Shown: piece after piece, positions 1 to 64,000 of the stretch
How the letters are laid out: each line of letters opens with the position of its first letter
How positions within the stretch are numbered: position 1 is the stretch's first letter
From: Inhella inkyongensis
GTDB taxonomy: Bacteria > Pseudomonadota > Gammaproteobacteria > Burkholderiales > Burkholderiaceae_C
DNA length: 64,000 nt
Direction of reading: 5' to 3'
Assembly (NCBI RefSeq): GCF_005952805.1
Contig: NZ_CP040709.1
Coordinates: forward strand, 3,720,001-3,784,000
Position numbers and translations under genes: made by a program
Notes under the pieces: model-generated
Databases searched by the model: none
What the model saw: the letters and a program-made list of their open reading frames with translations, nothing else
Told to the model about the DNA's origin: nothing

Positions 1-237
1 GAACACCGCAAAGCCGCCATCCAGTTGCGGGCCGTCCGGGTAGCCGCCGGGGTGGACGCGGCCATCTGCGGCCACCCTCACGGGCGGCGTGCGCGTGTCG
101 ATGCCGCCGGCAAAGACAAAGACGCCCGCCGCCTTGGCCTGGGCCACCACGGCGCGCGCGGCCTGGCCCATGGCCTCCAGTTCGGCCTCGGGCACCTGCA
201 TGGCGGCGGCGGGGAAGGAGATCAGGTACTTGGGCAT
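1..237 (-). CDS. YciI-family protein (DGPF type), C-terminus cut by window edge
   Basis: The reading frame opens at an ATG (complement of 235-237) with MPKYLISFPA and runs off the left edge, giving 79 residues. The opening beta strand and the later segment VHPGGYPDGP-QLDGGFAVF, with a D-G motif, fit the YCII/DGPF ferredoxin-like fold seen in the two YciI proteins upstream in the same operon. These small proteins often accompany ECF sigma factors; their biochemical role is mostly unknown. The start lies 5 nt after the stop of the preceding gene, so the two are co-transcribed. The C-terminal part and anything downstream are outside the window. Confidence 0.7.
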   Translation of the reverse strand, partial: MPKYLISFPAAAMQVPEAELEAMGQAARAVVAQAKAAGVFVFAGGIDTRTPPVRVAADGRVHPGGYPDGPQLDGGFAVF

Positions 238-242
238 GCGGC

Positions 243-674
243 TCAGGCGCCGGCGCGCATCTGCGCCAGCTCGGCGCGCAGCCGGGCCTCGGCCTCTTCG
301 GCGGTCTCGTCCAGCACATCGCAGAACAGCGGCCGCACCTCGATGCTGCAAGCCATGCCGGGGAAGGGCGAGGGGAAGCGGCGCGCCCAGGCCAGGGCCT
401 CGGCGCGGTCGCGCACCTCGATCAGGGTGTAGCCGGCGATCAGCTCCTTGGCCTCGGCAAAGGGGCCGTCGATGACCGAGGGCTCACCCTGGGCCGTGTA
501 CTGCACCCGAAAGCCCTGGCTGGACGGCTGCAGGCCGGCGCCGTCGAGCAGCACACCGGCCTGTGCCATCTCGTTTTGGAAGGCCATCATGCGTTCCACC
601 AGGCCGGGGTCGTCGGGGAATTCGCCGGCCTCGCTCATGGCGGTGGCGCGGACTTGGATCATGAAACGGGGCAT
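243..674 (-). CDS. YciI-family (DGPF) protein
   Basis: A 143-residue protein that begins MPRFMIQVRA and carries the family signature DGPFAEAKELIAGYTLIEV around residues 70-88. This is the usual layout of YCII-related proteins: a small dimeric alpha/beta fold with a conserved Asp-Gly. The length is normal for the family. It is the second of three related proteins in this minus-strand operon, 11 nt after the VOC gene. An AGGAG-like Shine-Dalgarno sequence (complement of about 680-685) supports the ATG at 674. No catalytic activity can be assigned from sequence. Confidence 0.85.
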   Translation of the reverse strand: MPRFMIQVRATAMSEAGEFPDDPGLVERMMAFQNEMAQAGVLLDGAGLQPSSQGFRVQYTAQGEPSVIDGPFAEAKELIAGYTLIEVRDRAEALAWARRFPSPFPGMACSIEVRPLFCDVLDETAEEAEARLRAELAQMRAGA

Positions 675-684
675 GGGACTCTCC

Positions 685-1161
685 TTAGCTAGGGTTGCAG
701 GCGGCCTCGACGGCAGCCAGATCGATCTTTTCCATCGTCATCAGAGCGCCGAAGGCCTGGGCGTGGGTGGAGGGGGTCTGCAGCAGCTGCATCACCCGGC
801 GCGGCACCAGCTGCCAGGACAGGCCGTAGCGGTCGCGCAGCCAGCCGCAGGCCTCGGCTTGGCCGCCTTCGGTGAGCCGAGCGTACAGGGCGTCCAGCTC
901 GGCTTGGGACTCGCAGTCCACCATCAGCGAGATGGCATGGGTGAAGGGCATGGGGGCGCCGCCATTGAAGGCGGCAAAGGCCTGGCCGTCGAGTTCGAAC
1001 TGCACCATCAGGCACTGGCCCACACGCTCGGGGAAAGGCGAGGTCTCGGGGTAGTCGGCGCGGTGGGTGATGCGGCTGTTGGGGAACAGGCTGCAATAGA
1101 AGGCCGCGGCCTCCTCGGCCTGGGTTTCGAACCAGAGGTAGGGGGTGATGCGTGGGGTCAC
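685..1161 (-). CDS. VOC-family (PhnB / glyoxalase-like) protein
   Basis: A 158-residue protein beginning MTPRITPYLWF. The segment AAAFYCSLFPNSRI at about residues 18-31 and the later WQLVPRRVMQLL are typical of the PhnB / '3-demethylubiquinone-9 3-methyltransferase' subgroup of the vicinal oxygen chelate superfamily. Despite that legacy domain name, most members are not methyltransferases and bind small molecules or metals. It lies between two YciI genes, a pairing common in proteobacteria. The start is an ATG whose first base is 1161. The substrate is unknown. Confidence 0.88.
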   Translation of the reverse strand: MTPRITPYLWFETQAEEAAAFYCSLFPNSRITHRADYPETSPFPERVGQCLMVQFELDGQAFAAFNGGAPMPFTHAISLMVDCESQAELDALYARLTEGGQAEACGWLRDRYGLSWQLVPRRVMQLLQTPSTHAQAFGALMTMEKIDLAAVEAACNPS

Positions 1162-1233
1162 GTGGGGGCTCCTTTGCGGATACGACGATCCGCCCGCTGC
1201 CGTTTCGACAACGCGAAGAAAAAAGCTCGCGCT

Positions 1234-1581
1234 TCAGGTGAAGCAGGGCCCCAGCGCCCGCAGCTCCACCGTGGCCCAGGCGGCGGCCGGGCATTCGGCG
1301 GCGATCCGTAGGGCCTGGTCGCGATCCACGTTCTGCAGCACGAAGATGCCCCCCACCAGCTCCTTGGCTTCGGTGAAGGGGCCGTCCAGCACCTCCACGC
1401 CCTGGGCGCTGCGGCGCACCCGGGTCTGTTCGGTGGACAGGGCCTGGGTCATGACGAGCTGGCCACGCTCCTTCAGCTGCTGTGCAAAGGCCAGCATGGC
1501 GGCGTAGGCGGCCTGGCCGCCCTCCAGCCCACGGTCTGCACGGGCACCGTGCGCTTCCAAGATCACTAGGGCGTAACTCAC
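1234..1581 (-). CDS. YciI-family (DGPF) protein
   Basis: A 115-residue YCII-domain protein with DGPFTEAKELVGGIFVLQNV at about residues 66-85, closely resembling the downstream paralogue at 243-674. The start is a GTG (complement of 1579-1581) that overlaps the NUDIX stop codon as GTGA, a sign of translational coupling. A 72-nt gap separates it from the VOC gene, and nothing obvious is seen in that gap. Function beyond family membership is unknown. Confidence 0.85.
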   Translation of the reverse strand: MSYALVILEAHGARADRGLEGGQAAYAAMLAFAQQLKERGQLVMTQALSTEQTRVRRSAQGVEVLDGPFTEAKELVGGIFVLQNVDRDQALRIAAECPAAAWATVELRALGPCFT

Positions 1582-2048
1582 TCGGCGCTCCAGATCAGAT
1601 CCAGCGGGAAGCGCCGCCCGGCCTCATAGTCATCCAGGCCGCGCAGGATCAAGGGCGAGCGCAGCTCGGCGGCGCGCGCACGCAGCTCCTGCGGTGTCAG
1701 CCAGAGGGTCTCGATGATGGGCTCATCCAGTTGTTCGACCTCTCGTGGACCCACGGAGCCGACGAAGGCGATGCGCAGAAAGCGCACCACCTCACCGCCC
1801 TGGCGGCGGATGTCGCTCAAATAGAAACCCAGGATGGCCTGGGGCTCGAAGCGGTGGCCGGTTTCCTCCAGCACTTCGCGGCACACAGCTTCCAGTGGCG
1901 TTTCCTCGGCCTCCAGATGGCCGGCCGCGTTATTGATGCGAATGCCATCGCGGCTGGTGTGCTCGCGCACCATCAGCAGGCGGCCGTCCTGCTCGATGTA
2001 GGCAGCGACGGTCACGTTCGGACGCCAGCGCACTTCGTGAGTTCCCAT
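1578..2048 (-). CDS. NUDIX hydrolase
   Basis: A 156-residue protein. The Nudix box is complete (G-x5-E-x7-RE-U-x-EE-x-G-U): GHLEAEETPLEAVCREVLEE starts near residue 43 and binds the divalent metals that cleave nucleoside-diphosphate-linked substrates. The N-terminal strand (RWRPNVTVAAYIEQDGRLLM) and C-terminal tail resemble NudJ-type phosphatases of gammaproteobacteria and betaproteobacteria, but the substrate cannot be fixed from sequence. It is the first gene of the minus-strand operon and is divergent from pntAA, with 67 nt between the starts. Confidence 0.9.
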   Translation of the reverse strand: MGTHEVRWRPNVTVAAYIEQDGRLLMVREHTSRDGIRINNAAGHLEAEETPLEAVCREVLEETGHRFEPQAILGFYLSDIRRQGGEVVRFLRIAFVGSVGPREVEQLDEPIIETLWLTPQELRARAAELRSPLILRGLDDYEAGRRFPLDLIWSAE

Positions 2049-2115
2049 GGTCTTCCTTGACGGATGCGGTCACACCCATTGTGTAAGCTCCGGCACCCTT
2101 AGCGGAGGACGACCC
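2049..2115 (+). promoter_or_regulatory. divergent promoter region, NUDIX / pntAA
   Basis: This 67-bp gap separates divergent starts, so it must hold signals for both. On the plus strand a TTGACG at 2057-2062 matches a -35 hexamer in five of six bases, with TGTAAG at 2082-2087 as a weak -10 at a long 19-nt spacing. GGAGG at 2104-2108 is the ribosome-binding site of pntAA. The promoter call is weak. Confidence 0.4.
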
Positions 2116-3249
2116 ATGTGGATAGGAGTCCCGCGCGAGAGCGCGGCCGGTGAGACCCGTGTGGCGGTGACGCCCGAGACGGCCAAGAAACTCAAGGCCG
2201 CTGGCCATCGCGTGTGCGTGCAGCGCGGCGCCGGCGAGCGCGCGGCCTGCCCCGATGCGGCCTATGAAGCCGTGGGCGCCGAGCTGGTGGACGCCGCGAC
2301 CGCGCTGGGCGCCGAGCTGGTGCTGAAGGTGCAGCGCCCCGACGTGCCTGAGCTGGCGCAGATGAAATCCGGCGCGGTGCTGGTCGGCATGCTCAACCCC
2401 TTTGATGCTGCGGGCCTGCAGACGATGGCCCAAGCCGGGCTCACTGCCTTCGCGCTGGAAGCCGCCCCGCGCACCACCCGGGCCCAGAGCATGGACGTGT
2501 TGTCCTCGCAAGCCAACATCGCCGGCTACAAGGCCGTGATGCTGGCGGCCACGCATTACCCCAAGCTGTTCCCGATGATGATGACGGCGGCCGGCACCAT
2601 CAAGGCCGCCCGCGTGGTCATCCTGGGCGTGGGCGTTGCGGGTCTGCAGGCCATCGCCACGGCCAAGCGCCTGGGCGCGGTGATCGAAGCCAGCGACGTG
2701 CGCCCGGCGGTGAAGGAACAGGTTGAATCTCTGGGCGCCAAATTCATCGAGGTGCCCTACGAGACCGACGAGGAACGCGAGGCCGCCCAGGGTGTGGGCG
2801 GCTACGCCAAACCCATGCCGCCGAGTTGGCTGGCACGCCAGGCCACCGAGGTGGCCAAGCGCGTGGCCCAGGCCGACATCGTGATCAGCACCGCACTGAT
2901 CCCCGGTCGCCCCGCGCCCACCCTGGTCAGCGAGGCCATGGTGCAGAGCATGAAGCCGGGCTCGGTGATCGTCGACATCGCGGCCGGGCGCGGCCCGGGT
3001 GGCGTGGGCGGCAATTGCCCATTGACCGTGGCCGACCAGACCGTGGTCACCGCGGGCGGCGTGACGATCATCGGCGAGACCAATCTGCCCGCCACCGTGG
3101 CCGCCGACAGCTCGGCGCTCTACGCCCGCAACGTGCTGGACTTCCTCAAACTCGTCATCAACAAAGAAGCCGGCTTCGAAATGCCGGCTGACGACGACAT
3201 CGTCACCGCCTGCCTGATGGCCCAGGGCGGTGAAGTGAAGCGCAAGTAA
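2116..3249 (+). CDS. pntAA: NAD(P) transhydrogenase alpha subunit, part 1 (domain I)
   Basis: A 377-residue soluble NAD(H)-binding subunit of the proton-translocating transhydrogenase. It passes hydride from NADH to NADP+ using the proton gradient, supplying NADPH. It opens MWIGVPRESAAGETRVAVTP, typical of the alanine dehydrogenase/PntA fold, and has the Rossmann motif GVGVAGLQA at about residues 171-179. The ATG at 2116 follows GGAGG at the right distance; an upstream in-frame ATG at 2047 has no such site. The short length shows the split three-gene form known from Rhodospirillum rubrum rather than the fused E. coli PntA. Confidence 0.96.
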   Translation: MWIGVPRESAAGETRVAVTPETAKKLKAAGHRVCVQRGAGERAACPDAAYEAVGAELVDAATALGAELVLKVQRPDVPELAQMKSGAVLVGMLNPFDAAGLQTMAQAGLTAFALEAAPRTTRAQSMDVLSSQANIAGYKAVMLAATHYPKLFPMMMTAAGTIKAARVVILGVGVAGLQAIATAKRLGAVIEASDVRPAVKEQVESLGAKFIEVPYETDEEREAAQGVGGYAKPMPPSWLARQATEVAKRVAQADIVISTALIPGRPAPTLVSEAMVQSMKPGSVIVDIAAGRGPGGVGGNCPLTVADQTVVTAGGVTIIGETNLPATVAADSSALYARNVLDFLKLVINKEAGFEMPADDDIVTACLMAQGGEVKRK

Positions 3250-3261
3250 AGAAAGCAAGCC

Positions 3262-3573
3262 ATGGACGCCGTCTCTCCAGGAATCATCAATCTCATCATC
3301 TTTGTGCTGGCCATCTATGTGGGCTACCACGTGGTGTGGAACGTCACCCCGGCCCTGCACACGCCGCTGATGGCCGTCACCAACGCCATCTCGGCCATCG
3401 TCATCGTCGGCGCCATGCTGGCCGCCGCACTCACCGAGACCCATCTGGGCAAGGCCATGGGCACCCTGGCCGTGGCCCTGGCCGCCGTCAATGTGTTCGG
3501 CGGCTTCCTGGTGACGCGGCGGATGCTGGAGATGTTCCGCAAGAAGGAGAAGAGGGTCGAGGTCAAACCATGA
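3262..3573 (+). CDS. pntAB: NAD(P) transhydrogenase alpha subunit, part 2 (membrane)
   Basis: A 103-residue inner-membrane subunit with three hydrophobic helices (about residues 8-30, 37-58 and 64-86) and a basic tail rich in K and R. It supplies half of the proton channel (domain II) of the transhydrogenase together with PntB. It starts 12 nt after pntAA, and its stop overlaps the next small gene as ATGA. The order pntAA-pntAB is standard for the split enzyme. Confidence 0.94.
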   Translation: MDAVSPGIINLIIFVLAIYVGYHVVWNVTPALHTPLMAVTNAISAIVIVGAMLAAALTETHLGKAMGTLAVALAAVNVFGGFLVTRRMLEMFRKKEKRVEVKP

Positions 3574-3770
3574 GCCTAGGTAAGCAGTTGGATTTCTGGC
3601 TGATCGAGGTGCCGGCCTATGCCTTGGCAGCAGTGGCGGCTTTCATGATCGTCAGCCATTGGCTGAGTTGGCCGCTGGGTTTAGTGGCAGCGGTGGCCGT
3701 GATCCTGGGGCTGCGTGCCCTTGGACCAGCCGTTCACAGACTTCTGCAAGGCAAGGATAAGCAAGCATGA
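3570..3770 (+). CDS. small two-helix membrane protein inside the pnt operon
   Basis: A 66-residue protein that I do not recognise. It overlaps pntAB by ATGA (3570-3573) and pntB by ATGA (3767-3770), so it is translationally coupled on both sides. After a short amphipathic start (MSLGKQLDFWLIEVPAYA) come two hydrophobic stretches, about residues 15-33 and 38-56, then a basic tail (LLQGKDKQA). The start follows AAACC rather than a strong ribosome site, as expected for reinitiation. Perfect coupling suggests a real gene, perhaps an accessory or assembly subunit of the transhydrogenase. The classic three-gene form has no such gene to my knowledge. Confidence 0.8.
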   Translation: MSLGKQLDFWLIEVPAYALAAVAAFMIVSHWLSWPLGLVAAVAVILGLRALGPAVHRLLQGKDKQA

Positions 3771-5206
3771 GCATGAACCTCGTCACCCTGCTGTACCTGC
3801 TGGCCAGCATCTGCTTCATCCAGGCCTTGAAGGGCCTGAGTCACCCCACCACCTCCATCCGCGGCAATGTCTTCGGCATGGTGGGCATGACCATCGCGGC
3901 CGGCACCACGGCGGCGCTGATCGGCACCCTGGCCAAGCAGCTCGGGGCGGTCAATGAATGGTTTGGCCTGAGCTATGTGATGGTGGGCCTGCTGATCGGC
4001 GGCGGCCTGGGCGCCTACATGGCCGCCAAGGTCGAGATGACCAAGATGCCCGAGCTGGTGGCCTTCATGCACAGCATGATCGGCCTGGCGGCGGTGTGCA
4101 TCGCCGTGGCCGCCGTGGCCGAGCCCTATGCACTGATCCCCGGCCTGGCCCGCGGCGCCCCCATCCCCATGGGCAACCGGCTGGAACTGGCCCTGGGCGC
4201 GCTGATCGGTGCCATCACCTTCAGCGGCTCGGTGATCGCGTTCGGCAAGCTCAGCGGCAAGTACAAGTTCCGCCTGTTCCAGGGCGCGCCCGTCAGCTTC
4301 CCCGGCCAGCACATGCTGAACCTGGTGCTGGGCGTGACCATGCTGGGCCTGACCGGCTACTTCACCTTCACCGAGAACTGGATGGCCTTTGCCATCGTCT
4401 GCGCCATCGCCTTCGTGCTGGGTGTGCTGATCATCATCCCCATCGGCGGCGCCGACATGCCGGTGGTGGTGAGCATGCTCAACAGCTACTCGGGCTGGGC
4501 GGCTGCGGGCATCGGCTTCAGCTTGGGCAACAGCATGCTGATCATTGCCGGCAGCCTGGTGGGCTCTTCGGGCGCGATCCTGAGCTACATCATGTGCAAG
4601 GCCATGAACCGCTCGTTCTTCAGCGTGATCCTGGGTGGCTTTGGCGGCGAGGCCGTGGCCGCGCAGGGCGCGCAGCAGCAGCGCAGCGTCAAGAGCGGCA
4701 GCGCCGACGACGCCGCCTTCATCCTGGGCAATGCCGAGACCGTGGTCATCGTGCCCGGCTACGGCCTGGCCGTAGCGCGCGCCCAGCATGCGGTGAAGGA
4801 GCTGGCCGAGAAGCTCATCCACAAGGGCATCACGGTGAAGTACGCCATCCACCCGGTGGCCGGCCGCATGCCCGGCCACATGAACGTGCTGCTGGCCGAG
4901 GCCGAAGTGCCCTACGACCAGGTGTTCGAGATGGAGGACATCAACGGCGAGTTCGGCCAGGTGGACGTGGCCATCGTGCTGGGCGCCAACGACGTGGTGA
5001 ACCCCGCCGCCATGACCAAGGGCAGCCCCATTTACGGCATGCCCATCCTGGAGGCCTACAAAGCCAAGACCATCATCGTCAACAAGCGCTCCATGGCCGC
5101 CGGCTACGCCGGCCTGGACAACGAGCTGTTCTACATGGACAAGACCATGATGGTGTTCGGCGACGCGAAGAAGGTCGTCGAGGACATGGTGAAGGCGGTC
5201 GAGTAA
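3767..5206 (+). CDS. pntB: NAD(P) transhydrogenase beta subunit
   Basis: A 479-residue protein. The N-terminal two thirds are membrane helices (domain II, proton path). The C-terminal domain III binds NADP(H), with the fingerprint VPGYGLAVARAQ at about residues 327-338 and KRSMAAGYAGLDNELF near 443-458. The length is normal (E. coli PntB 462 residues). It is the last gene of the operon and is followed by a hairpin. The start at 3767 overlaps the preceding stop; a second ATG two codons later (MSMN) is also possible. Confidence 0.96.
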   Translation: MSMNLVTLLYLLASICFIQALKGLSHPTTSIRGNVFGMVGMTIAAGTTAALIGTLAKQLGAVNEWFGLSYVMVGLLIGGGLGAYMAAKVEMTKMPELVAFMHSMIGLAAVCIAVAAVAEPYALIPGLARGAPIPMGNRLELALGALIGAITFSGSVIAFGKLSGKYKFRLFQGAPVSFPGQHMLNLVLGVTMLGLTGYFTFTENWMAFAIVCAIAFVLGVLIIIPIGGADMPVVVSMLNSYSGWAAAGIGFSLGNSMLIIAGSLVGSSGAILSYIMCKAMNRSFFSVILGGFGGEAVAAQGAQQQRSVKSGSADDAAFILGNAETVVIVPGYGLAVARAQHAVKELAEKLIHKGITVKYAIHPVAGRMPGHMNVLLAEAEVPYDQVFEMEDINGEFGQVDVAIVLGANDVVNPAAMTKGSPIYGMPILEAYKAKTIIVNKRSMAAGYAGLDNELFYMDKTMMVFGDAKKVVEDMVKAVE

Positions 5207-5229
5207 ATCGAGTCTGCTTTCAAGCTGAC

Positions 5230-5251
5230 AAGGGCGCCTGCGGGCGCCCTT
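5230..5251 (+). terminator. hairpin after pntB
   Basis: A 9-bp perfect stem, AAGGGCGCC (5230-5238) with GGCGCCCTT (5243-5251), closes a 4-nt loop. It lies 24 nt after the pntB stop. The T-run is weak (TGTGCTT), so termination may be partial. Confidence 0.65.
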
Positions 5252-5274
5252 GTGCTTGATGGGATTGGCGCGGA

Positions 5275-5365
5275 ACTTTCATTGGCGAGGCAGAAACAGC
5301 ATCAAATCAAAAAAAACGCCGAATTTGATTAATAAGATTGCCAAACTGCTTTCCTATTGAAATCT
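5275..5365 (+). promoter_or_regulatory. AT-rich control region upstream of the Fic gene
   Basis: An unusually AT-rich patch for this genome, including an eight-A run. It contains an inverted repeat AATCAAA (5305-5311) and TTTGATT (5324-5330) with 12 nt between the arms. TTGATT at 5325-5330 could serve as a -35 element. This looks like a promoter with a possible operator for the Fic gene that starts at 5370. No exact promoter hexamer pair is convincing. Confidence 0.4.
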
Positions 5366-5369
5366 GGCC

Positions 5370-6593
5370 ATGGACCATCCGCTTCGCGCCGGGCGCACCA
5401 TCACCCAGCCCACAGGCTATCGCGCCTTCATCCCGGCGCCGCTGCCCCCCGACCCCGCCTTGCAAGTGGACGGCCCGCTGCTGGCCCTGCTGTCCCAGGC
5501 GGAGCGGGACCTCGGTCGCCTAGACGCGCTCTCCACGCTGCTGCCCAACCCCGACCTGTTCGTGGCCATGTATGTGCGCCATGAGGCCGTGCTGTCCTCG
5601 CAGATCGAGGGGACGCAGAGCACCTTGGAAGATGTGCTGGCCTTTGAGAGTGAGTTGGTGCAGGACAGTACGCCCAAGGATGTGGAGGAGGTGGTCAATT
5701 ACATCCGCGCCATGAACCATGGCCTGGCGCGGCTGGCCGAGCTGCCACTCTCGCTGCGCCTGCTGCGCGAAATCCACGCCGAGCTCATGCAGGGCGTGCG
5801 CGGGGGCGACAAATCGCCCGGAGAGTTCCGCAGCAGCCAGAACTGGATCGGCGGAGCCGGCAGCACGCTGCGCAACGCTGCGTTCATCCCGCCGCCTCCC
5901 CACGAGTTGATGAAGGCCCTGGGCGATCTGGAGCGCTTCCTGCACGACAGCCGCGAACAACTGCCCTTATTGGTGCGCTGCGCGCTGGCCCATGCGCAGT
6001 TCGAGACCATTCACCCCTTTTTGGATGGCAATGGCCGTGTGGGTCGCCTGCTCATTACCTTGATGCTCTGTGCGGAGGGCGCGCTATCGCGGCCCTTGCT
6101 CTATCTTTCGCTCTTCCTGAAGACCCACCGCGCCGAGTACTACGACCGCCTAACCGCCATTCGCAGCCAGGGCCATTGGGAACAATGGGTGGCGTTTTTT
6201 CTGCGCGGCGTCAGCCAGACCGCCAGGGCCGCCACCGCGACCGCCAGAAGCATCATGCAGATGCGCGAGGCACATCGCCTGGCGGTGGTCCAAAACGCCC
6301 GTGCCCTGGCCCTGCTGGACCGGCTGATGGTCCAGCCCAATGTCTCGGCCCCGCGCGCCGCGCAATGGCTGGATTGCAGCTTCCCCACCGCCACCAAACT
6401 ACTCATCGACTTCGAGTCGCGCGGCTGGCTACGCGAAGTCACCGGCTTTGGCCGCAATCGGCAGTGGCGCTATCAGCCCTATCTGGACCTCTTCCACCAG
6501 GAGGCGCTGGACGGATCCATGTCAGCGGTGCTGGCGCCGGCCCAAGTGACAGGCAGCGCGTTTTCGGGCCTGCCGCCAGCGCCATCGACCTGA
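5370..6593 (+). CDS. Fic-family adenylyltransferase (class II, self-inhibited)
   Basis: A 407-residue Fic/DOC enzyme, expected to transfer AMP (or a similar group) from a nucleotide to a target protein hydroxyl. The core motif HPFLDGNGRVGR begins at residue 215, with the catalytic His first. An inhibitory-helix motif S-x-x-x-E-G (S76, E80, G81) lies N-terminal to it, which defines a class II, self-restrained Fic. The C-terminal 100 residues look like a winged helix (PRAAQWLDCSFPTATKLLI), as in many stand-alone Fic regulators. It stands alone between the pnt operon and cas3, on the same strand as both. Whether it has any link to CRISPR is unknown. Confidence 0.93.
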   Translation: MDHPLRAGRTITQPTGYRAFIPAPLPPDPALQVDGPLLALLSQAERDLGRLDALSTLLPNPDLFVAMYVRHEAVLSSQIEGTQSTLEDVLAFESELVQDSTPKDVEEVVNYIRAMNHGLARLAELPLSLRLLREIHAELMQGVRGGDKSPGEFRSSQNWIGGAGSTLRNAAFIPPPPHELMKALGDLERFLHDSREQLPLLVRCALAHAQFETIHPFLDGNGRVGRLLITLMLCAEGALSRPLLYLSLFLKTHRAEYYDRLTAIRSQGHWEQWVAFFLRGVSQTARAATATARSIMQMREAHRLAVVQNARALALLDRLMVQPNVSAPRAAQWLDCSFPTATKLLIDFESRGWLREVTGFGRNRQWRYQPYLDLFHQEALDGSMSAVLAPAQVTGSAFSGLPPAPST

Positions 6594-6614
6594 GTTCGCC
6601 AGGCCCTGCGGCTA

Positions 6615-6635
6615 CCGGACTACGGGAAAGTCCGG
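6615..6635 (+). terminator. possible hairpin after the Fic gene
   Basis: Arms CCGGACT (6615-6621) and AGTCCGG (6629-6635) form a 7-bp stem with a 7-nt loop, 22 nt after the Fic stop. There is no T-run, so it may be a weak terminator or simply RNA structure. Confidence 0.35.
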
Positions 6636-6651
6636 AGAGCCATGGTCTGAC

Positions 6652-6670
6652 TGGCTCACCTGGTGAGCCA
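6652..6670. promoter_or_regulatory. perfect inverted repeat upstream of cas3 (candidate operator)
   Basis: TGGCTCACC-T-GGTGAGCCA is a perfect 9-bp palindrome with a one-base centre, 42 bp before the cas3 ATG. It sits just upstream of an AT-rich GATAAATT (6679-6686) that could be a -10 element. The shape is that of a dimeric repressor or activator site. No T-run follows, which argues against a terminator. The regulator is unknown. Confidence 0.5.
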
Positions 6671-6711
6671 CTTGCACGATAAATTGGCAGCAAAGAACAC
6701 AGGGAGCATCC

Positions 6712-9045
6712 ATGGCCAGCAGCCAAGGCGAGCCATCGCCTAAAGGGCGGCTCATCGCCCATAGCGCCAACAGCAGCGGGAAAGTTCACGGTCTGGCGGA
6801 GCACTTGCACAAGGTTGCCGCGCGGGCCGCCGAGTTCAGTGCCGCGTGGGGAGATCCCTGCTTTGCCCGGCTTGCCGGTGCCTGGCACGACATCGGCAAG
6901 GCACGGCCCGGCTTTCAGCGACACATCGGCCGCGACCCCGACGCCCATATCGAGGGCAAGGTGGCCGGAGCCGAGAAGACTCACTCGGCCGCCGGCGCGC
7001 TGCACGCCCAGACAGCGCTGGCGATGTGCTTGGACGCCCAGAGTGCCGAGCTCTTGGCGCGACCGCTGCAGTACCTGATTGCCGGCCACCATGCCGGTTT
7101 GGCGGACTGGCAGGCTCAAGAAGGGCGTGTCGGGCTGGCCGCGCGCTTGGCCAGCTCCAGTGCGCAGACGGAATACGCCGAGGCCACTCAAGGTTTGAAG
7201 GAGGCGGGGCAAGACGTCGCGCCGGCCCCTGACGCACAAGCCCTGGTCGCCGCAGCGCGCGCCGTCTTGGGTAGCAAGGACAAATTGGCCCGCGCGCTGG
7301 CGCTGCGCATGTTGTTCTCTGCCCTGGTGGATGCCGACTTCCTCGACACCGAGGCCCATTTCAATGACGAACAGGCTGCCCGTCGCGGCAGTTTCCAGCC
7401 CATTGCCCAGTATTCCGAACAGCTCCAGGCTCATCTGCGCGCCATGGCGGAGCGCGTCCAAGCGCAAGGCCAGGCCGAGCATCCGGTGATGCGCGCGCGC
7501 TCCGATGTGCTACAGGCCTGTCTGGCTCGCGCCGAGGAAGCGCCGGGTGTCTTCACGCTCACCGTGCCTACGGGCGGGGGGAAGACTCTGTCTTCGCTGG
7601 CCTTCGCGCTCGAACACGCGCGGCTGCACGGCCTGCGCCGCGTTGTCTACGCCATTCCCTACACCAGCATCATTGAGCAAACGGCCTCGGTGTTTGCAGA
7701 CATCTTTGGCGCCGATCAGGTGATCGAACATCACAGCCAGGCCGACCGCGCACCCGAGGCCGAGTCCGGCGCGTCACGACTGGCCTGCGAGAACTGGGAC
7801 GCCCCGCTGATCGTCACCACCAATGTGCAGTTCTTTGAGTCGCTGTTTGCCGCCAGCACTTCGCGCTGTCGCAAGCTGCATCGTCTGGCGGGCAGCGTCA
7901 TCGTGCTGGACGAGGCCCAGATGCTGCCGCCCGCATTCCTGCAGCCCATCCTGGATGCGCTCAGGGCCCTGTTGACCCAGTACCGAATCAGCCTGGTGCT
8001 TTGCACCGCCACGCAGCCAGTGCTGACCAGCCGAGAGGCCTTCGACCCACGCCAGAGTCTGCGTGGGCTGCCGGCCCCGCAGCCCATCGTCGACCCCGTG
8101 CCGCTGTTCGCGGCCTTGCGTCGCACGCAGATCCACTGGCCCGCCGATCTGAATGCGGCGACCGAACTCCCAGCCCTGGGCGAGAGCCTGCAGCGCGAAC
8201 CCAGCGCTCTTGCCATTCTCAACACGCGCGCCGATGCCATGGCGCTGGCCCAACTGCTGCCCCGCGAACCCACCTTGCATCTGAGCGCAGCCCTGTGTGG
8301 CGCGCACCGCGCCCAGGTCGTGGGCGAAATCCGTGCTCGCCTTGCGGCCGGCACGCCTCTGCATGTGATCAGCACGCAGCTGATCGAGGCCGGTGTGGAT
8401 GTCGACTTCCCTGTGGTGTGGCGGGCCCTGGCGGGGCTCGACTCCATCGCCCAGGCGGCCGGTCGCTGCAACCGCGAGGGCCGGCGAGAGCGCGGCGCGG
8501 TGAATGTCTTTGTGCGCCCCATTCCAAAGCCCTTGGCCCAGCTCCGCATTGCGGCCGACACCACGCGCAGCCTGCATGCCGAGGGTCTGCCCGATGCCCT
8601 GGCCCCCGAGGCTTTCGAACGCTACTTCAAGGCCTTCTATGCGCGACAGCTGCTGGACGAAAAGCAGATCGTTGACCTGCTGGACGAGCGCAGCGGCCCC
8701 ATGGAATTCAGCTTCCGCACGGCGGCCGACCGCTTCCGCCTGATCGACGATCAGGACCAGTGCGCGCTGTTGATCCCGTTGCATCGCTTGCTGCCTGGAC
8801 ATGAGGCGCTGGCGCCACTCATCGGAAAGCTCGAATCCGGAGCGGCCGACCGCTGGTTGCTGCGCAGCGTGCAGCGCTATGTGCTGAGTGTCCGCCAGCG
8901 CCAGGTGGATGAGTTGCTGCGTACCCGATCCGTCAAGCCCCTGGCTTGCGGCCTCTACCTCCTGGACGACGACACCCGCTATGACAGCCGCTTCGGACTC
9001 ATGCCTGCGGAAAGGGCAATTGATGCAACAACCATGGTGCAGTAA
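6712..9045 (+). CDS. cas3: CRISPR-associated nuclease-helicase Cas3 (type I-C)
   Basis: A 777-residue enzyme that Cascade recruits to degrade target DNA. An N-terminal HD nuclease domain has H59-D60 in AWHDIGKARPGF and a second metal-ligand segment AGHHAG near residue 124. The helicase has Walker A TGGGKT (about residues 287-292), the DEAQ box near 400, and motif VI QAAGRCNREGR near 583-593. Domain order HD then helicase, and its place before cas5c, are standard for I-C. The ATG follows AGGGAG (6701-6706). A strong hairpin right after the stop suggests that cas3 is transcribed apart from cas5c-cas2. Confidence 0.96.
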   Translation: MASSQGEPSPKGRLIAHSANSSGKVHGLAEHLHKVAARAAEFSAAWGDPCFARLAGAWHDIGKARPGFQRHIGRDPDAHIEGKVAGAEKTHSAAGALHAQTALAMCLDAQSAELLARPLQYLIAGHHAGLADWQAQEGRVGLAARLASSSAQTEYAEATQGLKEAGQDVAPAPDAQALVAAARAVLGSKDKLARALALRMLFSALVDADFLDTEAHFNDEQAARRGSFQPIAQYSEQLQAHLRAMAERVQAQGQAEHPVMRARSDVLQACLARAEEAPGVFTLTVPTGGGKTLSSLAFALEHARLHGLRRVVYAIPYTSIIEQTASVFADIFGADQVIEHHSQADRAPEAESGASRLACENWDAPLIVTTNVQFFESLFAASTSRCRKLHRLAGSVIVLDEAQMLPPAFLQPILDALRALLTQYRISLVLCTATQPVLTSREAFDPRQSLRGLPAPQPIVDPVPLFAALRRTQIHWPADLNAATELPALGESLQREPSALAILNTRADAMALAQLLPREPTLHLSAALCGAHRAQVVGEIRARLAAGTPLHVISTQLIEAGVDVDFPVVWRALAGLDSIAQAAGRCNREGRRERGAVNVFVRPIPKPLAQLRIAADTTRSLHAEGLPDALAPEAFERYFKAFYARQLLDEKQIVDLLDERSGPMEFSFRTAADRFRLIDDQDQCALLIPLHRLLPGHEALAPLIGKLESGAADRWLLRSVQRYVLSVRQRQVDELLRTRSVKPLACGLYLLDDDTRYDSRFGLMPAERAIDATTMVQ

Positions 9046-9046
9046 G

Positions 9047-9072
9047 GCGCGGGAGGCCGAAGCCTCCCGCGC
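9047..9072. terminator. strong hairpin after cas3, also 3' end of the crRNA-like RNA
   Basis: An 11-bp perfect GC-rich stem, arms 9047-9057 and 9062-9072, starts two bases after the cas3 stop. On the plus strand the loop is CGAA and three T follow, so it could terminate cas3 transcription. On the minus strand the loop is UUCG closed by C-G, the extra-stable tetraloop. That suggests a protective 3' hairpin on a minus-strand RNA (next entry). Confidence 0.75.
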
Positions 9073-9114
9073 TTTCCAGCGGACCTATTGGCCAGAAAGT
9101 TTCAATCCACGCCC
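9047..9114 (-). ncRNA. predicted crRNA-like regulatory RNA (CreA/CreR-like) in the cas3-cas5c gap
   Basis: Read on the minus strand, 9114-9099 is GGGCGTGGATTGAAAC. It matches the last 16 nt of the array repeat at 15 of 16 bases and includes the 11-nt I-C handle. A 26-nt spacer-like sequence (9098-9073) follows, then the UUCG hairpin. From the handle this gives about 63 nt, close to a mature I-C crRNA. The 5' arm of the repeat stem is missing, so it cannot be an ordinary array. A minus-strand -10-like TATCAT (complement of 9131-9136) lies upstream. Spacer positions 1-14 match a site at 9152-9165 next to a TTC PAM. Known CreA and CreR RNAs work this way; expression here is inferred. Confidence 0.72.
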
Positions 9115-9170
9115 TGTGTTGAGCACCCGAATGATATGCGAATTTATCTTACTGTTGGCTAGAAAGAAGA
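9115..9170 (+). promoter_or_regulatory. predicted promoter of the cas5c operon with embedded Cascade target site
   Basis: An AT-rich patch (9131-9150) in a GC-rich genome, with TTGAGC at 9119-9124 and TATCTT at 9145-9150 as imperfect promoter hexamers. The protospacer-like site 9152-9165 and its PAM (GAA at 9166-9168, TTC on the minus strand) overlap the expected start of transcription. A bound effector would cover the -10 region and block initiation. Exact hexamers are uncertain because the spacing between them is 20 nt. Confidence 0.55.
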
Positions 9171-9206
9171 TTGATGTAGAGTTGCGCAGCCACTTCAGCT
9201 GCAGCT

Positions 9207-9389
9207 ATGAACCATCTGTCCCATCTGCTCAGAGAGCAAAGCCTCGCGGCGCTGCTGCGCGAGCTGCGCCTCCTGCGCGGTCAGCCTTGGTATCGGTACT
9301 GCATGGCTTGGCTGATCGTTGCTGCACATAGCTCAGCGCGCGTCGGCCTGCTTTGGTTCGTAGTCCAGCAAGTGATATCAAAAAAATAG
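9207..9389 (+). CDS. 60-residue small protein upstream of cas5c (candidate toxin or leader peptide)
   Basis: An ATG-initiated frame of 60 residues ending TAG 11 nt before cas5c. The first half is an amphipathic, Leu/Arg-rich helix (MNHLSHLLREQSLAALLREL). The second half is hydrophobic with aromatics (CMAWLIVAAH, VGLLWFVVQQVI) and ends SKK, so it may associate with membranes. Third positions favour G and C, consistent with coding. No Shine-Dalgarno sequence is seen before the ATG. Just upstream a minimal ATG-TAG frame lies at 9174-9179 behind a purine-rich AGAAAGAAG. I recognise no homologue. Its place under the crRNA-like RNA target makes a CreT-like toxin one option; it may also be spurious. 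Confidence 0.45.
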   Translation: MNHLSHLLREQSLAALLRELRLLRGQPWYRYCMAWLIVAAHSSARVGLLWFVVQQVISKK

Positions 9390-9400
9390 GGAGCCTCGTT

Positions 9401-10048
9401 GTGAATAGCTACTGCCTTCAAGTCGTCGGTGACTACGCCTGCTTCACTCGCCCCGAGATGAAGGTCGAGCGCGTCAGCTACGACGTCATCACCCCCTCGG
9501 CCGCCCGCGCGCTCTTCGAGACCATCTTGTGGAAGCCCGCAATCCGATGGCGGATCAGGCGCATCGAAGTGCTTCAGCCCATCCGTTGGATCAATCTGCG
9601 CCGCAACGAAGTCGGCGCTGTCATCTCTACCAGCAATGTGCAGCAGGCCATGAATGCCGGGGCGGGCAGCCTGGCCCTCTATGTCGAGGACGAGCGCCAG
9701 CAGCGCGCCGGCCTTTTCTTGCGCGACGTGGCCTACCGTGTGCATGCCGAATTGGATGTCCGCACCGGCGAGCCCCGTCAGAAATACGAAGAAATGTTCC
9801 AGCGCCGAGCGGGCAAGGGGCAGTGGGTGAACCAGCCCTATCTGGGTTGTCGCGAATTCGCTGCCGATGTGCGCCTGGTGGATGCCGCTGCGCCTGGGCC
9901 TGTGCCCATTCCGGAGACGCGCGACCTGGGTTGGATGCTGCACGACCTCGACTTCGGCAACTCGGCCTCGCCCCAGCCACGTTTCTTCCGTGCCCAGATG
10001 CAAGCCGGCGTGATCGAGGTGCCGGCCTTTGGGGAGGCGGCCGCATGA
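9401..10048 (+). CDS. cas5c: CRISPR-associated protein Cas5c (Cas5d), pre-crRNA endonuclease
   Basis: A 215-residue RAMP protein. In type I-C, which lacks Cas6, Cas5c cuts the repeat RNA and stays on the crRNA 5' handle in Cascade. The GTG at 9401 follows AGGGAG (9388-9393) by 7 nt and gives VNSYCLQVVGDYACFTRPEM, the usual family start; a longer upstream start at 9353 lacks a ribosome site. Typical segments include SYDVITPSAARALFE near residues 26-40. The stop overlaps cas8c as ATGA. Confidence 0.95.
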   Translation: MNSYCLQVVGDYACFTRPEMKVERVSYDVITPSAARALFETILWKPAIRWRIRRIEVLQPIRWINLRRNEVGAVISTSNVQQAMNAGAGSLALYVEDERQQRAGLFLRDVAYRVHAELDVRTGEPRQKYEEMFQRRAGKGQWVNQPYLGCREFAADVRLVDAAAPGPVPIPETRDLGWMLHDLDFGNSASPQPRFFRAQMQAGVIEVPAFGEAAA

Positions 10049-11808
10049 TCCTGCAAGCCCTGACCCAGCTCTACGAGCGACGCAGCCGCGACCCGGATCC
10101 GGCCCGACGCCTGCCCGCGCCCGGCCTGGAAGACAAGGACATCCCCTTCATCGTCGAGCTGCGACCCGATGGCAGTCCGGTGCAGTTGCGGGACACCCGG
10201 CGCACCGTGGGCAAAAAGCCGCGCGCCCAAAGCTTTCTGGTGCCGCAGGGCATCAAGAAGACCTCTGGTGTGGCGGCCAACCTGCTGTGGGACACCGCCG
10301 AATACGCCCTGGGGGTCAGCGCCAAGCCCGAGGCCCCGCGCCTGCCCGAACAAAGGGCAGCCTTTCTCGCCCGTGCCCAGGCCTTGATTCCCCACGCCGA
10401 TGGAGATGTGGGCCTGCAAGCGCTGCTGAGTTTTCTGCAGGCCCCTCAATTGGACCCGTTGCGCGCTGCGCCGCATTGGGACGAATTGCTGCAAGCCAAT
10501 GCCTTGGTGAGCTTCGAACTGCAGGGCGATGCGGGGCAGCTGATTTGCCAGCGGCCGGCCGTACAGGCTGCGGCTCGAACGCTGGAGGCCAGCCAGACCC
10601 CGGGCGAACGAGCCCACTGCCTGGTCGAAGGGGCGCAGCGCCCTGTGGCCCGACTGCATGGCGCCATCAAAGGCGTGTGGGGGGCCCAGACTTCGGGCGC
10701 CAACATCGTGTCCTTCAACCTGGCCGCCTTCAACTCCTATGGCAAGGAGCAAGGGGCCAACGCCCCGGTGGGCGACGCGGCGGTCTTCGCCTACACCACC
10801 GCACTGAATGCCTTGCTGGATCGGGATGCACGCTCCTGTGTTCAGGTGGGAGACGCCTCGACGGTGTTCTGGGCCGAAGCCCCGCACCCCTTTGATGGCG
10901 AATTCACCCTTGCCGACCTCTTTGGCGCCAGCGACAACCCGGATCGAGGCCGCGATGCGGTGCGGGCTCTGTTCAGAGCGGTGCAGTCCGGCCAGATGCC
11001 CAAGGAAGTCGGGGCCACCCGCTTCTTTGTGCTCGGCCTCTCGCCCAACGCCGCACGCATCAGCGTGCGCTTTTGGTTGCCCGCACTGCCCTTCGCCGAA
11101 CTGGCGCCACGCCTGGTGCAGCACTTTGAAGACATCCGCATGGCGCGGCGCTTTGATTCGGATCCGGAGTCACCGTCGCTGTTTCGCCTGCTGACCAGCC
11201 TGGCCGTTCTGGGCAAGGCCGACAACATCCCGCCTCGGCTGGCCGGCGAATGGATGCGCGCCATTCTGGAAGGGCGCCCCCTGCCCGCCGGCCTGCTGAA
11301 CGCCGCTGTCCAGCGCTGCAAGGCCGAACGCGATGTGCCCTATCTGCGCGCCTGCGTCATCAAGGCCTGGCTCAACCGCCAGCGCCCATCCCTTCCTGAC
11401 CCCCACCGTCCGCCACAAACATTCAAGGAGGCCCTGGACATGGACATCACCGAACCGGCCTACCGGCTGGGCCGGCTCTTCGCCACCCTGGAACGCATCC
11501 AGGAGCAGGCGCAGCCCGGCATCAACGCCACCATCCGCGATCGCTACTACGGCGCCGCGTCCACCACACCGGTGGCGGTCTTCACCACCTTGCTGCGGCT
11601 CAAGAACGCCCATCTGAAAAAGCTGGGCGACGGCCAGGGCGCCTACTTTGAGAAGCTGATCGGCGAGGTTCTGGCGCCCCTGGCCGAATTCCCACGCCAA
11701 CTCACGCTGCCCGAGCAAGGCCAGTTCGCCCTGGGCTACTACCACCAGCGCCAAGCTTTCTTCATCAAGAAGTCCGAATCCAACACCGATCAAACCCAGG
11801 GAGATTGA
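10045..11808 (+). CDS. cas8c: CRISPR-associated protein Cas8c (Csd1), Cascade large subunit
   Basis: A 587-residue large subunit of I-C Cascade, which recognises the PAM and recruits Cas3. The sequence MILQALTQLYERRSRDP at the start and VSFNLAAFNSYGKEQGANAP near residue 227 are characteristic of Csd1. The length is normal for the family. The ATG overlaps the cas5c stop (10045-10048). The last 122 codons also carry their own ribosome-binding site and start, giving Cas11c. Confidence 0.95.
   Translation: MILQALTQLYERRSRDPDPARRLPAPGLEDKDIPFIVELRPDGSPVQLRDTRRTVGKKPRAQSFLVPQGIKKTSGVAANLLWDTAEYALGVSAKPEAPRLPEQRAAFLARAQALIPHADGDVGLQALLSFLQAPQLDPLRAAPHWDELLQANALVSFELQGDAGQLICQRPAVQAAARTLEASQTPGERAHCLVEGAQRPVARLHGAIKGVWGAQTSGANIVSFNLAAFNSYGKEQGANAPVGDAAVFAYTTALNALLDRDARSCVQVGDASTVFWAEAPHPFDGEFTLADLFGASDNPDRGRDAVRALFRAVQSGQMPKEVGATRFFVLGLSPNAARISVRFWLPALPFAELAPRLVQHFEDIRMARRFDSDPESPSLFRLLTSLAVLGKADNIPPRLAGEWMRAILEGRPLPAGLLNAAVQRCKAERDVPYLRACVIKAWLNRQRPSLPDPHRPPQTFKEALDMDITEPAYRLGRLFATLERIQEQAQPGINATIRDRYYGAASTTPVAVFTTLLRLKNAHLKKLGDGQGAYFEKLIGEVLAPLAEFPRQLTLPEQGQFALGYYHQRQAFFIKKSESNTDQTQGD
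11440..11808 (+). CDS. cas11c: Cas11c small subunit from an internal start in cas8c
   Basis: Inside cas8c, and in the same frame, AAGGAGG (11425-11431) lies 8 nt before an ATG at 11440. Translation gives 122 residues starting MDITEPAYRLGRLFATLERI. Type I-C systems are known to make the small subunit Cas11c by internal initiation in cas8c, at about this position and size. Two or more Cas11c copies line the belly of Cascade and stabilise the R-loop. The Shine-Dalgarno sequence is as good as any in the operon. Confidence 0.88.
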   Translation: MDITEPAYRLGRLFATLERIQEQAQPGINATIRDRYYGAASTTPVAVFTTLLRLKNAHLKKLGDGQGAYFEKLIGEVLAPLAEFPRQLTLPEQGQFALGYYHQRQAFFIKKSESNTDQTQGD

Positions 11809-11811
11809 CCC

Positions 11812-12720
11812 ATGAGCACCCCCATCACCGGCCGCCTCGACTTCGTCCTGCTCTTTGATGTGAAGGACGGCAACCCCAACGGCGACCCCGACGCCGGCAA
11901 CATGCCCCGCATCGACGCCGAGACTGGCCACGGCCTGATGACCGATGTGGCGTTGAAACGCAAGCTGCGCAACTTCGTTCAGCTCGTCAAAGGCGCCCAA
12001 CCGCCCTACGACATCTACATCAAGGAAAAGGCGGTGCTGGAGCAGACCCACCGCAAGGCCTACGAGGCCATCGGCGCCACCGATGAGCTGAATGATGAGG
12101 GTGACGCCAAGGGCAAGAAAAAACGCAAGGGCAGTGCCGATAGCGTGGACAAGGCGCGCGCCTGGATCTGCCAGAACTTCTTTGACGTGCGCAGCTTTGG
12201 TGCCGTGATGTCCACCGGCGTGAATTGCGGCCAGGTGCGCGGCCCCGTGCAGCTGACCTTCGCGCGCTCGGCCGACCCCATCGTGGCCAGCGAACACGCC
12301 ATCACCCGCATGGCCGTGGCCACCCAGGCCGAGGCGGACAAGCAGGAGGGCGACAACCGCACCATGGGTCGCAAGCACACCGTGCCCTATGCCTTGTATC
12401 GCTCGCACGGCTTCGTCTCGGCCTTCCTTGCCAAGCAGACCGGCTTTTCGACCGAGGACCTGGAGCTGTTGCTGCAGGGGCTGGAGCAGATGTTTGAACA
12501 CGACCGCTCGGCCGCGCGCGGCGAGATGTCCACGCGCGGGCTCTTTGTGTTCCAGCACGACAGCGAACTGGGCAACGCCCATGCGCACAGCCTGTTCGAA
12601 CGGGTGAGCGTGAAGCTCAAGCCCGGTGTCACGGCCCCGCGCAGCTTTGCCGACTATGAGCTGAGCGTGGATGAGGCCAGCCTGCCTGCAGGCGTCAGGT
12701 TGTTGCGCCGCCTGGGCTGA
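11812..12720 (+). CDS. cas7c: CRISPR-associated protein Cas7c (Csd2), Cascade backbone
   Basis: A 302-residue RAMP backbone protein that coats the crRNA spacer in several copies. It opens with [20 protein letters not shown] (about residues 7-26), the conserved Csd2 signature, and later has [20 protein letters not shown]. It starts 3 nt after cas8c. A lysine-rich loop (KGKKKRKG, about 100-107) is probably exposed. Nothing is missing compared with the family. Confidence 0.96.
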
Positions 12721-12728
12721 GCGAAGTC

Positions 12729-13373
12729 ATGGAGGCCGAGCTCATCCCCCTCTCGGCCCTCCAGCACTGGGCCTATTGCCCGCGTCAATGCGCCCTCATC
12801 CATCTGGAGCAGGCCTTTGACGACAACCTGCACACCCTGCGCGGCAACGCCTTGCATGCGCGGGTGGATCAGCCATCGCACAGGCAGGAACAAGGCCTGC
12901 GCGTGGAGCGAGCGCTACCGCTCTGGCACGACGAGCTCGGCCTGATCGGCAAGGCCGATGCGGTGGAGTTCGGCCCCGATGGATCGGCCTGCCCGGTGGA
13001 ATACAAGCAGGGCTCGCGCAACAAGGCGGCGGAGATTGCCGCCTGCGATGAGCTGCAGCTGGCCGCCCAGGCCCTGTGCCTGGAGGCCATGACGGGCCGG
13101 CCGGTGCCGCTGGGAGCGCTGTTCTACGCCAGCTCCAAGCGGCGGCGCGCGGTCGCCATCACGGCCGAACTGCGCGAACGGGTGCGGCAGGCGGCCCAAG
13201 CGGTGCGCGCCATGCTGGCGGCTGGGCAATTGCCTTCGCCGCTGGAGGGCGCGGCAGCGCAGCAGCGCTGCAAGGCTTGTTCGCTGAAGGCGCGCTGCCA
13301 ACCCGAGGCCGCCAGCTGCGCCGCCCTGCGCCAAGCGCGCCAGGCGTTGTTCGACCCCGATGCCCTGCTGTGA
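12729..13373 (+). CDS. cas4: CRISPR-associated exonuclease Cas4
   Basis: A 214-residue RecB-type nuclease that helps Cas1-Cas2 choose and trim PAM-containing prespacers. Iron-sulfur cysteines lie in YCPRQC (residues 16-21) and CKACSLKARC (about 181-190). The nuclease residues fall in GKADAVEF and CPVEYKQG (about 76-100). It starts 8 nt after cas7c and overlaps the presumed cas1 start by 14 nt. Confidence 0.94.
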   Translation: MEAELIPLSALQHWAYCPRQCALIHLEQAFDDNLHTLRGNALHARVDQPSHRQEQGLRVERALPLWHDELGLIGKADAVEFGPDGSACPVEYKQGSRNKAAEIAACDELQLAAQALCLEAMTGRPVPLGALFYASSKRRRAVAITAELRERVRQAAQAVRAMLAAGQLPSPLEGAAAQQRCKACSLKARCQPEAASCAALRQARQALFDPDALL

Positions 13374-14430
13374 GGCCGCCTTGCACCTGCTCAACACCCT
13401 GTATCTCACCACCCCCGACAGCTATCTGCGGCTGGAAAACCAGACCCTGGCCATCGAGCACAACCACGAACTCAAGCTGCGCGTGCCCCTGCATCACCTG
13501 AGCAGCGTGGTCTGCTTTGGCCCCATCCAACTTTCCACGCCGTTGATGCACGGTCTGGCGCAGCAGGGCATCGCCCTGGTGCTGCTGAACGAGCAGGGAC
13601 GATTCCAGGCCCGGCTCGAAGGCCCCATGGCGGGCAATGTGTTGCTGCGGCGGGCCCAGCACCAGGCCGGCCAGGATGGCGAACGCAGCCTGGCCCTGGC
13701 TCGCGCCTTCGTGGCGGGCAAGCTGCGCAACACGCGCAGCTTGTTGCTGCGCGGTGCACGCGAGGCCAAGACGGCCGAGGACGAGGCCGCTTTGACGCGG
13801 CAGGCGCAAAACCTTGCAGCCAGCCTGCGCGCCCTGCCCGCCAGCGCCGACCTGGATCAGTTGCGTGGCATCGAGGGCGAGGCCGCGCGCCAGTACTTCG
13901 CCGGGCTGAGCCTGCTGGTGCGGGCCGACGCCCGCGATGCCTTTCATCTGCGCGATGGCCGCACCCGCCGCCCGCCGCGCGACCGCCTCAACGCCCTGTT
14001 GTCCTTCCTCTACAGCCTGTGGATGAACGACTGCCGCAGCGCCCTGGAGGCCGTGGGCCTGGACCCTCAGGTGGGTTTCTTGCACGCCCTCAGGCCGGGC
14101 CGCGCGGCCCTGGCCTTGGACCTGATGGAGGAGTTCCGCCCCCTGGCCGAGCGCCTGGCGCTGACCTTGATCAACCGCCAGCAGCTGCGCGCCGAAGACT
14201 TCGTTCAACGCGAGGGTGGGGCGGTCAGCCTGGACCCCGAAGCCCGCAAGGCCGTGTTGGTGGCCTTTCAGGAGCGCAAGCAAGAGGCCTTGCAACACCC
14301 CCTGCTGGCCGAACCCTTGGCCCAGGGCCTGCTGCCCCTGGTGCAGGCGCGCCTGCTGGCCCGGGCCATTCGTGGTGAGGCCGATGTGGACGGCGCACCG
14401 GCCAGCTATGTTCCCTATCTGATTCGCTGA
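13360..14430 (+). CDS. cas1: CRISPR-associated integrase Cas1
   Basis: A 356-residue integrase that inserts new spacers. The metal ligands fit the family: Glu in GIEGEAARQYF (about residue 174), His in GFLHALRPGR (about 241) and Glu in LDLMEEFRP (about 255). The N-terminal beta domain begins LLNTLYLTTPDSYL, typical of I-C Cas1. The ATG at 13360 lies inside the end of cas4; a downstream in-frame TTG (13383) is also possible and would remove eight residues. Confidence 0.95.
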   Translation: MPCCEAALHLLNTLYLTTPDSYLRLENQTLAIEHNHELKLRVPLHHLSSVVCFGPIQLSTPLMHGLAQQGIALVLLNEQGRFQARLEGPMAGNVLLRRAQHQAGQDGERSLALARAFVAGKLRNTRSLLLRGAREAKTAEDEAALTRQAQNLAASLRALPASADLDQLRGIEGEAARQYFAGLSLLVRADARDAFHLRDGRTRRPPRDRLNALLSFLYSLWMNDCRSALEAVGLDPQVGFLHALRPGRAALALDLMEEFRPLAERLALTLINRQQLRAEDFVQREGGAVSLDPEARKAVLVAFQERKQEALQHPLLAEPLAQGLLPLVQARLLARAIRGEADVDGAPASYVPYLIR

Positions 14431-14436
14431 GCGAGC

Positions 14437-14727
14437 ATGTTGGTCATCGTTTGCTATGACGTGAACACCGAGACCCGCGAGGGGCGGCGGCGCCTGCGGC
14501 GCGTCGCCAAGCTGTGCGAGGCCACTGGGCAACGCGTGCAGAAGTCGGTCTTCGAGTGCCAGATCGACCTGGCCCATATGGAAGAACTGGAGCGCAAGCT
14601 GCGGGCCGCCATGGACGAGACGCAGGACTGTCTGCGGCTCTACCGCCTGCCCGAGACCCGCGGGGCCGAAGTGCGCGAGTACGGGCGCTTCAAGGCGGTG
14701 GACTTTGAGGCCCCCTTGGTGCTCTGA
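14437..14727 (+). CDS. cas2: CRISPR-associated protein Cas2
   Basis: A 96-residue ferredoxin-fold protein that forms the central dimer of the Cas1-Cas2 integrase. The first strand [13 protein letters not shown] carries the conserved Asp, followed by the arginine-rich [13 protein letters not shown] and [14 protein letters not shown] typical of I-C Cas2. It starts 6 nt after cas1 and is the last cas gene before the leader. Confidence 0.96.
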
Positions 14728-14907
14728 AGCCAGGCCTGCGCGAACCCCCAGTGATGGCTTCTCACGCCATGGGTTCGCGTTCCGCTGCCGGCGCCGTGCT
14801 GATGCAGTGTTGCCGGCATTTCCGGGCGTTCGCACCGGGCACTTCCATCGGGGGTTCGCGCGGCACGGCAGAATTCCGCCGCTCCCACAAGCACTTGCAA
14901 TGACGGA
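14728..14907 (+). promoter_or_regulatory. CRISPR leader
   Basis: The 180 bp between cas2 and the first repeat. Repeats read toward ATTGAAAC on the plus strand, and the degenerate repeat lies at the far end, so this side is the leader and crRNA promoter side. It is GC-rich and no clear promoter hexamers are visible. Confidence 0.75.
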
Positions 14908-17900
14908 GCACCGCCCGCCTTCACCGGCGGGCGCGGATTGAAACGGCGTGGGCCTATGGCACGGTCCCGCAATCTGGGCACCGCCCGCCTTCACCGGCGG
15001 GCGCGGATTGAAACGCCCTGGCCGGCGCGACGATCCCGCCCGGCCTTGCACCGCCCGCCTTCACCGGCGGGCGCGGATTGAAACTTGGCTTGACGCTTAC
15101 AGTTTGTCGCGAGTTGCGGCACCGCCCGCCTTCACCGGCGGGCGCGGATTGAAACATGTGCGGCCTTTCATGCCACGGGAACGCCGCCCGCACCGCCCGC
15201 CTTCACCGGCGGGCGCGGATTGAAACGTCAGTCTCACGCAGCCAATCGACACCACCAATGCGCACCGCCCGCCTTCACCGGCGGGCGCGGATTGAAACAT
15301 CGAATGGGATTTGAGGCATGGCCGCGCGTGGCGGCACCGCCCGCCTTCACCGGCGGGCGCGGATTGAAACCTGTTGAGCCGCGCTCAGGGTCGGGGGCTG
15401 TGGTGCACCGCCCGCCTTCACCGGCGGGCGCGGATTGAAACGTTGAAGTGGTGAACAACGCCGCCAGCGGCACGGCACCGCCCGCCTTCACCGGCGGGCG
15501 CGGATTGAAACCGCGTGGCCGAGCCGCATCACGATGGGACGCCGCGCACCGCCCGCCTTCACCGGCGGGCGCGGATTGAAACTGGCTAGGATTGAGGCGG
15601 TAGGCGCTAGCTTCGGCACCGCCCGCCTTCACCGGCGGGCGCGGATTGAAACATCGAAAAGCCGAATCAATTGAGCCATAGCCCAGCACCGCCCGCCTTC
15701 ACCGGCGGGCGCGGATTGAAACCACCATCAAAGGCTCTGCGGGCCGGCTGATCGGATGCACCGCCCGCCTTCACCGGCGGGCGCGGATTGAAACCTCATG
15801 GCGCCCAGGCCTCCGACAGATCCGGCACGCACCGCCCGCCTTCACCGGCGGGCGCGGATTGAAACCCGGCGCTCTTCGACGGTCTGCACGCCCACAACCT
15901 GCACCGCCCGCCTTCACCGGCGGGCGCGGATTGAAACAAGATCCCCCCGGTGATGTTGTCCACGAACTGGAACGCACCGCCCGCCTTCACCGGCGGGCGC
16001 GGATTGAAACGCCTGCTCGATGCCGAGCACTTGAGCGCCGCCGACGCACCGCCCGCCTTCACCGGCGGGCGCGGATTGAAACGTTTGATGTGGTGGACAA
16101 CAGCAACCGCAGCAGCGCACCGCCCGCCTTCACCGGCGGGCGCGGATTGAAACAGCGCAGGCAAGCGCATGCACCGGATCACCCGCAGCACCGCCCGCCT
16201 TCACCGGCGGGCGCGGATTGAAACTCGATCTGGGCATCGGTGAGCTTTTGACGTCCTGAGCACCGCCCGCCTTCACCGGCGGGCGCGGATTGAAACCGCA
16301 CGCCCTCCGGCGTCTGGCTGCACAGCACGGCACCGCCCGCCTTCACCGGCGGGCGCGGATTGAAACGTCTGCGTCGACGACTGTTTGTAATGGCGGCTGC
16401 GCACCGCCCGCCTTCACCGGCGGGCGCGGATTGAAACGGCCAGATGCTGGCCGATCTCGGGGGGCCAACGGGCACCGCCCGCCTTCACCGGCGGGCGCGG
16501 ATTGAAACTTCGCGTTCCGTGTCGCCATCGATAACTGAGGCCCGCACCGCCCGCCTTCACCGGCGGGCGCGGATTGAAACACGGAGTGCGGGCGCGCTCA
16601 AACGCCACCTCCACGCACCGCCCGCCTTCACCGGCGGGCGCGGATTGAAACATTGTGCCAACACGCGCCGGCATCCTGGGCGGCGCACCGCCCGCCTTCA
16701 CCGGCGGGCGCGGATTGAAACAACGGCACCGCCATTGCCAACCTGGCCGACAACGCGCACCGCCCGCCTTCACCGGCGGGCGCGGATTGAAACCAGCCCA
16801 TCTAGTGCCTCACTTTCGGGCCAGCAGGCACCGCCCGCCTTCACCGGCGGGCGCGGATTGAAACATGCCTTCGGGCGTGCGCGCCGCGCTCGAAAAAGGC
16901 ACCGCCCGCCTTCACCGGCGGGCGCGGATTGAAACTGTGATGCTGGCGCGGGACAAGGCGATCCGGGCCGCACCGCCCGCCTTCACCGGCGGGCGCGGAT
17001 TGAAACAAGGACGCCCGCGACAAGCTCAAAAGCGGCCTGCGCACCGCCCGCCTTCACCGGCGGGCGCGGATTGAAACCTGCAGGGGCGCCGCAAAGCGCT
17101 CGGCCAGCTCAGCACCGCCCGCCTTCACCGGCGGGCGCGGATTGAAACGGGTGGCCGGGAATCCGTACTGGCTGACCCTGGAGCACCGCCCGCCTTCACC
17201 GGCGGGCGCGGATTGAAACTGACATGGTGAAAGCCCGCCAACTGATCGCCAAGACGCACCGCCCGCCTTCACCGGCGGGCGCGGATTGAAACTGCCAGCA
17301 GCTGGAGCACGTGGCTTTGCCGTGCGAGCACCGCCCGCCTTCACCGGCGGGCGCGGATTGAAACTTCATTGCCGGAGCGGGGATGTACTCAGCCCCGGCA
17401 CCGCCCGCCTTCACCGGCGGGCGCGGATTGAAACTGGGAGGGAGCCATGCCGCACATCACCGCAGCCTTGCACCGCCCGCCTTCACCGGCGGGCGCGGAT
17501 TGAAACGGCGGTGATGCTGGCCAGCCGTGCGGTGGCCAAGCACCGCCCGCCTTCACCGGCGGGCGCGGATTGAAACGGCCTGCCCCCGGGCACCGTCGAA
17601 ATCGTCGGCGCACCGCCCGCCTTCACCGGCGGGCGCGGATTGAAACATCCGCTGGTCTTGGCGCCGCTACTCCTGCGGCGGCACCGCCCGCCTTCACCGG
17701 CGGGCGCGGATTGAAACTGATCGCTCAATGCGCTTGCGCTCGGCTTCAGTAGGCACCGCCCGCCTTCACCGGCGGGCGCGGATTGAAACTTCCATCAAGG
17801 CCTCGCTCTTGCTGATCCAGCTCGCACCGCCCGCCTTCACCGGCGGGCGCGGATTGAAACGCTGGGTCGCTCGCTTGAGGACTTGAAGCGCAAGCACCGC

Positions 17901-18356
17901 CCGCCTTCACCGGCGGGCGCGGATTGAAACCAGTGGTGAGGGCCGGGCAATGATCATCTTTCACGCACCGCCCGCCTTCACCGGCGGGCGCGGATTGAAA
18001 CACGCACGAGCTGCAGGCGGTGCAGTGGATCGAAGCACCGCCCGCCTTCACCGGCGGGCGCGGATTGAAACTTCGTTCAGCAGGCCAGCGCGGCCGGCGA
18101 TGACGCGCACCGCCCGCCTTCACCGGCGGGCGCGGATTGAAACTTTGGGTAACTGCCCTACGGGGTTGCCTGATCAGGCACCGCCCGCCTTCACCGGCGG
18201 GCGCGGATTGAAACCTGGAGGCCGGCAGCATGAGCGGCATTCGGCCCGGCACCGCCCGCCTTCACCGGCGGGCGCGGATTGAAACTTGGCATCGGTGGGC
18301 GGCAGGCCCACCAAGCCGCCGCACCGCCCGCCTTCACCGGCGGGCGCGGATGAAAC
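14908..18356 (+). CRISPR. type I-C CRISPR array, 49 repeats and 48 spacers
   Basis: A 37-nt repeat runs GCACCGCCCGCC - TTCACC - GGCGGGCGCGG - ATTGAAAC. The 8-bp stem pairs repeat positions 5-12 with 19-26 around a 6-nt loop, and the 3' end is the standard I-C handle. I counted 49 repeat starts, from 14908 to 18321, at 70-73 nt steps, so spacers are 33-36 nt. The first 48 repeats appear identical. The last (18321-18356) lacks one T of the handle (GGATGAAAC), which marks the old, trailer end. The array follows cas2 directly and shows no visible duplicated spacer. Confidence 0.99.
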
Positions 18357-18425
18357 GGATCTTGGCCACTGACGCCAAGAGCCCCAGCCTCGCAACTCCA
18401 TCTCGTATTCGACGAGCTCCCACCT

Positions 18426-19226
18426 TCACGGCCGCACTCCCCGCACCGCCGTCGCCCGCGCTCGCACGGTGATGGCGCCGCCGCTGTCCTGCAGCCGCTG
18501 CCGCACCCGGGCCTGCAACTCGCCGCGTGTGGCCTCACTCATGGCGTCGAACATCGGCCGCAGGGTGTTGCTGGCGGCGGCGCTGTGCCAGTAGTCGTCG
18601 AAGTGCGCAAATTGGCGCTGGACCTCGATGGTGCGGACCTGCACTTGCTGCAATCCGGCCTGCTGCCACAGCGCGGCCGAGGCCTCGGGGCGGCTGATGG
18701 CGGCGCTCGGCGGCAGGCGCGGGGGCAGCCCCATCTGCTTCATCTCGGCGCCGATGTCGGCCAAGGGAAAGCCACCGTTCAAAAGGTCCCAGTGGTAGGC
18801 GGCCAGGGTGCCGCCCGGGCGCACTGCGCGCACCATCTCGGCCAAGCCGGCAGCAGGGTCGGGCACGAAGAACAGCACCAGGGCCATCAACGCGCCGTCG
18901 GCGCTGGCATCGGGCACGGGCAGGCGCTCGGCCTCGGCCCGCGCCCAGTGCACGGGCTGCCCGGGCGCGACGCGCTGGCGGGCGTAGTCCAGCTGGCCAG
19001 CGGAAGGGTCGAAGGCGCGCACCGAGGCGGGCTGGGTACGCGTCAGCAGCAGTTCAGTGAAGGCCCCATTGCCGCAGCCAATGTCCAGCCAGTGCTGCGC
19101 GGGAGCTGGAGCCAACCAGTCCAGAAACTGCTCACCGGCCAGCCGGCTCCAGTGGCCCATCAGGCGCTCGTAGGCGGCGCCGTCATCGAACTGGATGGGA
19201 GGTGGGTCGCGCAGGGGGTCGATCAT
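18426..19226 (-). CDS. class I SAM-dependent methyltransferase
   Basis: A 266-residue methyltransferase with SAM-binding motif I LDIGCGNGAF at about residues 47-56. The acidic motif II region AFDPSAGQLDYARQR and post-motif RAVRPGGTLAAYHW fit the UbiE/Methyltransf_11 group. The substrate cannot be told from sequence. The start lies 5 nt after the stop of the PKD protein gene, so they form an operon read toward the CRISPR array, with convergent ends 70 nt apart. The 69-bp gap next to the array shows no feature. Confidence 0.88.
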   Translation of the reverse strand: MIDPLRDPPPIQFDDGAAYERLMGHWSRLAGEQFLDWLAPAPAQHWLDIGCGNGAFTELLLTRTQPASVRAFDPSAGQLDYARQRVAPGQPVHWARAEAERLPVPDASADGALMALVLFFVPDPAAGLAEMVRAVRPGGTLAAYHWDLLNGGFPLADIGAEMKQMGLPPRLPPSAAISRPEASAALWQQAGLQQVQVRTIEVQRQFAHFDDYWHSAAASNTLRPMFDAMSEATRGELQARVRQRLQDSGGAITVRARATAVRGVRP

Positions 19227-19231
19227 GAAAT

Positions 19232-21067
19232 TCAGCGCGGGCGAATGGTCAGCAAGCTGGAGACCGTCTTGCCATTGGCGGTCGCGCGCAGGGTCACGGT
19301 GGTTTGCTTGCGCAGGCTCTTGGCGGTGACGCCGAAGGTGGTCGACTGCTGGCCCTTGGGCACCGTGATGGAAAGCGGCAGGCTGACCAGGCTGGGGTCA
19401 CTGGCGGAGAGGGTCACCGTGGTGCCCGCCGTCGACGAAAGCTGCAAGGTCGCCGTGGTGCTGGTGTTTTGCACGATGTTGCTGCTCGCCAAGCTCAATT
19501 GGGTGGGTTGGGCCGGCGCCAAGGTGGAGGTCACGGTGAGTGCGGTCTTGGTCTGGGCGCCCAGGGCGTCCGTGACGGTCAGCTGCACGTTGTAGATGCC
19601 CTCGCCGAACACCAATGCTGGGTTGCTCAGGGTGCTGCTGCGGCCATCGCCAAAGTTCCAGGCATAGCTCAGCGCACCGCCCTCGGGGTCGCTGGAACCG
19701 GCAGCGCTGAACTGCACGCTCAAGGGGGCGATGCCGCTGCTCGGGCTGGCACTGGCCTGGGCCAGCGGGGCCTGGTTGCTGACCCCGCTCTGGGCGTAGC
19801 GCTGGGCCAGCACGGCGGCGCTGCTGCCGCTGGCCGTGGGCACCAGCTGCAGCAGCGCACCGCCGTTGGCGCTGAGTGCCAGGGCCTGTTCGCTATAGCC
19901 CAGCTGCGGAGTCGAGCGCCAGAGCTCGCGGCCCGCGGCGTCCAGACGGGCCAGCACCAGGCGATCCTGCGCGCTGCCGGCCACCAGAGCCGGCGAGTTG
20001 GCCGCCACCATGACGCCGCCATCGGCCAGCCCTTGCAGCAGGCCGGTGCTGGGCACCAGGCCGTCCGCCGAGGTTTCAAAGGGGCGCGACCATTGCACGC
20101 TGCCAGCGGCCGAGATCTTGCTGAGCAGGCTGCCGCTGAGCTGGCCGTTGTTGAGGGTGCCCGAGCCCAGGACCAAGCCGCCTTGACCCTCGAAGGTGGC
20201 GTGCTGTGCCAACTGGCCGAGCGGGAAGCTGAGGCGCCAGAGTTCATTCAAGCTGGCATCGAAGCGCACCACCAGGGTCTGGCCGGCGGCGCCGCCCACC
20301 AGCGCGAACTCTCCGTTGGGGCCGCGCGCGGCGCCGATGCCCAGATCGAAGGGGTAGAGGCGGTCCACCACCAGGCCGCCGCTGGGGCTGAAGGCGCGCA
20401 GCTGGGTGATGCCGGGGCGGTCGTCGCCGATCACCGCGACCTGCCCGTTCGGCCAGACATTGAGCGCACCGGGGCGGTAGTAAAGGGCGTCACGACCGCA
20501 GTCGGCGCTCCACTGGCGTTCGCCCGCACTGCCATAGCGCACCAGCTGGCAGCCCGGTTCGTAGCGTCCGGTCGAAGTGTTCAGGCGCAGCACGCTGAAG
20601 ACCACATAGGCGGCACCATTGGCGTCCGCGGCCACCATGGCCGGCCATTCGCGCGGCACGGTGCGGGCCTCGCGCCACAGCAGTTGGCCGGCGCTGTCAT
20701 AACGCGCCACCAGGGTGCCGGTACGCAGGCCCTGGCTGTCGGTGAGTTCACCCACCACCCAGCTGTTGCCATTGCCGTCGCTGGCATGGGCGCTGACGCG
20801 CCCTTGGTCGCCATTGAACAAGGGGCGGCTCCACACCAGGGTGCGGGCGGCGTTGAATTTGTTCAAGCTGCCGCTGCTGCCCCCGCCCGCACTCACGCTG
20901 TAGACATTGGACTGCGCATCCACCCAGTTGCCGCTGGGGCGGGCGCTGGGGTTGTTGAGGTTCAGAGTCCAGTCGGGCGCGGTCTGGGCCTGGGCCCAAA
21001 GCGGCGCCAGAGCACTCAGAAGTACCAGTCCGCCGCGCAGCGGGGTGAGGGAGAGACGGAAGGACAT
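19232..21067 (-). CDS. secreted PKD-domain protein with predicted beta-propeller
   Basis: A 611-residue exported protein. The chosen ATG (complement of 21065-21067) gives a clear signal peptide, MSFRLSLTPLRGGLVLLSAL with cleavage near AQAQT; a 33-residue upstream extension has no signal character and is rejected. Residues about 30-420 hold repeated W-S-R-P and L-A-R-(Y/F)-D-(S/A) patterns that suggest a beta-propeller. A PKD domain follows (APLSVQFSAAGSSDPEGG, WNFGDG, IYNVQLTVTD), then an Ig-like tail. Probably a cell-surface or secreted binding protein; no catalytic motif is seen. It has an adhesin-like make-up but the role is unknown. Confidence 0.82.
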   Translation of the reverse strand: MSFRLSLTPLRGGLVLLSALAPLWAQAQTAPDWTLNLNNPSARPSGNWVDAQSNVYSVSAGGGSSGSLNKFNAARTLVWSRPLFNGDQGRVSAHASDGNGNSWVVGELTDSQGLRTGTLVARYDSAGQLLWREARTVPREWPAMVAADANGAAYVVFSVLRLNTSTGRYEPGCQLVRYGSAGERQWSADCGRDALYYRPGALNVWPNGQVAVIGDDRPGITQLRAFSPSGGLVVDRLYPFDLGIGAARGPNGEFALVGGAAGQTLVVRFDASLNELWRLSFPLGQLAQHATFEGQGGLVLGSGTLNNGQLSGSLLSKISAAGSVQWSRPFETSADGLVPSTGLLQGLADGGVMVAANSPALVAGSAQDRLVLARLDAAGRELWRSTPQLGYSEQALALSANGGALLQLVPTASGSSAAVLAQRYAQSGVSNQAPLAQASASPSSGIAPLSVQFSAAGSSDPEGGALSYAWNFGDGRSSTLSNPALVFGEGIYNVQLTVTDALGAQTKTALTVTSTLAPAQPTQLSLASSNIVQNTSTTATLQLSSTAGTTVTLSASDPSLVSLPLSITVPKGQQSTTFGVTAKSLRKQTTVTLRATANGKTVSSLLTIRPR

Positions 21068-21531
21068 GGGGGCAGTGATCAGAGGAAGAAGAAGGGGTGA
21101 CTCAGGGGCAGGCCCTGGCCAAGGCGGGGATCTTGCGGGGCTTAGGGCGCAGCTGCCGAGGGTCATCCCCGCGAACGTGGGAGACGCAGAGCGTTGCTCA
21201 TTGCAAGTTCAGCTGGCTCACCGCCAGGGTGGGTCTGGTCGTGCGAGGCGGGTTCATGGGGGGACTCTCAGGCCACAGCGGAGCTGCAACGCCGGCGATG
21301 CTAGGCAATCTGGCGTGGCGGCTCCAGTGCGGAAGGGACGAATCACCCTTTCAGCGGTGCCAACGCCATGCACAGCCGATCGAATGGGGCAACGCACGAG
21401 CCAAAGAGCGTGGAGAGGAGTCTTCTGGCGCTGCGTTGCCTACACAAAAGGGCAAAGGCTCCTAGGCCAACTCCCTAGGCAATGCCACGGAGCCGCCTCG
21501 CAGAATTGCAGCGTGACTGGCGGGAGGTTCC
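21068..21531. other. intergenic region between the divergent PKD gene and fadD
   Basis: A 464-bp gap between divergent genes. It contains no convincing gene; frames that cross it have no ribosome site. It holds one palindromic repeat-like element (21159-21187), two CCTAGG palindromes near 21460-21477, and the GGGAGG ribosome site of fadD (21522-21527). Promoters for both neighbours must lie here, but no clear hexamers stand out. Confidence 0.6.
21159..21187. repeat. lone REP-like palindrome (resembles a type I-E CRISPR repeat)
   Basis: GTCATCCCCGCGAACGTGGG at 21162-21181 forms a short imperfect stem around GCGAAC. It resembles both the common TCATCCCCGCGAA-type REP elements and the core of type I-E CRISPR repeats. 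There is one copy only, with no spacer periodicity or cas genes of that type, so a REP remnant is the simpler reading. Confidence 0.4.
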
Positions 21532-23208
21532 GTGGACAAGACCTGGCTCAAACATTACTCACCTGGCGTTCCGGCTGAAATTGATGCCGGGCGCTATGGC
21601 AATTTGATCGATCTGATCGAGACCGCGTTCAAGAACCACGCGACCAAGCCGGCCTACAAGATGATGGGCGCGAGCAAGAGCTTTGCGCAGATCGATGAGG
21701 CCTCGAAAGCGCTGGCGGCCTATCTGCAGAGCCTCGGCCTGGCCCCGGGCGACCGCGTGGCGCTGATGATGCCCAATGTCTTCCAGTACCCGGTGGCCAT
21801 GGCCGCCGTGTTGCGCGCGGGCTTTGTGGCGGTGAATGTGAACCCGCTCTACACGCCGCGCGAGCTGGAGCATCAGCTCAAGGACAGTGGAGCCAAGGCC
21901 ATCGTCATCGTCGAGAACTTCCTGCCCACGCTGAAGGAAGTGTTCGACAAAGTGCCCACCCAGCATGTGGTGCTGGCGGCCATCGGCGACATGTTTGGCT
22001 TCCTCAAGGGCAGCCTGATCAACTATGTGGTGCGCAAGAAGAACCAGATCCAGGCCCTGCAGCTGCCGGGCATGGTGCGCTTCAACGAGGCCCTGTCGCA
22101 CGGTCGCTCGCTGCCCTACACGCGGCCCGAGGTGCGCGGCGATGACATCGCGCTGCTGCAATACACCGGCGGCACCACCGGCGTGAGCAAGGGCGCGGTG
22201 CTGCTGCATCGCAATGTGGTGGCCAATGTGCTGCAGTGCGAGGCTTGGTATCAGCCGGCGCTGCAAAAGGTCGCGGCCGGTGAGTCGGTGCATACGGTGT
22301 GCGCGCTGCCGCTCTATCACATCTTCGGCTTCACCGCGAACCTGATGCTGTCGATGCACATGGGTGGGGTGAACGTCCTGATCCCGAACCCGCGCGACAT
22401 CCCGGCGGTGTTCAAGGAGCTGAGCCAACACAAGATCCACAGCTTCCCGGCGGTGAACACCTTGTTCAACGCCATGGCCAACCATGCCGATTTCAACAGC
22501 GTGGACTGGAGCCATCTGGTGATCTGCGTGGGCGGCGGCATGGCGGTGCAGCAGGCCACGGCCAAGCTGTGGCTGGAAAAGACGGGCTGCCCGATCTGCG
22601 AAGGCTATGGCCTGTCTGAGACCGCGCCCGTGGCCACCTGCAACCCCACCGACAGCACGGCCTACACCGGCACCATCGGCCTGCCCGTGCCCAGCACCGA
22701 GCTCAAGCTGCTGGACGACGAAGGCTTTGAGGTGGCCGCCCCGGGCCCAGGCGAGATCGCCATCAAGGGCCCGCAGGTCATGGCCGGCTATTGGCAGCGC
22801 CCCGACGAAACCGCCAAGGTGATGACGCCCGACGGCTTTTTCCGCACCGGCGATGTGGGCATGGTGGACGAGCGCGGCTTTTTCAAGATCGTGGACCGCA
22901 AGAAGGACATGATCTTGGTCAGCGGCTTCAATGTCTACCCCAATGAGATCGAGGACGTGCTGGCCAGCATGCCCGGCATCCTGGAGTGCGCTGCAGTCGG
23001 TGTGCCCGACGAGAAAGCGGGCGAGGCGGTCAAGGTCGTGATCGTCAAGAAGGACGACTCGATCACCGAGACCCAGGTACGAGCCTATTGCGAGGCCAAT
23101 CTGACCGGCTACAAGCGGCCCAAGGTGGTGGAGTTCCGCTCCGAGTTGCCGAAGACGCCGGTGGGCAAGATCCTCAGACGCGAGTTGCGCGACAAGCCCA
23201 AGGCGTAA
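21532..23208 (+). CDS. fadD: long-chain fatty acid-CoA ligase
   Basis: A 558-residue AMP-forming ligase that activates long-chain fatty acids for beta-oxidation or lipid synthesis. The P-loop motif YTGGTTGVSKGA lies near residues 211-222, the A5 motif GYGLSET near 358-364, and the C-terminal KDMILVSGFNVYPNEIED near 458-475. PKTPVGKILRRELR holds the catalytic Lys. The length matches FadD (561 in E. coli). The start is a GTG behind GGGAGG. Confidence 0.95.
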   Translation: MDKTWLKHYSPGVPAEIDAGRYGNLIDLIETAFKNHATKPAYKMMGASKSFAQIDEASKALAAYLQSLGLAPGDRVALMMPNVFQYPVAMAAVLRAGFVAVNVNPLYTPRELEHQLKDSGAKAIVIVENFLPTLKEVFDKVPTQHVVLAAIGDMFGFLKGSLINYVVRKKNQIQALQLPGMVRFNEALSHGRSLPYTRPEVRGDDIALLQYTGGTTGVSKGAVLLHRNVVANVLQCEAWYQPALQKVAAGESVHTVCALPLYHIFGFTANLMLSMHMGGVNVLIPNPRDIPAVFKELSQHKIHSFPAVNTLFNAMANHADFNSVDWSHLVICVGGGMAVQQATAKLWLEKTGCPICEGYGLSETAPVATCNPTDSTAYTGTIGLPVPSTELKLLDDEGFEVAAPGPGEIAIKGPQVMAGYWQRPDETAKVMTPDGFFRTGDVGMVDERGFFKIVDRKKDMILVSGFNVYPNEIEDVLASMPGILECAAVGVPDEKAGEAVKVVIVKKDDSITETQVRAYCEANLTGYKRPKVVEFRSELPKTPVGKILRRELRDKPKA

Positions 23209-23256
23209 GAGGCTGTCGTGCTGGGGGCGTGCCTGCAGCCCTCTGCGCGATGATGC

Positions 23257-23283
23257 AAGGCCGGCCTGTAGGCCGGCCTTTTT
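23257..23283 (+). terminator. rho-independent terminator after fadD
   Basis: A perfect 10-bp stem AAGGCCGGCC / GGCCGGCCTT (23257-23266, 23271-23280) with loop TGTA, running into a TTTTT tract. It lies only 10 nt before the rsmE start, so rsmE must have its own signal or rely on read-through. Confidence 0.9.
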
Positions 23284-23292
23284 ACTTTCACC

Positions 23293-24015
23293 ATGAACGC
23301 CCGCTTTTTTGTTGACCTGCCTTTAGGACCTGCCGGCCAGGAACTCGATCTGCCCGCCGGCGCCGCCCGCCATGTACAGGTGCTGCGCGCCCAACCCGGC
23401 GATGTGCTGACCTTGTTTGACGGTCGGGCGGACCTGGCTTGGCAGGCCGAGGTGCTGCTGATGGGCCGCGCCCAGGTGCGTGTGCGCCTGCTGAGCTTTC
23501 AGGCCATCGAGCGCGAACTGCCGCGACCGCTGCATCTGGCGCTGGTGATGCCGGCCAATGACCGCATGGACTTTCTGGTGGAGAAAGCCACCGAACTGGG
23601 CGTGACCTCCATCCAACCCCTGATGAGCGAGCGCTCGGTGCTGCGCCTGAGTGGCGAGCGCGCCGAGAAAAAGCGCGCTCATTGGCAGGGCGTGGCGCAG
23701 GCCGCCGCCGAGCAATGCGGGCGGGTGCGGGTGCCGTCGATTGCGGCGGTTCAAGCCCTGTCCGCCTGGCTCAACAGCTTGGGGCCGGCCGAGGGTTCGC
23801 TGCGCCGACTGCTGCTCAGCCCCCAGGCCCAGGGCCTGCAAGCGGCCGAGGGGGCCGAAGGCGTGCTCAGCCTCTCTGGGCCTGAGGGCGGCCTGAGCCC
23901 GGCCGAAGAGGCGCTCGCGCAGGCGGCGGGCTTCGCCCCCATCGGCCTGGGTCCGCGCATCCTGCGCGCAGACACCGCGCCACTGGCCTTACTCGCTTGG
24001 TGGGGTCTGCGCTGA
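23293..24015 (+). CDS. rsmE: 16S rRNA (uracil-1498 N3)-methyltransferase
   Basis: A 240-residue SPOUT-class enzyme that methylates U1498 of 16S rRNA. Typical segments are RHVQVLRAQPGD (PUA-like N-terminal domain), MDFLVEKATELGVTSIQPLM near residues 94-113, and the C-terminal knot region GPEGGLSPAE and LGPRILRADTA that binds SAM. The length is normal. Its 3' end overlaps the convergent gene at 23989-24435 by 27 bp. No good Shine-Dalgarno sequence precedes the ATG. Confidence 0.95.
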   Translation: MNARFFVDLPLGPAGQELDLPAGAARHVQVLRAQPGDVLTLFDGRADLAWQAEVLLMGRAQVRVRLLSFQAIERELPRPLHLALVMPANDRMDFLVEKATELGVTSIQPLMSERSVLRLSGERAEKKRAHWQGVAQAAAEQCGRVRVPSIAAVQALSAWLNSLGPAEGSLRRLLLSPQAQGLQAAEGAEGVLSLSGPEGGLSPAEEALAQAAGFAPIGLGPRILRADTAPLALLAWWGLR

Positions 24016-24435
24016 GGCGACACGCGCCTGCAGCAGGCGCACCACCAGCCAGCCGCTGAGCGGCACCCCCAGCAGGCCGCCGGCCATCATCCAGTGCGGG
24101 TGGGGAATGGCGAGCAGATTGGCGCCAGTGGCCAACCAAATGACGCCGGCCACGCCCAAGCCCACCGAACGGGCGTGAGGCTGGCCGGCCAGACGAAAGC
24201 CAATCCAGGCCCCCGAAGCAGCACCGGCGCACCAGGCCAGCACCACCGAGGCCAAAGCCCCCAGGGGGGCCTTGGCCATTAAAGCCGCCATGACTTGAGG
24301 ATCACGCAGATTGAGGCCATCGGCCGCCGGCAGCGGCCAGACCTTGTGGCCCAAGGTTTCGATCAGGGCAATGATCATCACGGCCGTCATCAGACCGGCA
24401 AGCAGGCCCAGGAGGGCACGGAAGGCGGGTTTCAT
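23989..24435 (-). CDS. small integral membrane protein, function unknown
   Basis: A 148-residue protein with four hydrophobic segments (about residues 6-28, 56-78, 89-108 and 113-134). It resembles widespread uncharacterised membrane proteins with a FRALLGLLAGLM-type first helix. The stop of the RNA methyltransferase upstream overlaps its start as ATGA (24432-24435), so it is the last gene of that minus-strand operon. It overlaps rsmE tail to tail. No function can be given. Confidence 0.75.
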   Translation of the reverse strand: MKPAFRALLGLLAGLMTAVMIIALIETLGHKVWPLPAADGLNLRDPQVMAALMAKAPLGALASVVLAWCAGAASGAWIGFRLAGQPHARSVGLGVAGVIWLATGANLLAIPHPHWMMAGGLLGVPLSGWLVVRLLQARVASAQTPPSE

Positions 24436-25670
24436 GCCGTGTCCTTATTGCGGTTGGAGCCCGCCACCAGATCGAAGCGGAACAGCCGGCACTCGATAGG
24501 GCCGTTCCACATCGGCACCTTGCGGCTTTCTTTGAGGCGCATGCGCTTGGGCAGGTCGCGGTCGGGCGTCAGCATCCAGGCGCTCCAGGGGTTGCCGCCG
24601 GTGTATTGGCGCTTCCAGTGCGCAGCCAGGCGGGGGAAGAAGTCGCTTTCTTCGGTCTGTTCGCGCGCTGAGCGCTCCGTGTCCTCCGCCCCGGCCTTGC
24701 CGCGCACGGCAATGCGTTCGCCGTAGGGGGGATTCAGCATCAGGGTGCCGGCCATGCCTTCAGGCAAGTCCGGCGCGGGGCGCTCCAGCGCGTCGCCGCC
24801 CTGGAAACGGATGGCGTGCGCCACGCCGGCGCGCTCGGCATTGCGGCGCGCGAAGTCGACCATGCGGAAGGCCACATCGCTGGCAAAGATGGGCACGGCG
24901 GGCGCATGGACAGCGTCGCGGGCGGCCTGGGTCAGGCGCTGCCAGTCCGGGTAGAGCTCGGCATAGGGCCGCTGGTGCGCGAAGGCGAAGTCGCGCTGCA
25001 GGCCGGGCGCCATGCCGCAGGCGATCAGGGCGGCCTCGATGGCGATGGTGCCGCTGCCGCAGCAGGGGTCGTTCAGCGCCCCGCCGCTCTCGGGCGTGCC
25101 GCGCCAGCCGGCGGCGGCCAGCATGGCGGCGGCCAGGGTTTCCTTCAAGGGCGCATCGCCCTTGTCAAAGCGCCAGCCGCGCTTGAACAGCGGCGCACCG
25201 CTGCTGTCCGCATACAAGGTGGCGTGCTCGGCTTCCAGGTGCAGCAGGATGGGCAGGTCGGGGTCGCGGGTGTCCACACTGGGGCGCTCGCCCTGGGTGT
25301 CGCGAATCTGGTCGCACAGGGCGTCCTTCACTTTGAGCGCGGCGAAGTGCAGGCTCTTGAGCGGGCTTTGGCGCGCCGTGCAATCCACCTTGAAGCGATG
25401 CTCGGGGGTCAGCCAGGCGTTCCAGTCCACCTTCCAGGCCAGGGTGTAGAGATCGGCCTCATCGCGATACGGGCCCTGCACCAGTTCCACCAGCACGCGG
25501 GTGGCCAGGCGGCTGTGCAGATTGAGCTTCATGGCATCCACCAGGCTGGCGCGGGGCAGCCGCACCCCGCCGCGTGCGGTCTCGGCCTTCAGGCCCAGGG
25601 CCTGCACTTCTTCGAGCAGCAGGGGCTCGACCCCGCTGGGGCAGGGCAAGAACAGAGCAAATTGCGACAT
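24432..25670 (-). CDS. THUMP-domain RNA guanine-N2 methyltransferase (RlmL-like)
   Basis: A 412-residue enzyme. An N-terminal THUMP RNA-binding domain (about 1-160) precedes a Rossmann methyltransferase with DPCCGSGTIAIEAA near residues 199-212 and the catalytic NPPYGER near 315-321, the N2-guanine type. It corresponds to the N-terminal half of E. coli RlmKL, which modifies G2445 of 23S rRNA; here the RlmK half is absent. The target base is inferred from family only. Confidence 0.88.
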   Translation of the reverse strand: MSQFALFLPCPSGVEPLLLEEVQALGLKAETARGGVRLPRASLVDAMKLNLHSRLATRVLVELVQGPYRDEADLYTLAWKVDWNAWLTPEHRFKVDCTARQSPLKSLHFAALKVKDALCDQIRDTQGERPSVDTRDPDLPILLHLEAEHATLYADSSGAPLFKRGWRFDKGDAPLKETLAAAMLAAAGWRGTPESGGALNDPCCGSGTIAIEAALIACGMAPGLQRDFAFAHQRPYAELYPDWQRLTQAARDAVHAPAVPIFASDVAFRMVDFARRNAERAGVAHAIRFQGGDALERPAPDLPEGMAGTLMLNPPYGERIAVRGKAGAEDTERSAREQTEESDFFPRLAAHWKRQYTGGNPWSAWMLTPDRDLPKRMRLKESRKVPMWNGPIECRLFRFDLVAGSNRNKDTA

Positions 25671-25758
25671 GGATTGGCCTTCGGGTGTGCGGCCCTTGTT
25701 GCAGGGCTCTCGTTGATCAAGCGGTCACCGCGGAACCGGCTTTGCCGGGCCGCTGGTG

Positions 25759-25801
25759 ACGCCCCCCGGGGGGAGGCGCGAAGCGCTTCGGGGGGGACTG
25801 T
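25759..25801. repeat. GC-rich dispersed repeat, divergent copy C
   Basis: The gap between rpoN and the RNA methyltransferase contains GCCCCCCGGGGGGAGGCGCG followed by AAGCGCTTCGGGGGGGACTG. Its ends (G/C-run block, GCG, GACTG) resemble two better-conserved copies at 28104-28153 and 61936-61983. It can fold into strong hairpins and may end or attenuate transcription between the two genes. Confidence 0.5.
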
Positions 25802-25805
25802 GAGG

Positions 25806-27293
25806 TCATTCTTTTCGTAGAGGGGCGGTGGGGATCTTCATCCCCTCGCGGTACTTGGCCACGGTGCGACGGGCGCATTGGATGCCCTGCTCTTCCAGCA
25901 TGGCGGCCAGCGCCGAGTCGGACAGCGGCTTCTTCTTGCTTTCGGCGTCGATGAATTGGCGGATCAGCGCCCGCACGGCGGTGCTGCTGGCCTCGCCGCC
26001 AGCCTCGGTATTCAGACCGGAGCCGAAGAAATACTTCAGCTCGAAGGTGCCGTGCGGCGTGGCCATGTATTTGGCGGTGGTGACGCGCGAGATGGTGGAC
26101 TCGTGCAGGCCAAGCTCTTCGGCGATCTCGCGCAGCACCAAGGGGCGCATGGCCAGCTCGCCATGGTTGAAGAAGCCGTCCTGGCGCTCGACGATAGCCT
26201 GCGAGACACGCTGGATGGTGTCGAAGCGTTGCTGGATGTTCTTGATGAACCAGCGCGCCTCCTGCAGCGGCCCGGCCAGGCTGGAGCCGCGATGATTCTT
26301 CAGCAGCCGCGCATACAACTCGTTGACGCGCAGCTTGGGGCAGACCTCGGGGTTGATCTGCGCCACCCACTGCCGCCCCTGGCGGCGCACGATCACATCG
26401 GGCACCACCGGGGTGTTGTCGCTCTCGCCAAAGGCGCGCCCGGGCTTGGGTTCCAGGCGGGCGATCAAGGCCAGGGCCAGGCGCAACTGGGGCTCGTCGC
26501 TGTGCGTCAGCAGGGCCAGGCGACGCCAGTCGCGCCGGGCAAGCAACTCCAGGTGCTTGGCGCACACCTTGGTGGCCAATTCGCACTGCGGGTGCGCCGC
26601 CTGTTCGCGCAGCTGCAGCAGCAAGCACTCGCTGAGGTCGCGCGCGCCCACGCCGGCGGGGTCCAGGCTTTGCACCAAGGCCAGGGCCATGCGCAGGCTA
26701 TCCAGCAACTCCTCGCGCGGCTCGGTGTGCTTGGCGGCCAAATCGTCAGCCAGGGCCTCCAGTTCGTCGGCCAAATAGCCATCGGCGTTCAAGCTACCGA
26801 TCAGCAACAACACGGCATCGCGATCCAGGTCACTCAGCGCATGGCCGATCAGCTGTCCAAGCAAATGCTCGGTCAGGCTGGTGGCTGCACTCTGGGCCTC
26901 GCCGCGAGGGCTCTCGTCGTCATCAACCGCGTTGCCCAGCGCCGGCAGCTCACGGATGCCATCGAAATCGTCGCCTTCGGTGCCGTTGGCCCAGTCCTCG
27001 TGCTCGGTCGTACCGAAGTCGTCGGCCTGCAGTTCTCGCACCTCGTCACCGCCCTCACCCGCGGCCTCGATGCGCTCCTCGCGGGTCTCGGCCACGACCT
27101 GGGACACGCTATCGGCCCCCGGCAGCGGCAGGTCCTCATCGGCGTCCAGCTCCAGCAGGGGGTTGCTGTCGAGCATCTGCTCGACCTCCTGCTGCAGCTC
27201 CAGCGTGGAGAGCTGCAGCAGCCGGATGGATTGCTGCAGTTGCGGGGTCAGCGCCAGGTGCTGACTCTGGCGTAGCTGAAGGCTGGGCTTCAC
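25806..27293 (-). CDS. rpoN: RNA polymerase sigma-54 factor
   Basis: A 495-residue sigma-54. Region I opens with the conserved SLQLRQSQHLALTPQLQQSI, an acidic region II follows (about 50-130), then the core-binding domain, the HTH (LGLHESTISRVTTAKYM) and the RpoN box ARRTVAKYRE near the C-terminus, which reads the -24 promoter element. The start is a GTG. It lies 18 nt after lptB, the order lptA-lptB-rpoN found in many proteobacteria. Confidence 0.97.
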   Translation of the reverse strand: MKPSLQLRQSQHLALTPQLQQSIRLLQLSTLELQQEVEQMLDSNPLLELDADEDLPLPGADSVSQVVAETREERIEAAGEGGDEVRELQADDFGTTEHEDWANGTEGDDFDGIRELPALGNAVDDDESPRGEAQSAATSLTEHLLGQLIGHALSDLDRDAVLLLIGSLNADGYLADELEALADDLAAKHTEPREELLDSLRMALALVQSLDPAGVGARDLSECLLLQLREQAAHPQCELATKVCAKHLELLARRDWRRLALLTHSDEPQLRLALALIARLEPKPGRAFGESDNTPVVPDVIVRRQGRQWVAQINPEVCPKLRVNELYARLLKNHRGSSLAGPLQEARWFIKNIQQRFDTIQRVSQAIVERQDGFFNHGELAMRPLVLREIAEELGLHESTISRVTTAKYMATPHGTFELKYFFGSGLNTEAGGEASSTAVRALIRQFIDAESKKKPLSDSALAAMLEEQGIQCARRTVAKYREGMKIPTAPLRKE

Positions 27294-27311
27294 GGGTTCA
27301 ACGCCCTGCCA

Positions 27312-28064
27312 TCACATCCTGAAGTGCTCGCCCAGATAGACCTTGCGGACGTCGGGGTTGGCCACGATGGCTTCGGGCTGGCCCTCGGCCAGCACCCGGC
27401 CTTCGCTGATGATGTAAGCGCGGTCGCAGATCCCCAAGGTCTCGCGCACGTTGTGGTCGGTGATCAGGACCCCGATGCCGCGCTCCTTCAGGAAGCTGAT
27501 GATGCGCTGGATCTCCAGCACCGCGATCGGGTCCACGCCGGCAAACGGTTCGTCCAGCAGGATGAAGCGCGGCTGCGTGGCCAGCGCACGGGCGATCTCC
27601 ACGCGGCGGCGCTCGCCGCCGGAGAGGGCGGGGGCCGGGGTGTCGCGCAGGCGCTCGATGGACAACTCGTGCAGCAAGGCATCCAGCGCCGTGTCGATGC
27701 GCGACTTGGCCCAGGGCCTGCCGTTCTCGTCGAGTTGCAACTCCAGCACCGCGCGGATGTTTTCCTCGACATTGAGCTTGCGGAAGATCGAGGCTTCCTG
27801 CGGCAGATAGCTCAGGCCCAGGCGCGAACGGCGGTGGATGGGCTGATGCTGAACCTCCTGACCGTCGATGCGGATCACGCCGGCATCGGCGCGTACCAGG
27901 CCCACGATCATGTAGAAGCTGGTCGTCTTGCCCGCACCATTGGGGCCGAGCAGACCCACCACCTCGCCACCGGCCACCGAGACGTGCACGTCCTTGACGA
28001 CCTTGCGCACGCCATAGCTCTTTTGCAGGCCTTCGGCTTCCAGCCGGCTGGTTTGGGGGCTCAT
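27312..28064 (-). CDS. lptB: LPS export ABC transporter ATP-binding protein
   Basis: A 250-residue ATPase that drives lipopolysaccharide extraction by LptFG. Walker A is [11 protein letters not shown] (about residues 39-49), signature [15 protein letters not shown] near 147-161, Walker [14 protein letters not shown]. The ATG at 28064 overlaps the stop of a 30-codon frame created by an inserted repeat. A longer frame starting at 28100 is possible but less like the family. Confidence 0.96.
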
Positions 28065-28155
28065 CGGCGTGTCGGCGCAGGGCCGCTCCCAAGCCGACAC
28101 GGGCCCCCTCGGGGGGTGGCGCAGGCCCGAAGGGCCGAAGACTGGGGGCTCATCG
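28054..28155. repeat. dispersed repeat copy A, 89-bp insertion with 13-bp direct repeats between lptA and lptB
   Basis: TGGGGGCTCATCG occurs at 28054-28066 and again at 28143-28155, flanking a GC-rich element (28104-28153). The element carries CCCCCTCGGGGGGTGGCGCA and GGCCCGAAGGGCCGAAGACT. On the minus strand the upper copy supplies an ATG (28153) overlapping the lptA stop. The resulting 30-codon frame, starting [17 protein letters not shown], ends in a TGA that overlaps the lptB ATG. Coupling is thus kept on both sides. A related copy lies at 61936-61983. Confidence 0.7.
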
Positions 28156-28758
28156 CGTCGGGGGTTTGGGAGTGAGCGCAGGGCTGCTTTGCAGGTTCAC
28201 ACCGCTGGCCGCCGGCGCGGGCGCCGAGGCCGATTGACGCGGCATCAGCACCATGCGTACCTTGCCTTTGTCTTGGGCGCTGCCCGCACCCGGCTCCACG
28301 CTCAGCACCTCGGTGCGGGCGTTGTAGAGGATGGCCGCACCGGTCAATTCCTCGACCAGCTTGCCATTCGCCAGGGTGCGCACGCTGGCCGCTCCCAGAA
28401 AGCGCACGGTCTCGGCACGGCTGTCGTACTCGATGCGCTCGGCGCTGCCCTCCATCTGCTCGCCGGGGCGGCTCAGGGCTTGGCTGAAGCGCACCGGGTT
28501 GCCCGCTTCGCCGCTGGCCAGGGCCAGCACGGTGTCGTCGTTGCGTCGCTCCGCCTCCAGGCGCGCGGCGCGCAGTTGCAGGCTGCCTTGCACCAGCAGC
28601 ACCGGGCCCGCCCATTCCAGGCGGCCGGTCTTGCTGCTGAGCGTGGCGCTGGCCGTGCTCTCGATGGAGACGGGCTGGTGACGATCGTCCTTCGCGGCAT
28701 GGCCGGGCAAGGCCACAAAGACCGCCAGGGCCAGCAAAAGCAGGGCAGGTGCGCTCAC
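28150..28758 (-). CDS. lptA: LPS transport periplasmic protein LptA
   Basis: A 202-residue periplasmic bridge protein. After a signal peptide ([20 protein letters not shown]) comes the OstA-like beta-jellyroll: [37 protein letters not shown] and [18 protein letters not shown]. The C-terminal 30 residues are Pro/Ala-rich and low complexity. The start is a GTG at 28758, 4 nt after the DsbA gene. No lptC lies upstream here, unlike the usual order; two DsbA genes take its place. Confidence 0.92.
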
Positions 28759-28762
28759 GGAC

Positions 28763-29434
28763 TCAGACCTTGCCGAGATTGCGGATCAGGTACTCCGCCA
28801 CCGCCAGCGCGCGGCGCGAACCATCCAGCTGGTTCATGCGTTCGCCGCCGGCCGCCTGCGCGGGCGAGGTGGTGTAGAGCCCACCAATGCCCAGCATGGG
28901 CACGCCGTCCAGGCCATAAGCCTCGGCCAGCTTGTCGGCCTGCGCAATGCGTGCGCCGCTGAAGGCCTTGGGGTCAAAGGCCGCCCAGGTGCTGTTGAAG
29001 CGTGCGGCGTCCAGGCCCAGGGGCTGGAGCAGCTTGACCATGGCCTCGGGCGTGTCCAGGGCCTGGTGCTGCTGGTGAATGGCGGCAAAGATGGCGCTGC
29101 GGAATTGATGCTCCACGCCCATGGCCTGCAGCACGAAGAACAGGCGCTGATGCGGACGCATCTGTGCACGGCCGCCGATGTGCGAGTGCTTGAACTCCAC
29201 ATTGGGCGGCAGGCGCTTGACCCAATCCTGCAGCACCGGCTCGAAGGCATTGCAAGCCGGGCAGCCGTACCAGAAGAACTCGACGATCTCGATCTTGCCG
29301 CCGGCGCTGGCCAAGGGCTTGCCCAGCTTGCGGAAATGCTGGCCGGCACGCGGCTGCTCTTGCGCCAGCACGGCGGGTGCCAAGGCGGCGGCGGCCAGGC
29401 TCAGGGTGGTGCGACGGGTGAATGCGTGCGTCAT
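28763..29434 (-). CDS. thiol:disulfide interchange protein DsbA-like, CPAC active site
   Basis: A 223-residue periplasmic thioredoxin-fold protein with a signal peptide (RRTTLSLAAAALAPAVLAQ), the active site C58-P-A-C61 in FFWYGCPAC, and the cis-Pro loop GVPMLGIGG. DsbA inserts disulfides into exported proteins; the usual dipeptide is Pro-His, so CPAC should change the redox potential. The ATG at 29434 is preferred because the longer start at 29452 lies inside the upstream gene. It is a tandem copy of the next gene. Confidence 0.9.
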   Translation of the reverse strand: MTHAFTRRTTLSLAAAALAPAVLAQEQPRAGQHFRKLGKPLASAGGKIEIVEFFWYGCPACNAFEPVLQDWVKRLPPNVEFKHSHIGGRAQMRPHQRLFFVLQAMGVEHQFRSAIFAAIHQQHQALDTPEAMVKLLQPLGLDAARFNSTWAAFDPKAFSGARIAQADKLAEAYGLDGVPMLGIGGLYTTSPAQAAGGERMNQLDGSRRALAVAEYLIRNLGKV

Positions 29435-29438
29435 TTGT

Positions 29439-30101
29439 TCAAGCCTTGCCAAAGTTCTGGATCAGGAAATCGACGGTCTGCAAGGCCAGACGATTGGCCT
29501 CGCCCGCTGGGGCGCGCTCGAAGCGGCTGGGAGCGGTGGTGTAGAGCCCGCCCACACCCAGCAGGGGGACGGCGTCCATGCCATAGGCATCGGCCAACTG
29601 GTCGGCGGCGCGGATCTGTGCGGCGCTGAAGCTCTTGGGGTCGAAGGCGGCCCAGGTGCGCTCGAACTGCACCGGGTCCAGGCCCAGGGGTTGCAGCAGC
29701 TGGATCATCTCGGCCGGCTTGCCCAGGGCCAGACCCTGCGCATGCAAAGCCTTGAAGATGGCGGGGCGGAACTGCGCTTCCACGCCGAGGGCCTGCAGCA
29801 CGAAGAACAGGCGCTGATGCGCCACGGAGTGCCCGCGGATGGGCACCGCCACCTGACGGAAGCTCACATGGGCCGGCAGGGTCTTGGCCCAGGCCTGGAT
29901 CGCCCCTTCGAGCGCCAGGCAATGCGGGCAGCCGTACCAGAAGAACTCCACCACCTCCAGCTTGCCCTGGACCGGGCGGGCCAGGGGCTGGTGCAGGCGC
30001 TGGTAGTCACGACCGGCCTGGGGGCGGAAGGCGCCCTCCTGGGCCAGGGCGGGCAGGCCCAGACTGGCCGCCAACAGGGTCAAACCATCGCGTCGTTTCA
30101 T
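29439..30101 (-). CDS. dsbA: thiol:disulfide interchange protein DsbA, CPHC active site
   Basis: A 220-residue DsbA with signal peptide [20 protein letters not shown], active site C58-P-H-C61 and cis-Pro loop AVPLLGVGG. It keeps the classic CPHC motif, so this is probably the main oxidase and the neighbour a specialised copy. It shares long stretches with the next protein (RLFFVLQALGVE, LLQPLGLD, TWAAFDPK), which shows tandem duplication. The start overlaps the stop of the SPOR gene (30098-30101). Confidence 0.93.
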   Translation of the reverse strand: MKRRDGLTLLAASLGLPALAQEGAFRPQAGRDYQRLHQPLARPVQGKLEVVEFFWYGCPHCLALEGAIQAWAKTLPAHVSFRQVAVPIRGHSVAHQRLFFVLQALGVEAQFRPAIFKALHAQGLALGKPAEMIQLLQPLGLDPVQFERTWAAFDPKSFSAAQIRAADQLADAYGMDAVPLLGVGGLYTTAPSRFERAPAGEANRLALQTVDFLIQNFGKA

Positions 30102-30766
30102 CGCTGTGCCTTCACCACGGCCGACTCCATGCCGGCCTGTTGAACTTGTGCATGCAGGGTCTCGGCATCGGCCTTGGCGTCAAAGGGGCCGATGCGCACG
30201 CGGTACACCAGGCGGCCGCTGCTCTCACGCTCGTACACCTTGGCGTTGAAGCCCTGCAGGCCCAGGCGGGCGCGCTGCTGCTCGGCCTCCTCGGGCTTGG
30301 TGAAGGCGCCGGCCTGCACGAAGTACACAAAGGGGTCAGTACCGCTGGCGCGGCTGGCACTGGCAGCCTGGGCCGCCTGCGTCGGCGCGGGTGCCGGACC
30401 GCTGGCAGCGGTCACAGCAGGGGTGGGCGCAGGGGTGCTGGCCGCGGGCGTCACGGCCTTCTCGACCGGAGGTGCGGGCGGGGCGGCCACCACGCCGCTG
30501 GCGGCGGCGCGCGGCTTGCCCACGTTCAGCGCGGCGTTGGGGTCCCAGGTCTTGGCGCCATTGGCATCGGCGGCATCCATCTCGGCATTGCGCTGCGGCG
30601 TCTTGTCGACAAAGGGGATGGGCACCTTGGTGACATAGAGCGCCACGCCCAGTGCGATGGCCAAGCCCAGCAACAGGCCCACCACCAGACCGAGGCCGAA
30701 GCCGCCCTTTTGCTTGCTCGTCCCGCCCGCAGCCGCTTTGCCGGCCGGCTTTTTGGATTCGGTCAT
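30098..30766 (-). CDS. SPOR-domain protein (FtsN-like)
   Basis: A 222-residue single-pass inner-membrane protein. A basic cytoplasmic tail precedes one transmembrane helix ([20 protein letters not shown], about residues 24-43), then a long Ala/Pro-rich linker, then a C-terminal SPOR domain ([20 protein letters not shown] near 147-166). SPOR domains bind denuded septal peptidoglycan, so a cell-division role like that of FtsN is likely. It follows argS with an ATGA overlap, the same pairing seen in many betaproteobacteria. Confidence 0.88.
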
Positions 30767-32457
30767 TCGCTCTTTTCCTCTCGGGCCATCGATTCGGGGG
30801 CGGAAACGCCCAGCACCGCCAGCGCGTTGGCAAGCACCTGGCGGGTGGCCGTCAGCAAGGCCATGCGGGCTTGGGCCAGCGCCGCGTCATCCACCAAGAA
30901 GCGCTCGGCCGCGTAGTAGCTGTGGAAGGCGCCGGCCACATCGCGCAGGTAGAAGGCGACGTCATGCGGGCTCAAGGAAGCAGCCGCCAGCGTCAGCATC
31001 TTGGGGTACTCGGCCAGCTTACTCATCAGCGCCAGCTCGGTCGGCGCGCAGAGCAGGCTCAAGTCGGCCTGCGCGAGGCTCTCGGCCGCACCGCCCCAAG
31101 CGCTCAGCACCGAGCAGATGCGCGCGTGGGCGTACTGCACATAGAACACCGGGTTCTCATCCGAGGCCTTCAGCGCCAGGTCGATGTCAAACACGAACTC
31201 GGTATCGGCCTTGCGGCTGATCAGGAAGAAGCGCACCGCATCGCGGCTGGTCCAGTCGATCAGGTCACGCAGGGTCACATAGCTGCCGGCGCGCTTGCTG
31301 ATCTTCACTTCCTGGCCGCCGCGCATCACGGTGACCATCTTGTGCAGCAGATAGTCCGGAAAGCCCTGCGGGATGCCCAGGTTCTGCGCCTGCAGGCCGC
31401 CGCGCACGCGGGCGATGGTGCCGTGGTGGTCGGTGCCCTGGATGTTGATGCACTGCTGGTAGCCGCGGCTGAACTTGTTGACGTGATAGGCCACGTCCGG
31501 CACGAAGTAGGTGAAGCCCCCTTCGCGCTTGCGCATCACGCGGTCCTGGTCGTCACCATAGTCGGTCGAGCGGAACCAGAGCGCGCCGTCCTTCTCGTAG
31601 GCCTTGCCGCTGGCCTCGATGCGCTGTACCGCCTGCTCCAGCTGACCGTTCGCGTAGACGCTGGACTCCAGGAAGTAGTTATCGAACTTCAGTCCGAAAG
31701 CCTGCAGGTCCAGATCCTGCTCGTGGCGCAGATAGGCCACTGCAAACTGGCGGATGCCGTCCAGGTCCTTGGCGTCGCCGCTGGCGGTAAAGCTGCGATC
31801 GTCGGCGCTCACGGACTCCTTGGCCTGGAAGGCGGCGGCGATGTCGGCGATGTAGTCGCCGTTGTAGGCCGCCTCGGGCCAGTCGGCATCCCCCGGCTTC
31901 AGGCCGCGCAGCCGGCATTGCACCGAATTGGCCAGTGTGGCAATTTGCACCCCGGCGTCGTTGTAATAGAACTCGCGCGTGACCTGATGACCCTGGGTGG
32001 CCAGCAGGCTGCTGAGCGCATCGCCCAGCGCCGCCTGGCGGGCATGGCCCACATGCAAGGGCCCGGTGGGGTTGGCCGAGACGAACTCGATCAGCACGCG
32101 CCGGTCCGTCGTCGGCTGAAAGCCAAAGCGCGCGCCGGCGCCCAGTACCTCGGTGACCACGGCCTGCTTGGCGGCGGCCTTCAGACGCAGATTCACAAAG
32201 CCGGGGCCGGCGATCTCGATTGCATCGACCCATTGCTGCACGGCCGGCTGCGCCTGCAGCGCGGCCACCAGCTGAGCGGCCAGCTCGCGCGGGTTCTTTT
32301 TCAGCGCCTTGGCCAACTGCATGGCAGCCGTGACAGCCAAATCGCCATGACTGGCTTGCTTCGGGGCTTCGAAGGCGGGGGCGGGGGTGTTCTCGGGGGC
32401 GATGCTATGAAGAGCAGCGCCCAAGGCGTCGAGCAGGGCCTGGGTGGCATGAATCAT
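30763..32457 (-). CDS. argS: arginyl-tRNA synthetase
   Basis: A 564-residue class I synthetase that charges tRNA-Arg. The HIGH-type motif HVGH lies in [20 protein letters not shown] near residue 134 and the KMSKS-like KISKRAG near 384. The N-terminal Add-1 domain and C-terminal anticodon-binding DALR region are both present. The ATG at 32457 matches the family start ([10 protein letters not shown]); a longer frame upstream has no supporting features. It heads the operon argS-SPOR-dsbA-dsbA-lptA-lptB-rpoN. Confidence 0.96.
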
Positions 32458-32489
32458 GCTGGGGATTCTAGAAGGCCGCCCGAGGCGGC

Positions 32490-33236
32490 TCAGCCCTGCG
32501 CCAGATTCCTCAGCGCCTGCGACTGGCTTCGGCTCACCCCCAGGCGTCGACCATCCCGCATTTCGGCCTCCAGCTGACCGTTCGCCAGGCGCCGAAAGCG
32601 CAGCACCTGGTCCAGATTGACCAGGCAGCCGCGGTGGATGCGCACAAAGCACTGCGGGTCCAGCCGGGCTTCCAGCCGGCTCAGGGCCAGATGCAGCAGG
32701 TTGCGCTGGCTGCCGATCTGCAGCGCCACATAGTCGCCCTCGGCCTCCAGGCTGGCGATGTCGGCCACCGCCACCGGCACGATGCTCAGGCCCTGGCGCA
32801 GGAACAGGCGCTGAATCGACCCCGGCCCCTGCACCTCGGCCCAGCGCGCCAGCGCCGGTGCGCAGGGCTCGCCCAGCGCGGCCCGCACCCGCCCCAGGCA
32901 GGCTTGCAGGCGCTCGGCCCCAAAGGGCTTGAGCAGGTAGTCCAGCGCCCCGAGCTCGAAGGCGCTGATCGCATGCTCAGCATGCGCGGTAGTGAAAACC
33001 AACAGTGGCTGGCCTTCAGCGGGCAAGCGCTGCAGCAGCTCCAGGCCGCTGAAGCCCGGCATCTGGATGTCCAACAAGAGCAGCTCGGGCCGCAAGGCCT
33101 GCACGGCCGCCAGCGTGGCAGGGCCGTCGGCGGCCTCGCCCACCACCGTGAGCCAGGTCTCGCGCGCCAGCAGGTGACGCAGGCCGGCGCGGGCAATGGG
33201 TTCGTCGTCGGCGATCAGCAGGCGAACCGGATTCAT
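32490..33236 (-). CDS. LytTR-family response regulator
   Basis: A 248-residue regulator. The receiver domain (1-120) has the acidic pair at D10-D11, phospho-acceptor D56 in [10 protein letters not shown] and the conserved Lys in YLLKPFG. The C-terminal LytTR DNA-binding domain includes [20 protein letters not shown]. Such regulators bind direct repeats upstream of their targets. It is coupled by ATGA (33233-33236) to the histidine kinase upstream. The target genes are unknown. Confidence 0.93.
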
Positions 33237-34231
33237 GGAATTTCCAAGCTCACGCGAACGCCCTGGCCCGGCACCGCCTGCAGTTCCAGGCGCGCGGCCT
33301 CACCGTAGAGCAGGCTCAGACGCTCGCGCAGGCGCCGCAACCCGCTGCCGCCGCTCAGGGCCTCGGGCTCGCACCCGACGCCATCGTCCTGCAGGCTCAG
33401 GCGCAGGCCCTCGCCGTGGGTGTGGGCGCGCAGCGTCAGCGTCGTGGGCGCCACCCGGGGTGCGGCGCCGTGGCGCACCGCGTTTTCCACCAAGGTTTGC
33501 AGTGCGAAGGCGGGCAGCTCGCGCGCCAGGCTGTCGGGGTCGAACTGGGCATCGACGATCAGGCGTTCGCCAAAGCGCAGCCGTTCCAGGGTCAGATAGC
33601 GCTGCACCAGTGCCCATTCCTCGCCCAGACTGCGTCGCTCGGCAGTGGCGTCGCAACTGGCGCGCAGCAAGGCGGCCAGTTCCTGGGCCGCATCCACCGC
33701 ACGCGCCGGATCCAGCGGGATCAACTGCACCACGGTGTGCAGTGCGTTGAACAGGAAGTGCGGCTGCAGCTGCGCCCGCAGCGCCGCCAACTCGCTGCGC
33801 GCCTGCAGGGCCTGCAGCTCGGCCGCCCGCGCGGCCGCCCCCTGGGCGTAGGCGATACCGGCCACGATGGCGTAGAGCCAAAAGCCGGTGACCCCCATGG
33901 CCAGGGCCAAGCCGGGCTGCAGGGACCACACGCGGCCCTTCCAGGCACTTTCCAGCAACCAGTTCAGGGCCACCCAGGCCAGGCCATAGGCGCAGGCGGT
34001 CAGTAGATGGCGCAGCACGAAACCCAGGCGCATCGGGTGCGGCCAGGGCCAGCGCGCGCACAGCCGAAAGGCCAGCCAACCCAGCAGCGCGGCGCTGGCG
34101 GTGAGTCGCAGGGCCACCAGCAGCGCGGCCGGCAGGGCCAGGCCATGCACGCCCACCATCAGCAGGGTGAACAGCAGGCCCACCGGCACCCAGGCCAGCA
34201 GGGCCAGTAAGGCGGCACGCGCCAGTTTCAA
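33233..34231 (-). CDS. LytS/YehU-type sensor histidine kinase
   Basis: A 332-residue membrane kinase with four hydrophobic helices in the first 130 residues, then the phospho-acceptor motif LQPHFLFNALHTVVQL near residue 155 and an ATP-binding domain (FALQTLVENAVRHG, GSGLRRLRERL). I take a TTG start at 34231 because it overlaps the upstream stop as TTGA; an ATG at 34282 in the same frame would add 17 residues inside the upstream gene. It pairs with the LytTR regulator that follows. Confidence 0.88.
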   Translation of the reverse strand: MKLARAALLALLAWVPVGLLFTLLMVGVHGLALPAALLVALRLTASAALLGWLAFRLCARWPWPHPMRLGFVLRHLLTACAYGLAWVALNWLLESAWKGRVWSLQPGLALAMGVTGFWLYAIVAGIAYAQGAAARAAELQALQARSELAALRAQLQPHFLFNALHTVVQLIPLDPARAVDAAQELAALLRASCDATAERRSLGEEWALVQRYLTLERLRFGERLIVDAQFDPDSLARELPAFALQTLVENAVRHGAAPRVAPTTLTLRAHTHGEGLRLSLQDDGVGCEPEALSGGSGLRRLRERLSLLYGEAARLELQAVPGQGVRVSLEIP

Positions 34232-34800
34232 TTTGCGGTCCCCGCCCTTGTGGCCACGATGCTCAAGCTGCCTTCCTCCCAAGTGGCGCCATTGTCGTCA
34301 GAGACATCCTGGCGCCAGCGAAATCCTTTCGGGCCGATCTCGTAGAAGCGGCTGCGCGTCAGCCGGGGCTTGCCCTCGGCGCTCAGGCCTTGGCCTTCGA
34401 GCTGCATTTCGCCTTGTTGCCAACGCCCGCTGCTGCTGCTCAGGCGGGCGCGCAGCACATCCAGGCTGTGGCTCTGCCAGCGCTGCGTGCGCGCATCGAA
34501 GAGGCGCAGTGTCTGGCTCAAGGCCACCGGGTTGCCGGCGGCATCAAAGACCCGCATCTCGTCCATCAGGCCCAGGCCATCCCAAGCCTTGCGCACCGTC
34601 CAGCGGCCCTGCAATTTGGGCACGCCGTGGATCATCGCGGCCAGGCCCTTGGCCTTGGGCGTGAGTTCCAGGCGCCAGTCGCCGAGGAAGAAGTCGAACT
34701 GCGTGGCTTCGGTCGCCGGCCGGGTGGGGGGCGAAGGGCTGTTCTGGGCCGGGCTGCCCAGGCTGATGAACAGGGCCAAAAGAACGAGAAGGCGCGGCAT
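34228..34800 (-). CDS. exported protein of unknown function (DUF1579-like)
   Basis: A 190-residue protein with a signal peptide (MPRLLVLLALFISLGSPAQN) and a beta-rich body that starts QFDFFLGDWRLELTPKAKG, reminiscent of DUF1579-type lipocalin-like proteins with a conserved (F)-(L)-x-G-x-W motif. It is the first gene of an operon with the kinase and regulator that follow, so it may be related to that signal. No catalytic residues are recognisable. The start at 34800 is divergent from the ABC genes, 132 bp apart. Confidence 0.72.
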   Translation of the reverse strand: MPRLLVLLALFISLGSPAQNSPSPPTRPATEATQFDFFLGDWRLELTPKAKGLAAMIHGVPKLQGRWTVRKAWDGLGLMDEMRVFDAAGNPVALSQTLRLFDARTQRWQSHSLDVLRARLSSSSGRWQQGEMQLEGQGLSAEGKPRLTRSRFYEIGPKGFRWRQDVSDDNGATWEEGSLSIVATRAGTAN

Positions 34801-34932
34801 TCGGGGCTCCAGAGGGTCGAGGAGCGCAGCGTCGCGGCTGCGCGCGCGCGGCGCCAGCCCGGATTCGTTGAACCGTCGATGCCGGCCGTTGAACGGTGCA
34901 TCGCCCGGGCCCCCGCTGCCTAGAGTGGCCGC

Positions 34933-35613
34933 ATGGAACCATCCCCTCTGATTCGCCTGCGCGGCGTCAGCAAGTTCTACCCCAGCCCGGCCGGCCCCGT
35001 GGCGGCCTTGCAGGATCTGGATCTGGACATCCGGGCCGGCCGCTTCCTGGCCATCGTCGGGGCCTCGGGCAGCGGCAAGACCAGCCTGCTGAATCTGCTC
35101 GGAGGCATCGACCGCGCCAATGGCGGCGAGCTGCAGGTGGCCGGTACGGACTTGCAAGCCTTGAGCGAACGTGAGCTGTGCCGCTGGCGCGGGCAGCACA
35201 TCGGCTTTGTCTTCCAGTTCTTCCAGCTGATGCCGACGCTGACGGTGCTGGAAAACGTGCAGCTGCCCATGGACCTGGCGCAGCGCCTGCCGCGCAAAGA
35301 GCGCAGCGAGCGCGCCCACGCCCTGCTGCAGCGCCTGGGCGTGGCCGATCAGGCGAACAAATGGCCGGGCCAGCTCTCGGGCGGCCAACAGCAGCGGGTG
35401 GCGGTGGCGCGTGCGCTGGCCAATCAGGCGCCCTTGCTCCTGGCCGACGAGCCGACCGGCAATCTGGACTCGCGCAACGCCGCCAGCCTGCTGGCCCTGT
35501 TGGCCGAGCTGGTGGCCGAGCAGGGGGTGACGGTGTTGATGGTGACGCATGAACGCCAGGCCCTGGCCGCCGTGCAGCAACAGATCGAGCTGCGTGATGG
35601 CCGGCTGGTTTGA
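34933..35613 (+). CDS. ABC transporter ATPase, YbbA/LolD-like
   Basis: A 226-residue ATPase with Walker A GASGSGKTSLL near residues 43-53, signature LSGGQQQRVAVARAL near 149-163 and Walker [13 protein letters not shown]. The [10 protein letters not shown] form is typical of MacB/LolD/YbbA ATPases, which work with FtsX-type permeases. The next gene, overlapping by 17 nt, is such a permease. The pair resembles E. coli YbbA-YbbP, whose substrate is not settled. Confidence 0.92.
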   Translation: MEPSPLIRLRGVSKFYPSPAGPVAALQDLDLDIRAGRFLAIVGASGSGKTSLLNLLGGIDRANGGELQVAGTDLQALSERELCRWRGQHIGFVFQFFQLMPTLTVLENVQLPMDLAQRLPRKERSERAHALLQRLGVADQANKWPGQLSGGQQQRVAVARALANQAPLLLADEPTGNLDSRNAASLLALLAELVAEQGVTVLMVTHERQALAAVQQQIELRDGRLV

Positions 35614-37966
35614 GCGCTTCTCCGACACCCGCTGGCGCAAGGCCAGTCGCGATCTGGGCTGGGCGCGCAGCGCCTGGCTGGCCTTGGCCCTGGGCTTGGG
35701 CCAGGCCGCCGCCGGGGTGCTGCTGCTGACCTGGGCCGGGGTGGAGCGGGCCACCGAGACCGCCTTCCGCGCCAGCCTGCCGGTCTCGGCCAGCCTGCGC
35801 TTCGGCATGGGCCAGACGCTGGATGGCGCCCGAGTGGCTGGGCTGTTGGCGCAGCAGAACGAGATCGCTGCGTGGCGGCTGCGGCGTCAGGTCAGCGCCC
35901 AGGTGCGCGCCGGCTCGGGCTGGCGCGCGGCCCGGCTGACGGCGCTGGATGACCCCACCCGAGTCGCCATCGGCCGCCTGCAGCCCGAGAGCGGGCCCTG
36001 GCCGGTGCCGCCCGGCGTGCTGCTGATGGAGCGCTCGTCGCTGGGCTTTTCCGAGGCCCAGGTCGGCGAGCCCCTGCTGCTGCGCGTCGATAGGCGCAGC
36101 CACAGCCTGCCGCTGGCGGGCCTGCTGCGCGATGTCAGTCTGGCGCCGGGCTGGATGGAGCATCTGGTCGATCTGCAGGTCCATCCGGACACTTTTGAGC
36201 AGCTGGGTCTGCCGGCCGGTTTCAACGAGCTGCAGATCCGGCTGCGCGACCCGGCCGCCCCGCGCGCCGCCGTGCGCCAGGCGGTTGAGCGCCTGCAAAC
36301 CCAGATGCAGGCGCAAGGGCTGGTGGTGCAAGGCGTGGACATTCCCGAGCCCGGCCAACACATCCATGCGGCGCAGATGAATTCCCTGCTGCTGACCCAA
36401 GGCGCCTTTGCGCTGCTGACGCTGGCGGCTGCGGGCTTCCTGACTTTCAATCTGTTCGCCGCCCGGCTGCAGGCGCAGCGCCGCGAACTGGGCGTGCTCA
36501 AGGCCCTGGGCGCCTCGGCGCGCACGCTCTGGGTACTGGGCCTGGGGCCGGCGCTGCTGCTGGGTGGGGCGGCCAACGCCCTGGCCCTGCCGGTCGTGCT
36601 CTGGGGCGCCCAGGCCTACACGGCCTTCAAGCTGGACTTGCTGAACTTCCCGCCCAGTGTTGCCACCCTGCCTTGGGGTGCGCTCTGCCTGTGGGCCGGC
36701 GTGGGGCTGTTGCTGCCGCTGCTGGCGGCTGCCTGGCCCTTGGCGCAGGCCCTGCGCGAGCCGGTGGTGCGCCAGCTCGACCCCGGCCGCGATCTGGCGC
36801 CGTCCAGCGGTCCGCTGCCGGCCTGGGCGCGGGGCCTCGGCCCCTGGGTCGGCCTGGCCTTGGGCGCCTTGCTGCGGCGCCGCAGCCGCAGCTTGCTGAC
36901 CGTGGGGGCGCTGGGCTTGGCCCTGGCCAGCCTGTTTGCGGCCGCGGCGCTGAAGGCGGCGGTGCGGGCCTCGGTGGATCAGCTCTTCGCGGCGCAGAGC
37001 TACGAACTGCTGGCGCGCCTGGAGCCTGGCGGGCCAGATGGGGCGATGGAAGCCCTGGCGCGCGCCCTGCCCGGCGTGGCGGCGGCAGAGGCCTGGCGCG
37101 CCCTGCGCGCCACGGTGGTGGGTGCGGGGGTCGGCGATGCGCGCGCCTTCGCGCTGATCGGCCTGCCGCGCAGCACGGCGCATTGGCGCGCCGCCCTGGC
37201 CGAGGGCCGTTGGCTGCAGGCCCCGGGCGAGCTGGTGGTTGCACGGACGCTGCTGCGCCAACAGCCGGCCTGGCGCCTGGGCCAGACCGTGAGCCTGCAG
37301 TTGCAGGGGCAAGGACAGATACAGCGCCTGCGCCTGGTGGGGGTGATCGAGTCTGGCACGCAGGCCCTGGCGCTGATGACCCGCGAGGAACTGCCCGGCC
37401 CCGCGACCCGCCTGGCCCTGAGGCTGCGCGACCCGGCCGACCCCCTGGCCGCTGCCGCAGCGGGCCAGGCCCTGCAGGCGGCGCTGGCGCAGGCCGGCCA
37501 GGCGCCAGCACAGTTGAGCGCCACCGCGCAGAGCCGGCAGGTCCTGGAGGACCATCTGCTCATGGTGGTGAACTTTCTGGCCGTGATGGGCGTGCTGCTG
37601 ATGGCCGTGGCATCCCTGGGCCTGGCGGCGACGCTGGCGCAAAGCGTGCTGGAGCGGCGCCGCGAGATCGGTGTGCTGCGCGCCCTGGGCCTGGGCGACG
37701 GCCGGCTGGCCGCCGTGCTGGCGCTGGAGGCCGCGCTGCTGCTGCTGGCCGCCCTGGCGTTGGCCCTGCCCCTGGCCGCACCCCTGAGTGCGGCGCTGGA
37801 ATGGGCCTTCGGCCGCATCTTCTTTGTCTTGCCCTGGGTGTTGTGGCCCGGCAGCGGGCCGCTCTTGCAGGTGCTGGGCAGCCTGCTGCTGGTGGGCTTG
37901 CTGGCCCTGGCCCTGCCCCTGCGGCGGGCGCTGCGCATGCCCACGGCCCAGGCCATGGCCGGGTAG
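35597..37966 (+). CDS. FtsX-family ABC permease, YbbP-like
   Basis: A 789-residue permease with two FtsX-type transmembrane modules: one helix near the N-terminus, blocks near residues 275-300, 320-345 and 360-395, then a second set after about residue 430 and again at 655-785. Large extracytoplasmic loops lie between them. Size and layout match YbbP (804 residues) rather than LolE (about 410). The start (MAGWFERFSDTRW) lies within the end of the ATPase gene. It has very high GC and Leu/Ala content. The substrate is unknown. Confidence 0.88.
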   Translation: MAGWFERFSDTRWRKASRDLGWARSAWLALALGLGQAAAGVLLLTWAGVERATETAFRASLPVSASLRFGMGQTLDGARVAGLLAQQNEIAAWRLRRQVSAQVRAGSGWRAARLTALDDPTRVAIGRLQPESGPWPVPPGVLLMERSSLGFSEAQVGEPLLLRVDRRSHSLPLAGLLRDVSLAPGWMEHLVDLQVHPDTFEQLGLPAGFNELQIRLRDPAAPRAAVRQAVERLQTQMQAQGLVVQGVDIPEPGQHIHAAQMNSLLLTQGAFALLTLAAAGFLTFNLFAARLQAQRRELGVLKALGASARTLWVLGLGPALLLGGAANALALPVVLWGAQAYTAFKLDLLNFPPSVATLPWGALCLWAGVGLLLPLLAAAWPLAQALREPVVRQLDPGRDLAPSSGPLPAWARGLGPWVGLALGALLRRRSRSLLTVGALGLALASLFAAAALKAAVRASVDQLFAAQSYELLARLEPGGPDGAMEALARALPGVAAAEAWRALRATVVGAGVGDARAFALIGLPRSTAHWRAALAEGRWLQAPGELVVARTLLRQQPAWRLGQTVSLQLQGQGQIQRLRLVGVIESGTQALALMTREELPGPATRLALRLRDPADPLAAAAAGQALQAALAQAGQAPAQLSATAQSRQVLEDHLLMVVNFLAVMGVLLMAVASLGLAATLAQSVLERRREIGVLRALGLGDGRLAAVLALEAALLLLAALALALPLAAPLSAALEWAFGRIFFVLPWVLWPGSGPLLQVLGSLLLVGLLALALPLRRALRMPTAQAMAG

Positions 37967-38008
37967 AGCCGCATCGGCAGGGGCGGCGCTTGATGGCAGG
38001 ATGGGGCC

Positions 38009-39406
38009 ATGTCCAGCCCCTCCGATCTGTCCCTGCCTCCCGGCTCGACCTTTCCTGCCAGCGAGCCGCCCGCACAGAGCGATTTGCCCGCGCACATCGG
38101 CAAGTACAAGGTGGTGCGCCGCCTGGGTGAAGGCGCCACGGCCGATGTGTTTTTGTGCCGCGACCCCTTCCACGACCAGGATGTGGCGATCAAGCGGGTG
38201 CGGGCCTGGAAGGAGGCCAGCCGCAGTGGCGAGATGGCGCTGAATATGCGCGATCACTTCTTCGCCGCTGAGGCCGCCTTGGCCGGGCGGCTGCAGCACC
38301 CCAATGTGGTGCACATCCTGGATGCGGTGTTCGACGAGGACAACCCCTATCTGGTGATGGAGTTCGTGCCCGGCGTCACGCTCAAGCATTTCTGTCGTGC
38401 AGATCGCCTGCTGCCGCTCGACCAGATCGTCGAATTGGGCTTCAAGTGCGCGATGGCGCTGGGCTACTGCTTCCGCCAGGGCCTGATCCACCGTGACGTC
38501 AAGCCCGCCAACTTGCTGGCGCTGCTGGACGAGCAGGGCCAGGCCCTGGATGTGAAGGTCAGCGACTTCGGCTCGGCCCTGCACCTGGACAGCGACCGCA
38601 CCCAGGTGCACCGCGTGGGCTCGCTGGCCTATATGCCACCCGAGCAGCTCGAAGGTGGCGATGTGGACGCGCGCGCCGACATGTACGCGCTGGGTGCGGT
38701 GCTCTATCACCTGATTGCCGGCAAACCGCCCTTCGAAGCGCCCAGCCAGATGGCGCTGATGCACCAGATCTACAACGTGGCACCCAAGCCCTTGAGCGAG
38801 CTGCGCGATGGCGTGGGGCCCGAGCTGGACGCGGTGGTGCTGCGCGCGCTCTCCAAGCGCGCCGACGACCGCTTCGAAAACTGGGACGCCTTTGCCCGCG
38901 CGCTCTCGGACCTGGTGGCCAAACAGCTGATCCCGCTGGCGCGCTTCACCGAAGTGAAGGACTCGGAACGCTTCAGCCTGCTGCGGTCGCTGGAGTTCTT
39001 TGCCGACTTTGGCGACATCGAAATCTGGGAAGTGGTGCGGCGTGCGCGCTGGCGCCGCTACCCCGAGGGCCACTATCTATTCAAGAAGGGCCAGGAAGGC
39101 GGCAGCTTTCACATCATTGCCCTGGGGCATCTGGAGGTGCGGCGCGACGGCCGGGCCGTGGCCGAATTGGGCGCCGGCACCTCGGTGGGCGAGATGGCCT
39201 ATCTGGCCCCCAACCCCGAGCTGCGCACCCACAGCACCGATGTGCGGGTGATGTCCGTCTGCACCACGGTGAGCTTCACGCCGCAGTTGCTGGGCTCGCT
39301 CTCGGGCGAATGTCAGCACCGCTTTGACCGCGCCTTCATCAAGGTGCTGGTGCGGCGCCTGCATGCGGCGCATGAGCAATTGGCGCATCCGCGCCGTATC
39401 CTTTGA
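38009..39406 (+). CDS. Ser/Thr protein kinase with C-terminal cyclic-nucleotide-binding-like domain
   Basis: A 465-residue cytoplasmic protein. The kinase domain (about 32-295) has a glycine loop LGEGATADVF, catalytic Lys in VAIKRV (K62), HRDVKPANLL near residue 161 and a DFG in VSDFGSAL near 185; MPPEQL and ADMYALGAVL complete the set. Residues about 345-440 form a cNMP-binding-like beta roll (GHYLFKKGQEGGSFHIIALG, VGEMAYLAP). The canonical R-A-A of cAMP receptors is not evident, so the ligand is open. No transmembrane segment is present. Confidence 0.9.
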   Translation: MSSPSDLSLPPGSTFPASEPPAQSDLPAHIGKYKVVRRLGEGATADVFLCRDPFHDQDVAIKRVRAWKEASRSGEMALNMRDHFFAAEAALAGRLQHPNVVHILDAVFDEDNPYLVMEFVPGVTLKHFCRADRLLPLDQIVELGFKCAMALGYCFRQGLIHRDVKPANLLALLDEQGQALDVKVSDFGSALHLDSDRTQVHRVGSLAYMPPEQLEGGDVDARADMYALGAVLYHLIAGKPPFEAPSQMALMHQIYNVAPKPLSELRDGVGPELDAVVLRALSKRADDRFENWDAFARALSDLVAKQLIPLARFTEVKDSERFSLLRSLEFFADFGDIEIWEVVRRARWRRYPEGHYLFKKGQEGGSFHIIALGHLEVRRDGRAVAELGAGTSVGEMAYLAPNPELRTHSTDVRVMSVCTTVSFTPQLLGSLSGECQHRFDRAFIKVLVRRLHAAHEQLAHPRRIL

Positions 39407-39443
39407 CCCCCGCGCGCCGCGCTGTCACTTCGGAGGAAACGCG

Positions 39444-39722
39444 ATGAAATGGATCACTGTGTTGCTGAGCCTGTCTCTGGGCCTATCCACCGCCGCCCTG
39501 GCCGGCCCGCAGCAGGAAAAGATGAAGCACTGCAATGCCACGGCCAAGGAAAAGAGCCTGGCGGGCGATGAGCGCAAGGCCTTCATGTCCGACTGCCTGA
39601 AGGCCAAACCCGAGGCCGCCGCCACCCAGCAGGACAAGATGAAAACCTGCAACGCCAAGACCAAGGCCCTGGCCGGCGACGAGCGCAAGAAGTTCATGTC
39701 GGAGTGCCTGAAGGCCAAGTAA
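39444..39722 (+). CDS. PsiF-repeat small secreted protein
   Basis: A 92-residue exported protein: signal peptide MKWITVLLSLSLGLSTAALA, then two PsiF repeats. Each has a C-N-A-(x)-(T/K) motif, a GDERKxFMS core and a final C-L-K-A-K, so each has two cysteines that may form a disulfide. PsiF is phosphate-starvation-inducible in E. coli; its function is unknown. GGAGG at 39432-39436 supports the ATG. A terminator follows. Confidence 0.9.
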   Translation: MKWITVLLSLSLGLSTAALAGPQQEKMKHCNATAKEKSLAGDERKAFMSDCLKAKPEAAATQQDKMKTCNAKTKALAGDERKKFMSECLKAK

Positions 39723-39745
39723 GCCCGGCGCCGACCCCAGTCAGC

Positions 39746-39766
39746 GGCCCTGCGGGGCCGTTTTTC
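39746..39766 (+). terminator. rho-independent terminator after psiF-like gene
   Basis: Stem CGGCCC / GGGCCG (39746-39751 with 39756-39761), loop TGCG, followed by TTTTT. It overlaps the stop codon of the convergent transporter gene by two bases. Confidence 0.85.
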
Positions 39767-40643
39767 ATGCCAAGGCCAGCAGCGCCACGCCGCTCGCAAT
39801 GCACAGCGCCCCAAGCGCTCGCGCCACGCGGTCGCCCTCCTGCAACAGGTGCCCGCCAATCAGAGCGGCAAACAACATCGAGCACTCGCGCGCCGGCGCC
39901 ACGGCCGAGAGCGGGGCCGACTGCAAGGCCCACAGAACCAGGATGTAGGCCAGGGGCGAGCAGGCGCCAATGATGAGCACCGCCTTCCAATCGCTGCGCC
40001 AGGTCGCCGCCAGCGTGCCGGTCGGCCGGCGCGCCAGGAAGGGCAGCAACAGCGGCAGGCGCAGGGCATTGCACAGATAGTCAAACAGCAAGGGCCCCAG
40101 CAGCAGGACCTTGATGGCCCAGGCATCGATCACGGTGTAGCTGGCGATCAGCGCACCCGTCAGCGCGCCCCAGCGCAGGCCCGCGTGAACAGCCGGGCTT
40201 AGGCGCCGCCGGCGCAACAGCCCGCTGAGCAACAGCACCCCCAGCACGATGGCCGCCATGCCGCCCCAGCCCCACAGGCCCGGGCGCTCGCCCAGCAGCA
40301 GCACCGCCGCCACGAATGAGAGCATGGGGCCCGAGCCACGCGCCACCGGGTAGACCACCGTGAGGTCAGCCTTTTGATAGCCGATCAGCAGCGCGCTGAA
40401 GTAACCCAGATGCACCCCCGCACTGGCCAAGGTAGCCAACCAAGCCTGCGGCCCCCACGCCGGCAATTCGATCCAAGCCCGCCACAGCCCGAGCGGCGCC
40501 CATAGCAGCAGAACAGCCCCCGCGCACAAGACCTGAAAAGCGATCTGGTCGCTCGCGCCACTGCGCGCCTTCTTGGCGGCGATGTTCCAAAGCGCATGCA
40601 GCAGAGCGGCGGCCAGCACCAGGGCCAGGGCCTGCCCACTCAT
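39765..40643 (-). CDS. EamA/DMT-family transporter
   Basis: A 292-residue inner-membrane protein with ten predicted hydrophobic helices arranged as two EamA repeats, beginning [20 protein letters not shown]. The sequence VVYPVARGSGPMLSFVAAVL is typical of the drug/metabolite transporter family. Such proteins export amino acids or other metabolites; the substrate is not known. Its ATG overlaps the stop of the LysR gene (40640-40643), so the regulator and transporter are coupled. Confidence 0.9.
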   Translation of the reverse strand: MSGQALALVLAAALLHALWNIAAKKARSGASDQIAFQVLCAGAVLLLWAPLGLWRAWIELPAWGPQAWLATLASAGVHLGYFSALLIGYQKADLTVVYPVARGSGPMLSFVAAVLLLGERPGLWGWGGMAAIVLGVLLLSGLLRRRRLSPAVHAGLRWGALTGALIASYTVIDAWAIKVLLLGPLLFDYLCNALRLPLLLPFLARRPTGTLAATWRSDWKAVLIIGACSPLAYILVLWALQSAPLSAVAPARECSMLFAALIGGHLLQEGDRVARALGALCIASGVALLALA

Positions 40644-41560
40644 GCGGGCGAGCCGGTACGCAACCAGTACTCCGCGCGGGCGTAGTGCGCGCGCAGGTGC
40701 GCGATCCACAGCCGCACCCGCAGCGGCTGCAACGAGCGCTCGGGCGTGACGGCGTAGATGCCGTTGGGCGCCGCGGCAAAGGCGTCCAGCACCGAAACCA
40801 GGCGCCCGGCCTGCAAGTCTTCGGCCACTTCCCAGGTGCTGCGCCAGGCCAGGCCCAGGCCGCGCAGGCACCAGTCGTGCAGGACCTGACCATCGGTGCA
40901 GTCCAGCGGCCCACCTTGGCGGTGGTAATGCGTCTGTCCATCGATGCGCAAGGCCCAACCGCGGCTCTGGCTGGCGTCGCTGGACAGCATCAGGCAAGCG
41001 TGGTCGAGCAAATCACGCGGGTGCGCAGGCGTGCCGGCGCGCCTCAGGTAGTCGGGGCTGGCCACCACCAAGCGACGGTTGTCAGCCAGGCGTTGGCTCA
41101 CCAGGCTGGAGTCGGGCAGATCACCCACCCGCACCGCGCAGTCATAGCCCTCGTTCACCAGGTCGATGACCCGATCCGACAGATTCAGCGAGATGCGCAG
41201 CTGCGGATGCTCGCCCAAGAAACCAGGGATCAGCGGGGCCACATGGCGGCGGCCAAAGCCGGCCGGGGCGGTGAGCCGCAGATGCCCCTTGGCCTGCGCC
41301 CCCCCTGCACTGACCTGGCTCTCGGCCCCCGCCCACTCCGCCAGCAGGCGCTGGCAATCCTCCAAAAAGGACTGCCCTTCGGGAGTCAGCGTCAGGCGGC
41401 GGGTGCTTCGGTGCATCAGCCGCACGCCCAGGCGCCCTTCCAGGGCATCCATGCGACGACTCACTACAGCGGGGGCAATGCCCTCGTGCTTGGCCACGGC
41501 CGTGAAACTGCCGCGCGCGGCCACTGCCACAAAGGTCTCGATCTGCGTCAGGCGATCCAT
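40640..41560 (-). CDS. LysR-family transcriptional regulator
   Basis: A 306-residue regulator: winged HTH in the first 60 residues ([40 protein letters not shown]) and a substrate-binding domain of the CrgA/DsdC-like group ([20 protein letters not shown]). It is divergent from glcB, with 110 bp between the starts, and coupled to the transporter behind it. By the usual LysR rule it may regulate itself and either neighbour; which one cannot be told. Confidence 0.92.
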
Positions 41561-41670
41561 GCCTGATTATGTTCATTCAGGTCACAAATCCTTCGCAAAT
41601 CCCCGGCTTAATCCAACAGGCGACTAAGCCTAAATTGGCACCCATCGGATATCCCCCTCTGGAGCGGCCC
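41561..41670. promoter_or_regulatory. LysR / glcB divergent control region
   Basis: 110 bp with an AT-rich core (41574-41600) containing TGATTATGTTCATTCAGGTC. Several T-N11-A spacings are possible, as in LysR boxes, but none is symmetric enough to name. No strong promoter hexamer is seen. Confidence 0.35.
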
Positions 41671-43842
41671 ATGCCCTACGTTTCCACCCACCGCCTGCAA
41701 GTCGACGCCCAACTCAAGCGCTTCATCGATGAAGAAGTGCTGCCCGGCAGCGGCATCTCGGCCGACACCTACTGGGCCGGGTTCGATGCCATCGCCCACG
41801 ACCTGGCCCCCAAGAACGCCGCCTTGTTGGCTGAGCGAGATCGACTGCAAACCGAGCTGGATGCCTGGCACCGCGCCCACCCCGGTCCCATCACCGACAT
41901 GCCGGCCTACAAGGCTTTCCTGCAGAAGATCGGCTATCTGGTGCCCGCCCCGCAGGATGTGCGGGCCGACACCGCCCAAGTCGACGATGAACTGGCCCGC
42001 CAGGCCGGCCCTCAGCTGGTGGTGCCGGTGATGAATGCCCGCTATGCCCTGAACGCCGCCAATGCGCGCTGGGGCAGTCTGTACGACGCGCTCTATGGCA
42101 CCGACGCCATTCCCGAGACCGAAGGCCGCGAACGCGCCGGGGCCTACAACCCGGTGCGCGGCGCTGCCGTGGTGGAATTTGCGCGCCAGTTCCTGGACGA
42201 GGCCGCACCGCTGAGCCAGGGCAGTCATCGAGACGTCCACACCTACATCGTGCGCGACGGCGCCTTGTGGGCCGAAGGCGCGGGTTCACTGCGTGATCCA
42301 GCTCAATTCGTGGGATTTCGCGGCAATCCAGAGGCCCCCAGCGCCTTGCTGCTGCGCCATCACGGCCTTCACTTTGAGATCGTCATCGATCGCCAGCACC
42401 GCATTGGTGCCCAAGACCGCGCCGGCATCGCCGACATCGTGCTGGAGGCCGCGCTCTCCACCATCCTGGACTTGGAAGACTCCATTGCGGCGGTGGATGC
42501 CGAAGACAAGGTGCAGGCCTACCGCAACTACCTGGGCCTGATGCAAGGCTGGCTCAAAGAGAGCCTCGTCAAAGGCGGGAAGACCGTAGAGCGCACGCTC
42601 AACGCCGACCGGCACTACACCGCACCAAGCGGTGGCGAATTGACGCTTCCCGGCCGTTCGCTGCTGTTCGTGCGCAATGTCGGTCACTTGATGACCAATC
42701 CAGCCGTCCTACTCGACGGCAGCAAGGAGATCCCTGAAGGCATCCTGGACGCCCTGGTGACGGTCACCATCGCGCTGCACGACGGCAAGGGCAAGTTCAG
42801 AAACTCGCGTCAGGGCAGCATCTACATCGTCAAACCCAAGATGCACGGCCCGGCCGAGGTGGCCTTTGCCTGCGAACTGTTCGGCCGCGTCGAGGGCCTT
42901 CTCGGCCTGGCTGCCAACACGGTCAAGCTCGGCATCATGGACGAAGAGCGCCGAACGTCTGTCAACTTGGCCGCTTGCATTGCCGCCGCCAAGAGCCGGG
43001 TGGCCTTCATCAACACCGGCTTCCTGGACCGCACCGGCGATGAAATGCACACCGCCATGCAAGCCGGCCCCATGCTGCGCAAGGCGGACATGAAGTCCAG
43101 CAGCTGGATCCAGGCCTACGAAAAGCTCAACGTCCGCGTCGGCTTGGCCTGTGGTCTGCGTGGCCGCGCCCAGATCGGCAAGGGCATGTGGGCCATGCCC
43201 GACTTGATGGCCGCCATGCTGGAACAAAAGATCGCCCACCCCAAGAGTGGTGCCAACACCGCCTGGGTGCCCAGCCCCACCGCCGCCACCTTGCATGCTT
43301 TGCACTATCACCGCGTGGATGTGGCCGCACTTCAAGCCCAAATGGAAGCAGAAGGCATCAGCCCCGAAGAATCCGAGACCCTACAGAACCAACTGCTGAG
43401 CATCCCCGTTTCACCCACCCCAAACTGGAGTGCCGCAGAGCGCCAGCAAGAATTGGACAACAACGTCCAGGGCATCCTGGGCTATGTGGTGCGCTGGGTC
43501 GAGCAGGGCGTGGGCTGCTCCAAAGTGCCCGACATCCACGGCATCGGCCTGATGGAAGACCGCGCAACTTTGCGCATCTCCAGCCAACACATCGCCAATT
43601 GGCTGCATCACGACATCATCACCGAAGCACAGGTACGCGAATCCTTTGCGCGCATGGCGGCCGTGGTGGATGAACAAAACGCAGGGGACCCTGCCTTTTC
43701 AGCGATGGCCCCAACGATCAAGAGTTCAAGTCCTTCGGCGGCCTACCAAGCCGCCCTGGACCTGGTATTCAAGGGCTTGAGCCAACCCAGCGGGTACACG
43801 GAGCCCCTGCTGCACGCTTGGCGCCAACGGGCCAAAAACTGA
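41671..43842 (+). CDS. glcB: malate synthase G
   Basis: A 723-residue enzyme that condenses acetyl-CoA with glyoxylate to malate. The length equals E. coli GlcB (723). Key segments are [17 protein letters not shown] near residues 266-282, [19 protein letters not shown] near 330-348 with the catalytic Arg, and [17 protein letters not shown] near 388. The ATG at 41671 follows GGAG; an upstream in-frame ATG at 41569 is less likely. It serves growth on acetate, fatty acids or glycolate, which fits the FadD and FadL genes in the window. Confidence 0.97.
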
Positions 43843-44151
43843 CGCCCGAGCCTACCCCAGGGCATGACTTGTCGCATGCAGGCAACAAGTCATGGTGTGA
43901 CAGCGCCTGAAGCAGAGGGGTAAGGTCGGCCAAATTCCGCAGTCGTGACAGAAGGTTAGCGCGAGCACTAAGGGTTTACACCCGCCTTGTGATCAACCCC
44001 CGACTGGGTGTGATGAGGGCTCTCCCTGTGGGGAAAGCCTGCATTCATACCCAGAATCGCGCCCGCTTACAGCATTGTTCGGTTGTCAGGATACGACCGC
44101 TTGTTGGGTGCCCCGGACGAAGCCGAGGCGCCTGTTTTTTTTGGAGAAGGC
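43843..44151 (+). other. intergenic region between glcB and the TonB receptor
   Basis: 309 bp with no gene. It holds a 10-bp inverted repeat just after glcB (next entry) and GGAGAAGG just before the receptor (44142-44149), a good ribosome site behind a T-run of eight (44134-44141). The middle (43970-44060) probably holds the receptor promoter, but no hexamer pair is clear. Confidence 0.5.
43863..43894. terminator. inverted repeat after glcB
   Basis: CATGACTTGT (43863-43872) and ACAAGTCATG (43885-43894) form a perfect 10-bp stem with a 12-nt loop, 21 nt after the glcB stop. No T-run follows, so it could be a rho-aided terminator, an mRNA-stabilising hairpin or a protein-binding site. Confidence 0.5.
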
Positions 44152-46749
44152 ATGTTTAAGTATTCCAAGTTGGCTGTCGCCGCTTTGGTCACCCTGGGTG
44201 GCACTGCTGCAATCGCACAATCTTCCCAGCCGCAGTCGCTCGAACGAGTGGAAGTGACGGGATCGAGCATTAAGCGCATCCAGAAGGAAGGCGCCACGCC
44301 CATCCAGGTCGTGAGCCGTGCTGATATCGAGAAGGCCGGCGTCGCCAACATCGGCGAACTGCTGAACGCCCTCCCCGGCATGGCCGGCGCCGAAGATGGC
44401 ACGTTCTCCCTGCAGCCCACCCTTTCGGGCTCGCAAGGCGCCGCCGTGCACGGCTTCGCCAACGGTGACACTCTGGTGCTGCTGAACGGCAAGCGCCTGC
44501 CCCGTTACCCGGTGGGCGGCGATTTCGTTGACGTGAACAGCGTGCCGCTGGCCATTGTTGAGCGTGTGGAAGTGCTGCGCGACGGCGCCTCGGCGCTGTA
44601 TGGCTCCGATGCCGTGGCCGGCGTGGTCAACCTGATCACCAAGCGCGACTTCAAGGGTCTGACGATGTCCGCCACGATGGGCAAGTCCAGCCGCAACGAT
44701 GGTGACAAGCAAAAGCTGTCCTTCAGCGCCGGTACCGGCGACATGGGTAGCGATGGCTACAACGTCGCTTTCGGGGTGGAAGTCGATAGCACCGACGGCA
44801 TCTTCAACCGCGATCGCCCGCTGACCGCATCCGCCGATCTGCGCCCCTATGGCCTGGGCGATGACCGCCTGCCGACTTCGCCGGAACCCAACGTCTATCT
44901 GTGGGACCAGGATCTGTACCGTCCCATCAGCCCCTGCAAGGCCCCGCTGCCTGCCGATGGCGTTGCAGTTGAGAGCGCCAGCCCGGGTAAGGTTTGCGCC
45001 TTCGACCCGAACAGCACCACGATGCTGCAGCCGAACCTGAAGTCGCGCGCTTACTTCGTGGCCGGCAGCGTGCAGTTGCCCGCTGACATGACCTTGCGTC
45101 TGGAAGCCTTTGACAAGTTCAAGGAATCGGGCAACTTCCTGAATCCGCAGCCGATCACCAACAACGTTTCGGCCAGCGATCCTGCCAACCCCTACAAGGA
45201 AGATCTCACCTGGTTCTTCCGCTCGACCGATCCGCGTCTGTTCCGCCAGAAGAACATTGAAGTCGGCGCTCGCCGCTTCATGGCCACGCTGGACGGCACG
45301 TTTGACAAGTACGACTGGTCCGTCACCGCCGGTCAGGGCAAGAGCAACTACCGTGAAGAAGGTTCGGGCTACTTCATCAACTCCTTGTTCACCGCTGCGG
45401 TGCGCAATGGCGTGATCAACCCCTTCACCGGCAAGCTGAACCCCAACGACCTGGTGCCGCTGACCGCCGCTCCGGTGCGTACCGCCTTCACCAAGGCCGA
45501 CTTCCTGGACGCCAAGCTGTCGGGCAGCCTGTTCTCGATGGCCGGTGGCGACGCCATGTTTGCCGTTGGTCTGGGCCACTACAAGGAAGCCTACTCGAAC
45601 TACCCGGACGCACTGCAGCGTGACGGTCTGCTTCGCGGCGACCCCAAGCTGGCCATCGTTGACGGCAAGAGCCGCACGGTCAAGCATGTCTTCACCGAAG
45701 GCATCTTCCCGGTGTTGAAGAACCTGGAACTGGGCCTGGCTGTCCGCCACGACAAGTACAGCGACGTCGGCGGCACCACCAATCCCAAGGCCTCGGTCCG
45801 CTTTGAAGCCATGCCCGAGTTGGTGCTGCGCGCCTCGGTCGGCACGGGCTTCCGCGCTCCGACGCTGGAAGACCTGTACGCCAGCGATGTGACCGGCTTC
45901 CCGCAAGCCATCGATTACGCGGGTTGCGCTGCTGCCGGTACCCCGCGTGCCAACTGCCGCGCCAAGCAGATCTTCACGAACACCAAGTCCAACCCGAACC
46001 TGAAGCCTGAAGAGACCAAGTCCATGACCTTCGGTCTGGCCTTCTCGCCGGTGAAGGATCTGCTGGCCACGCTGGATTACATCAACCTCGAGAAGGAAGA
46101 TGCGATCGCTGCGCTGGACATTCAGACCATCCTGGACAACCCCAACCTGCCGGTGGCTGGTTACGGTACGGCCAAGGATCTGGTGCGTCGCCTGCCCAAT
46201 GGCCAGTTGGTGCCCGATTCCACCGTGCCGGTGATCATCGCCCCGACCGCCAACGTCGCCGCGATCAAGACCCAGCTGGTGGACTTCGGCCTGCGCTATG
46301 ACCTGAAGTTCTCTGGCGTGAAGATCCGCTTGGAAAACAACCACACCCGCCTGCTCAAGCGTGACCGCGAGCCGGCACCGGGTCTGGGCCTGAGCGACTA
46401 CGCTGGTCTGGCTGGCTTTGCCAAGTACCGCAATGTGTTCTCGGCTTCGGCTGAGATGGGTGCATTCAGCGCGGGCGCCTACCTGCGCTCGATTGACGGC
46501 TTCCTGGATGTGGACACCCCCTCGGCGGTTGACCCCACCACGCCCAAGATCAAGGCCTGGCACACCCTGGATCTGGTCTTCGGCTACAAGGGCATCCTGG
46601 GCAAGAAGGGCTCTGTTGATCTGCTGATCAAGAACGCCACCGACAAGATGCCCCCGCTGAGCACCGCGCTGAACACGTCGAACAAGATCGACTTCAACCA
46701 CAGCGCTGTGGGCCGTTACTACCAAGTGACGACCAAGTGGGAGTTCTGA
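44152..46749 (+). CDS. TonB-dependent outer-membrane receptor
   Basis: An 865-residue receptor. Signal peptide MFKYSKLAVAALVTLGGTAA with cleavage near AIAQ; TonB box-like region ERVEVTGSSIKR; plug domain with LLNALPGMAG and VLLNGKRLPRYPVGG; then a 22-strand beta-barrel ending in the outer-membrane motif YYQVTTKWEF with terminal Phe. It belongs to the large group with VEVTGSxIxR that imports carbohydrates or peptides. Codon choice (many GGT, GCT, CGT, AAG) is more biased than its neighbours, suggesting high expression. A strong terminator follows. Confidence 0.93.
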   Translation: MFKYSKLAVAALVTLGGTAAIAQSSQPQSLERVEVTGSSIKRIQKEGATPIQVVSRADIEKAGVANIGELLNALPGMAGAEDGTFSLQPTLSGSQGAAVHGFANGDTLVLLNGKRLPRYPVGGDFVDVNSVPLAIVERVEVLRDGASALYGSDAVAGVVNLITKRDFKGLTMSATMGKSSRNDGDKQKLSFSAGTGDMGSDGYNVAFGVEVDSTDGIFNRDRPLTASADLRPYGLGDDRLPTSPEPNVYLWDQDLYRPISPCKAPLPADGVAVESASPGKVCAFDPNSTTMLQPNLKSRAYFVAGSVQLPADMTLRLEAFDKFKESGNFLNPQPITNNVSASDPANPYKEDLTWFFRSTDPRLFRQKNIEVGARRFMATLDGTFDKYDWSVTAGQGKSNYREEGSGYFINSLFTAAVRNGVINPFTGKLNPNDLVPLTAAPVRTAFTKADFLDAKLSGSLFSMAGGDAMFAVGLGHYKEAYSNYPDALQRDGLLRGDPKLAIVDGKSRTVKHVFTEGIFPVLKNLELGLAVRHDKYSDVGGTTNPKASVRFEAMPELVLRASVGTGFRAPTLEDLYASDVTGFPQAIDYAGCAAAGTPRANCRAKQIFTNTKSNPNLKPEETKSMTFGLAFSPVKDLLATLDYINLEKEDAIAALDIQTILDNPNLPVAGYGTAKDLVRRLPNGQLVPDSTVPVIIAPTANVAAIKTQLVDFGLRYDLKFSGVKIRLENNHTRLLKRDREPAPGLGLSDYAGLAGFAKYRNVFSASAEMGAFSAGAYLRSIDGFLDVDTPSAVDPTTPKIKAWHTLDLVFGYKGILGKKGSVDLLIKNATDKMPPLSTALNTSNKIDFNHSAVGRYYQVTTKWEF

Positions 46750-46771
46750 TCAAGGCTTAGGCCCTGATCCC

Positions 46772-46799
46772 CCAACGCGTTCGCCAGCGAGCGCGTTGG
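46772..46799 (+). repeat. inverted repeat downstream of the TonB receptor
   Basis: CCAACGCG (46772-46779) and CGCGTTGG (46792-46799) form an 8-bp stem with a 12-nt loop, 22 nt after the receptor stop. With the terminator just behind it, this makes two hairpins in a row, a layout that can protect mRNA 3' ends. Confidence 0.5.
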
Positions 46800-46817
46800 A
46801 CCGGACCACTGGAATTG

Positions 46818-46845
46818 AAGGGCGGCAGCAATGCCGCCCTTTTTT
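46818..46845 (+). terminator. rho-independent terminator after the TonB receptor
   Basis: Perfect 10-bp stem AAGGGCGGCA / TGCCGCCCTT with a 4-nt loop, leading into six T. Strong, as suits a highly expressed gene. Confidence 0.93.
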
Positions 46846-46960
46846 CATTGCTGACACCGAAATTCAGAGCGACCGGGCGTCCTACGCACCCGATCGAGAA
46901 TGCCGCCCAATCAAATCCGCATCCATCACCCCAGTCACGACTGGACTCTGCACTTTGCCT

Positions 46961-48175
46961 ATGCCTGATACTGCCCCGTCCTCGTCCGTCGTTGATGCAC
47001 TGATCATCGGTGCCGGCCCTGCAGGCGCCGCTGCAGCGCGCATCCTGGCCCAAGGCAATTGGGCTGTCCGCCTCGTGGATGCACAACCCATTGGGCGAGA
47101 CAAAACTTGCGGCGACGGTCTGATCCCCGACGCACATCAAGCACTTGCCCGTCTGGGCCTCCTGGAGGCCGTCATGGCCAAGGCCCAGCGTGCTCAAGCG
47201 GTCGGTTGCATCGGCCCCCGCGGCGGGCGAATTGATGTTCCCGGCCATTTGGCGGTGCTGCCGCGCCGCCTGTTGGACGAAATCCTGGCTCGCGGCGCCC
47301 TGGATGCCGGGGCCGAGTTCCTGCAGGCCCGCTTCGAGGCCCCGATCGAAGAAAACGGCGTGGTGGTCGGTGCGCGCTTGCGTGTCGGTGACGATGTCAT
47401 CGAGCAGCGTGCGCGCTGGGTCCTGTTGGCCACAGGTGCTGTGCCCAAAGCCCTGCAGGCGGCCGGCATGTGTACGCGCCATACCCCGAGCGGCGTGGCC
47501 CTGCGTGGTTACATTCGCGCGCCCTCAATGGTCGGCAAGATCACGGCACTGGAGGTGGTGTGGAACCAAGCCGTACGCCCCGGCTATGGCTGGATATTTC
47601 CGGCGCCCGATGGCTGCTTCAACATCGGCGTCGGCGTCACCGACTCGCACCGCGACCTGGCCGGCAAGGGGCAGAAGAAAGACGTCAATCTGCGCGCCAT
47701 CTTCGATGCCTTCGTCGCAGCCTACCCGCCGGCGCGTGAGTTGTTGGCCCAAGGCGAGTGGGTGGGCGAGCTCAAGGGCGCGCCTCTGCGTTGCACCCTA
47801 CAAGGCGCACGCTTCTCGCGCCCCGGTCTGATGGTGATCGGCGAGGCTGCCGGCTCCACCTATTCCTTCACGGGCGAAGGCATCGGCAAGGCCATGCAGA
47901 CCGGCATGCTGGCCGCTGACGCCCTGCTCGCCCACGCTGAGGATGCGGCCGCACGGGCCCAATACGAGGCGGGGCTTGCGGCCCTGATGCCCAAGTACAA
48001 GCTCTATGAGCGCGCCAACCGCGTCAATGCCTTTCCCTGGTTGGCAGACCTGCTGATCTGGCGCGCACAGAAGAGCGCGCGGCTGCGCCAACGCATGTCC
48101 GGCGTGCTGGAAGAAACCAGCAATCCCGGCAATCTGGTCAGCCTGCGCGGCCTGAGCCGGCTGTTCTTCGAGTAA
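46961..48175 (+). CDS. geranylgeranyl reductase-family FAD-dependent oxidoreductase
   Basis: A 404-residue flavoprotein with FAD-binding GAGPAGAAAARIL near residues 18-30 and RDKTCGDGLIPDAHQALARL near 46-65, the signature of the geranylgeranyl reductase / halogenase-like family, plus VIGEAAGSTYSFTGEGIGKA near 292-311 for the second FAD contact. Members reduce isoprenoid double bonds or oxidise small aromatics. There are no photosynthesis genes in the window, so the substrate is open. The ATG at 46961 lacks a clear ribosome site; it gives the normal N-terminus. Confidence 0.87.
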   Translation: MPDTAPSSSVVDALIIGAGPAGAAAARILAQGNWAVRLVDAQPIGRDKTCGDGLIPDAHQALARLGLLEAVMAKAQRAQAVGCIGPRGGRIDVPGHLAVLPRRLLDEILARGALDAGAEFLQARFEAPIEENGVVVGARLRVGDDVIEQRARWVLLATGAVPKALQAAGMCTRHTPSGVALRGYIRAPSMVGKITALEVVWNQAVRPGYGWIFPAPDGCFNIGVGVTDSHRDLAGKGQKKDVNLRAIFDAFVAAYPPARELLAQGEWVGELKGAPLRCTLQGARFSRPGLMVIGEAAGSTYSFTGEGIGKAMQTGMLAADALLAHAEDAAARAQYEAGLAALMPKYKLYERANRVNAFPWLADLLIWRAQKSARLRQRMSGVLEETSNPGNLVSLRGLSRLFFE

Positions 48176-48179
48176 GCCC

Positions 48180-48935
48180 ATGTGCCAGTTGCTGGGCATG
48201 AACGCCAACGTTCCGACCGACGTGATGTTCAGCTTCGCCGGTCTGGCGCAGCGGGCGGTCGAGCATCGGGATGGCTTTGGCATTGCCTTCTTCGAGGGGC
48301 GCGGTCTGCGCCATTTCGTGGATGCCGCCAGCGCCCGCGAGTCGCGCTTGGCCGAGTGGATTCAACGCTACCCAATCCGCTCCGAAGTGGTGATCGCCCA
48401 CATCCGCAAGGCCACCCAGGGGCGTGTGACGCTGGAGAACACCCACCCCTTCCAACGCGAGCTTTGGGGCCGCTACTGGGTGGCGGCGCACAACGGCGAT
48501 CTGAAGGACTTTCATCCCTGCCTGCACGCGGCCTTCCGGCCCGTGGGCGACACCGATAGCGAGCGCCTGTTCTGCTGGCTGATGCAGGAACTGGCCAAGG
48601 CCCATTGCCAGGTGCCCACCATTGCCGAGTTGAGCCTGACCCTGGGCGAATTGCTGCCGCAAGCGGCGCGGCATGGCACCTTGAACCTGCTGCTATCGAA
48701 CGGCGAGGCGCTGTGGGCCTTCTGCACCACCGACCTCTATTTGCTGGAGCGCCGCCATCCCTTTGGTGCCGCGCATCTGGCGGATGCCGACCTGAGCGTG
48801 GACTTCTCCACCCAGACCCAACCCAGCGACCGCGTGGCCCTGCTGGCCACCCAGCCACTGACGGTGGGCGAGCCCTGGCAACGCCTGGCGCCGGGCGAGT
48901 TGCTGGTCTTGCAGGGCGGGCAGCGCCTGGCCTGA
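48180..48935 (+). CDS. class II glutamine amidotransferase (YafJ-like)
   Basis: A 251-residue protein whose second residue is Cys (MCQLLGMNANVPTDVMFSF), the N-terminal nucleophile after Met removal. VIAHIRKATQG near residues 72-82 and AAHNGDLKDFHP near 102-113 bind glutamine. It has only the glutaminase domain, like E. coli YafJ, so the ammonia acceptor is unknown. It follows the flavoprotein gene by 4 nt and is probably co-transcribed with it. Confidence 0.92.
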   Translation: MCQLLGMNANVPTDVMFSFAGLAQRAVEHRDGFGIAFFEGRGLRHFVDAASARESRLAEWIQRYPIRSEVVIAHIRKATQGRVTLENTHPFQRELWGRYWVAAHNGDLKDFHPCLHAAFRPVGDTDSERLFCWLMQELAKAHCQVPTIAELSLTLGELLPQAARHGTLNLLLSNGEALWAFCTTDLYLLERRHPFGAAHLADADLSVDFSTQTQPSDRVALLATQPLTVGEPWQRLAPGELLVLQGGQRLA

Positions 48936-49044
48936 TTCCCGTTCTTGCCATTCACCCGCCGACAGGCCCCATCCATGACAGGCCAGCCGGTATTCGGCCA
49001 CCTGACCCTGGCAACGCGCCCGCCGCATTTCTAGAGTGCGCCGC

Positions 49045-50238
49045 ATGAACTCATCCACCGTCCCCACCGTCGCCCCCCGTTCCCTGGCCGAAGGCAATCG
49101 ATTCCAGCGCGCCTACTTCCGCTGGGCCCAGCCCTACTACGCCAAGATGTCCCCCGATGTGCGCGAGCAGGTCGAGGCCATTGACCGGCACCTGTACAGC
49201 CGCCAAGGTCTGGGAACCTGGCTGGGGATCGCAGGCGGATTGGGGGGCGCCACCTTGGGCCTGCATGCCAACGGCATGGGCTGGGGCATGGCCTTGCTGC
49301 TCAGCCTCCTGGTGGGCTTCGTATTCCTGAGCCTCGTCATCAACCTATGGATGCAACCGGAGAAGATCGCCAAGAGCTTCGGCTCGATCAAGCGGGTCGG
49401 ATGGATGCTGGCGCTGGGCATGGCGGGTGCCCTGTTCGGTACGGTGTTTGGCTTCTGGGCCAAGCGGGGCCAGTTCGATTGGCTGGCCTATCAAAGCCAG
49501 ATGACCAACAAGATTGCCAGCTTTCTGCCGGGCGTGGCGGTCGGCATGTTGGGCAGCTTTCTGGTGCTTTGGAGCCTGGCCCAAGTGCGCACCCGGGTGT
49601 TGCAACGCCAACGCGATCAAGCCCGGCTGGTGGGCGAGCGCGATGCCGCCACGGCGCAAGCGCGGCAGGCACAGCTGCAGCTGCTGCAGGCACAGATCCA
49701 GCCGCACTTCATCTTCAACACCCTGGCGGCCCTGCAGCACTGGGTGGACCGCAGCGATCCTCGCGCGGGGCCGCTGTTGCGGCAAGTCAGCGCCTTCCTG
49801 CGCGCAGCCACCGAGATGCTGGGCAAGGACAGCGTCAGCCTGGTCGAGGAACTGGCCCAAGTGGAGCACTACCTCGGCATCATGAAGGCGCGTTGGGGCG
49901 AGCGGCTGCGTTTTGAGCTGGGCTGCGCCCCCGAGCTGCACCCCCTGAGTCTGCCACCGGGCCTGGTCCTGACCCTGGTCGAGAACGCCGTCGAGCATGG
50001 GCTTTCGCATCAGCTGGATGGCGGGCAGGTCTGGGTTGAGGCGGGCCTGAATGCGGCCGGCCAGGTCCAAATCCAGGTGCGCGATGACGGCGCCGGACTC
50101 GCACCTCAGTGGCAGGCCGGCGTGGGCCTGGCCAATGTGCGCGAGCGCCTGCAACACCACTTCGGCCCCGACGCCGATCTCACCCTCCAGCCCCGCGATG
50201 GCGGTGGCTGTGTCGCTACCCTGAGCTTTAGCCGATGA
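49045..50238 (+). CDS. LytS/YehU-type sensor histidine kinase
   Basis: A 397-residue kinase. Three or four hydrophobic segments (about 55-90, 105-130 and 155-175) anchor it; a coiled linker leads to QIQPHFIFNTLAALQHWVDR with phospho-acceptor H221, then the ATPase motifs VLTLVENAVEHGL and GVGLANVRERLQHHFG. I use the ATG at 49045; a GTG three codons earlier is also open. The stop overlaps the response regulator start (50235-50238). Confidence 0.92.
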   Translation: MNSSTVPTVAPRSLAEGNRFQRAYFRWAQPYYAKMSPDVREQVEAIDRHLYSRQGLGTWLGIAGGLGGATLGLHANGMGWGMALLLSLLVGFVFLSLVINLWMQPEKIAKSFGSIKRVGWMLALGMAGALFGTVFGFWAKRGQFDWLAYQSQMTNKIASFLPGVAVGMLGSFLVLWSLAQVRTRVLQRQRDQARLVGERDAATAQARQAQLQLLQAQIQPHFIFNTLAALQHWVDRSDPRAGPLLRQVSAFLRAATEMLGKDSVSLVEELAQVEHYLGIMKARWGERLRFELGCAPELHPLSLPPGLVLTLVENAVEHGLSHQLDGGQVWVEAGLNAAGQVQIQVRDDGAGLAPQWQAGVGLANVRERLQHHFGPDADLTLQPRDGGGCVATLSFSR

Positions 50239-51044
50239 ACCCGATCACCCCATTCACCGTATTGATTGCCGACGACGAAGAAGCCCCGCGCGAGCAACTC
50301 GCCGAGGCCCTGGCCCAAGCCTGGCCCGAGGCGCGCATCGTGGCGCGCTGCCGCCATGGCGCCGACGCCTGGGACCAATGGCTGGAGCACGAACCCGATG
50401 TCTGCTTTCTGGACATCCGCATGCCAGGCCTGAGCGGCATTGAAGTGGCGCAGCGCATCGCCGGCCGCAGCGAGGTGGTGTTCGTAACGGCTTTTGGCGA
50501 CCATGCGCTGGCGGCGTTTGACGCCGGCGCGGTGGACTATGTGCTCAAACCCCTGGAACCGCAGCGCCTGGCGCAGGCTGTGGAGCGGGTGCGCCTTCGC
50601 CTGAGTGCCGTGCCTGCCACCCCGCAGCCCCCCCAGAGCTCGGCCATCGACCCGGCCAGCTTGCAACGCCTGCTGGCCAAGCTAGCGCAGGATCTGCAAC
50701 GCCCGGCCCGGCCCGAGGTGATCCAGGCCTCGGTCGGCAAAGAGATCCGCCTGATCCGTCTGGCCGATGTGGTCTATTTCGAGGCCGACACACGCTATAC
50801 CCGGGTGGTCTACCGCCACGAGGGGGCGGACGCCGACGCGCTGATCCGCACGCCGCTCAAGGACCTGCTGGCCCAGTTGGACGAGGCGCAGTTCACCCAG
50901 ATCCACCGTTCGGTCATCGTGCGCAGCGAATGCATCGCCAGTGCCGTGCGCGACGACGCCGGCAATATGCACCTACGCCTGCGCGGGCGCGAAGAGCGGC
51001 TGCCGGTATCGCGACAGTTCCAGGGGCTCTTCAAGGCGCAATGA
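50235..51044 (+). CDS. LytTR-family response regulator
   Basis: A 269-residue regulator: receiver with D13-D14 and phospho-acceptor D60 in VCFLDIRMPG, conserved Lys in YVLKPLEP, a Pro-rich linker, and a LytTR domain (VVYFEADTRYTRVVYRHEGA, FTQIHRSVIVRSECI). It is very similar to the regulator at 52254-53024, including the last residues LPVSRQFQGLFK, so the two pairs arose by duplication. Confidence 0.94.
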   Translation: MNPITPFTVLIADDEEAPREQLAEALAQAWPEARIVARCRHGADAWDQWLEHEPDVCFLDIRMPGLSGIEVAQRIAGRSEVVFVTAFGDHALAAFDAGAVDYVLKPLEPQRLAQAVERVRLRLSAVPATPQPPQSSAIDPASLQRLLAKLAQDLQRPARPEVIQASVGKEIRLIRLADVVYFEADTRYTRVVYRHEGADADALIRTPLKDLLAQLDEAQFTQIHRSVIVRSECIASAVRDDAGNMHLRLRGREERLPVSRQFQGLFKAQ

Positions 51045-51153
51045 GTTCCGGCTCAGTCCGCCCATGAGGCCCCACGTGCATTGATGCACCGGATTGGGCC
51101 ACTCGCCCGGTTCGGCTGGGGTGAGTGCCAGCCGCTCACTAGACTGCCGCGTC

Positions 51154-52257
51154 ATGACTACACCCAACCCCCGCCCCTGGTATCTCGACTGGACCCAATG
51201 GATCTGCCCGGGGCCGCGCCGTCGCTTCAGCGCGCAAGAGTTGACTCGTGCCGGGGCTCAGCCCTGGCCCAAGGGTATTGATGCCTATGTGGCACTCAAC
51301 CTGCTCACCCTGCTGGCCATCAACCTGAAGGAGCTGCCACGCCCCTGGGCGCCCTGGGCCCTGCTGGTTCTGGGTGGGTTGTGGGCCTTGAGCATGCAGG
51401 CCGCGCGTTGGCTCTGGCGCCAGCCCACACGGCGCAATCTCAATCTGGCGCTGGGGCTGGGTTTGGTGCTCATCGTGGGTGGGCTGCTGGGTCTGCGCGT
51501 TCTGCAGGGGCCGCTGAGGAGCCTGCAGGGCGCCGAGCGCCAGGGCCTGTGGGTGCTGGTGCTGCTGGGTGTGGCCTGCGGGGTGATGGCCGCATCAGCG
51601 CTGTGGTTTTTGGTGCTCTACCGCGTGCAGCAGATCGAGGCGCGCTTGACGGAGTTGGACGGGCTAGACGCCCAACTAGCCCTGCAGCGCCGCCTGGCCA
51701 CGGCGCAGATCCACCCGCACTTTGTTTTCAACACCCTGGCCTCGCTGACGCACTGGGTCGAGACCCAGGACCCGCGCGCCGCCCCGCTGCTGCGCGACTT
51801 CTCGGCCTATCTGCGCGCCACCCTGCCCTTGTTCGAGCGCGATCAGTTGCCGCTGCGTGAGGAGCTGGAGCTGGTGCGACGCTACCTGGCCATCATGCAA
51901 GCCCGCATGGGCGAGCGGCTGCGCTGGCGAATCGTGGACGATGCCGCACTGGATGAACTGCCCCTGCCCCCGGGCAGCCTGCTGACCTTGGTAGAGAACG
52001 CCATCACCCACGGCATCGAGCCCAGTCTGCGCGGCGGCGAAATCGAGATTCGCTGCGCGCGTGTGAACGGCGGCGCACAACTCCAGGTGCTGGACAGTGG
52101 CCAAGGCCTGCAGCCCACCGACGCAGCGCCCGGCCTCGGCCTGGCCAACACCCGCGAGCGCCTGCTGGCCCTGCACGGGCCGCAAGCCACCCTTTCCTTG
52201 AGCGAACGCCCCGAGGGCGGTTGCCTGGCCCTGATGACCCTGCCTTCCCCCCCATGA
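51154..52257 (+). CDS. LytS/YehU-type sensor histidine kinase
   Basis: A 367-residue kinase with three hydrophobic segments (about 45-65, 75-110 and 125-150), then QIHPHFVFNTLASLTHWVET with phospho-acceptor H189 and the ATPase motifs LLTLVENAITHGI and GLGLANTRERLLALHG. The N-terminal half is unlike its upstream paralogue, so it probably senses something else. The ATG at 51154 is chosen because the longer frame from 51094 runs through a non-conserved stretch. It is coupled to the next gene by ATGA. Confidence 0.92.
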   Translation: MTTPNPRPWYLDWTQWICPGPRRRFSAQELTRAGAQPWPKGIDAYVALNLLTLLAINLKELPRPWAPWALLVLGGLWALSMQAARWLWRQPTRRNLNLALGLGLVLIVGGLLGLRVLQGPLRSLQGAERQGLWVLVLLGVACGVMAASALWFLVLYRVQQIEARLTELDGLDAQLALQRRLATAQIHPHFVFNTLASLTHWVETQDPRAAPLLRDFSAYLRATLPLFERDQLPLREELELVRRYLAIMQARMGERLRWRIVDDAALDELPLPPGSLLTLVENAITHGIEPSLRGGEIEIRCARVNGGAQLQVLDSGQGLQPTDAAPGLGLANTRERLLALHGPQATLSLSERPEGGCLALMTLPSPP

Positions 52258-53024
52258 ATCCCTGCAAAGTTCTGATCGCCGACGACGAAGAGGCCCCACG
52301 CGAACACCTGCGGCTGCTGTTGGCCAAGGCCTGGCCCGAGGCCCAGCTGGTGGCGGCCTGCGCCAACGGCGTAGACGCCTGGGACGAAGCCCTGGCCCTG
52401 GAGCCGGATGTCTGCTTTCTCGATATCCGCATGCCCGGCCTGACCGGCCTGCAGGTGGCGCAGCGCCTCAGCGCATTGCAGAGCCCGCCGCAGATCGTGT
52501 TCGTCACCGCCTACAACGACCACGCGCTGGCGGCCTTCGAGGCTGGCGCACTGGACTATCTGGTCAAGCCCCTGGATGGGGAACGCCTTGCGCGCACCAT
52601 CACCCGGCTGCAGCAACGTCGCCTACAACCCGCCAGCACGCCGGCTAGCGCCCCAGCCGATCTCCAGGCCCTACTGCAGCAATTGCTGCCGCGCCGCAGC
52701 GTCATGCGCCCCATCCAGGCCAGCGTGGGCAAGGAGGTGCGCCTGATCGCGCCCGAGGACGTCATCTACTTCGAGAGCGACGCTCGCTACACCCGCGTGG
52801 TCACGGCCGACAGCGAAGCCCTGATCCGCACCCCGCTCAAAGAGCTGATCGCCAGCCTGGATCCGGACCTGTTCTGGCAGATCCACCGCTCGGTGCTCGT
52901 CAACAGCCGGGCCGTGCAGAGCGCGCTACGCATCGATGAGAACAATATGCAGCTCAGCTTGAAGGGACGCAGCGAGAAGCTGCCGGTGTCGCGGCAGTTC
53001 CAGGGGCTCTTCAAGGGGCAATAG
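52254..53024 (+). CDS. LytTR-family response regulator
   Basis: A 256-residue regulator with receiver D10-D11 and phospho-acceptor D57 in VCFLDIRMPG, Lys in YLVKPLDG, and a LytTR DNA-binding domain (EDVIYFESDARYTRVVTADS, FWQIHRSVLVNSRAV). The start overlaps the kinase stop. It ends with the same LPVSRQFQGLFK as its paralogue upstream. Confidence 0.94.
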   Translation: MNPCKVLIADDEEAPREHLRLLLAKAWPEAQLVAACANGVDAWDEALALEPDVCFLDIRMPGLTGLQVAQRLSALQSPPQIVFVTAYNDHALAAFEAGALDYLVKPLDGERLARTITRLQQRRLQPASTPASAPADLQALLQQLLPRRSVMRPIQASVGKEVRLIAPEDVIYFESDARYTRVVTADSEALIRTPLKELIASLDPDLFWQIHRSVLVNSRAVQSALRIDENNMQLSLKGRSEKLPVSRQFQGLFKGQ

Positions 53025-53128
53025 ATCCTGCCCAAGGGTTTTCCTGATCAAAGGTAGAGCGGACGCCTTAACAAAGCGTTTGCACAATCGGCGGCCCTGG
53101 TTGCCTGCGATTACCGGAGATCACAACG
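53025..53128 (+). promoter_or_regulatory. upstream region of fadL
   Basis: 104 bp containing an AT-leaning stretch CTTAACAAAGCGTTTGCACA (53068-53087) and a CGGAGA ribosome site (53115-53120) before fadL. Probably the fadL-phoD promoter; the hexamers are not clear. Confidence 0.35.
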
Positions 53129-54610
53129 ATGAAAACCTGTCCCACCCCCCTCTCGTTCCAGGGGCTGCGCCCTCTGGCCATGGGCCTGTCACTGGCCCTG
53201 CTGGCCCTCGGGGCCCAAGCCTCGGGTTACCGCTTCGGTACGCAGAGCGCGGCCGCTGAGGGCACCGCCAACTCCAACGGTGCCGAGGGCGCCGATGCCA
53301 GCAGCTTGTTCGCCAATCCGGCGGCGCTCACGCGCCTCAAGGGCCTGCAGGTCTCGGGCGTGCTGGACATCATCGACCCCAAGGTGCGCTTCACCGACGC
53401 CGGCTCCACGCTGACGGCGCCCGGCACCGGCCTGCAGCCGCGCGCGATTTCCGCCGCGGGTGACACGTCTTCGCCGGCCGACACCGCCTATGTGCCGCAT
53501 ATGTATCTGAGCTATGCGCTCAGCGACCGCATGGTGGCCGGCATGGGCGTGTTCGTGCCCTTCGGCGCCAAGCTGGATTACGGCATGACCTGGGGCGGCC
53601 GCTACAACCTCGGGAACGTGGAGCTGAAGTCGATCTCGCTCAACCCCAATCTGGCCTTCAAGATCAGCGACAACCTGTCAGTGGCCGGCGGCCTGAATCT
53701 GCAGCATATGGAAGGCAAGCTCAAGCGCGCCGTGCCCTATAGCTCGGCCTATGCCCGCGGCCTGTTGGCAGCGGCTGCGCAGGTCGAGGCGGGCGGCTCG
53801 CCGGCTCTGGCCCTGCAGATGCGCCAGATGGCGGCCCAGATCTTTGGCGACCCCCAATATGACGGCTCGGTGGCCATCGAGGGCAAGGACTGGGGCTTTG
53901 GCTTCAACCTGGCCCTGCTGTGGGACCTGGACAAGAACACCCGCTTTGGCATGAGCTACCGCTCGGCCGTCAAGCAGGTGCTCAAGGGCACGGGCGACTG
54001 GACCCAGCCCACCACGCTGCCGGCCTCGGTGCTGGCCGCCATCACGGCCGCGCCCTACAACGGTCTGTCGGCCCTGGACCACAACGACTCCGCCGCCAGC
54101 GTCGCCATCAAGACGCCCGAGTCGCTGTCCATCCACGGCTTCCACCAGCTCACGCCCACGGTGGCCGTGATGGCCGATGCCACCTGGGTCAAGCAGTCGC
54201 GCCTGGAGACCCTGCGCATCGACTTCCACAACACCACCCCGGATTCCATCACGCCGGAACACTGGAAGAACACCTGGCGCGTCTCGGCCGGTGTGAACTG
54301 GCAGGCGGGCAAGGATGTGATGCTGCGCGCGGGCTTTGCCAATGACCGCTCGCCTGTGCCTTCGCGCACCCGCAGCCCCTCGCTGCCCGATGCGCATCGC
54401 CAGACCTTCGCGCTCGGCGCCAATCTGAACCTGGCTCCCGCCACCACCCTGGACCTGGCGCTGACCTACCTGAAGGTAAAGGACGCCGCGATGGACATCG
54501 TGGACGACGCCGAAGGCGAGACCCCCTGCAACTGCAGCCTGGCCCATGTGCGCGGCAACTACGCCAGCCGCGCCGTGATCTTCGGCATGCAAATCAATCA
54601 CAAGTTCTAA
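53129..54610 (+). CDS. FadL/OmpP1-family outer-membrane transporter
   Basis: A 493-residue 14-stranded beta-barrel for uptake of long-chain fatty acids or other hydrophobic compounds. A signal peptide (MGLSLALLALGAQA) precedes the plug-like N-terminus SGYRFGTQSAAAEGTANSNG, and then GADASSLFANPAALTRLKG, the FadL hallmark N-P-A. It ends in Phe (MQINHKF), as barrels do. Its co-location with fadD and glcB in the window fits fatty-acid growth. It is 11 nt before the phoD-like gene. Confidence 0.93.
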   Translation: MKTCPTPLSFQGLRPLAMGLSLALLALGAQASGYRFGTQSAAAEGTANSNGAEGADASSLFANPAALTRLKGLQVSGVLDIIDPKVRFTDAGSTLTAPGTGLQPRAISAAGDTSSPADTAYVPHMYLSYALSDRMVAGMGVFVPFGAKLDYGMTWGGRYNLGNVELKSISLNPNLAFKISDNLSVAGGLNLQHMEGKLKRAVPYSSAYARGLLAAAAQVEAGGSPALALQMRQMAAQIFGDPQYDGSVAIEGKDWGFGFNLALLWDLDKNTRFGMSYRSAVKQVLKGTGDWTQPTTLPASVLAAITAAPYNGLSALDHNDSAASVAIKTPESLSIHGFHQLTPTVAVMADATWVKQSRLETLRIDFHNTTPDSITPEHWKNTWRVSAGVNWQAGKDVMLRAGFANDRSPVPSRTRSPSLPDAHRQTFALGANLNLAPATTLDLALTYLKVKDAAMDIVDDAEGETPCNCSLAHVRGNYASRAVIFGMQINHKF

Positions 54611-54621
54611 GGAGGCCCCGC

Positions 54622-56958
54622 ATGGACCGCCGCAGTTTTCTTCGCCGCAGCACCGCCCAAGCCGGTGCCCTGATTTCCGCCTCCGCCGCCTTCAGCCTGA
54701 CCGCCTGTGGCGGCGGTGACGCCGGCACGCCAGTGCAACCCACCCCGCCGGCACCGCCGCTGCCGCCGGTGTTCCCCGGCACCAGCACGCCGCTGCCGCA
54801 AACGCCGGCCGCCACCGGCGCTTTCAAGTTCCCGCAGTCCGTGGCCTCGGGCGACCCCAAGCCCGATGGCATCGTGCTGTGGTCGCGTGTGGTGCCCGGC
54901 AGCGCCGGCGATGTGGCCAGCGTGGCCGACGGCAACTTCAGCGTCAAGCTGCGCATCAGCAGTGACGCCGGCAATGCCGCCGCCATCGGCAGCACCACGG
55001 CACTGAGTGGCACCCTGGCCGCCGAGGCCGATGTGCCCGTGTTCGCGTATTACGACCACACCCTGCGCCACCGCATCACCGGTCTGCAGCCCAGCACGGT
55101 CTACTACTACCAGTTCACGGCGGGCGACAACCGCTCCAAGGTGGGCCGCTTCAAGACCGCTCCGGCCGCCACGGCCGACAACAGCAATCTGAAGTTCGCC
55201 TTCGTGTCCTGCCAGGACTGGAGCGTGAACCACTGGGCCGGCATGACGGCCCTGGCCAACGAGCCGAATCTGGACTTCATCGTCCACCTGGGCGACTACA
55301 TCTACGAGACCGTGGGTGAGGCCTTCCAGACCGGCGCGGTGGAAGCCACCCACGATGCCCTGGTGCTGCCCAATGGCACGGCCAAGCCGGGCAACGCCAG
55401 CGCCAAGTACGCCACCACCACGGCCGACTACCGCTACCTCTACAAGAAGTACCGCACCGACGCCCGCCTGCAGAACCTGCACGAGCGCTATGCCTTTGTC
55501 GCGGTGTGGGACGACCACGAGTTCAGCGACGACTGCTGGGGCGACCGCAGCACCTACGACAACGGCACGTTTGACGCCGCCACCGGCACGGCCAACAACA
55601 CCCAGCAGACCGCGCGCCGCCTGTCGGCCAGCCAGGCCTGGTTCGAGTACATGCCGGCCGACATCGTCTACACCCAGGACCCGGCCCAGGGCTTCGCCAA
55701 CATCCGCATCTACCGCGATCTGAAGTTCGGACAGCTGATGCACCTGGTGATGACGGACCAGCGCCTCTACCGCGCCGACCACATCATCCCGGAGGCCGCC
55801 CCGCTGCCTGGCACCACCACGCCGGTGGGCAGCATCGGTTCACGCTACATGGTGCCCGAGGCCACGCTGACGACCGTCGAGGGCCAGAAGCTCGCCGCTG
55901 GCGCGGCCCTGCCCGACCCGCTGGCCCTGGTCAGCGTGCTGGGCGGCACCCAGCGCCAATGGTGGGTGCAGACCCTGGCCAGCTCCACCTCGCTGTGGAA
56001 GATCTGGGGCAATGAGGTCTCACTGCTGAAGATGGCGGTGGACGCCTCCAAATTGCCGGGCGTCACCGCGCCCTTCAACACCAAGTTCATCCTGAACGCG
56101 GACCAGTGGGACGGCTTCAACAAGGAGCGCCAATTCCTGATGGGCCAGCTGCTGACGCGCGGCATCAAGAACGTGGTGGCCGTCACCGGCGACATCCACG
56201 CCTTCTATGCCGGTCAGGTGATGGCCGACTACAACGCCACCACCCCCGTGCCCGCGATGGTGGACCTGGTGACCGCCGGCCTGTCCAGCAACTCCAACTT
56301 CAGCTACTTCCTGGAGGCGGCCTCCAGCCCGGCGTTCTCGAAGATCAAACCCCTGGTGGCCACCAGCGAGGCCGAGGCCGAGGGCATTGCCATCCAGATG
56401 CTGAGCGCGGCCATTGCGCTGGCCTCGGGGGTGACCAACCTTAGCAACACAGCGGCCATCCAGGCTGCCGTGGGCGCGGCCATTCAGGCCGGCATGGTGC
56501 CGGCCGCGGCCTTCGCGCCGACGCCGGGGCTGTCGACCGCGACGGTCAACACCTTTGACGAGACCCAGTCCGGTGCAATGGGCACGGTGGTGTCGGGCGT
56601 CATCCTGTCGATGGTGGGTCGCTCCACGGCGGCCACCACGCTGTATGGCCTGATCGCGCAGAAGATCGCCACCGCCATGGGCATTCCGGCGGCTGCGGTG
56701 CCCGCCAGCGCGGTGCGCCCCTTCCTGAACCCCTTCGCCAATGCCCAGGGCCAGCCGCCGGCCAACAACAACCCCTGGATCAAGCACGTGGACAGCGATG
56801 CCCAGGGCTATGCGGTGGTGAGCCTGAGCAAGACCGAGCTGGTGTGCCAGTTCAAGAAGCTCAACCGCCTGAGCGGCGGGGCTGCCCCGGGCACGCCCGT
56901 GGCCAGCACCGTGACGGCCACCGTGCCGGTCAACAGCGCCACGGTGACGATCAGCTGA
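54622..56958 (+). CDS. phoD: PhoD-family alkaline phosphatase (phosphodiesterase-like)
   Basis: A 778-residue exported enzyme. It has a twin-arginine signal (DRRSFLRRST) and a lipobox-like SLTACGGG, so it may be a Tat-exported lipoprotein. PhoD motifs are PQSVASGDPKPDGIVLWSRV (about 73-92), metal ligands in HLGDYIYE (about 221-228), WDDHEFSDD (about 296-304) and GDIHAF (about 522-527). Between about residues 560 and 710 lies an Ala-rich segment (TSEAEAEGIAIQML, AAIQAAVGAAIQAG) not normal for PhoD. PhoD enzymes release phosphate from phosphodiesters such as teichoic acid or phospholipid head groups. Confidence 0.9.
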   Translation: MDRRSFLRRSTAQAGALISASAAFSLTACGGGDAGTPVQPTPPAPPLPPVFPGTSTPLPQTPAATGAFKFPQSVASGDPKPDGIVLWSRVVPGSAGDVASVADGNFSVKLRISSDAGNAAAIGSTTALSGTLAAEADVPVFAYYDHTLRHRITGLQPSTVYYYQFTAGDNRSKVGRFKTAPAATADNSNLKFAFVSCQDWSVNHWAGMTALANEPNLDFIVHLGDYIYETVGEAFQTGAVEATHDALVLPNGTAKPGNASAKYATTTADYRYLYKKYRTDARLQNLHERYAFVAVWDDHEFSDDCWGDRSTYDNGTFDAATGTANNTQQTARRLSASQAWFEYMPADIVYTQDPAQGFANIRIYRDLKFGQLMHLVMTDQRLYRADHIIPEAAPLPGTTTPVGSIGSRYMVPEATLTTVEGQKLAAGAALPDPLALVSVLGGTQRQWWVQTLASSTSLWKIWGNEVSLLKMAVDASKLPGVTAPFNTKFILNADQWDGFNKERQFLMGQLLTRGIKNVVAVTGDIHAFYAGQVMADYNATTPVPAMVDLVTAGLSSNSNFSYFLEAASSPAFSKIKPLVATSEAEAEGIAIQMLSAAIALASGVTNLSNTAAIQAAVGAAIQAGMVPAAAFAPTPGLSTATVNTFDETQSGAMGTVVSGVILSMVGRSTAATTLYGLIAQKIATAMGIPAAAVPASAVRPFLNPFANAQGQPPANNNPWIKHVDSDAQGYAVVSLSKTELVCQFKKLNRLSGGAAPGTPVASTVTATVPVNSATVTIS

Positions 56959-56978
56959 TCAACGCTCTTCCCAAGCAA

Positions 56979-57005
56979 AACGCCCGGCTTGCCGGGCGTT
57001 TTTTT
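56979..57005. terminator. bidirectional terminator between phoD and the NarL-type regulator
   Basis: Stem AACGCCCGG / CCGGGCGTT (56979-56987, 56992-57000), loop CTTG, with seven T on the plus strand and four A before the stem, so it can serve the two convergent operons. Confidence 0.9.
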
Positions 57006-57019
57006 ATGCGCTTAAGGGC

Positions 57020-57667
57020 TTAGATCCAGCCCAGATCGATGGCCCGCAGCACCGCCTGGGTGCGATCGCGCACGCCCATCTTGGCGAAGATGGACGAGCA
57101 GTGGTTCTTGATCACACCCTCGCTATTGCCCAGCAGGCCGGCAATCTCGGTGTTGGAGCGGCCGCTGGCCACCAGACGCAGCACCTGTAGTTCCTTAGGG
57201 GAAAGCGGTTCGGGGTCGGGCAGGCCCTCAAAGGCGCGCTCGGTGGCGCCGGGGCGGGTGGCGCGTTCGGTCAGGCCCGGGCGCAATGCGGTGCCGCCGG
57301 CGGCCACATCGCGCAGGGCCTGGGCCAGGGTGTCGACGCTGATGGCCTTGAGCAAAAAGCCCTTGGCGCCCGCGCCCACCGCCTCGTCAAAGGCCTCGCG
57401 GTCATCGAAGGTGGTGAGCAGCAGCACCGGCACGGCCAGCGCGCGGGCGGCCAGGGCACGCAGCAGACCGATACCGTCCAGACGCGGCATGCGCATGTCG
57501 CTCAGGATCACATCGGGCATCAGCGTGGGCACCAACTCCAGCGCCTTGGCGCCATCCTCGGCCTCGCCCACCAGCTCGATGTCGCCGCACAGCGCCAGCA
57601 GGCCCTTCAGCCCCTCGCGCACCAGTTGTTGGTCCTCGACCAGCAGGACACGGATCGGTTCGCTCAT
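57020..57667 (-). CDS. NarL/LuxR-family response regulator
   Basis: A 215-residue regulator: receiver domain with phospho-acceptor D57 in DVILSDMRMPRLDG and Lys in GFLLKAIS, then a LuxR-type HTH (LSPKELQVLRLVASGRSNTE, NHCSSIFAKMGVRDRTQAVL). The ATG at 57667 is taken; a TTG seven codons earlier overlaps the kinase stop as TTGA and is also possible. It pairs with the HisKA_3 kinase upstream. Confidence 0.94.
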   Translation of the reverse strand: MSEPIRVLLVEDQQLVREGLKGLLALCGDIELVGEAEDGAKALELVPTLMPDVILSDMRMPRLDGIGLLRALAARALAVPVLLLTTFDDREAFDEAVGAGAKGFLLKAISVDTLAQALRDVAAGGTALRPGLTERATRPGATERAFEGLPDPEPLSPKELQVLRLVASGRSNTEIAGLLGNSEGVIKNHCSSIFAKMGVRDRTQAVLRAIDLGWI

Positions 57668-57684
57668 CTTGATTCCCAGCTCCT

Positions 57685-58947
57685 TCAAAGCTCCATGTGG
57701 CGCGGGATGCGCAGTTCCAACTCAAACCCAGGGTGCTGGCGCAGCACCGCCAGGCTGCCCCCCAATTCCTCGACGCGCTCGCGCATGCCGCTCAGGCCAT
57801 TGCCGGGCTCCAGCTTGGGCGCGCCCACGCCGTCATCGGCCACGCGAACCTGCACCTGCTCGCGCCCTGCATCATCGGCCAGCAGGCGCAGGGTGATGGT
57901 GATGCTGCGCGCACGCGCATGGCGCACGCTATTGGTCACCGCCTCTTGCACACAGCGCAGCAGCGCGTGGGCGCAGCGCGGCCCCAGGTTCTGCACCGCC
58001 TCGCGCTGCAAATCAAGCGCAATGCGCGGCTGTTCAATGCCAGCGGCCAAGGCCTGCAGCGCGGCCTGTAGGTCAATGCGCGGCTGCTCACGCTGGGCGC
58101 TCACGGCGGCGCGCACATCGGCCAGCAGCTGCTGCGCCACCATGCGTGCCTTGCCCAGGGCCGGTGTGGCCCCGGCGGCGTCACCGCGCGCGGCCAAGGC
58201 CTCGCCCAACTGCAGCTGCAGGTTCAAGGCCGCCAGATGGTGGCCCATCAGATCGTGCAGCTCGCGCGCAATCACCAGGCGCTCGCTGTAGCGCAATTGC
58301 TCATCGTGCAATTGCTCGGCCGACAGGCGCTCGGCCAGCATGGCCTGCAGCCATCGGCGCTTGTCGGCCTGGGCGGCCGTCAGCCGCCCCAAACCGAAGG
58401 CCAGTCCGTGCAGGGCCAGCATGGCCATGGCCGTCACCGTCAATCCATAGACCATGCCTTGGTGCAGCTGCTCCATGCGTTGCCCGGCATTGGGCAGCCA
58501 CAGGTAGTTGGCCAGCGCCAGGCCGACCTGGGCGACGGCAAACAACAAGGCCGGGCGGGCCTGCAGCAGCACCGCCGCCATGGCCGTCACCAAGAAGGGC
58601 AATCCTGGTGTGACCGCAAAGGCCAGCGCATCCAACAGCATTAGCCAGCGCAGGGCATGGCGCGGCGGGTTGTCGATGTGCTGGGGCCGCGCCAGACGCC
58701 ACAACAACCAGCCGAAGGCGCCCAGCAGCAGCAGGGAGAGCAGCAGCGGCGTGGGGTTGCGCGGCGCACCGCCCAGCGCCCCCCAGGCCTGGGCGATCAG
58801 GCCGTCATAGGGCTCGGTGTTCGCCCCCGCCAAGGTGGCAAAGGCCGAGCCCAACTCCAGCACGCAGATGGCCAGGGCCGCCACGCGCAGGGCGAGCGCG
58901 GGCTCGGTCAGGCGGTCGATCCAGGAACGGCGGGGCGCGGGGCTCAC
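57685..58947 (-). CDS. NarX/DesK-type sensor histidine kinase (HisKA_3)
   Basis: A 420-residue membrane kinase: about six hydrophobic helices in the first 190 residues, then HisKA_3 with the phospho-acceptor His in ARELHDLMGHHLAALNLQLQ near residue 231 and an ATPase domain (CVQEAVTNSVRHARARSITI, GNGLSGMRERVEELGGSLAV). I use the GTG at 58947 because the ATG at 59061 lies inside mnmA and adds an Arg-rich stretch. No periplasmic sensor domain is visible, so it may sense the membrane. Confidence 0.88.
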   Translation of the reverse strand: MSPAPRRSWIDRLTEPALALRVAALAICVLELGSAFATLAGANTEPYDGLIAQAWGALGGAPRNPTPLLLSLLLLGAFGWLLWRLARPQHIDNPPRHALRWLMLLDALAFAVTPGLPFLVTAMAAVLLQARPALLFAVAQVGLALANYLWLPNAGQRMEQLHQGMVYGLTVTAMAMLALHGLAFGLGRLTAAQADKRRWLQAMLAERLSAEQLHDEQLRYSERLVIARELHDLMGHHLAALNLQLQLGEALAARGDAAGATPALGKARMVAQQLLADVRAAVSAQREQPRIDLQAALQALAAGIEQPRIALDLQREAVQNLGPRCAHALLRCVQEAVTNSVRHARARSITITLRLLADDAGREQVQVRVADDGVGAPKLEPGNGLSGMRERVEELGGSLAVLRQHPGFELELRIPRHMEL

Positions 58948-59017
58948 GAAGGGGACAGACGAAGGGGGCAGGCGAAAAGAGCGCGAGGCTAGCGGCTGAC
59001 GGCGCAGCTGTCTTTCG

Positions 59018-60157
59018 TCACTGCGCAGGCGACGTGGGGGTAATGAGGCTAGCGCTGGCAATCACACCACCGCCCAGGCAGACCTCGCCGTCATACAGCA
59101 CCGCGCTCTGACCCGGTGTGACGGCCCATTGGGGTTGCTCGAAGGCCAGCGCGATGCCCTGCTCCGTCGCCGCCAGGGTGCATGCGGCGTCGCCCTGGCG
59201 ATAGCGGGTCTTGGCGCCATAGGGGCCGGCAGGCGGCGCACTGCCACTGATCCAGCTGCAATCGGCCGCTTCCAGGGCCGGGCTTTGCAGCAAGGCATGC
59301 CCATGCCCCTGCACCACCACCAGTCGGTTGCGCTCCAGGTCCTTGCGCGCCACGAACCAGGGTTCGTGCTCGCCCCCGCCCCGCGGTGCGCCCTTTTCTT
59401 TCACGCCGCCAATCCCCAGGCCCTGGCGCTGACCCAAGGTGTAGAAGGACAGGCCCACATGCCGGCCCAGCTTGCGGCCACGCTCATCGACGATGTCGCC
59501 GGGCTCATGACTCAGATAGCGGTTCAGAAACTCGCGGAAGGGCCGTTCGCCGATGAAGCAGATGCCGGTGCTGTCCTTCTTTTTGGCGTTGGGCAGACCC
59601 CACTCGGCGGCCAGCCGGCGCACCTCGGTCTTGGGCAACTCACCCACCGGGAACAAGACCTTGCTGAGCTGGGCTTGCGTCAGGCGATGCAGGAAATAGC
59701 TCTGGTCCTTCAATGGATCCAGGCCCTTCAAGAGCTGTGACTCACCCGAAGGCAGAACCCGGCGGCGCGCATAGTGCCCGGTGGCAATGGCATCGGCGCC
59801 CAGCCGCATCGCATGGTCGAGAAAGGACTTGAACTTGATCTCGGCGTTGCACAGGATGTCCGGGTTTGGAGTGCGCCCGGCCTGGTACTCGGTCAGGAAG
59901 CTGGCGAACACGCGGTCCTTGTACTCGGCGGCGAAATTCACATGCTCGATCTCGATGCCGATCACCTCCGCCACGGCGGCGGCATCCACGAAGTCGACGT
60001 TGGACGAGCAGTACTCACTGTCGTCATCGTCTTCCCAGTTCTTCATGAAGATGCCCACCACCTCGTGACCTGCGCGATGAAGCAGGGCGGCCGAGACGGC
60101 GGAATCCACGCCACCGGACAGGCCGACGACGATGCGTTGTTTGGGGCTTGCAGACAT
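59018..60157 (-). CDS. mnmA: tRNA-specific 2-thiouridylase
   Basis: A 379-residue enzyme that makes 2-thiouridine at position 34 of tRNA-Glu, -Gln and -Lys. PP-loop [12 protein letters not shown] lies at about residues 12-23; the catalytic cysteines are in [12 protein letters not shown] and [10 protein letters not shown], and the C-terminal beta-barrel follows. The ATG at 60157 matches the family start; an in-frame start 88 codons earlier lies in non-conserved sequence. Confidence 0.96.
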
Positions 60158-60236
60158 GGGGCCATTGTCGGCGCGCCGACCTTTCCTGCGCGTCACCGTG
60201 GTTAAGCTGCGCCCTCCATTCATTCGGAGCACCCCC

Positions 60237-61166
60237 ATGAAGCGCCTCGCCCTCGCCGCCCTGCTGGCCACCTCTTTCCTCGCCCAGGCCGCGCCACCCC
60301 AAGCGGGCGGGCAGGCACCGGGTTGGTTCCGCATGAAGCTCGGCAGCTTCGAGGTCACGGCACTGAACGACGGCATCTTCAAGCTGCCGGTGGACAAGCT
60401 GCTGCAGACCCCCGACCCCACCCTGGTGGCGCGCCGCCTGCAGCATCACTACCTGGGCCTGCCGCTGGACACCTCGGTCAACGCCTACCTGGTGCACACC
60501 GGCGAGAAGCTGGTCTTGATCGACACCGGCTACAACAACACCAATGCCAGCATTGGCCTGATGCTCACCCATCTGCGCGCCAGCGGCTATCAGCCGGAGC
60601 AGGTCGACGAGGTCTACATCACCCACTTCCACGGCGACCACATCAATGGCCTGACCGACAAGGACGGCAAGGCCGTGTTCCCCAATGCCATCGTGCGCGC
60701 CGACCAGCGCGAGAGCGGCTTCTGGCTGGGCGACGAGGCCGCCGCACCCGAGGGCGCGCGCGGTGGCATGGCCAACGCCAAGCGCGTGATGAAGCCCTAT
60801 CTGGAGGCCGGCCGTTTCAAGCCCTTTGACGGCGCCACCGAGCTGGTCAAGGGCCTGCGCGCCGTGCCCACCTACGGCCACACCCCGGGCCACACCATCT
60901 ATGTGGCCGAAAGCGGCGCCGACAAGATGGTGTTCTGGGGCGATCTGATGCACGTGGCGGCCGTGCAATTCGCCCACCCCGAAGTCACCATCCAGTTCGA
61001 CAGCGACCCCAAGACCGCCTACCCGCAGCGCGACGCCCAGTACAAGGACGCCGCCAAGGGCGGCTACTACGTGGGGGTCACCCACATCAGCTTCCCCGGC
61101 ATCGGCAAGCTGCGCGCCGATGGCAAGGCCTACGAGTGGTTGCCAGTGAACTACAGCCGCCCCTGA
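60237..61166 (+). CDS. exported metallo-beta-lactamase-fold hydrolase
   Basis: A 309-residue protein with signal peptide [18 protein letters not shown] and the zinc motif HFHGDH at about residues 129-134. Further ligands are in [11 protein letters not shown] (about 220-230) and FWGDLMH (about 240-246). It resembles periplasmic MBL-fold enzymes of the lactonase or quorum-quenching type, but the substrate is not set by sequence. It is divergent from mnmA (79 bp apart) and convergent with the ABC ATPase, one base apart. Confidence 0.9.
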
Positions 61167-61167
61167 A

Positions 61168-61995
61168 TCAGGGCTGCAGCCGCCCATCCACCAGGGTGAT
61201 CGCGCGGTCGGCGGCGGCGGCGAAGCTGCTGTCGTGCGTGACGGTGATCACCGTGGTCTGGTTCTGGCTGCAGAGCTCGCGCAGGATGCTGCGCACGTTT
61301 TGACTGGACGCACTGTCCAGATTGCCCGTGGGCTCATCGGCCAGGATGAGCAAGGGCTCGTTGGCCAGCGCGCGCGCCAAGGCCACGCGCTGGCGTTGTC
61401 CGCCAGAAATCTTGTGCGGCTGCTTGTGCTCGTGCCCCTTGAGCCCGAGCTGATCCAGCAGCGCCAGCGCGCGCGCCTGGATTGCCGCCTCGCTCAGGCG
61501 CGCCAGCCGGCGCATCGGCAGGGCCACGTTGTCCAACAGGCTGAACTCCGGCAACAGGAAGTGAAACTGGAACACGAAACCCAGTTTGGCCAGACGGGTG
61601 TCGGCGAGTTGGTCTTCGCTGAAGCCCGCCGTATCCACGCCGTCCAGCACCAAGCGCCCTGAGGTCGGCCGATCGAGCAGACCCAGCAGGTAGAGCAACG
61701 AGCTCTTGCCTGAGCCCGAGGGGCCGACGATGGAGACGAACTCACCGCGCGCGATCTGCAAGTCAATGTCGGCCACCAAGGTGACGGGCACTTCACCGGG
61801 GAGGGTGCGCGTCAGGCCTTCGGCTTCAAGCAGAAGCGCGGCGCCGGGCCGTCCCAAGCCGCGCGCGCCGTTCGCAGAGCTCACGTCCTTCGCCAAGCGG
61901 CCTGAGCCCTCAGGGCTCACTCCGTCTAGGCTCAGCCCACCTTGGGGGGTTGCGGAGGCCGGAACGGCCGGAGACTGGGGGCTTGCTTCGCTCAT
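61168..61995 (-). CDS. ABC exporter ATPase, DevA/MacB/LolD-like
   Basis: A 275-residue ATPase with Walker [12 protein letters not shown] near residues 91-101, signature [15 protein letters not shown] near 198-212 and Walker [14 protein letters not shown]. The first 50 residues ([20 protein letters not shown] and on) are not ABC-like and are partly encoded by a dispersed repeat. The ATG at 61995 overlaps the permease stop as ATGA, which supports this start. It is the last gene of an adaptor-permease-ATPase operon. Confidence 0.9.
61936..61983. repeat. dispersed repeat copy B, translated inside the ABC ATPase N-terminus
   Basis: CACCTTGGGGGGTTGCGGAG and GGCCGGAACGGCCGGAGACT, ending in GGGGGCT, resemble copy A at 28104-28153 along its length. 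Copy A's frame reads [16 protein letters not shown] where copy B reads [16 protein letters not shown]. Here the frame is open and fused to the ATPase. Confidence 0.65.
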
Positions 61996-63236
61996 GCGGC
62001 CCCTCGCAGGATGTCCACGGGGTGCAGGTTTGCCGCCTTGCGCGCCGGCAGCCAGGCCGCCGCCAGGGCGGAAAGCAAGGCAAAGCCAGCCGCCAGCGCA
62101 AACTGCTCCACGCCCCAATACAGCGGCATGTTCGAGGCCTCCAGCGCGCCGGGTGGCTTGACCTGGATCTGCGCCAGCCCTTGCATCAGCAGCGCCCCCA
62201 GGCCCAGACCCAGCACGCTGCCCACCACCCCCACGGCCAAGCCCTGCAGGAGAAAGATGTGCTGCAGTTCGCGCGCATGGAAACCCATGCTCTTGAGGAT
62301 GGCGATGTCGCGTGTCTTCTCCAGGGCCACGGTCGAAAGGGTGTTGTAGATGCCCAGCGAGGCCACCACGAGGATGGCCGAGACCACCGTGTACATGATG
62401 AGGTTGCGGATCACCAGCAGGGCCAGGATGTCCTGGCTGGCCTCGGTCCAGCTCACCGCCTTGTAGCCGCCCTCGCGTTCGATCTGCGGCGCCAAGGTGG
62501 CGGCGGCCTGGGGGTCGTCCAGTTGCAGGATCAGGCGGTTGGCGCGGTTCTCGCGGCCCAGCAGGCTTTGCGCGCGCTCCAGCTTCACAAAGGCCTGGCC
62601 TTCGTCGTAGCCCTGGTTGCCGGTGCGAAACACGCCCACGATCTTGAGCGTGCGACTGGCGCCATTGGCACTGACCACACTGACCGTGCCACCCCGGCGC
62701 AGCTGGAACTGCTGCATCAACGCCGCCCCCAGCACGATGCCGTTGGGATCGGACTCCAGGCTGTCCAGGCTGCCCTCGACCATCTTGTCCTCGATGGTCG
62801 AGACCCCCTTCATGGCTTGGGGCTGGATGCCCGAGAGCTGCAAGCCCTGCACCCGGCCGGCAAAGCTCAGCACCACAGCACCGGCCAGCACCGGGGCCAC
62901 CCGCACCCCGGGGCGGGCTGCCAGGGCCTGCACCCGCTGTGGCCAGCCGCGAATGCCCCGAGTCTCGCGTTGTGGCTTCACACGCGGTAGCTGCAAGGCT
63001 GCATCGGGCCAGCGCAAGGCGGCCGGCTGGGCCTCGGGGTGACGCACCTCGTCATAGACGGTGATGTGCGGCGCGTTGTCCACCAGTCGTTTCAGGAAAT
63101 CACTCTCCGACCCGCGCATCAGGGCCGAAACCGCCAGGAAGAAGGCCACCCCCAGGGTCACGCCACCCAAGGCCACAAAGGTCTGGCGCTTGCGCCCCAC
63201 CAGGTGGGCATAGGCAACCTTGAGGATGACGCTCAT
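61992..63236 (-). CDS. FtsX-family ABC permease, DevC/MacB-like
   Basis: A 414-residue permease with one N-terminal helix (ALGGVTLGVAFFLAVSALMR), a large periplasmic domain (about 45-265) and three C-terminal helices (near 282-305, 335-360 and 380-398). This is the FtsX layout used by MacB, LolCE and DevC. KTRDIAILKSMGFHARELQH is the typical coupling region. It lies between an adaptor gene and an ATPase gene, which fits a tripartite exporter. Confidence 0.92.
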   Translation of the reverse strand: MSVILKVAYAHLVGRKRQTFVALGGVTLGVAFFLAVSALMRGSESDFLKRLVDNAPHITVYDEVRHPEAQPAALRWPDAALQLPRVKPQRETRGIRGWPQRVQALAARPGVRVAPVLAGAVVLSFAGRVQGLQLSGIQPQAMKGVSTIEDKMVEGSLDSLESDPNGIVLGAALMQQFQLRRGGTVSVVSANGASRTLKIVGVFRTGNQGYDEGQAFVKLERAQSLLGRENRANRLILQLDDPQAAATLAPQIEREGGYKAVSWTEASQDILALLVIRNLIMYTVVSAILVVASLGIYNTLSTVALEKTRDIAILKSMGFHARELQHIFLLQGLAVGVVGSVLGLGLGALLMQGLAQIQVKPPGALEASNMPLYWGVEQFALAAGFALLSALAAAWLPARKAANLHPVDILRGAA

Positions 63237-63246
63237 GTGCAGTGCA

Positions 63247-64000
63247 TCAGGGCAGTGCGCGCAGGCGCTGGCCTTCCTTCACGCCTTCGGCCTGCAGCAC
63301 CACCCGGGCGTCAAGCGCCAGTCCACTCAGAACCTCAACGCGGCCATTCCCTTGGGTGCCGGTGACCACCTTCTGCGCCTTGGCCCGCCCGCCCTGGAGG
63401 ATCCAGACCTGCCCGGCATGCACCGCAGTGCTGGGCAGCAGCAGGGCCTGGCTGCGCCGCGCCAGGATGATGTTGGCGTCCACCGTCATGCCCACGCGCA
63501 GGCCCGCAGGCGGCTGCGGCAATTGAATCCGCACCCGGTAGCTGCGCGCCACCGGATCGCCGCGCGGCGTGATGGCCTCCACCACGCCGTCAAACACCGC
63601 CGCTCCCAGGGCCGCCGCGCGCAACACCACGGGCTGACCGGGACGCACACGGGCGATATCTTCTTCGTCGACCTCGGCACTCACCCGCAAGCGAGCGGCA
63701 TCGCCCAACACGAACAGGGCCTGCCCGGCGGGAATGAACTGGCCGACCTCGCCATCGCGGCGCAGCACCTCGCCGTCTGCGGGTGCGGTGAGCAGGGCAT
63801 AGCCCCGCTGCGCCCGCAGGCGCGCCCCTTGCGCACGCACGGCGTCCCGTTCGGCGCGGGCGCGGTCTTGCTCGCTGGCAGCCACAAAGCCCTGGCGCAC
63901 CAGGGTCTGGGCACGCTCCAGCGCCAGCTCGGCCTGACGTTCGCGCGCGGCCAGTTCCTGCAGCGCGGCGTCGTTCTCGGCCGTTTCCAGGCGGGCCAGC
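63247..64000 (-). CDS. HlyD-family periplasmic adaptor, N-terminus cut by window edge
   Basis: 251 residues are visible; the start is outside the window. It has a coiled-coil hairpin (ETAENDAALQELAARERQAE onward), then the second half of the lipoyl domain (YALLTAPADGEVLRRDGEVG), a beta-barrel and a membrane-proximal domain ending AEGVKEGQRLRALP. It should link the permease that follows to an outer-membrane channel, as DevB and MacA do. No outer-membrane factor gene is seen in the window. Confidence 0.9.
   Translation of the reverse strand, partial: LARLETAENDAALQELAARERQAELALERAQTLVRQGFVAASEQDRARAERDAVRAQGARLRAQRGYALLTAPADGEVLRRDGEVGQFIPAGQALFVLGDAARLRVSAEVDEEDIARVRPGQPVVLRAAALGAAVFDGVVEAITPRGDPVARSYRVRIQLPQPPAGLRVGMTVDANIILARRSQALLLPSTAVHAGQVWILQGGRAKAQKVVTGTQGNGRVEVLSGLALDARVVLQAEGVKEGQRLRALP

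What the first reader, a model, noticed from the sequence alone, without database searches (positions are those of the whole stretch)
9047..9168. crRNA-like guide in a type I-C locus that appears to target the promoter of its own cas operon
On the minus strand, 9114-9099 matches the last 16 nt of the array repeat at 15 of 16 bases, keeping the crRNA handle. It is followed by a 26-nt spacer-like stretch and an 11-bp C(UUCG)G hairpin. Spacer positions 1-14 (TTTCTGGCCAATAG) match the minus strand of 9152-9165 (TTTCTAGCCAACAG). The only mismatches are at positions 6 and 12, the bases that type I effectors flip out and do not read. The base triplet just 5' of the site is TTC, the I-C PAM. Pairing stops after position 14, which suits binding without Cas3 cleavage. 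The site lies in the AT-rich region expected to hold the cas5c promoter. This fits the CreA/CreR principle (crRNA-like RNA plus Cascade represses a toxin or the cas genes). A case in the cas3-cas5c gap of type I-C is not known to me.
Basis: partly seen in the sequence, partly recalled or inferred. Interest (0 to 1): 0.95.

Follow-up and report, generated by a model that had tools for sequence, protein, structure and literature searches.

The report
CRISPR-repressed toxin module, type I-C
Between the cas3 and cas5c genes of a bacterial type I-C CRISPR system lies a guide-RNA-like sequence that matches a site just upstream of a tiny overlooked gene, so the CRISPR complex is predicted to keep that gene, a likely membrane toxin, switched off and would release it if the immune system were disabled.

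Summary
The guide is real. The exact I-C handle, 26-nt guide, hairpin and TTC-flanked partial target (mismatches only at positions 6 and 12 within 1-14) are where stated. It is not chance: 24 of 189 usable cas5c loci pass the same handle-plus-target test (permuted handle words: mean 0.45), 20 of them among the 27 cas3-cas5c gaps of 250-600 nt, 1 among 146 gaps under 150 nt. Guides differ between loci; 34 of 55 mismatches fall at positions 6 or 12. It belongs to an unnamed family of small, mostly transmembrane proteins (87 database proteins, no Pfam), some related to phage family phrog_6632. In 20 of 20 loci with both a guide and such a small ORF the target lies 13-84 nt upstream of the ORF core, antisense to it; in two loci, found by profile, the module is inverted and the target faces away from cas5c. 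I read it as a CreTA-type CRISPR-guarded toxin module with a protein toxin candidate, cas5c probably co-repressed, rather than a pure cas autorepressor. I-F and I-E precedents sit in the same gap; I saw no I-C case in what I could read. Toxicity and expression are untested.

The parts
9099..9126 (-). degenerate CRISPR repeat (psi-R) of the creA-like gene: weak stem-loop GTGCTC-AACACA-GGGCGT followed by the exact handle GGATTGAAAC (9108-9099)
   Evidence: Sequence; only exact copy of the handle pattern outside the array in 4.08 Mb; predicted stem-loop; own-versus-swapped stem pairing in 28 chosen loci
9073..9098 (-). 26-nt guide (psi-spacer) TTTCTGGCCAATAGGTCCGCTGGAAA
   Evidence: Positions 1-5, 7-11, 13-14 match the target
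9047..9072 (-). 11-bp hairpin with TTCG loop at the end of the creA-like RNA, where a second repeat could have been; no U-run behind it
   Evidence: a strong hairpin behind the guide in most of 28 relatives; no terminator called by the consensus scan
9152..9168 (-). target: protospacer 9165-9152 with TTC PAM 9168-9166
9155..9182 (+). predicted promoter of the small ORF and cas5c operon: -35 TTGGCT 9155-9160, 16 nt, -10 TAGAGT 9177-9182
   Evidence: Best plus-strand promoter of the gap in my own matrix scan (score 7.9, next 5.1); NOT called by the stricter consensus scan
9131..9161 (-). predicted promoter of the creA-like RNA: -35 TAGCCA 9161-9156, 19 nt, -10 TATCAT 9136-9131; the -35 lies inside the target
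   Evidence: weak, score 6.8
9207..9389 (+). 60-codon ORF, toxin candidate: MNHLSHLLREQSLAALLRELRLLRGQPWYRYCMAWLIVAAHSSARVGLLWFVVQQVISKK; its stop ends 11 nt before the cas5c start codon
6712..9045 (+). cas3 (HD + helicase)
9401..10048 (+). cas5c
   Evidence: TIGR01876 2.7e-57
10048..11808 (+). cas8c
   Evidence: TIGR01863
11812..12720 (+). cas7c
   Evidence: TIGR02589
12729..14727 (+). cas4, cas1, cas2
   Evidence: TIGR00372, TIGR03640, TIGR01573
14908..18357 (+). CRISPR array (48 exact GGATTGAAAC on the + strand, first at 14935, last ending 18285, plus a degenerate terminal repeat)

Best explanation
The cas3-cas5c gap carries a crRNA-like guide gene, a matching PAM-flanked target and a small ORF just downstream of that target, and it most likely works as a CRISPR-regulated toxin-antitoxin (CreTA-type) module in which Cascade loaded with the guide would keep a predicted membrane toxin silent. 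Steps. (1) A short minus-strand RNA is predicted to start at the psi-repeat stem-loop, be trimmed by Cas5c to the usual handle and end at the 3' hairpin (inferred). (2) It would load into the Cas5c-Cas8c-Cas7 complex in place of a crRNA (inferred from the exact handle). (3) The guide matches the TTC-flanked site 9165-9152 at positions 1-5, 7-11 and 13-14 (shown in sequence); pairing too short for destruction would park Cascade on the site (inferred). (4) The site overlaps the predicted -35 of the promoter reading into the 60-codon ORF and then cas5c, and the predicted -35 of the guide gene itself, so both directions would be shut (predicted). (5) If Cascade is lost, mutated or blocked by an anti-CRISPR, the small protein would be made and arrest the cell, while the cas5c operon would be induced too (inferred). 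Shown here: the guide-target pairing and its recurrence in relatives, a small protein family whose synonymous changes outnumber amino-acid changes per site, its location beside cas5c in 10 of 11 genomes that match, and the constant geometry of target and ORF.
For: Guide/target: 24 of 189 usable loci (193 examined, 4 truncated) pass handle >=8/10 plus TTC target >=11/14; 20 permuted handle words pass 0.45 loci on average, at most 2. By gap length: 1 of 146 under 150 nt (L035, target inside cas3, probably chance), 2 of 9 at 150-250, 20 of 27 at 250-600, 0 of 4 above, 1 of 3 undetermined (which corrects). With all 16 positions scored alike, 24 sites match at 24,24,22,23,23,[11],22,22,23,23,21,[3],20,20,14,12,11,9 for positions 1-18; 34 of 55 mismatches in 1-14 fall at 6 or 12, p about 7e-16; 30 permuted words give 1 site in all. 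Psi-repeat stem: in the best of eight register/length settings, 5-bp arms pair in 17 of 28 own loci versus 14.6% of swapped pairs. Promoter: the best plus-strand promoter of the gap overlaps the target in 16 of 27 loci, 4.0 expected by placement. Small ORF: a profile from 12 ORFs, run on six frames of all loci held, finds 14 distinct loci on the cas strand (16 with two duplicates) plus L127 and L128 on the opposite strand; L018, L036, L127 and L128 were not in training. dS exceeds dN in all seven pairs tested, six of this family and L140/L141, e.g. 0.57/0.03 and 0.82/0.16. 87 database proteins, the window's own included; 84 of 87 have a hydrophobic 17-mer >=1.6. Location: in 369 and 399 genomes (partly the same ones) 11 distinct genomes match, 10 of them within about 210 nt of cas5c; the 11th, G694, is out of frame inside a membrane-protein ORF (against 16, 19). 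Geometry: in 20 of 20 loci with creA and small ORF (15 of this family, 5 other small ORFs) the target is antisense to the ORF and its PAM edge lies 13-84 nt upstream of the ORF core, also in the inverted L127/L128. Phage kinship: 5 of 9 family members given match phrog_6632 at E 4.8e-6 to 0.017. Precedent: in Citrobacter rodentium I-E a 96-bp ORF in the cas3-casA gap, with creA upstream on the opposite strand, is toxic only when translated, and deleting part of the gap rescues a Cascade mutant (PMC12055562, section 13).
Against: No expression, toxicity or binding data exist here. The geometry count is partly by construction: most of the ORFs were first sought only between target and cas5c on the cas strand; the independent part is the profile search over whole loci and genomes, above all the inverted L127 and L128. 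The window's own ORF is a divergent member, has no clear ribosome-binding site, its best hydrophobic 17-mer scores 1.56, and it does not itself match phrog_6632. Its predicted promoter is weak and missed by the consensus scan. The 3' hairpin lacks a U-run. In the window the same promoter would also read into cas5c, so cas autorepression alone cannot be excluded there. Of the 28 loci (L069, L070, L071, L134, L142, L145, L146, L193) have no small ORF that I could assign; L145 has no target either; L036 has the ORF but no recognisable guide. Five of 27 gaps of 250-600 nt have no handle (L036, L175, L198, L199, L202). In the I-F precedent a conserved mini-ORF turned out to act as RNA (PMC10097628 passages), so an ORF is no proof of a protein toxin.
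Confidence: 0.72

Rival explanations
1. CreR-type autorepression only: the guide directs Cascade to the promoter of the cas5c-cas2 operon so that Cascade limits its own production; the small ORF is a passenger or a leader peptide.
For: In the window the predicted promoter reads through the small ORF into cas5c, whose start is 11 nt behind the ORF stop. CreR autorepression is reported for I-B, I-E and V-A (PMC13131331 passage; PMC12737573 passages). Eight guide-bearing loci have no assignable small ORF.
Against: The target keeps its position and strand relative to the small ORF in 20 of 20 loci with both, including two inverted ones where it faces away from cas5c (partly by construction, see best explanation). 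The ORF family shows dS above dN in all six pairs tested and in the genomes searched occurs beside cas5c.
Confidence: 0.16
2. The small membrane protein is not a toxin but a helper of the CRISPR system (for example a membrane anchor or sensor), made only when Cascade falls short.
For: Co-directional with and close to cas5c in most loci that have it; phage relatives are genes without a named function, in lysis regions in two of the six records looked at and beside baseplate genes in three.
Against: Inverted copies, no profile hit in most I-C loci held, and other small ORFs that the profile does not reach in the same slot (L140/L141, L133/L137, L182) fit exchangeable toxins better than a helper.
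Confidence: 0.09
3. The resemblance is a decayed relic: a stray repeat plus a spacer that once matched the neighbouring DNA, without present function.
For: Single degenerate repeat; weak stem with G-U pairs in the window; one relative (L018) has a small ORF whose start and body lie in different frames.
Against: Mismatches concentrated at positions 6 and 12 across loci with unrelated guides are hard to explain without selection; stem pairing kept with different bases.
Confidence: 0.03

Closest known systems
CreTA of Citrobacter rodentium type I-E (PMC12055562, section 13 read)
   Same: Module in the gap between cas3 and the first Cascade gene; creA upstream on the opposite strand; PAM-flanked partial target at the promoter of a small ORF; the ORF must be translated to be toxic.
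   Different: There I-E with ATG PAM, a 96-bp ORF without known relatives, toxicity shown and Cascade dependence shown genetically. Here I-C with TTC PAM, a family of mostly 40-60 codons with database and phage kin, nothing shown at the bench.
CreTA of Acinetobacter type I-F (PMC10097628, section 6 read, passages of other sections)
   Same: About 400-bp cas3-csy1 gap, creA divergent from creT, target between them, continuous cas operon in a relative without the module.
   Different: Two psi-repeats and an RNA toxin there; one psi-repeat plus hairpin and a conserved protein family here.
CreTA of haloarchaea, type I-B (PMC8501985 passages)
   Same: H. hispanica creA has one psi-repeat and ends at a terminator; H. 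hubeiense guide pairs at 1-5 and 7-11 with a TTC-flanked site.
   Different: Archaeal; RNA toxins (title and start of abstract).
CreR cas-regulating RNAs (PMC12737573 and PMC13131331 passages; original paper not held)
   Same: crRNA-like RNA that directs Cascade to a promoter inside the cas locus by partial pairing.
   Different: CreR serves the cas promoter and is generally not coupled to a toxin; here the constant partner is a small ORF.
CrePA with KilA-N toxin (PMC12737573 section 3.3 read)
   Same: Protein toxin of phage kinship held by CreA and Cascade.
   Different: No KilA-N or other Pfam family above cut-off here; a small membrane protein instead.

Membership tests
CreTA (CRISPR-regulated toxin-antitoxin) | Degenerate CRISPR repeat outside the array, adjoining a spacer-like guide, inside a cas locus | tested here: met
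   relatives
CreTA (CRISPR-regulated toxin-antitoxin) | Guide partly complementary (positions 1-5, 7-11) to a PAM-flanked site | tested here: met
CreTA (CRISPR-regulated toxin-antitoxin) | Target lies at the promoter of a neighbouring small gene | tested here: met
   By prediction only: target about 40 nt upstream of the ORF start and over the best predicted promoter; 20 of 20 loci with both parts (partly by construction)
CreTA (CRISPR-regulated toxin-antitoxin) | Product of that gene is toxic | not testable with these tools
   No expression data; family, hydrophobic helix and phage kinship only
CreTA (CRISPR-regulated toxin-antitoxin) | Repression needs Cascade and CreA, not Cas3 or Cas1 | not testable with these tools
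   Needs knockouts and RNA data
CreR (cas-regulating RNA) | Target is at a cas promoter | tested here: inconclusive
   By read-through into cas5c in the window; not so in inverted L127 and L128
CreR (cas-regulating RNA) | No toxin gene attached | tested here: inconclusive
   A small ORF is attached in 20 of 28 loci (15 of one family, 5 other); its toxicity is unknown
CrePA | Toxin with KilA-N domain | tested here: not met
   No Pfam family above cut-off for the window's ORF and five others given
Type I-C CRISPR-Cas locus | cas3, cas5c, cas8c, cas7c, cas4, cas1c, cas2 and array with GGATTGAAAC handle | tested here: met

The most novel reading that the evidence does not exclude
Type I-C carries its own kind of CRISPR-guarded suicide module: one Cascade complex parked on a shared, divergent promoter holds down its own guide RNA on one side and, on the other, a phage-kin membrane toxin fused to the front of the Cascade operon, so that any loss of Cascade (mutation, deletion or anti-CRISPR) releases toxin and fresh Cascade together. 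Resupply of Cascade could rescue the cell, whereas irreversible loss would kill it. The toxin slot is exchangeable (four apparently unrelated kinds of small ORF) and the whole module can flip.
Probability: 0.5. Interest if true: 0.85.

Novelty: new variant of a known kind. Interest (0 to 1): 0.76.

Why it matters
If true, CRISPR addiction by crRNA-like antitoxins extends to type I-C and there uses a recognisable protein family rather than RNAs that are hard to align. That makes such modules searchable by profile, offers a reason why some cas3-cas5c gaps are 300-400 nt while most in this sample are far shorter, and gives a direct test of whether anti-CRISPRs against I-C trigger abortive infection. 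The divergent promoter shared by guide and toxin-cas operon would be a compact homeostat for Cascade. The six-base mismatch rhythm across loci is also a natural record of how Cascade reads DNA.

Tried and rejected
Rejected: chance match (permuted-handle and same-gap controls). Not found: a second repeat behind the guide; most relatives have a hairpin there. Rfam: nothing at gathering thresholds in 8000-18700. Without result: Pfam, NCBIfam and PADLOC for the ORFs given (nothing above cut-off); tblastn of P0017 in phages and plasmids (none at E 1), although the L092 ORF found phage relatives at E 0.01-0.03; AlphaFold2 of the window's ORF (helices 3-22 and 27-59, mean pLDDT 70, pTM 0.34; too weak for a fold search, none run). 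The lysis-gene reading of the phage relatives was weighed and not adopted: of six phage regions looked at, two are lysis regions (SPN3UB, FSL SP-016), three lie beside baseplate genes, one among hypotheticals. Named I-C plasmid loci (10 of 51 records): one candidate, Tistrella mobilis pTM3, 11 of 14 positions. Gap lengths come from a simple ORF caller and can be too short where a chance frame is open (L154, for instance, has its guide at -411 with a called gap of 164). Left out before counting: 14 of the cas5c matches (5, 5 and 4, mostly weak or second copies) and 41 of 51 plasmid records. The papers on CreR (Liu 2023, name recalled) and on CRISPR-derived regulatory RNAs (Shmakov 2023, reference seen) are not held, so I cannot exclude that they list I-C examples; many I-C papers in the listings were not opened.

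Full report
Observation. The minus strand holds GGGCGTGGATTGAAAC (9114-9099), a 26-nt guide (9098-9073) and an 11-bp TTCG hairpin (9072-9047). The target 9165-9152 has TTC in front of it and differs from guide positions 1-14 only at 6 and 12. The locus is type I-C: cas3, cas5c, cas8c, cas7c, cas4, cas1c, cas2 and an array with 48 exact handles. In the 4.08-Mb genome, PAM plus seed occurs once exactly, and the 16-mer handle pattern occurs once exactly outside the array, with ten more places at 1-2 mismatches that were not examined.

Comparison set. After dropping three duplicates (L176, L091, L094), 193 were examined, 4 were truncated and 189 were usable. The sample leans to Pseudomonadota, because the genome scans were centred on the window's order, class and phylum.

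Result. 24 of 189 loci hold a handle (at least 8 of 10) whose downstream guide matches a TTC-flanked site in at least 11 of 14 scored positions; 20 permuted handle words score 0.45 loci on average, at most 2. One of the 24, L035, has almost no gap and a target inside cas3 and is probably chance. By gap length: 1 of 146 loci under 150 nt, 2 of 9 at 150-250, 20 of 27 at 250-600, 0 of 4 above, 1 of 3 undetermined. Some loci with a handle miss the threshold: L071 has TTT as PAM, L154 GTT, and L075 and L140 look shifted by one base within the pairing. Guides differ from locus to locus while handle, PAM and pairing stay.

Cascade fingerprint. With all 16 positions scored alike (to avoid favouring 6 and 12), 24 sites pass and match at 24, 24, 22, 23, 23, 11, 22, 22, 23, 23, 21, 3, 20, 20, 14, 12, 11, 9 for positions 1-18. 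Of 55 mismatches within 1-14, 34 fall at 6 or 12 (p about 7e-16); 30 permuted words give one site in all. Pairing fades at 14-16. That every sixth base is not read by type I effectors is general knowledge and not from a call; published creA pairing at 1-5 and 7-11 was seen in PMC8501985.

Anatomy of the guide gene. In front of the handle a stem-loop is kept with different bases in different loci: in the best of eight register/length settings, 5-bp arms pair in 17 of 28 own loci against 14.6% of swapped pairs; the other settings range from 2 to 18 of 28 against 9-27% (the 28 loci are my chosen set). In the window the stem includes G-U pairs. Behind the guide most loci carry one strong hairpin rather than a second repeat. 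In 8 of the 17 loci with the guide on the minus strand (W, L008, L009, L018, L032, L058, L075, L131) the best promoter on the guide strand ends its -10 29-32 nt before the guide, so the RNA would begin at the stem-loop. Cas5c processes crRNA in I-C; the same paper notes that the mature I-C crRNA lacks a 3' stem-loop, so the hairpin here may only end transcription (PMC7684278 passages).

The missed gene. Between target and cas5c the window has a 60-codon ORF, 9207-9389, whose stop ends 11 nt before the cas5c start. A profile from 12 such ORFs, run on six frames of every cas5c locus held, finds 14 distinct loci on the cas strand (16 with two duplicates) and, on the opposite strand, L127 and L128; L018, L036, L127 and L128 were not in training. 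Core: MDWxGxLRELRLLxxQLPxxRF followed by a hydrophobic stretch. Six pairs of this family, and L140/L141, all show dS above dN, four of them with saturated dS. 87 database proteins match, the window's own included, none with a Pfam domain; 84 of 87 have a hydrophobic 17-mer of at least 1.6, the window's own scores 1.56. In 369 and 399 genomes (partly the same) 11 distinct ones match; 10 matches lie within about 210 nt of cas5c and one (G694) is out of frame inside another ORF (against 16, 19). Other small ORFs, which the profile does not reach, fill the same slot in L140/L141, L133/L137 and L182.

Which gene is the target's partner? In all 20 loci that have both a guide and one of these ORFs, the target is antisense to the ORF and its PAM edge lies 13-84 nt upstream of the ORF core. 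This is partly by construction, since most ORFs were first sought between target and cas5c on the cas strand; the independent evidence is the profile search. In L127 and L128 it finds the ORF on the other strand, and there the entire module is inverted, so the target faces away from cas5c. In L133, L137, L140, L141 and L182 the guide lies downstream of the ORF on the sense strand, and the target is still in front of the ORF. The constant is target plus ORF, not target plus cas5c. The best plus-strand promoter of the gap overlaps the target in 16 of 27 loci, 4.0 expected. In the window it is TTGGCT-16-TAGAGT (9155-9182), weak and not called by the stricter scan; it would read through the ORF into cas5c. 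The predicted -35 of the guide gene (9161-9156) also lies in the target, so one bound Cascade would shut both directions.

Exceptions. Eight loci have no small ORF that I could assign (L069, L070, L071, L134, L142, L145, L146, L193); in L069 and L071 the target is the 5' arm of the guide's own repeat. L145 has a handle but no target. L036 has the ORF but no handle. In L018 the start and the body of the ORF lie in different frames. L175, L198, L199 and L202 have long gaps and no handle.

Phage kinship. Members of the family match phage family phrog_6632 (E 4.8e-6 for P0035, 3.9e-5 for P0003, 5.4e-4 for P0017, 0.017 and 0.016 for P0001 and P0065; 4 others of 9 given do not). The window's own ORF does not; its best PHROG is phrog_9201 at 0.014. 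The phage relatives (14 records) are small proteins without a named function in the records looked at: between endolysin and the next gene in SPN3UB (Rz) and FSL SP-016, beside baseplate genes in three others, among hypotheticals in one. This suggests a phage-kin membrane protein and not a particular function.

Mechanism and class. The arrangement resembles published CreTA modules: I-F Acinetobacter, in a cas3-csy1 gap of about 400 bp with creA divergent from creT (PMC10097628), and I-E Citrobacter rodentium, in a 495-bp cas3-casA gap, with a 96-bp ORF that is toxic only when translated (PMC12055562). I therefore read the window as a CreTA-type module of type I-C with a protein toxin candidate, whose release on Cascade failure would arrest the cell, with the cas5c operon induced at the same time. 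Toxicity, RNA production and Cascade binding are inferred. The rival that it serves only cas autorepression is weakened by the inverted loci but not excluded for the window.

Novelty. Searches of the held papers for CreR, CreTA, crRNA-like elements and I-C and the sections or passages that I opened showed me no I-C creTA or creR case. Two key papers are not held, and many I-C papers in the listings were not opened. One RNA survey mentions a palindromic RNA candidate about 300 bases upstream of cas3 in I-C, another place (PMC9067536 passage). I rate it a new variant of a known kind.

Noticed in passing
window 18320-18357: The last repeat of the array is degenerate: its handle reads GGATGAAAC (one T missing), as seen.
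   Followed up: no
L018, about 100-170 nt upstream of cas5c: The small ORF looks frame-shifted (start and body in different frames) next to an 11-nt tandem repeat, while guide and target are intact; a broken toxin candidate under an intact guide.
   Followed up: partly
L069 and L071, cas3-cas5c gap: In these two loci (records titled Entotheonella and Nitrospira) the guide matches the 5' arm of its own psi-repeat, behind a strong predicted promoter on the cas strand (TTGACA); this may be the pure CreR form.
   Followed up: partly
L036, cas3-cas5c gap (283 nt): Family ORF present without a recognisable handle; an orphan toxin candidate or a guide encoded elsewhere.
   Followed up: no
L209 1700-1935 and L210 1700-1947: Phage relatives of the small ORF are preceded by a strong GC hairpin with a T-run, like independently transcribed accessory genes; the one in SPN3UB is unannotated.
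   Followed up: partly
L193 (Tistrella mobilis pTM3), -106 and -200 from cas5c: A weaker creA-like candidate on a named alphaproteobacterial plasmid (handle 9 of 10, target 11 of 14).
   Followed up: partly
L202 (Streptomyces globisporus SGLP1): About 1.1-kb gap between annotated cas3 and cas5c with a hypothetical gene on the opposite strand; no handle found with the consensus used here.
   Followed up: no
L012, L044, L052, L067: Gaps of 757-792 nt between the nearest long upstream ORF and cas5c, without a guide passing the test; content not examined.
   Followed up: no
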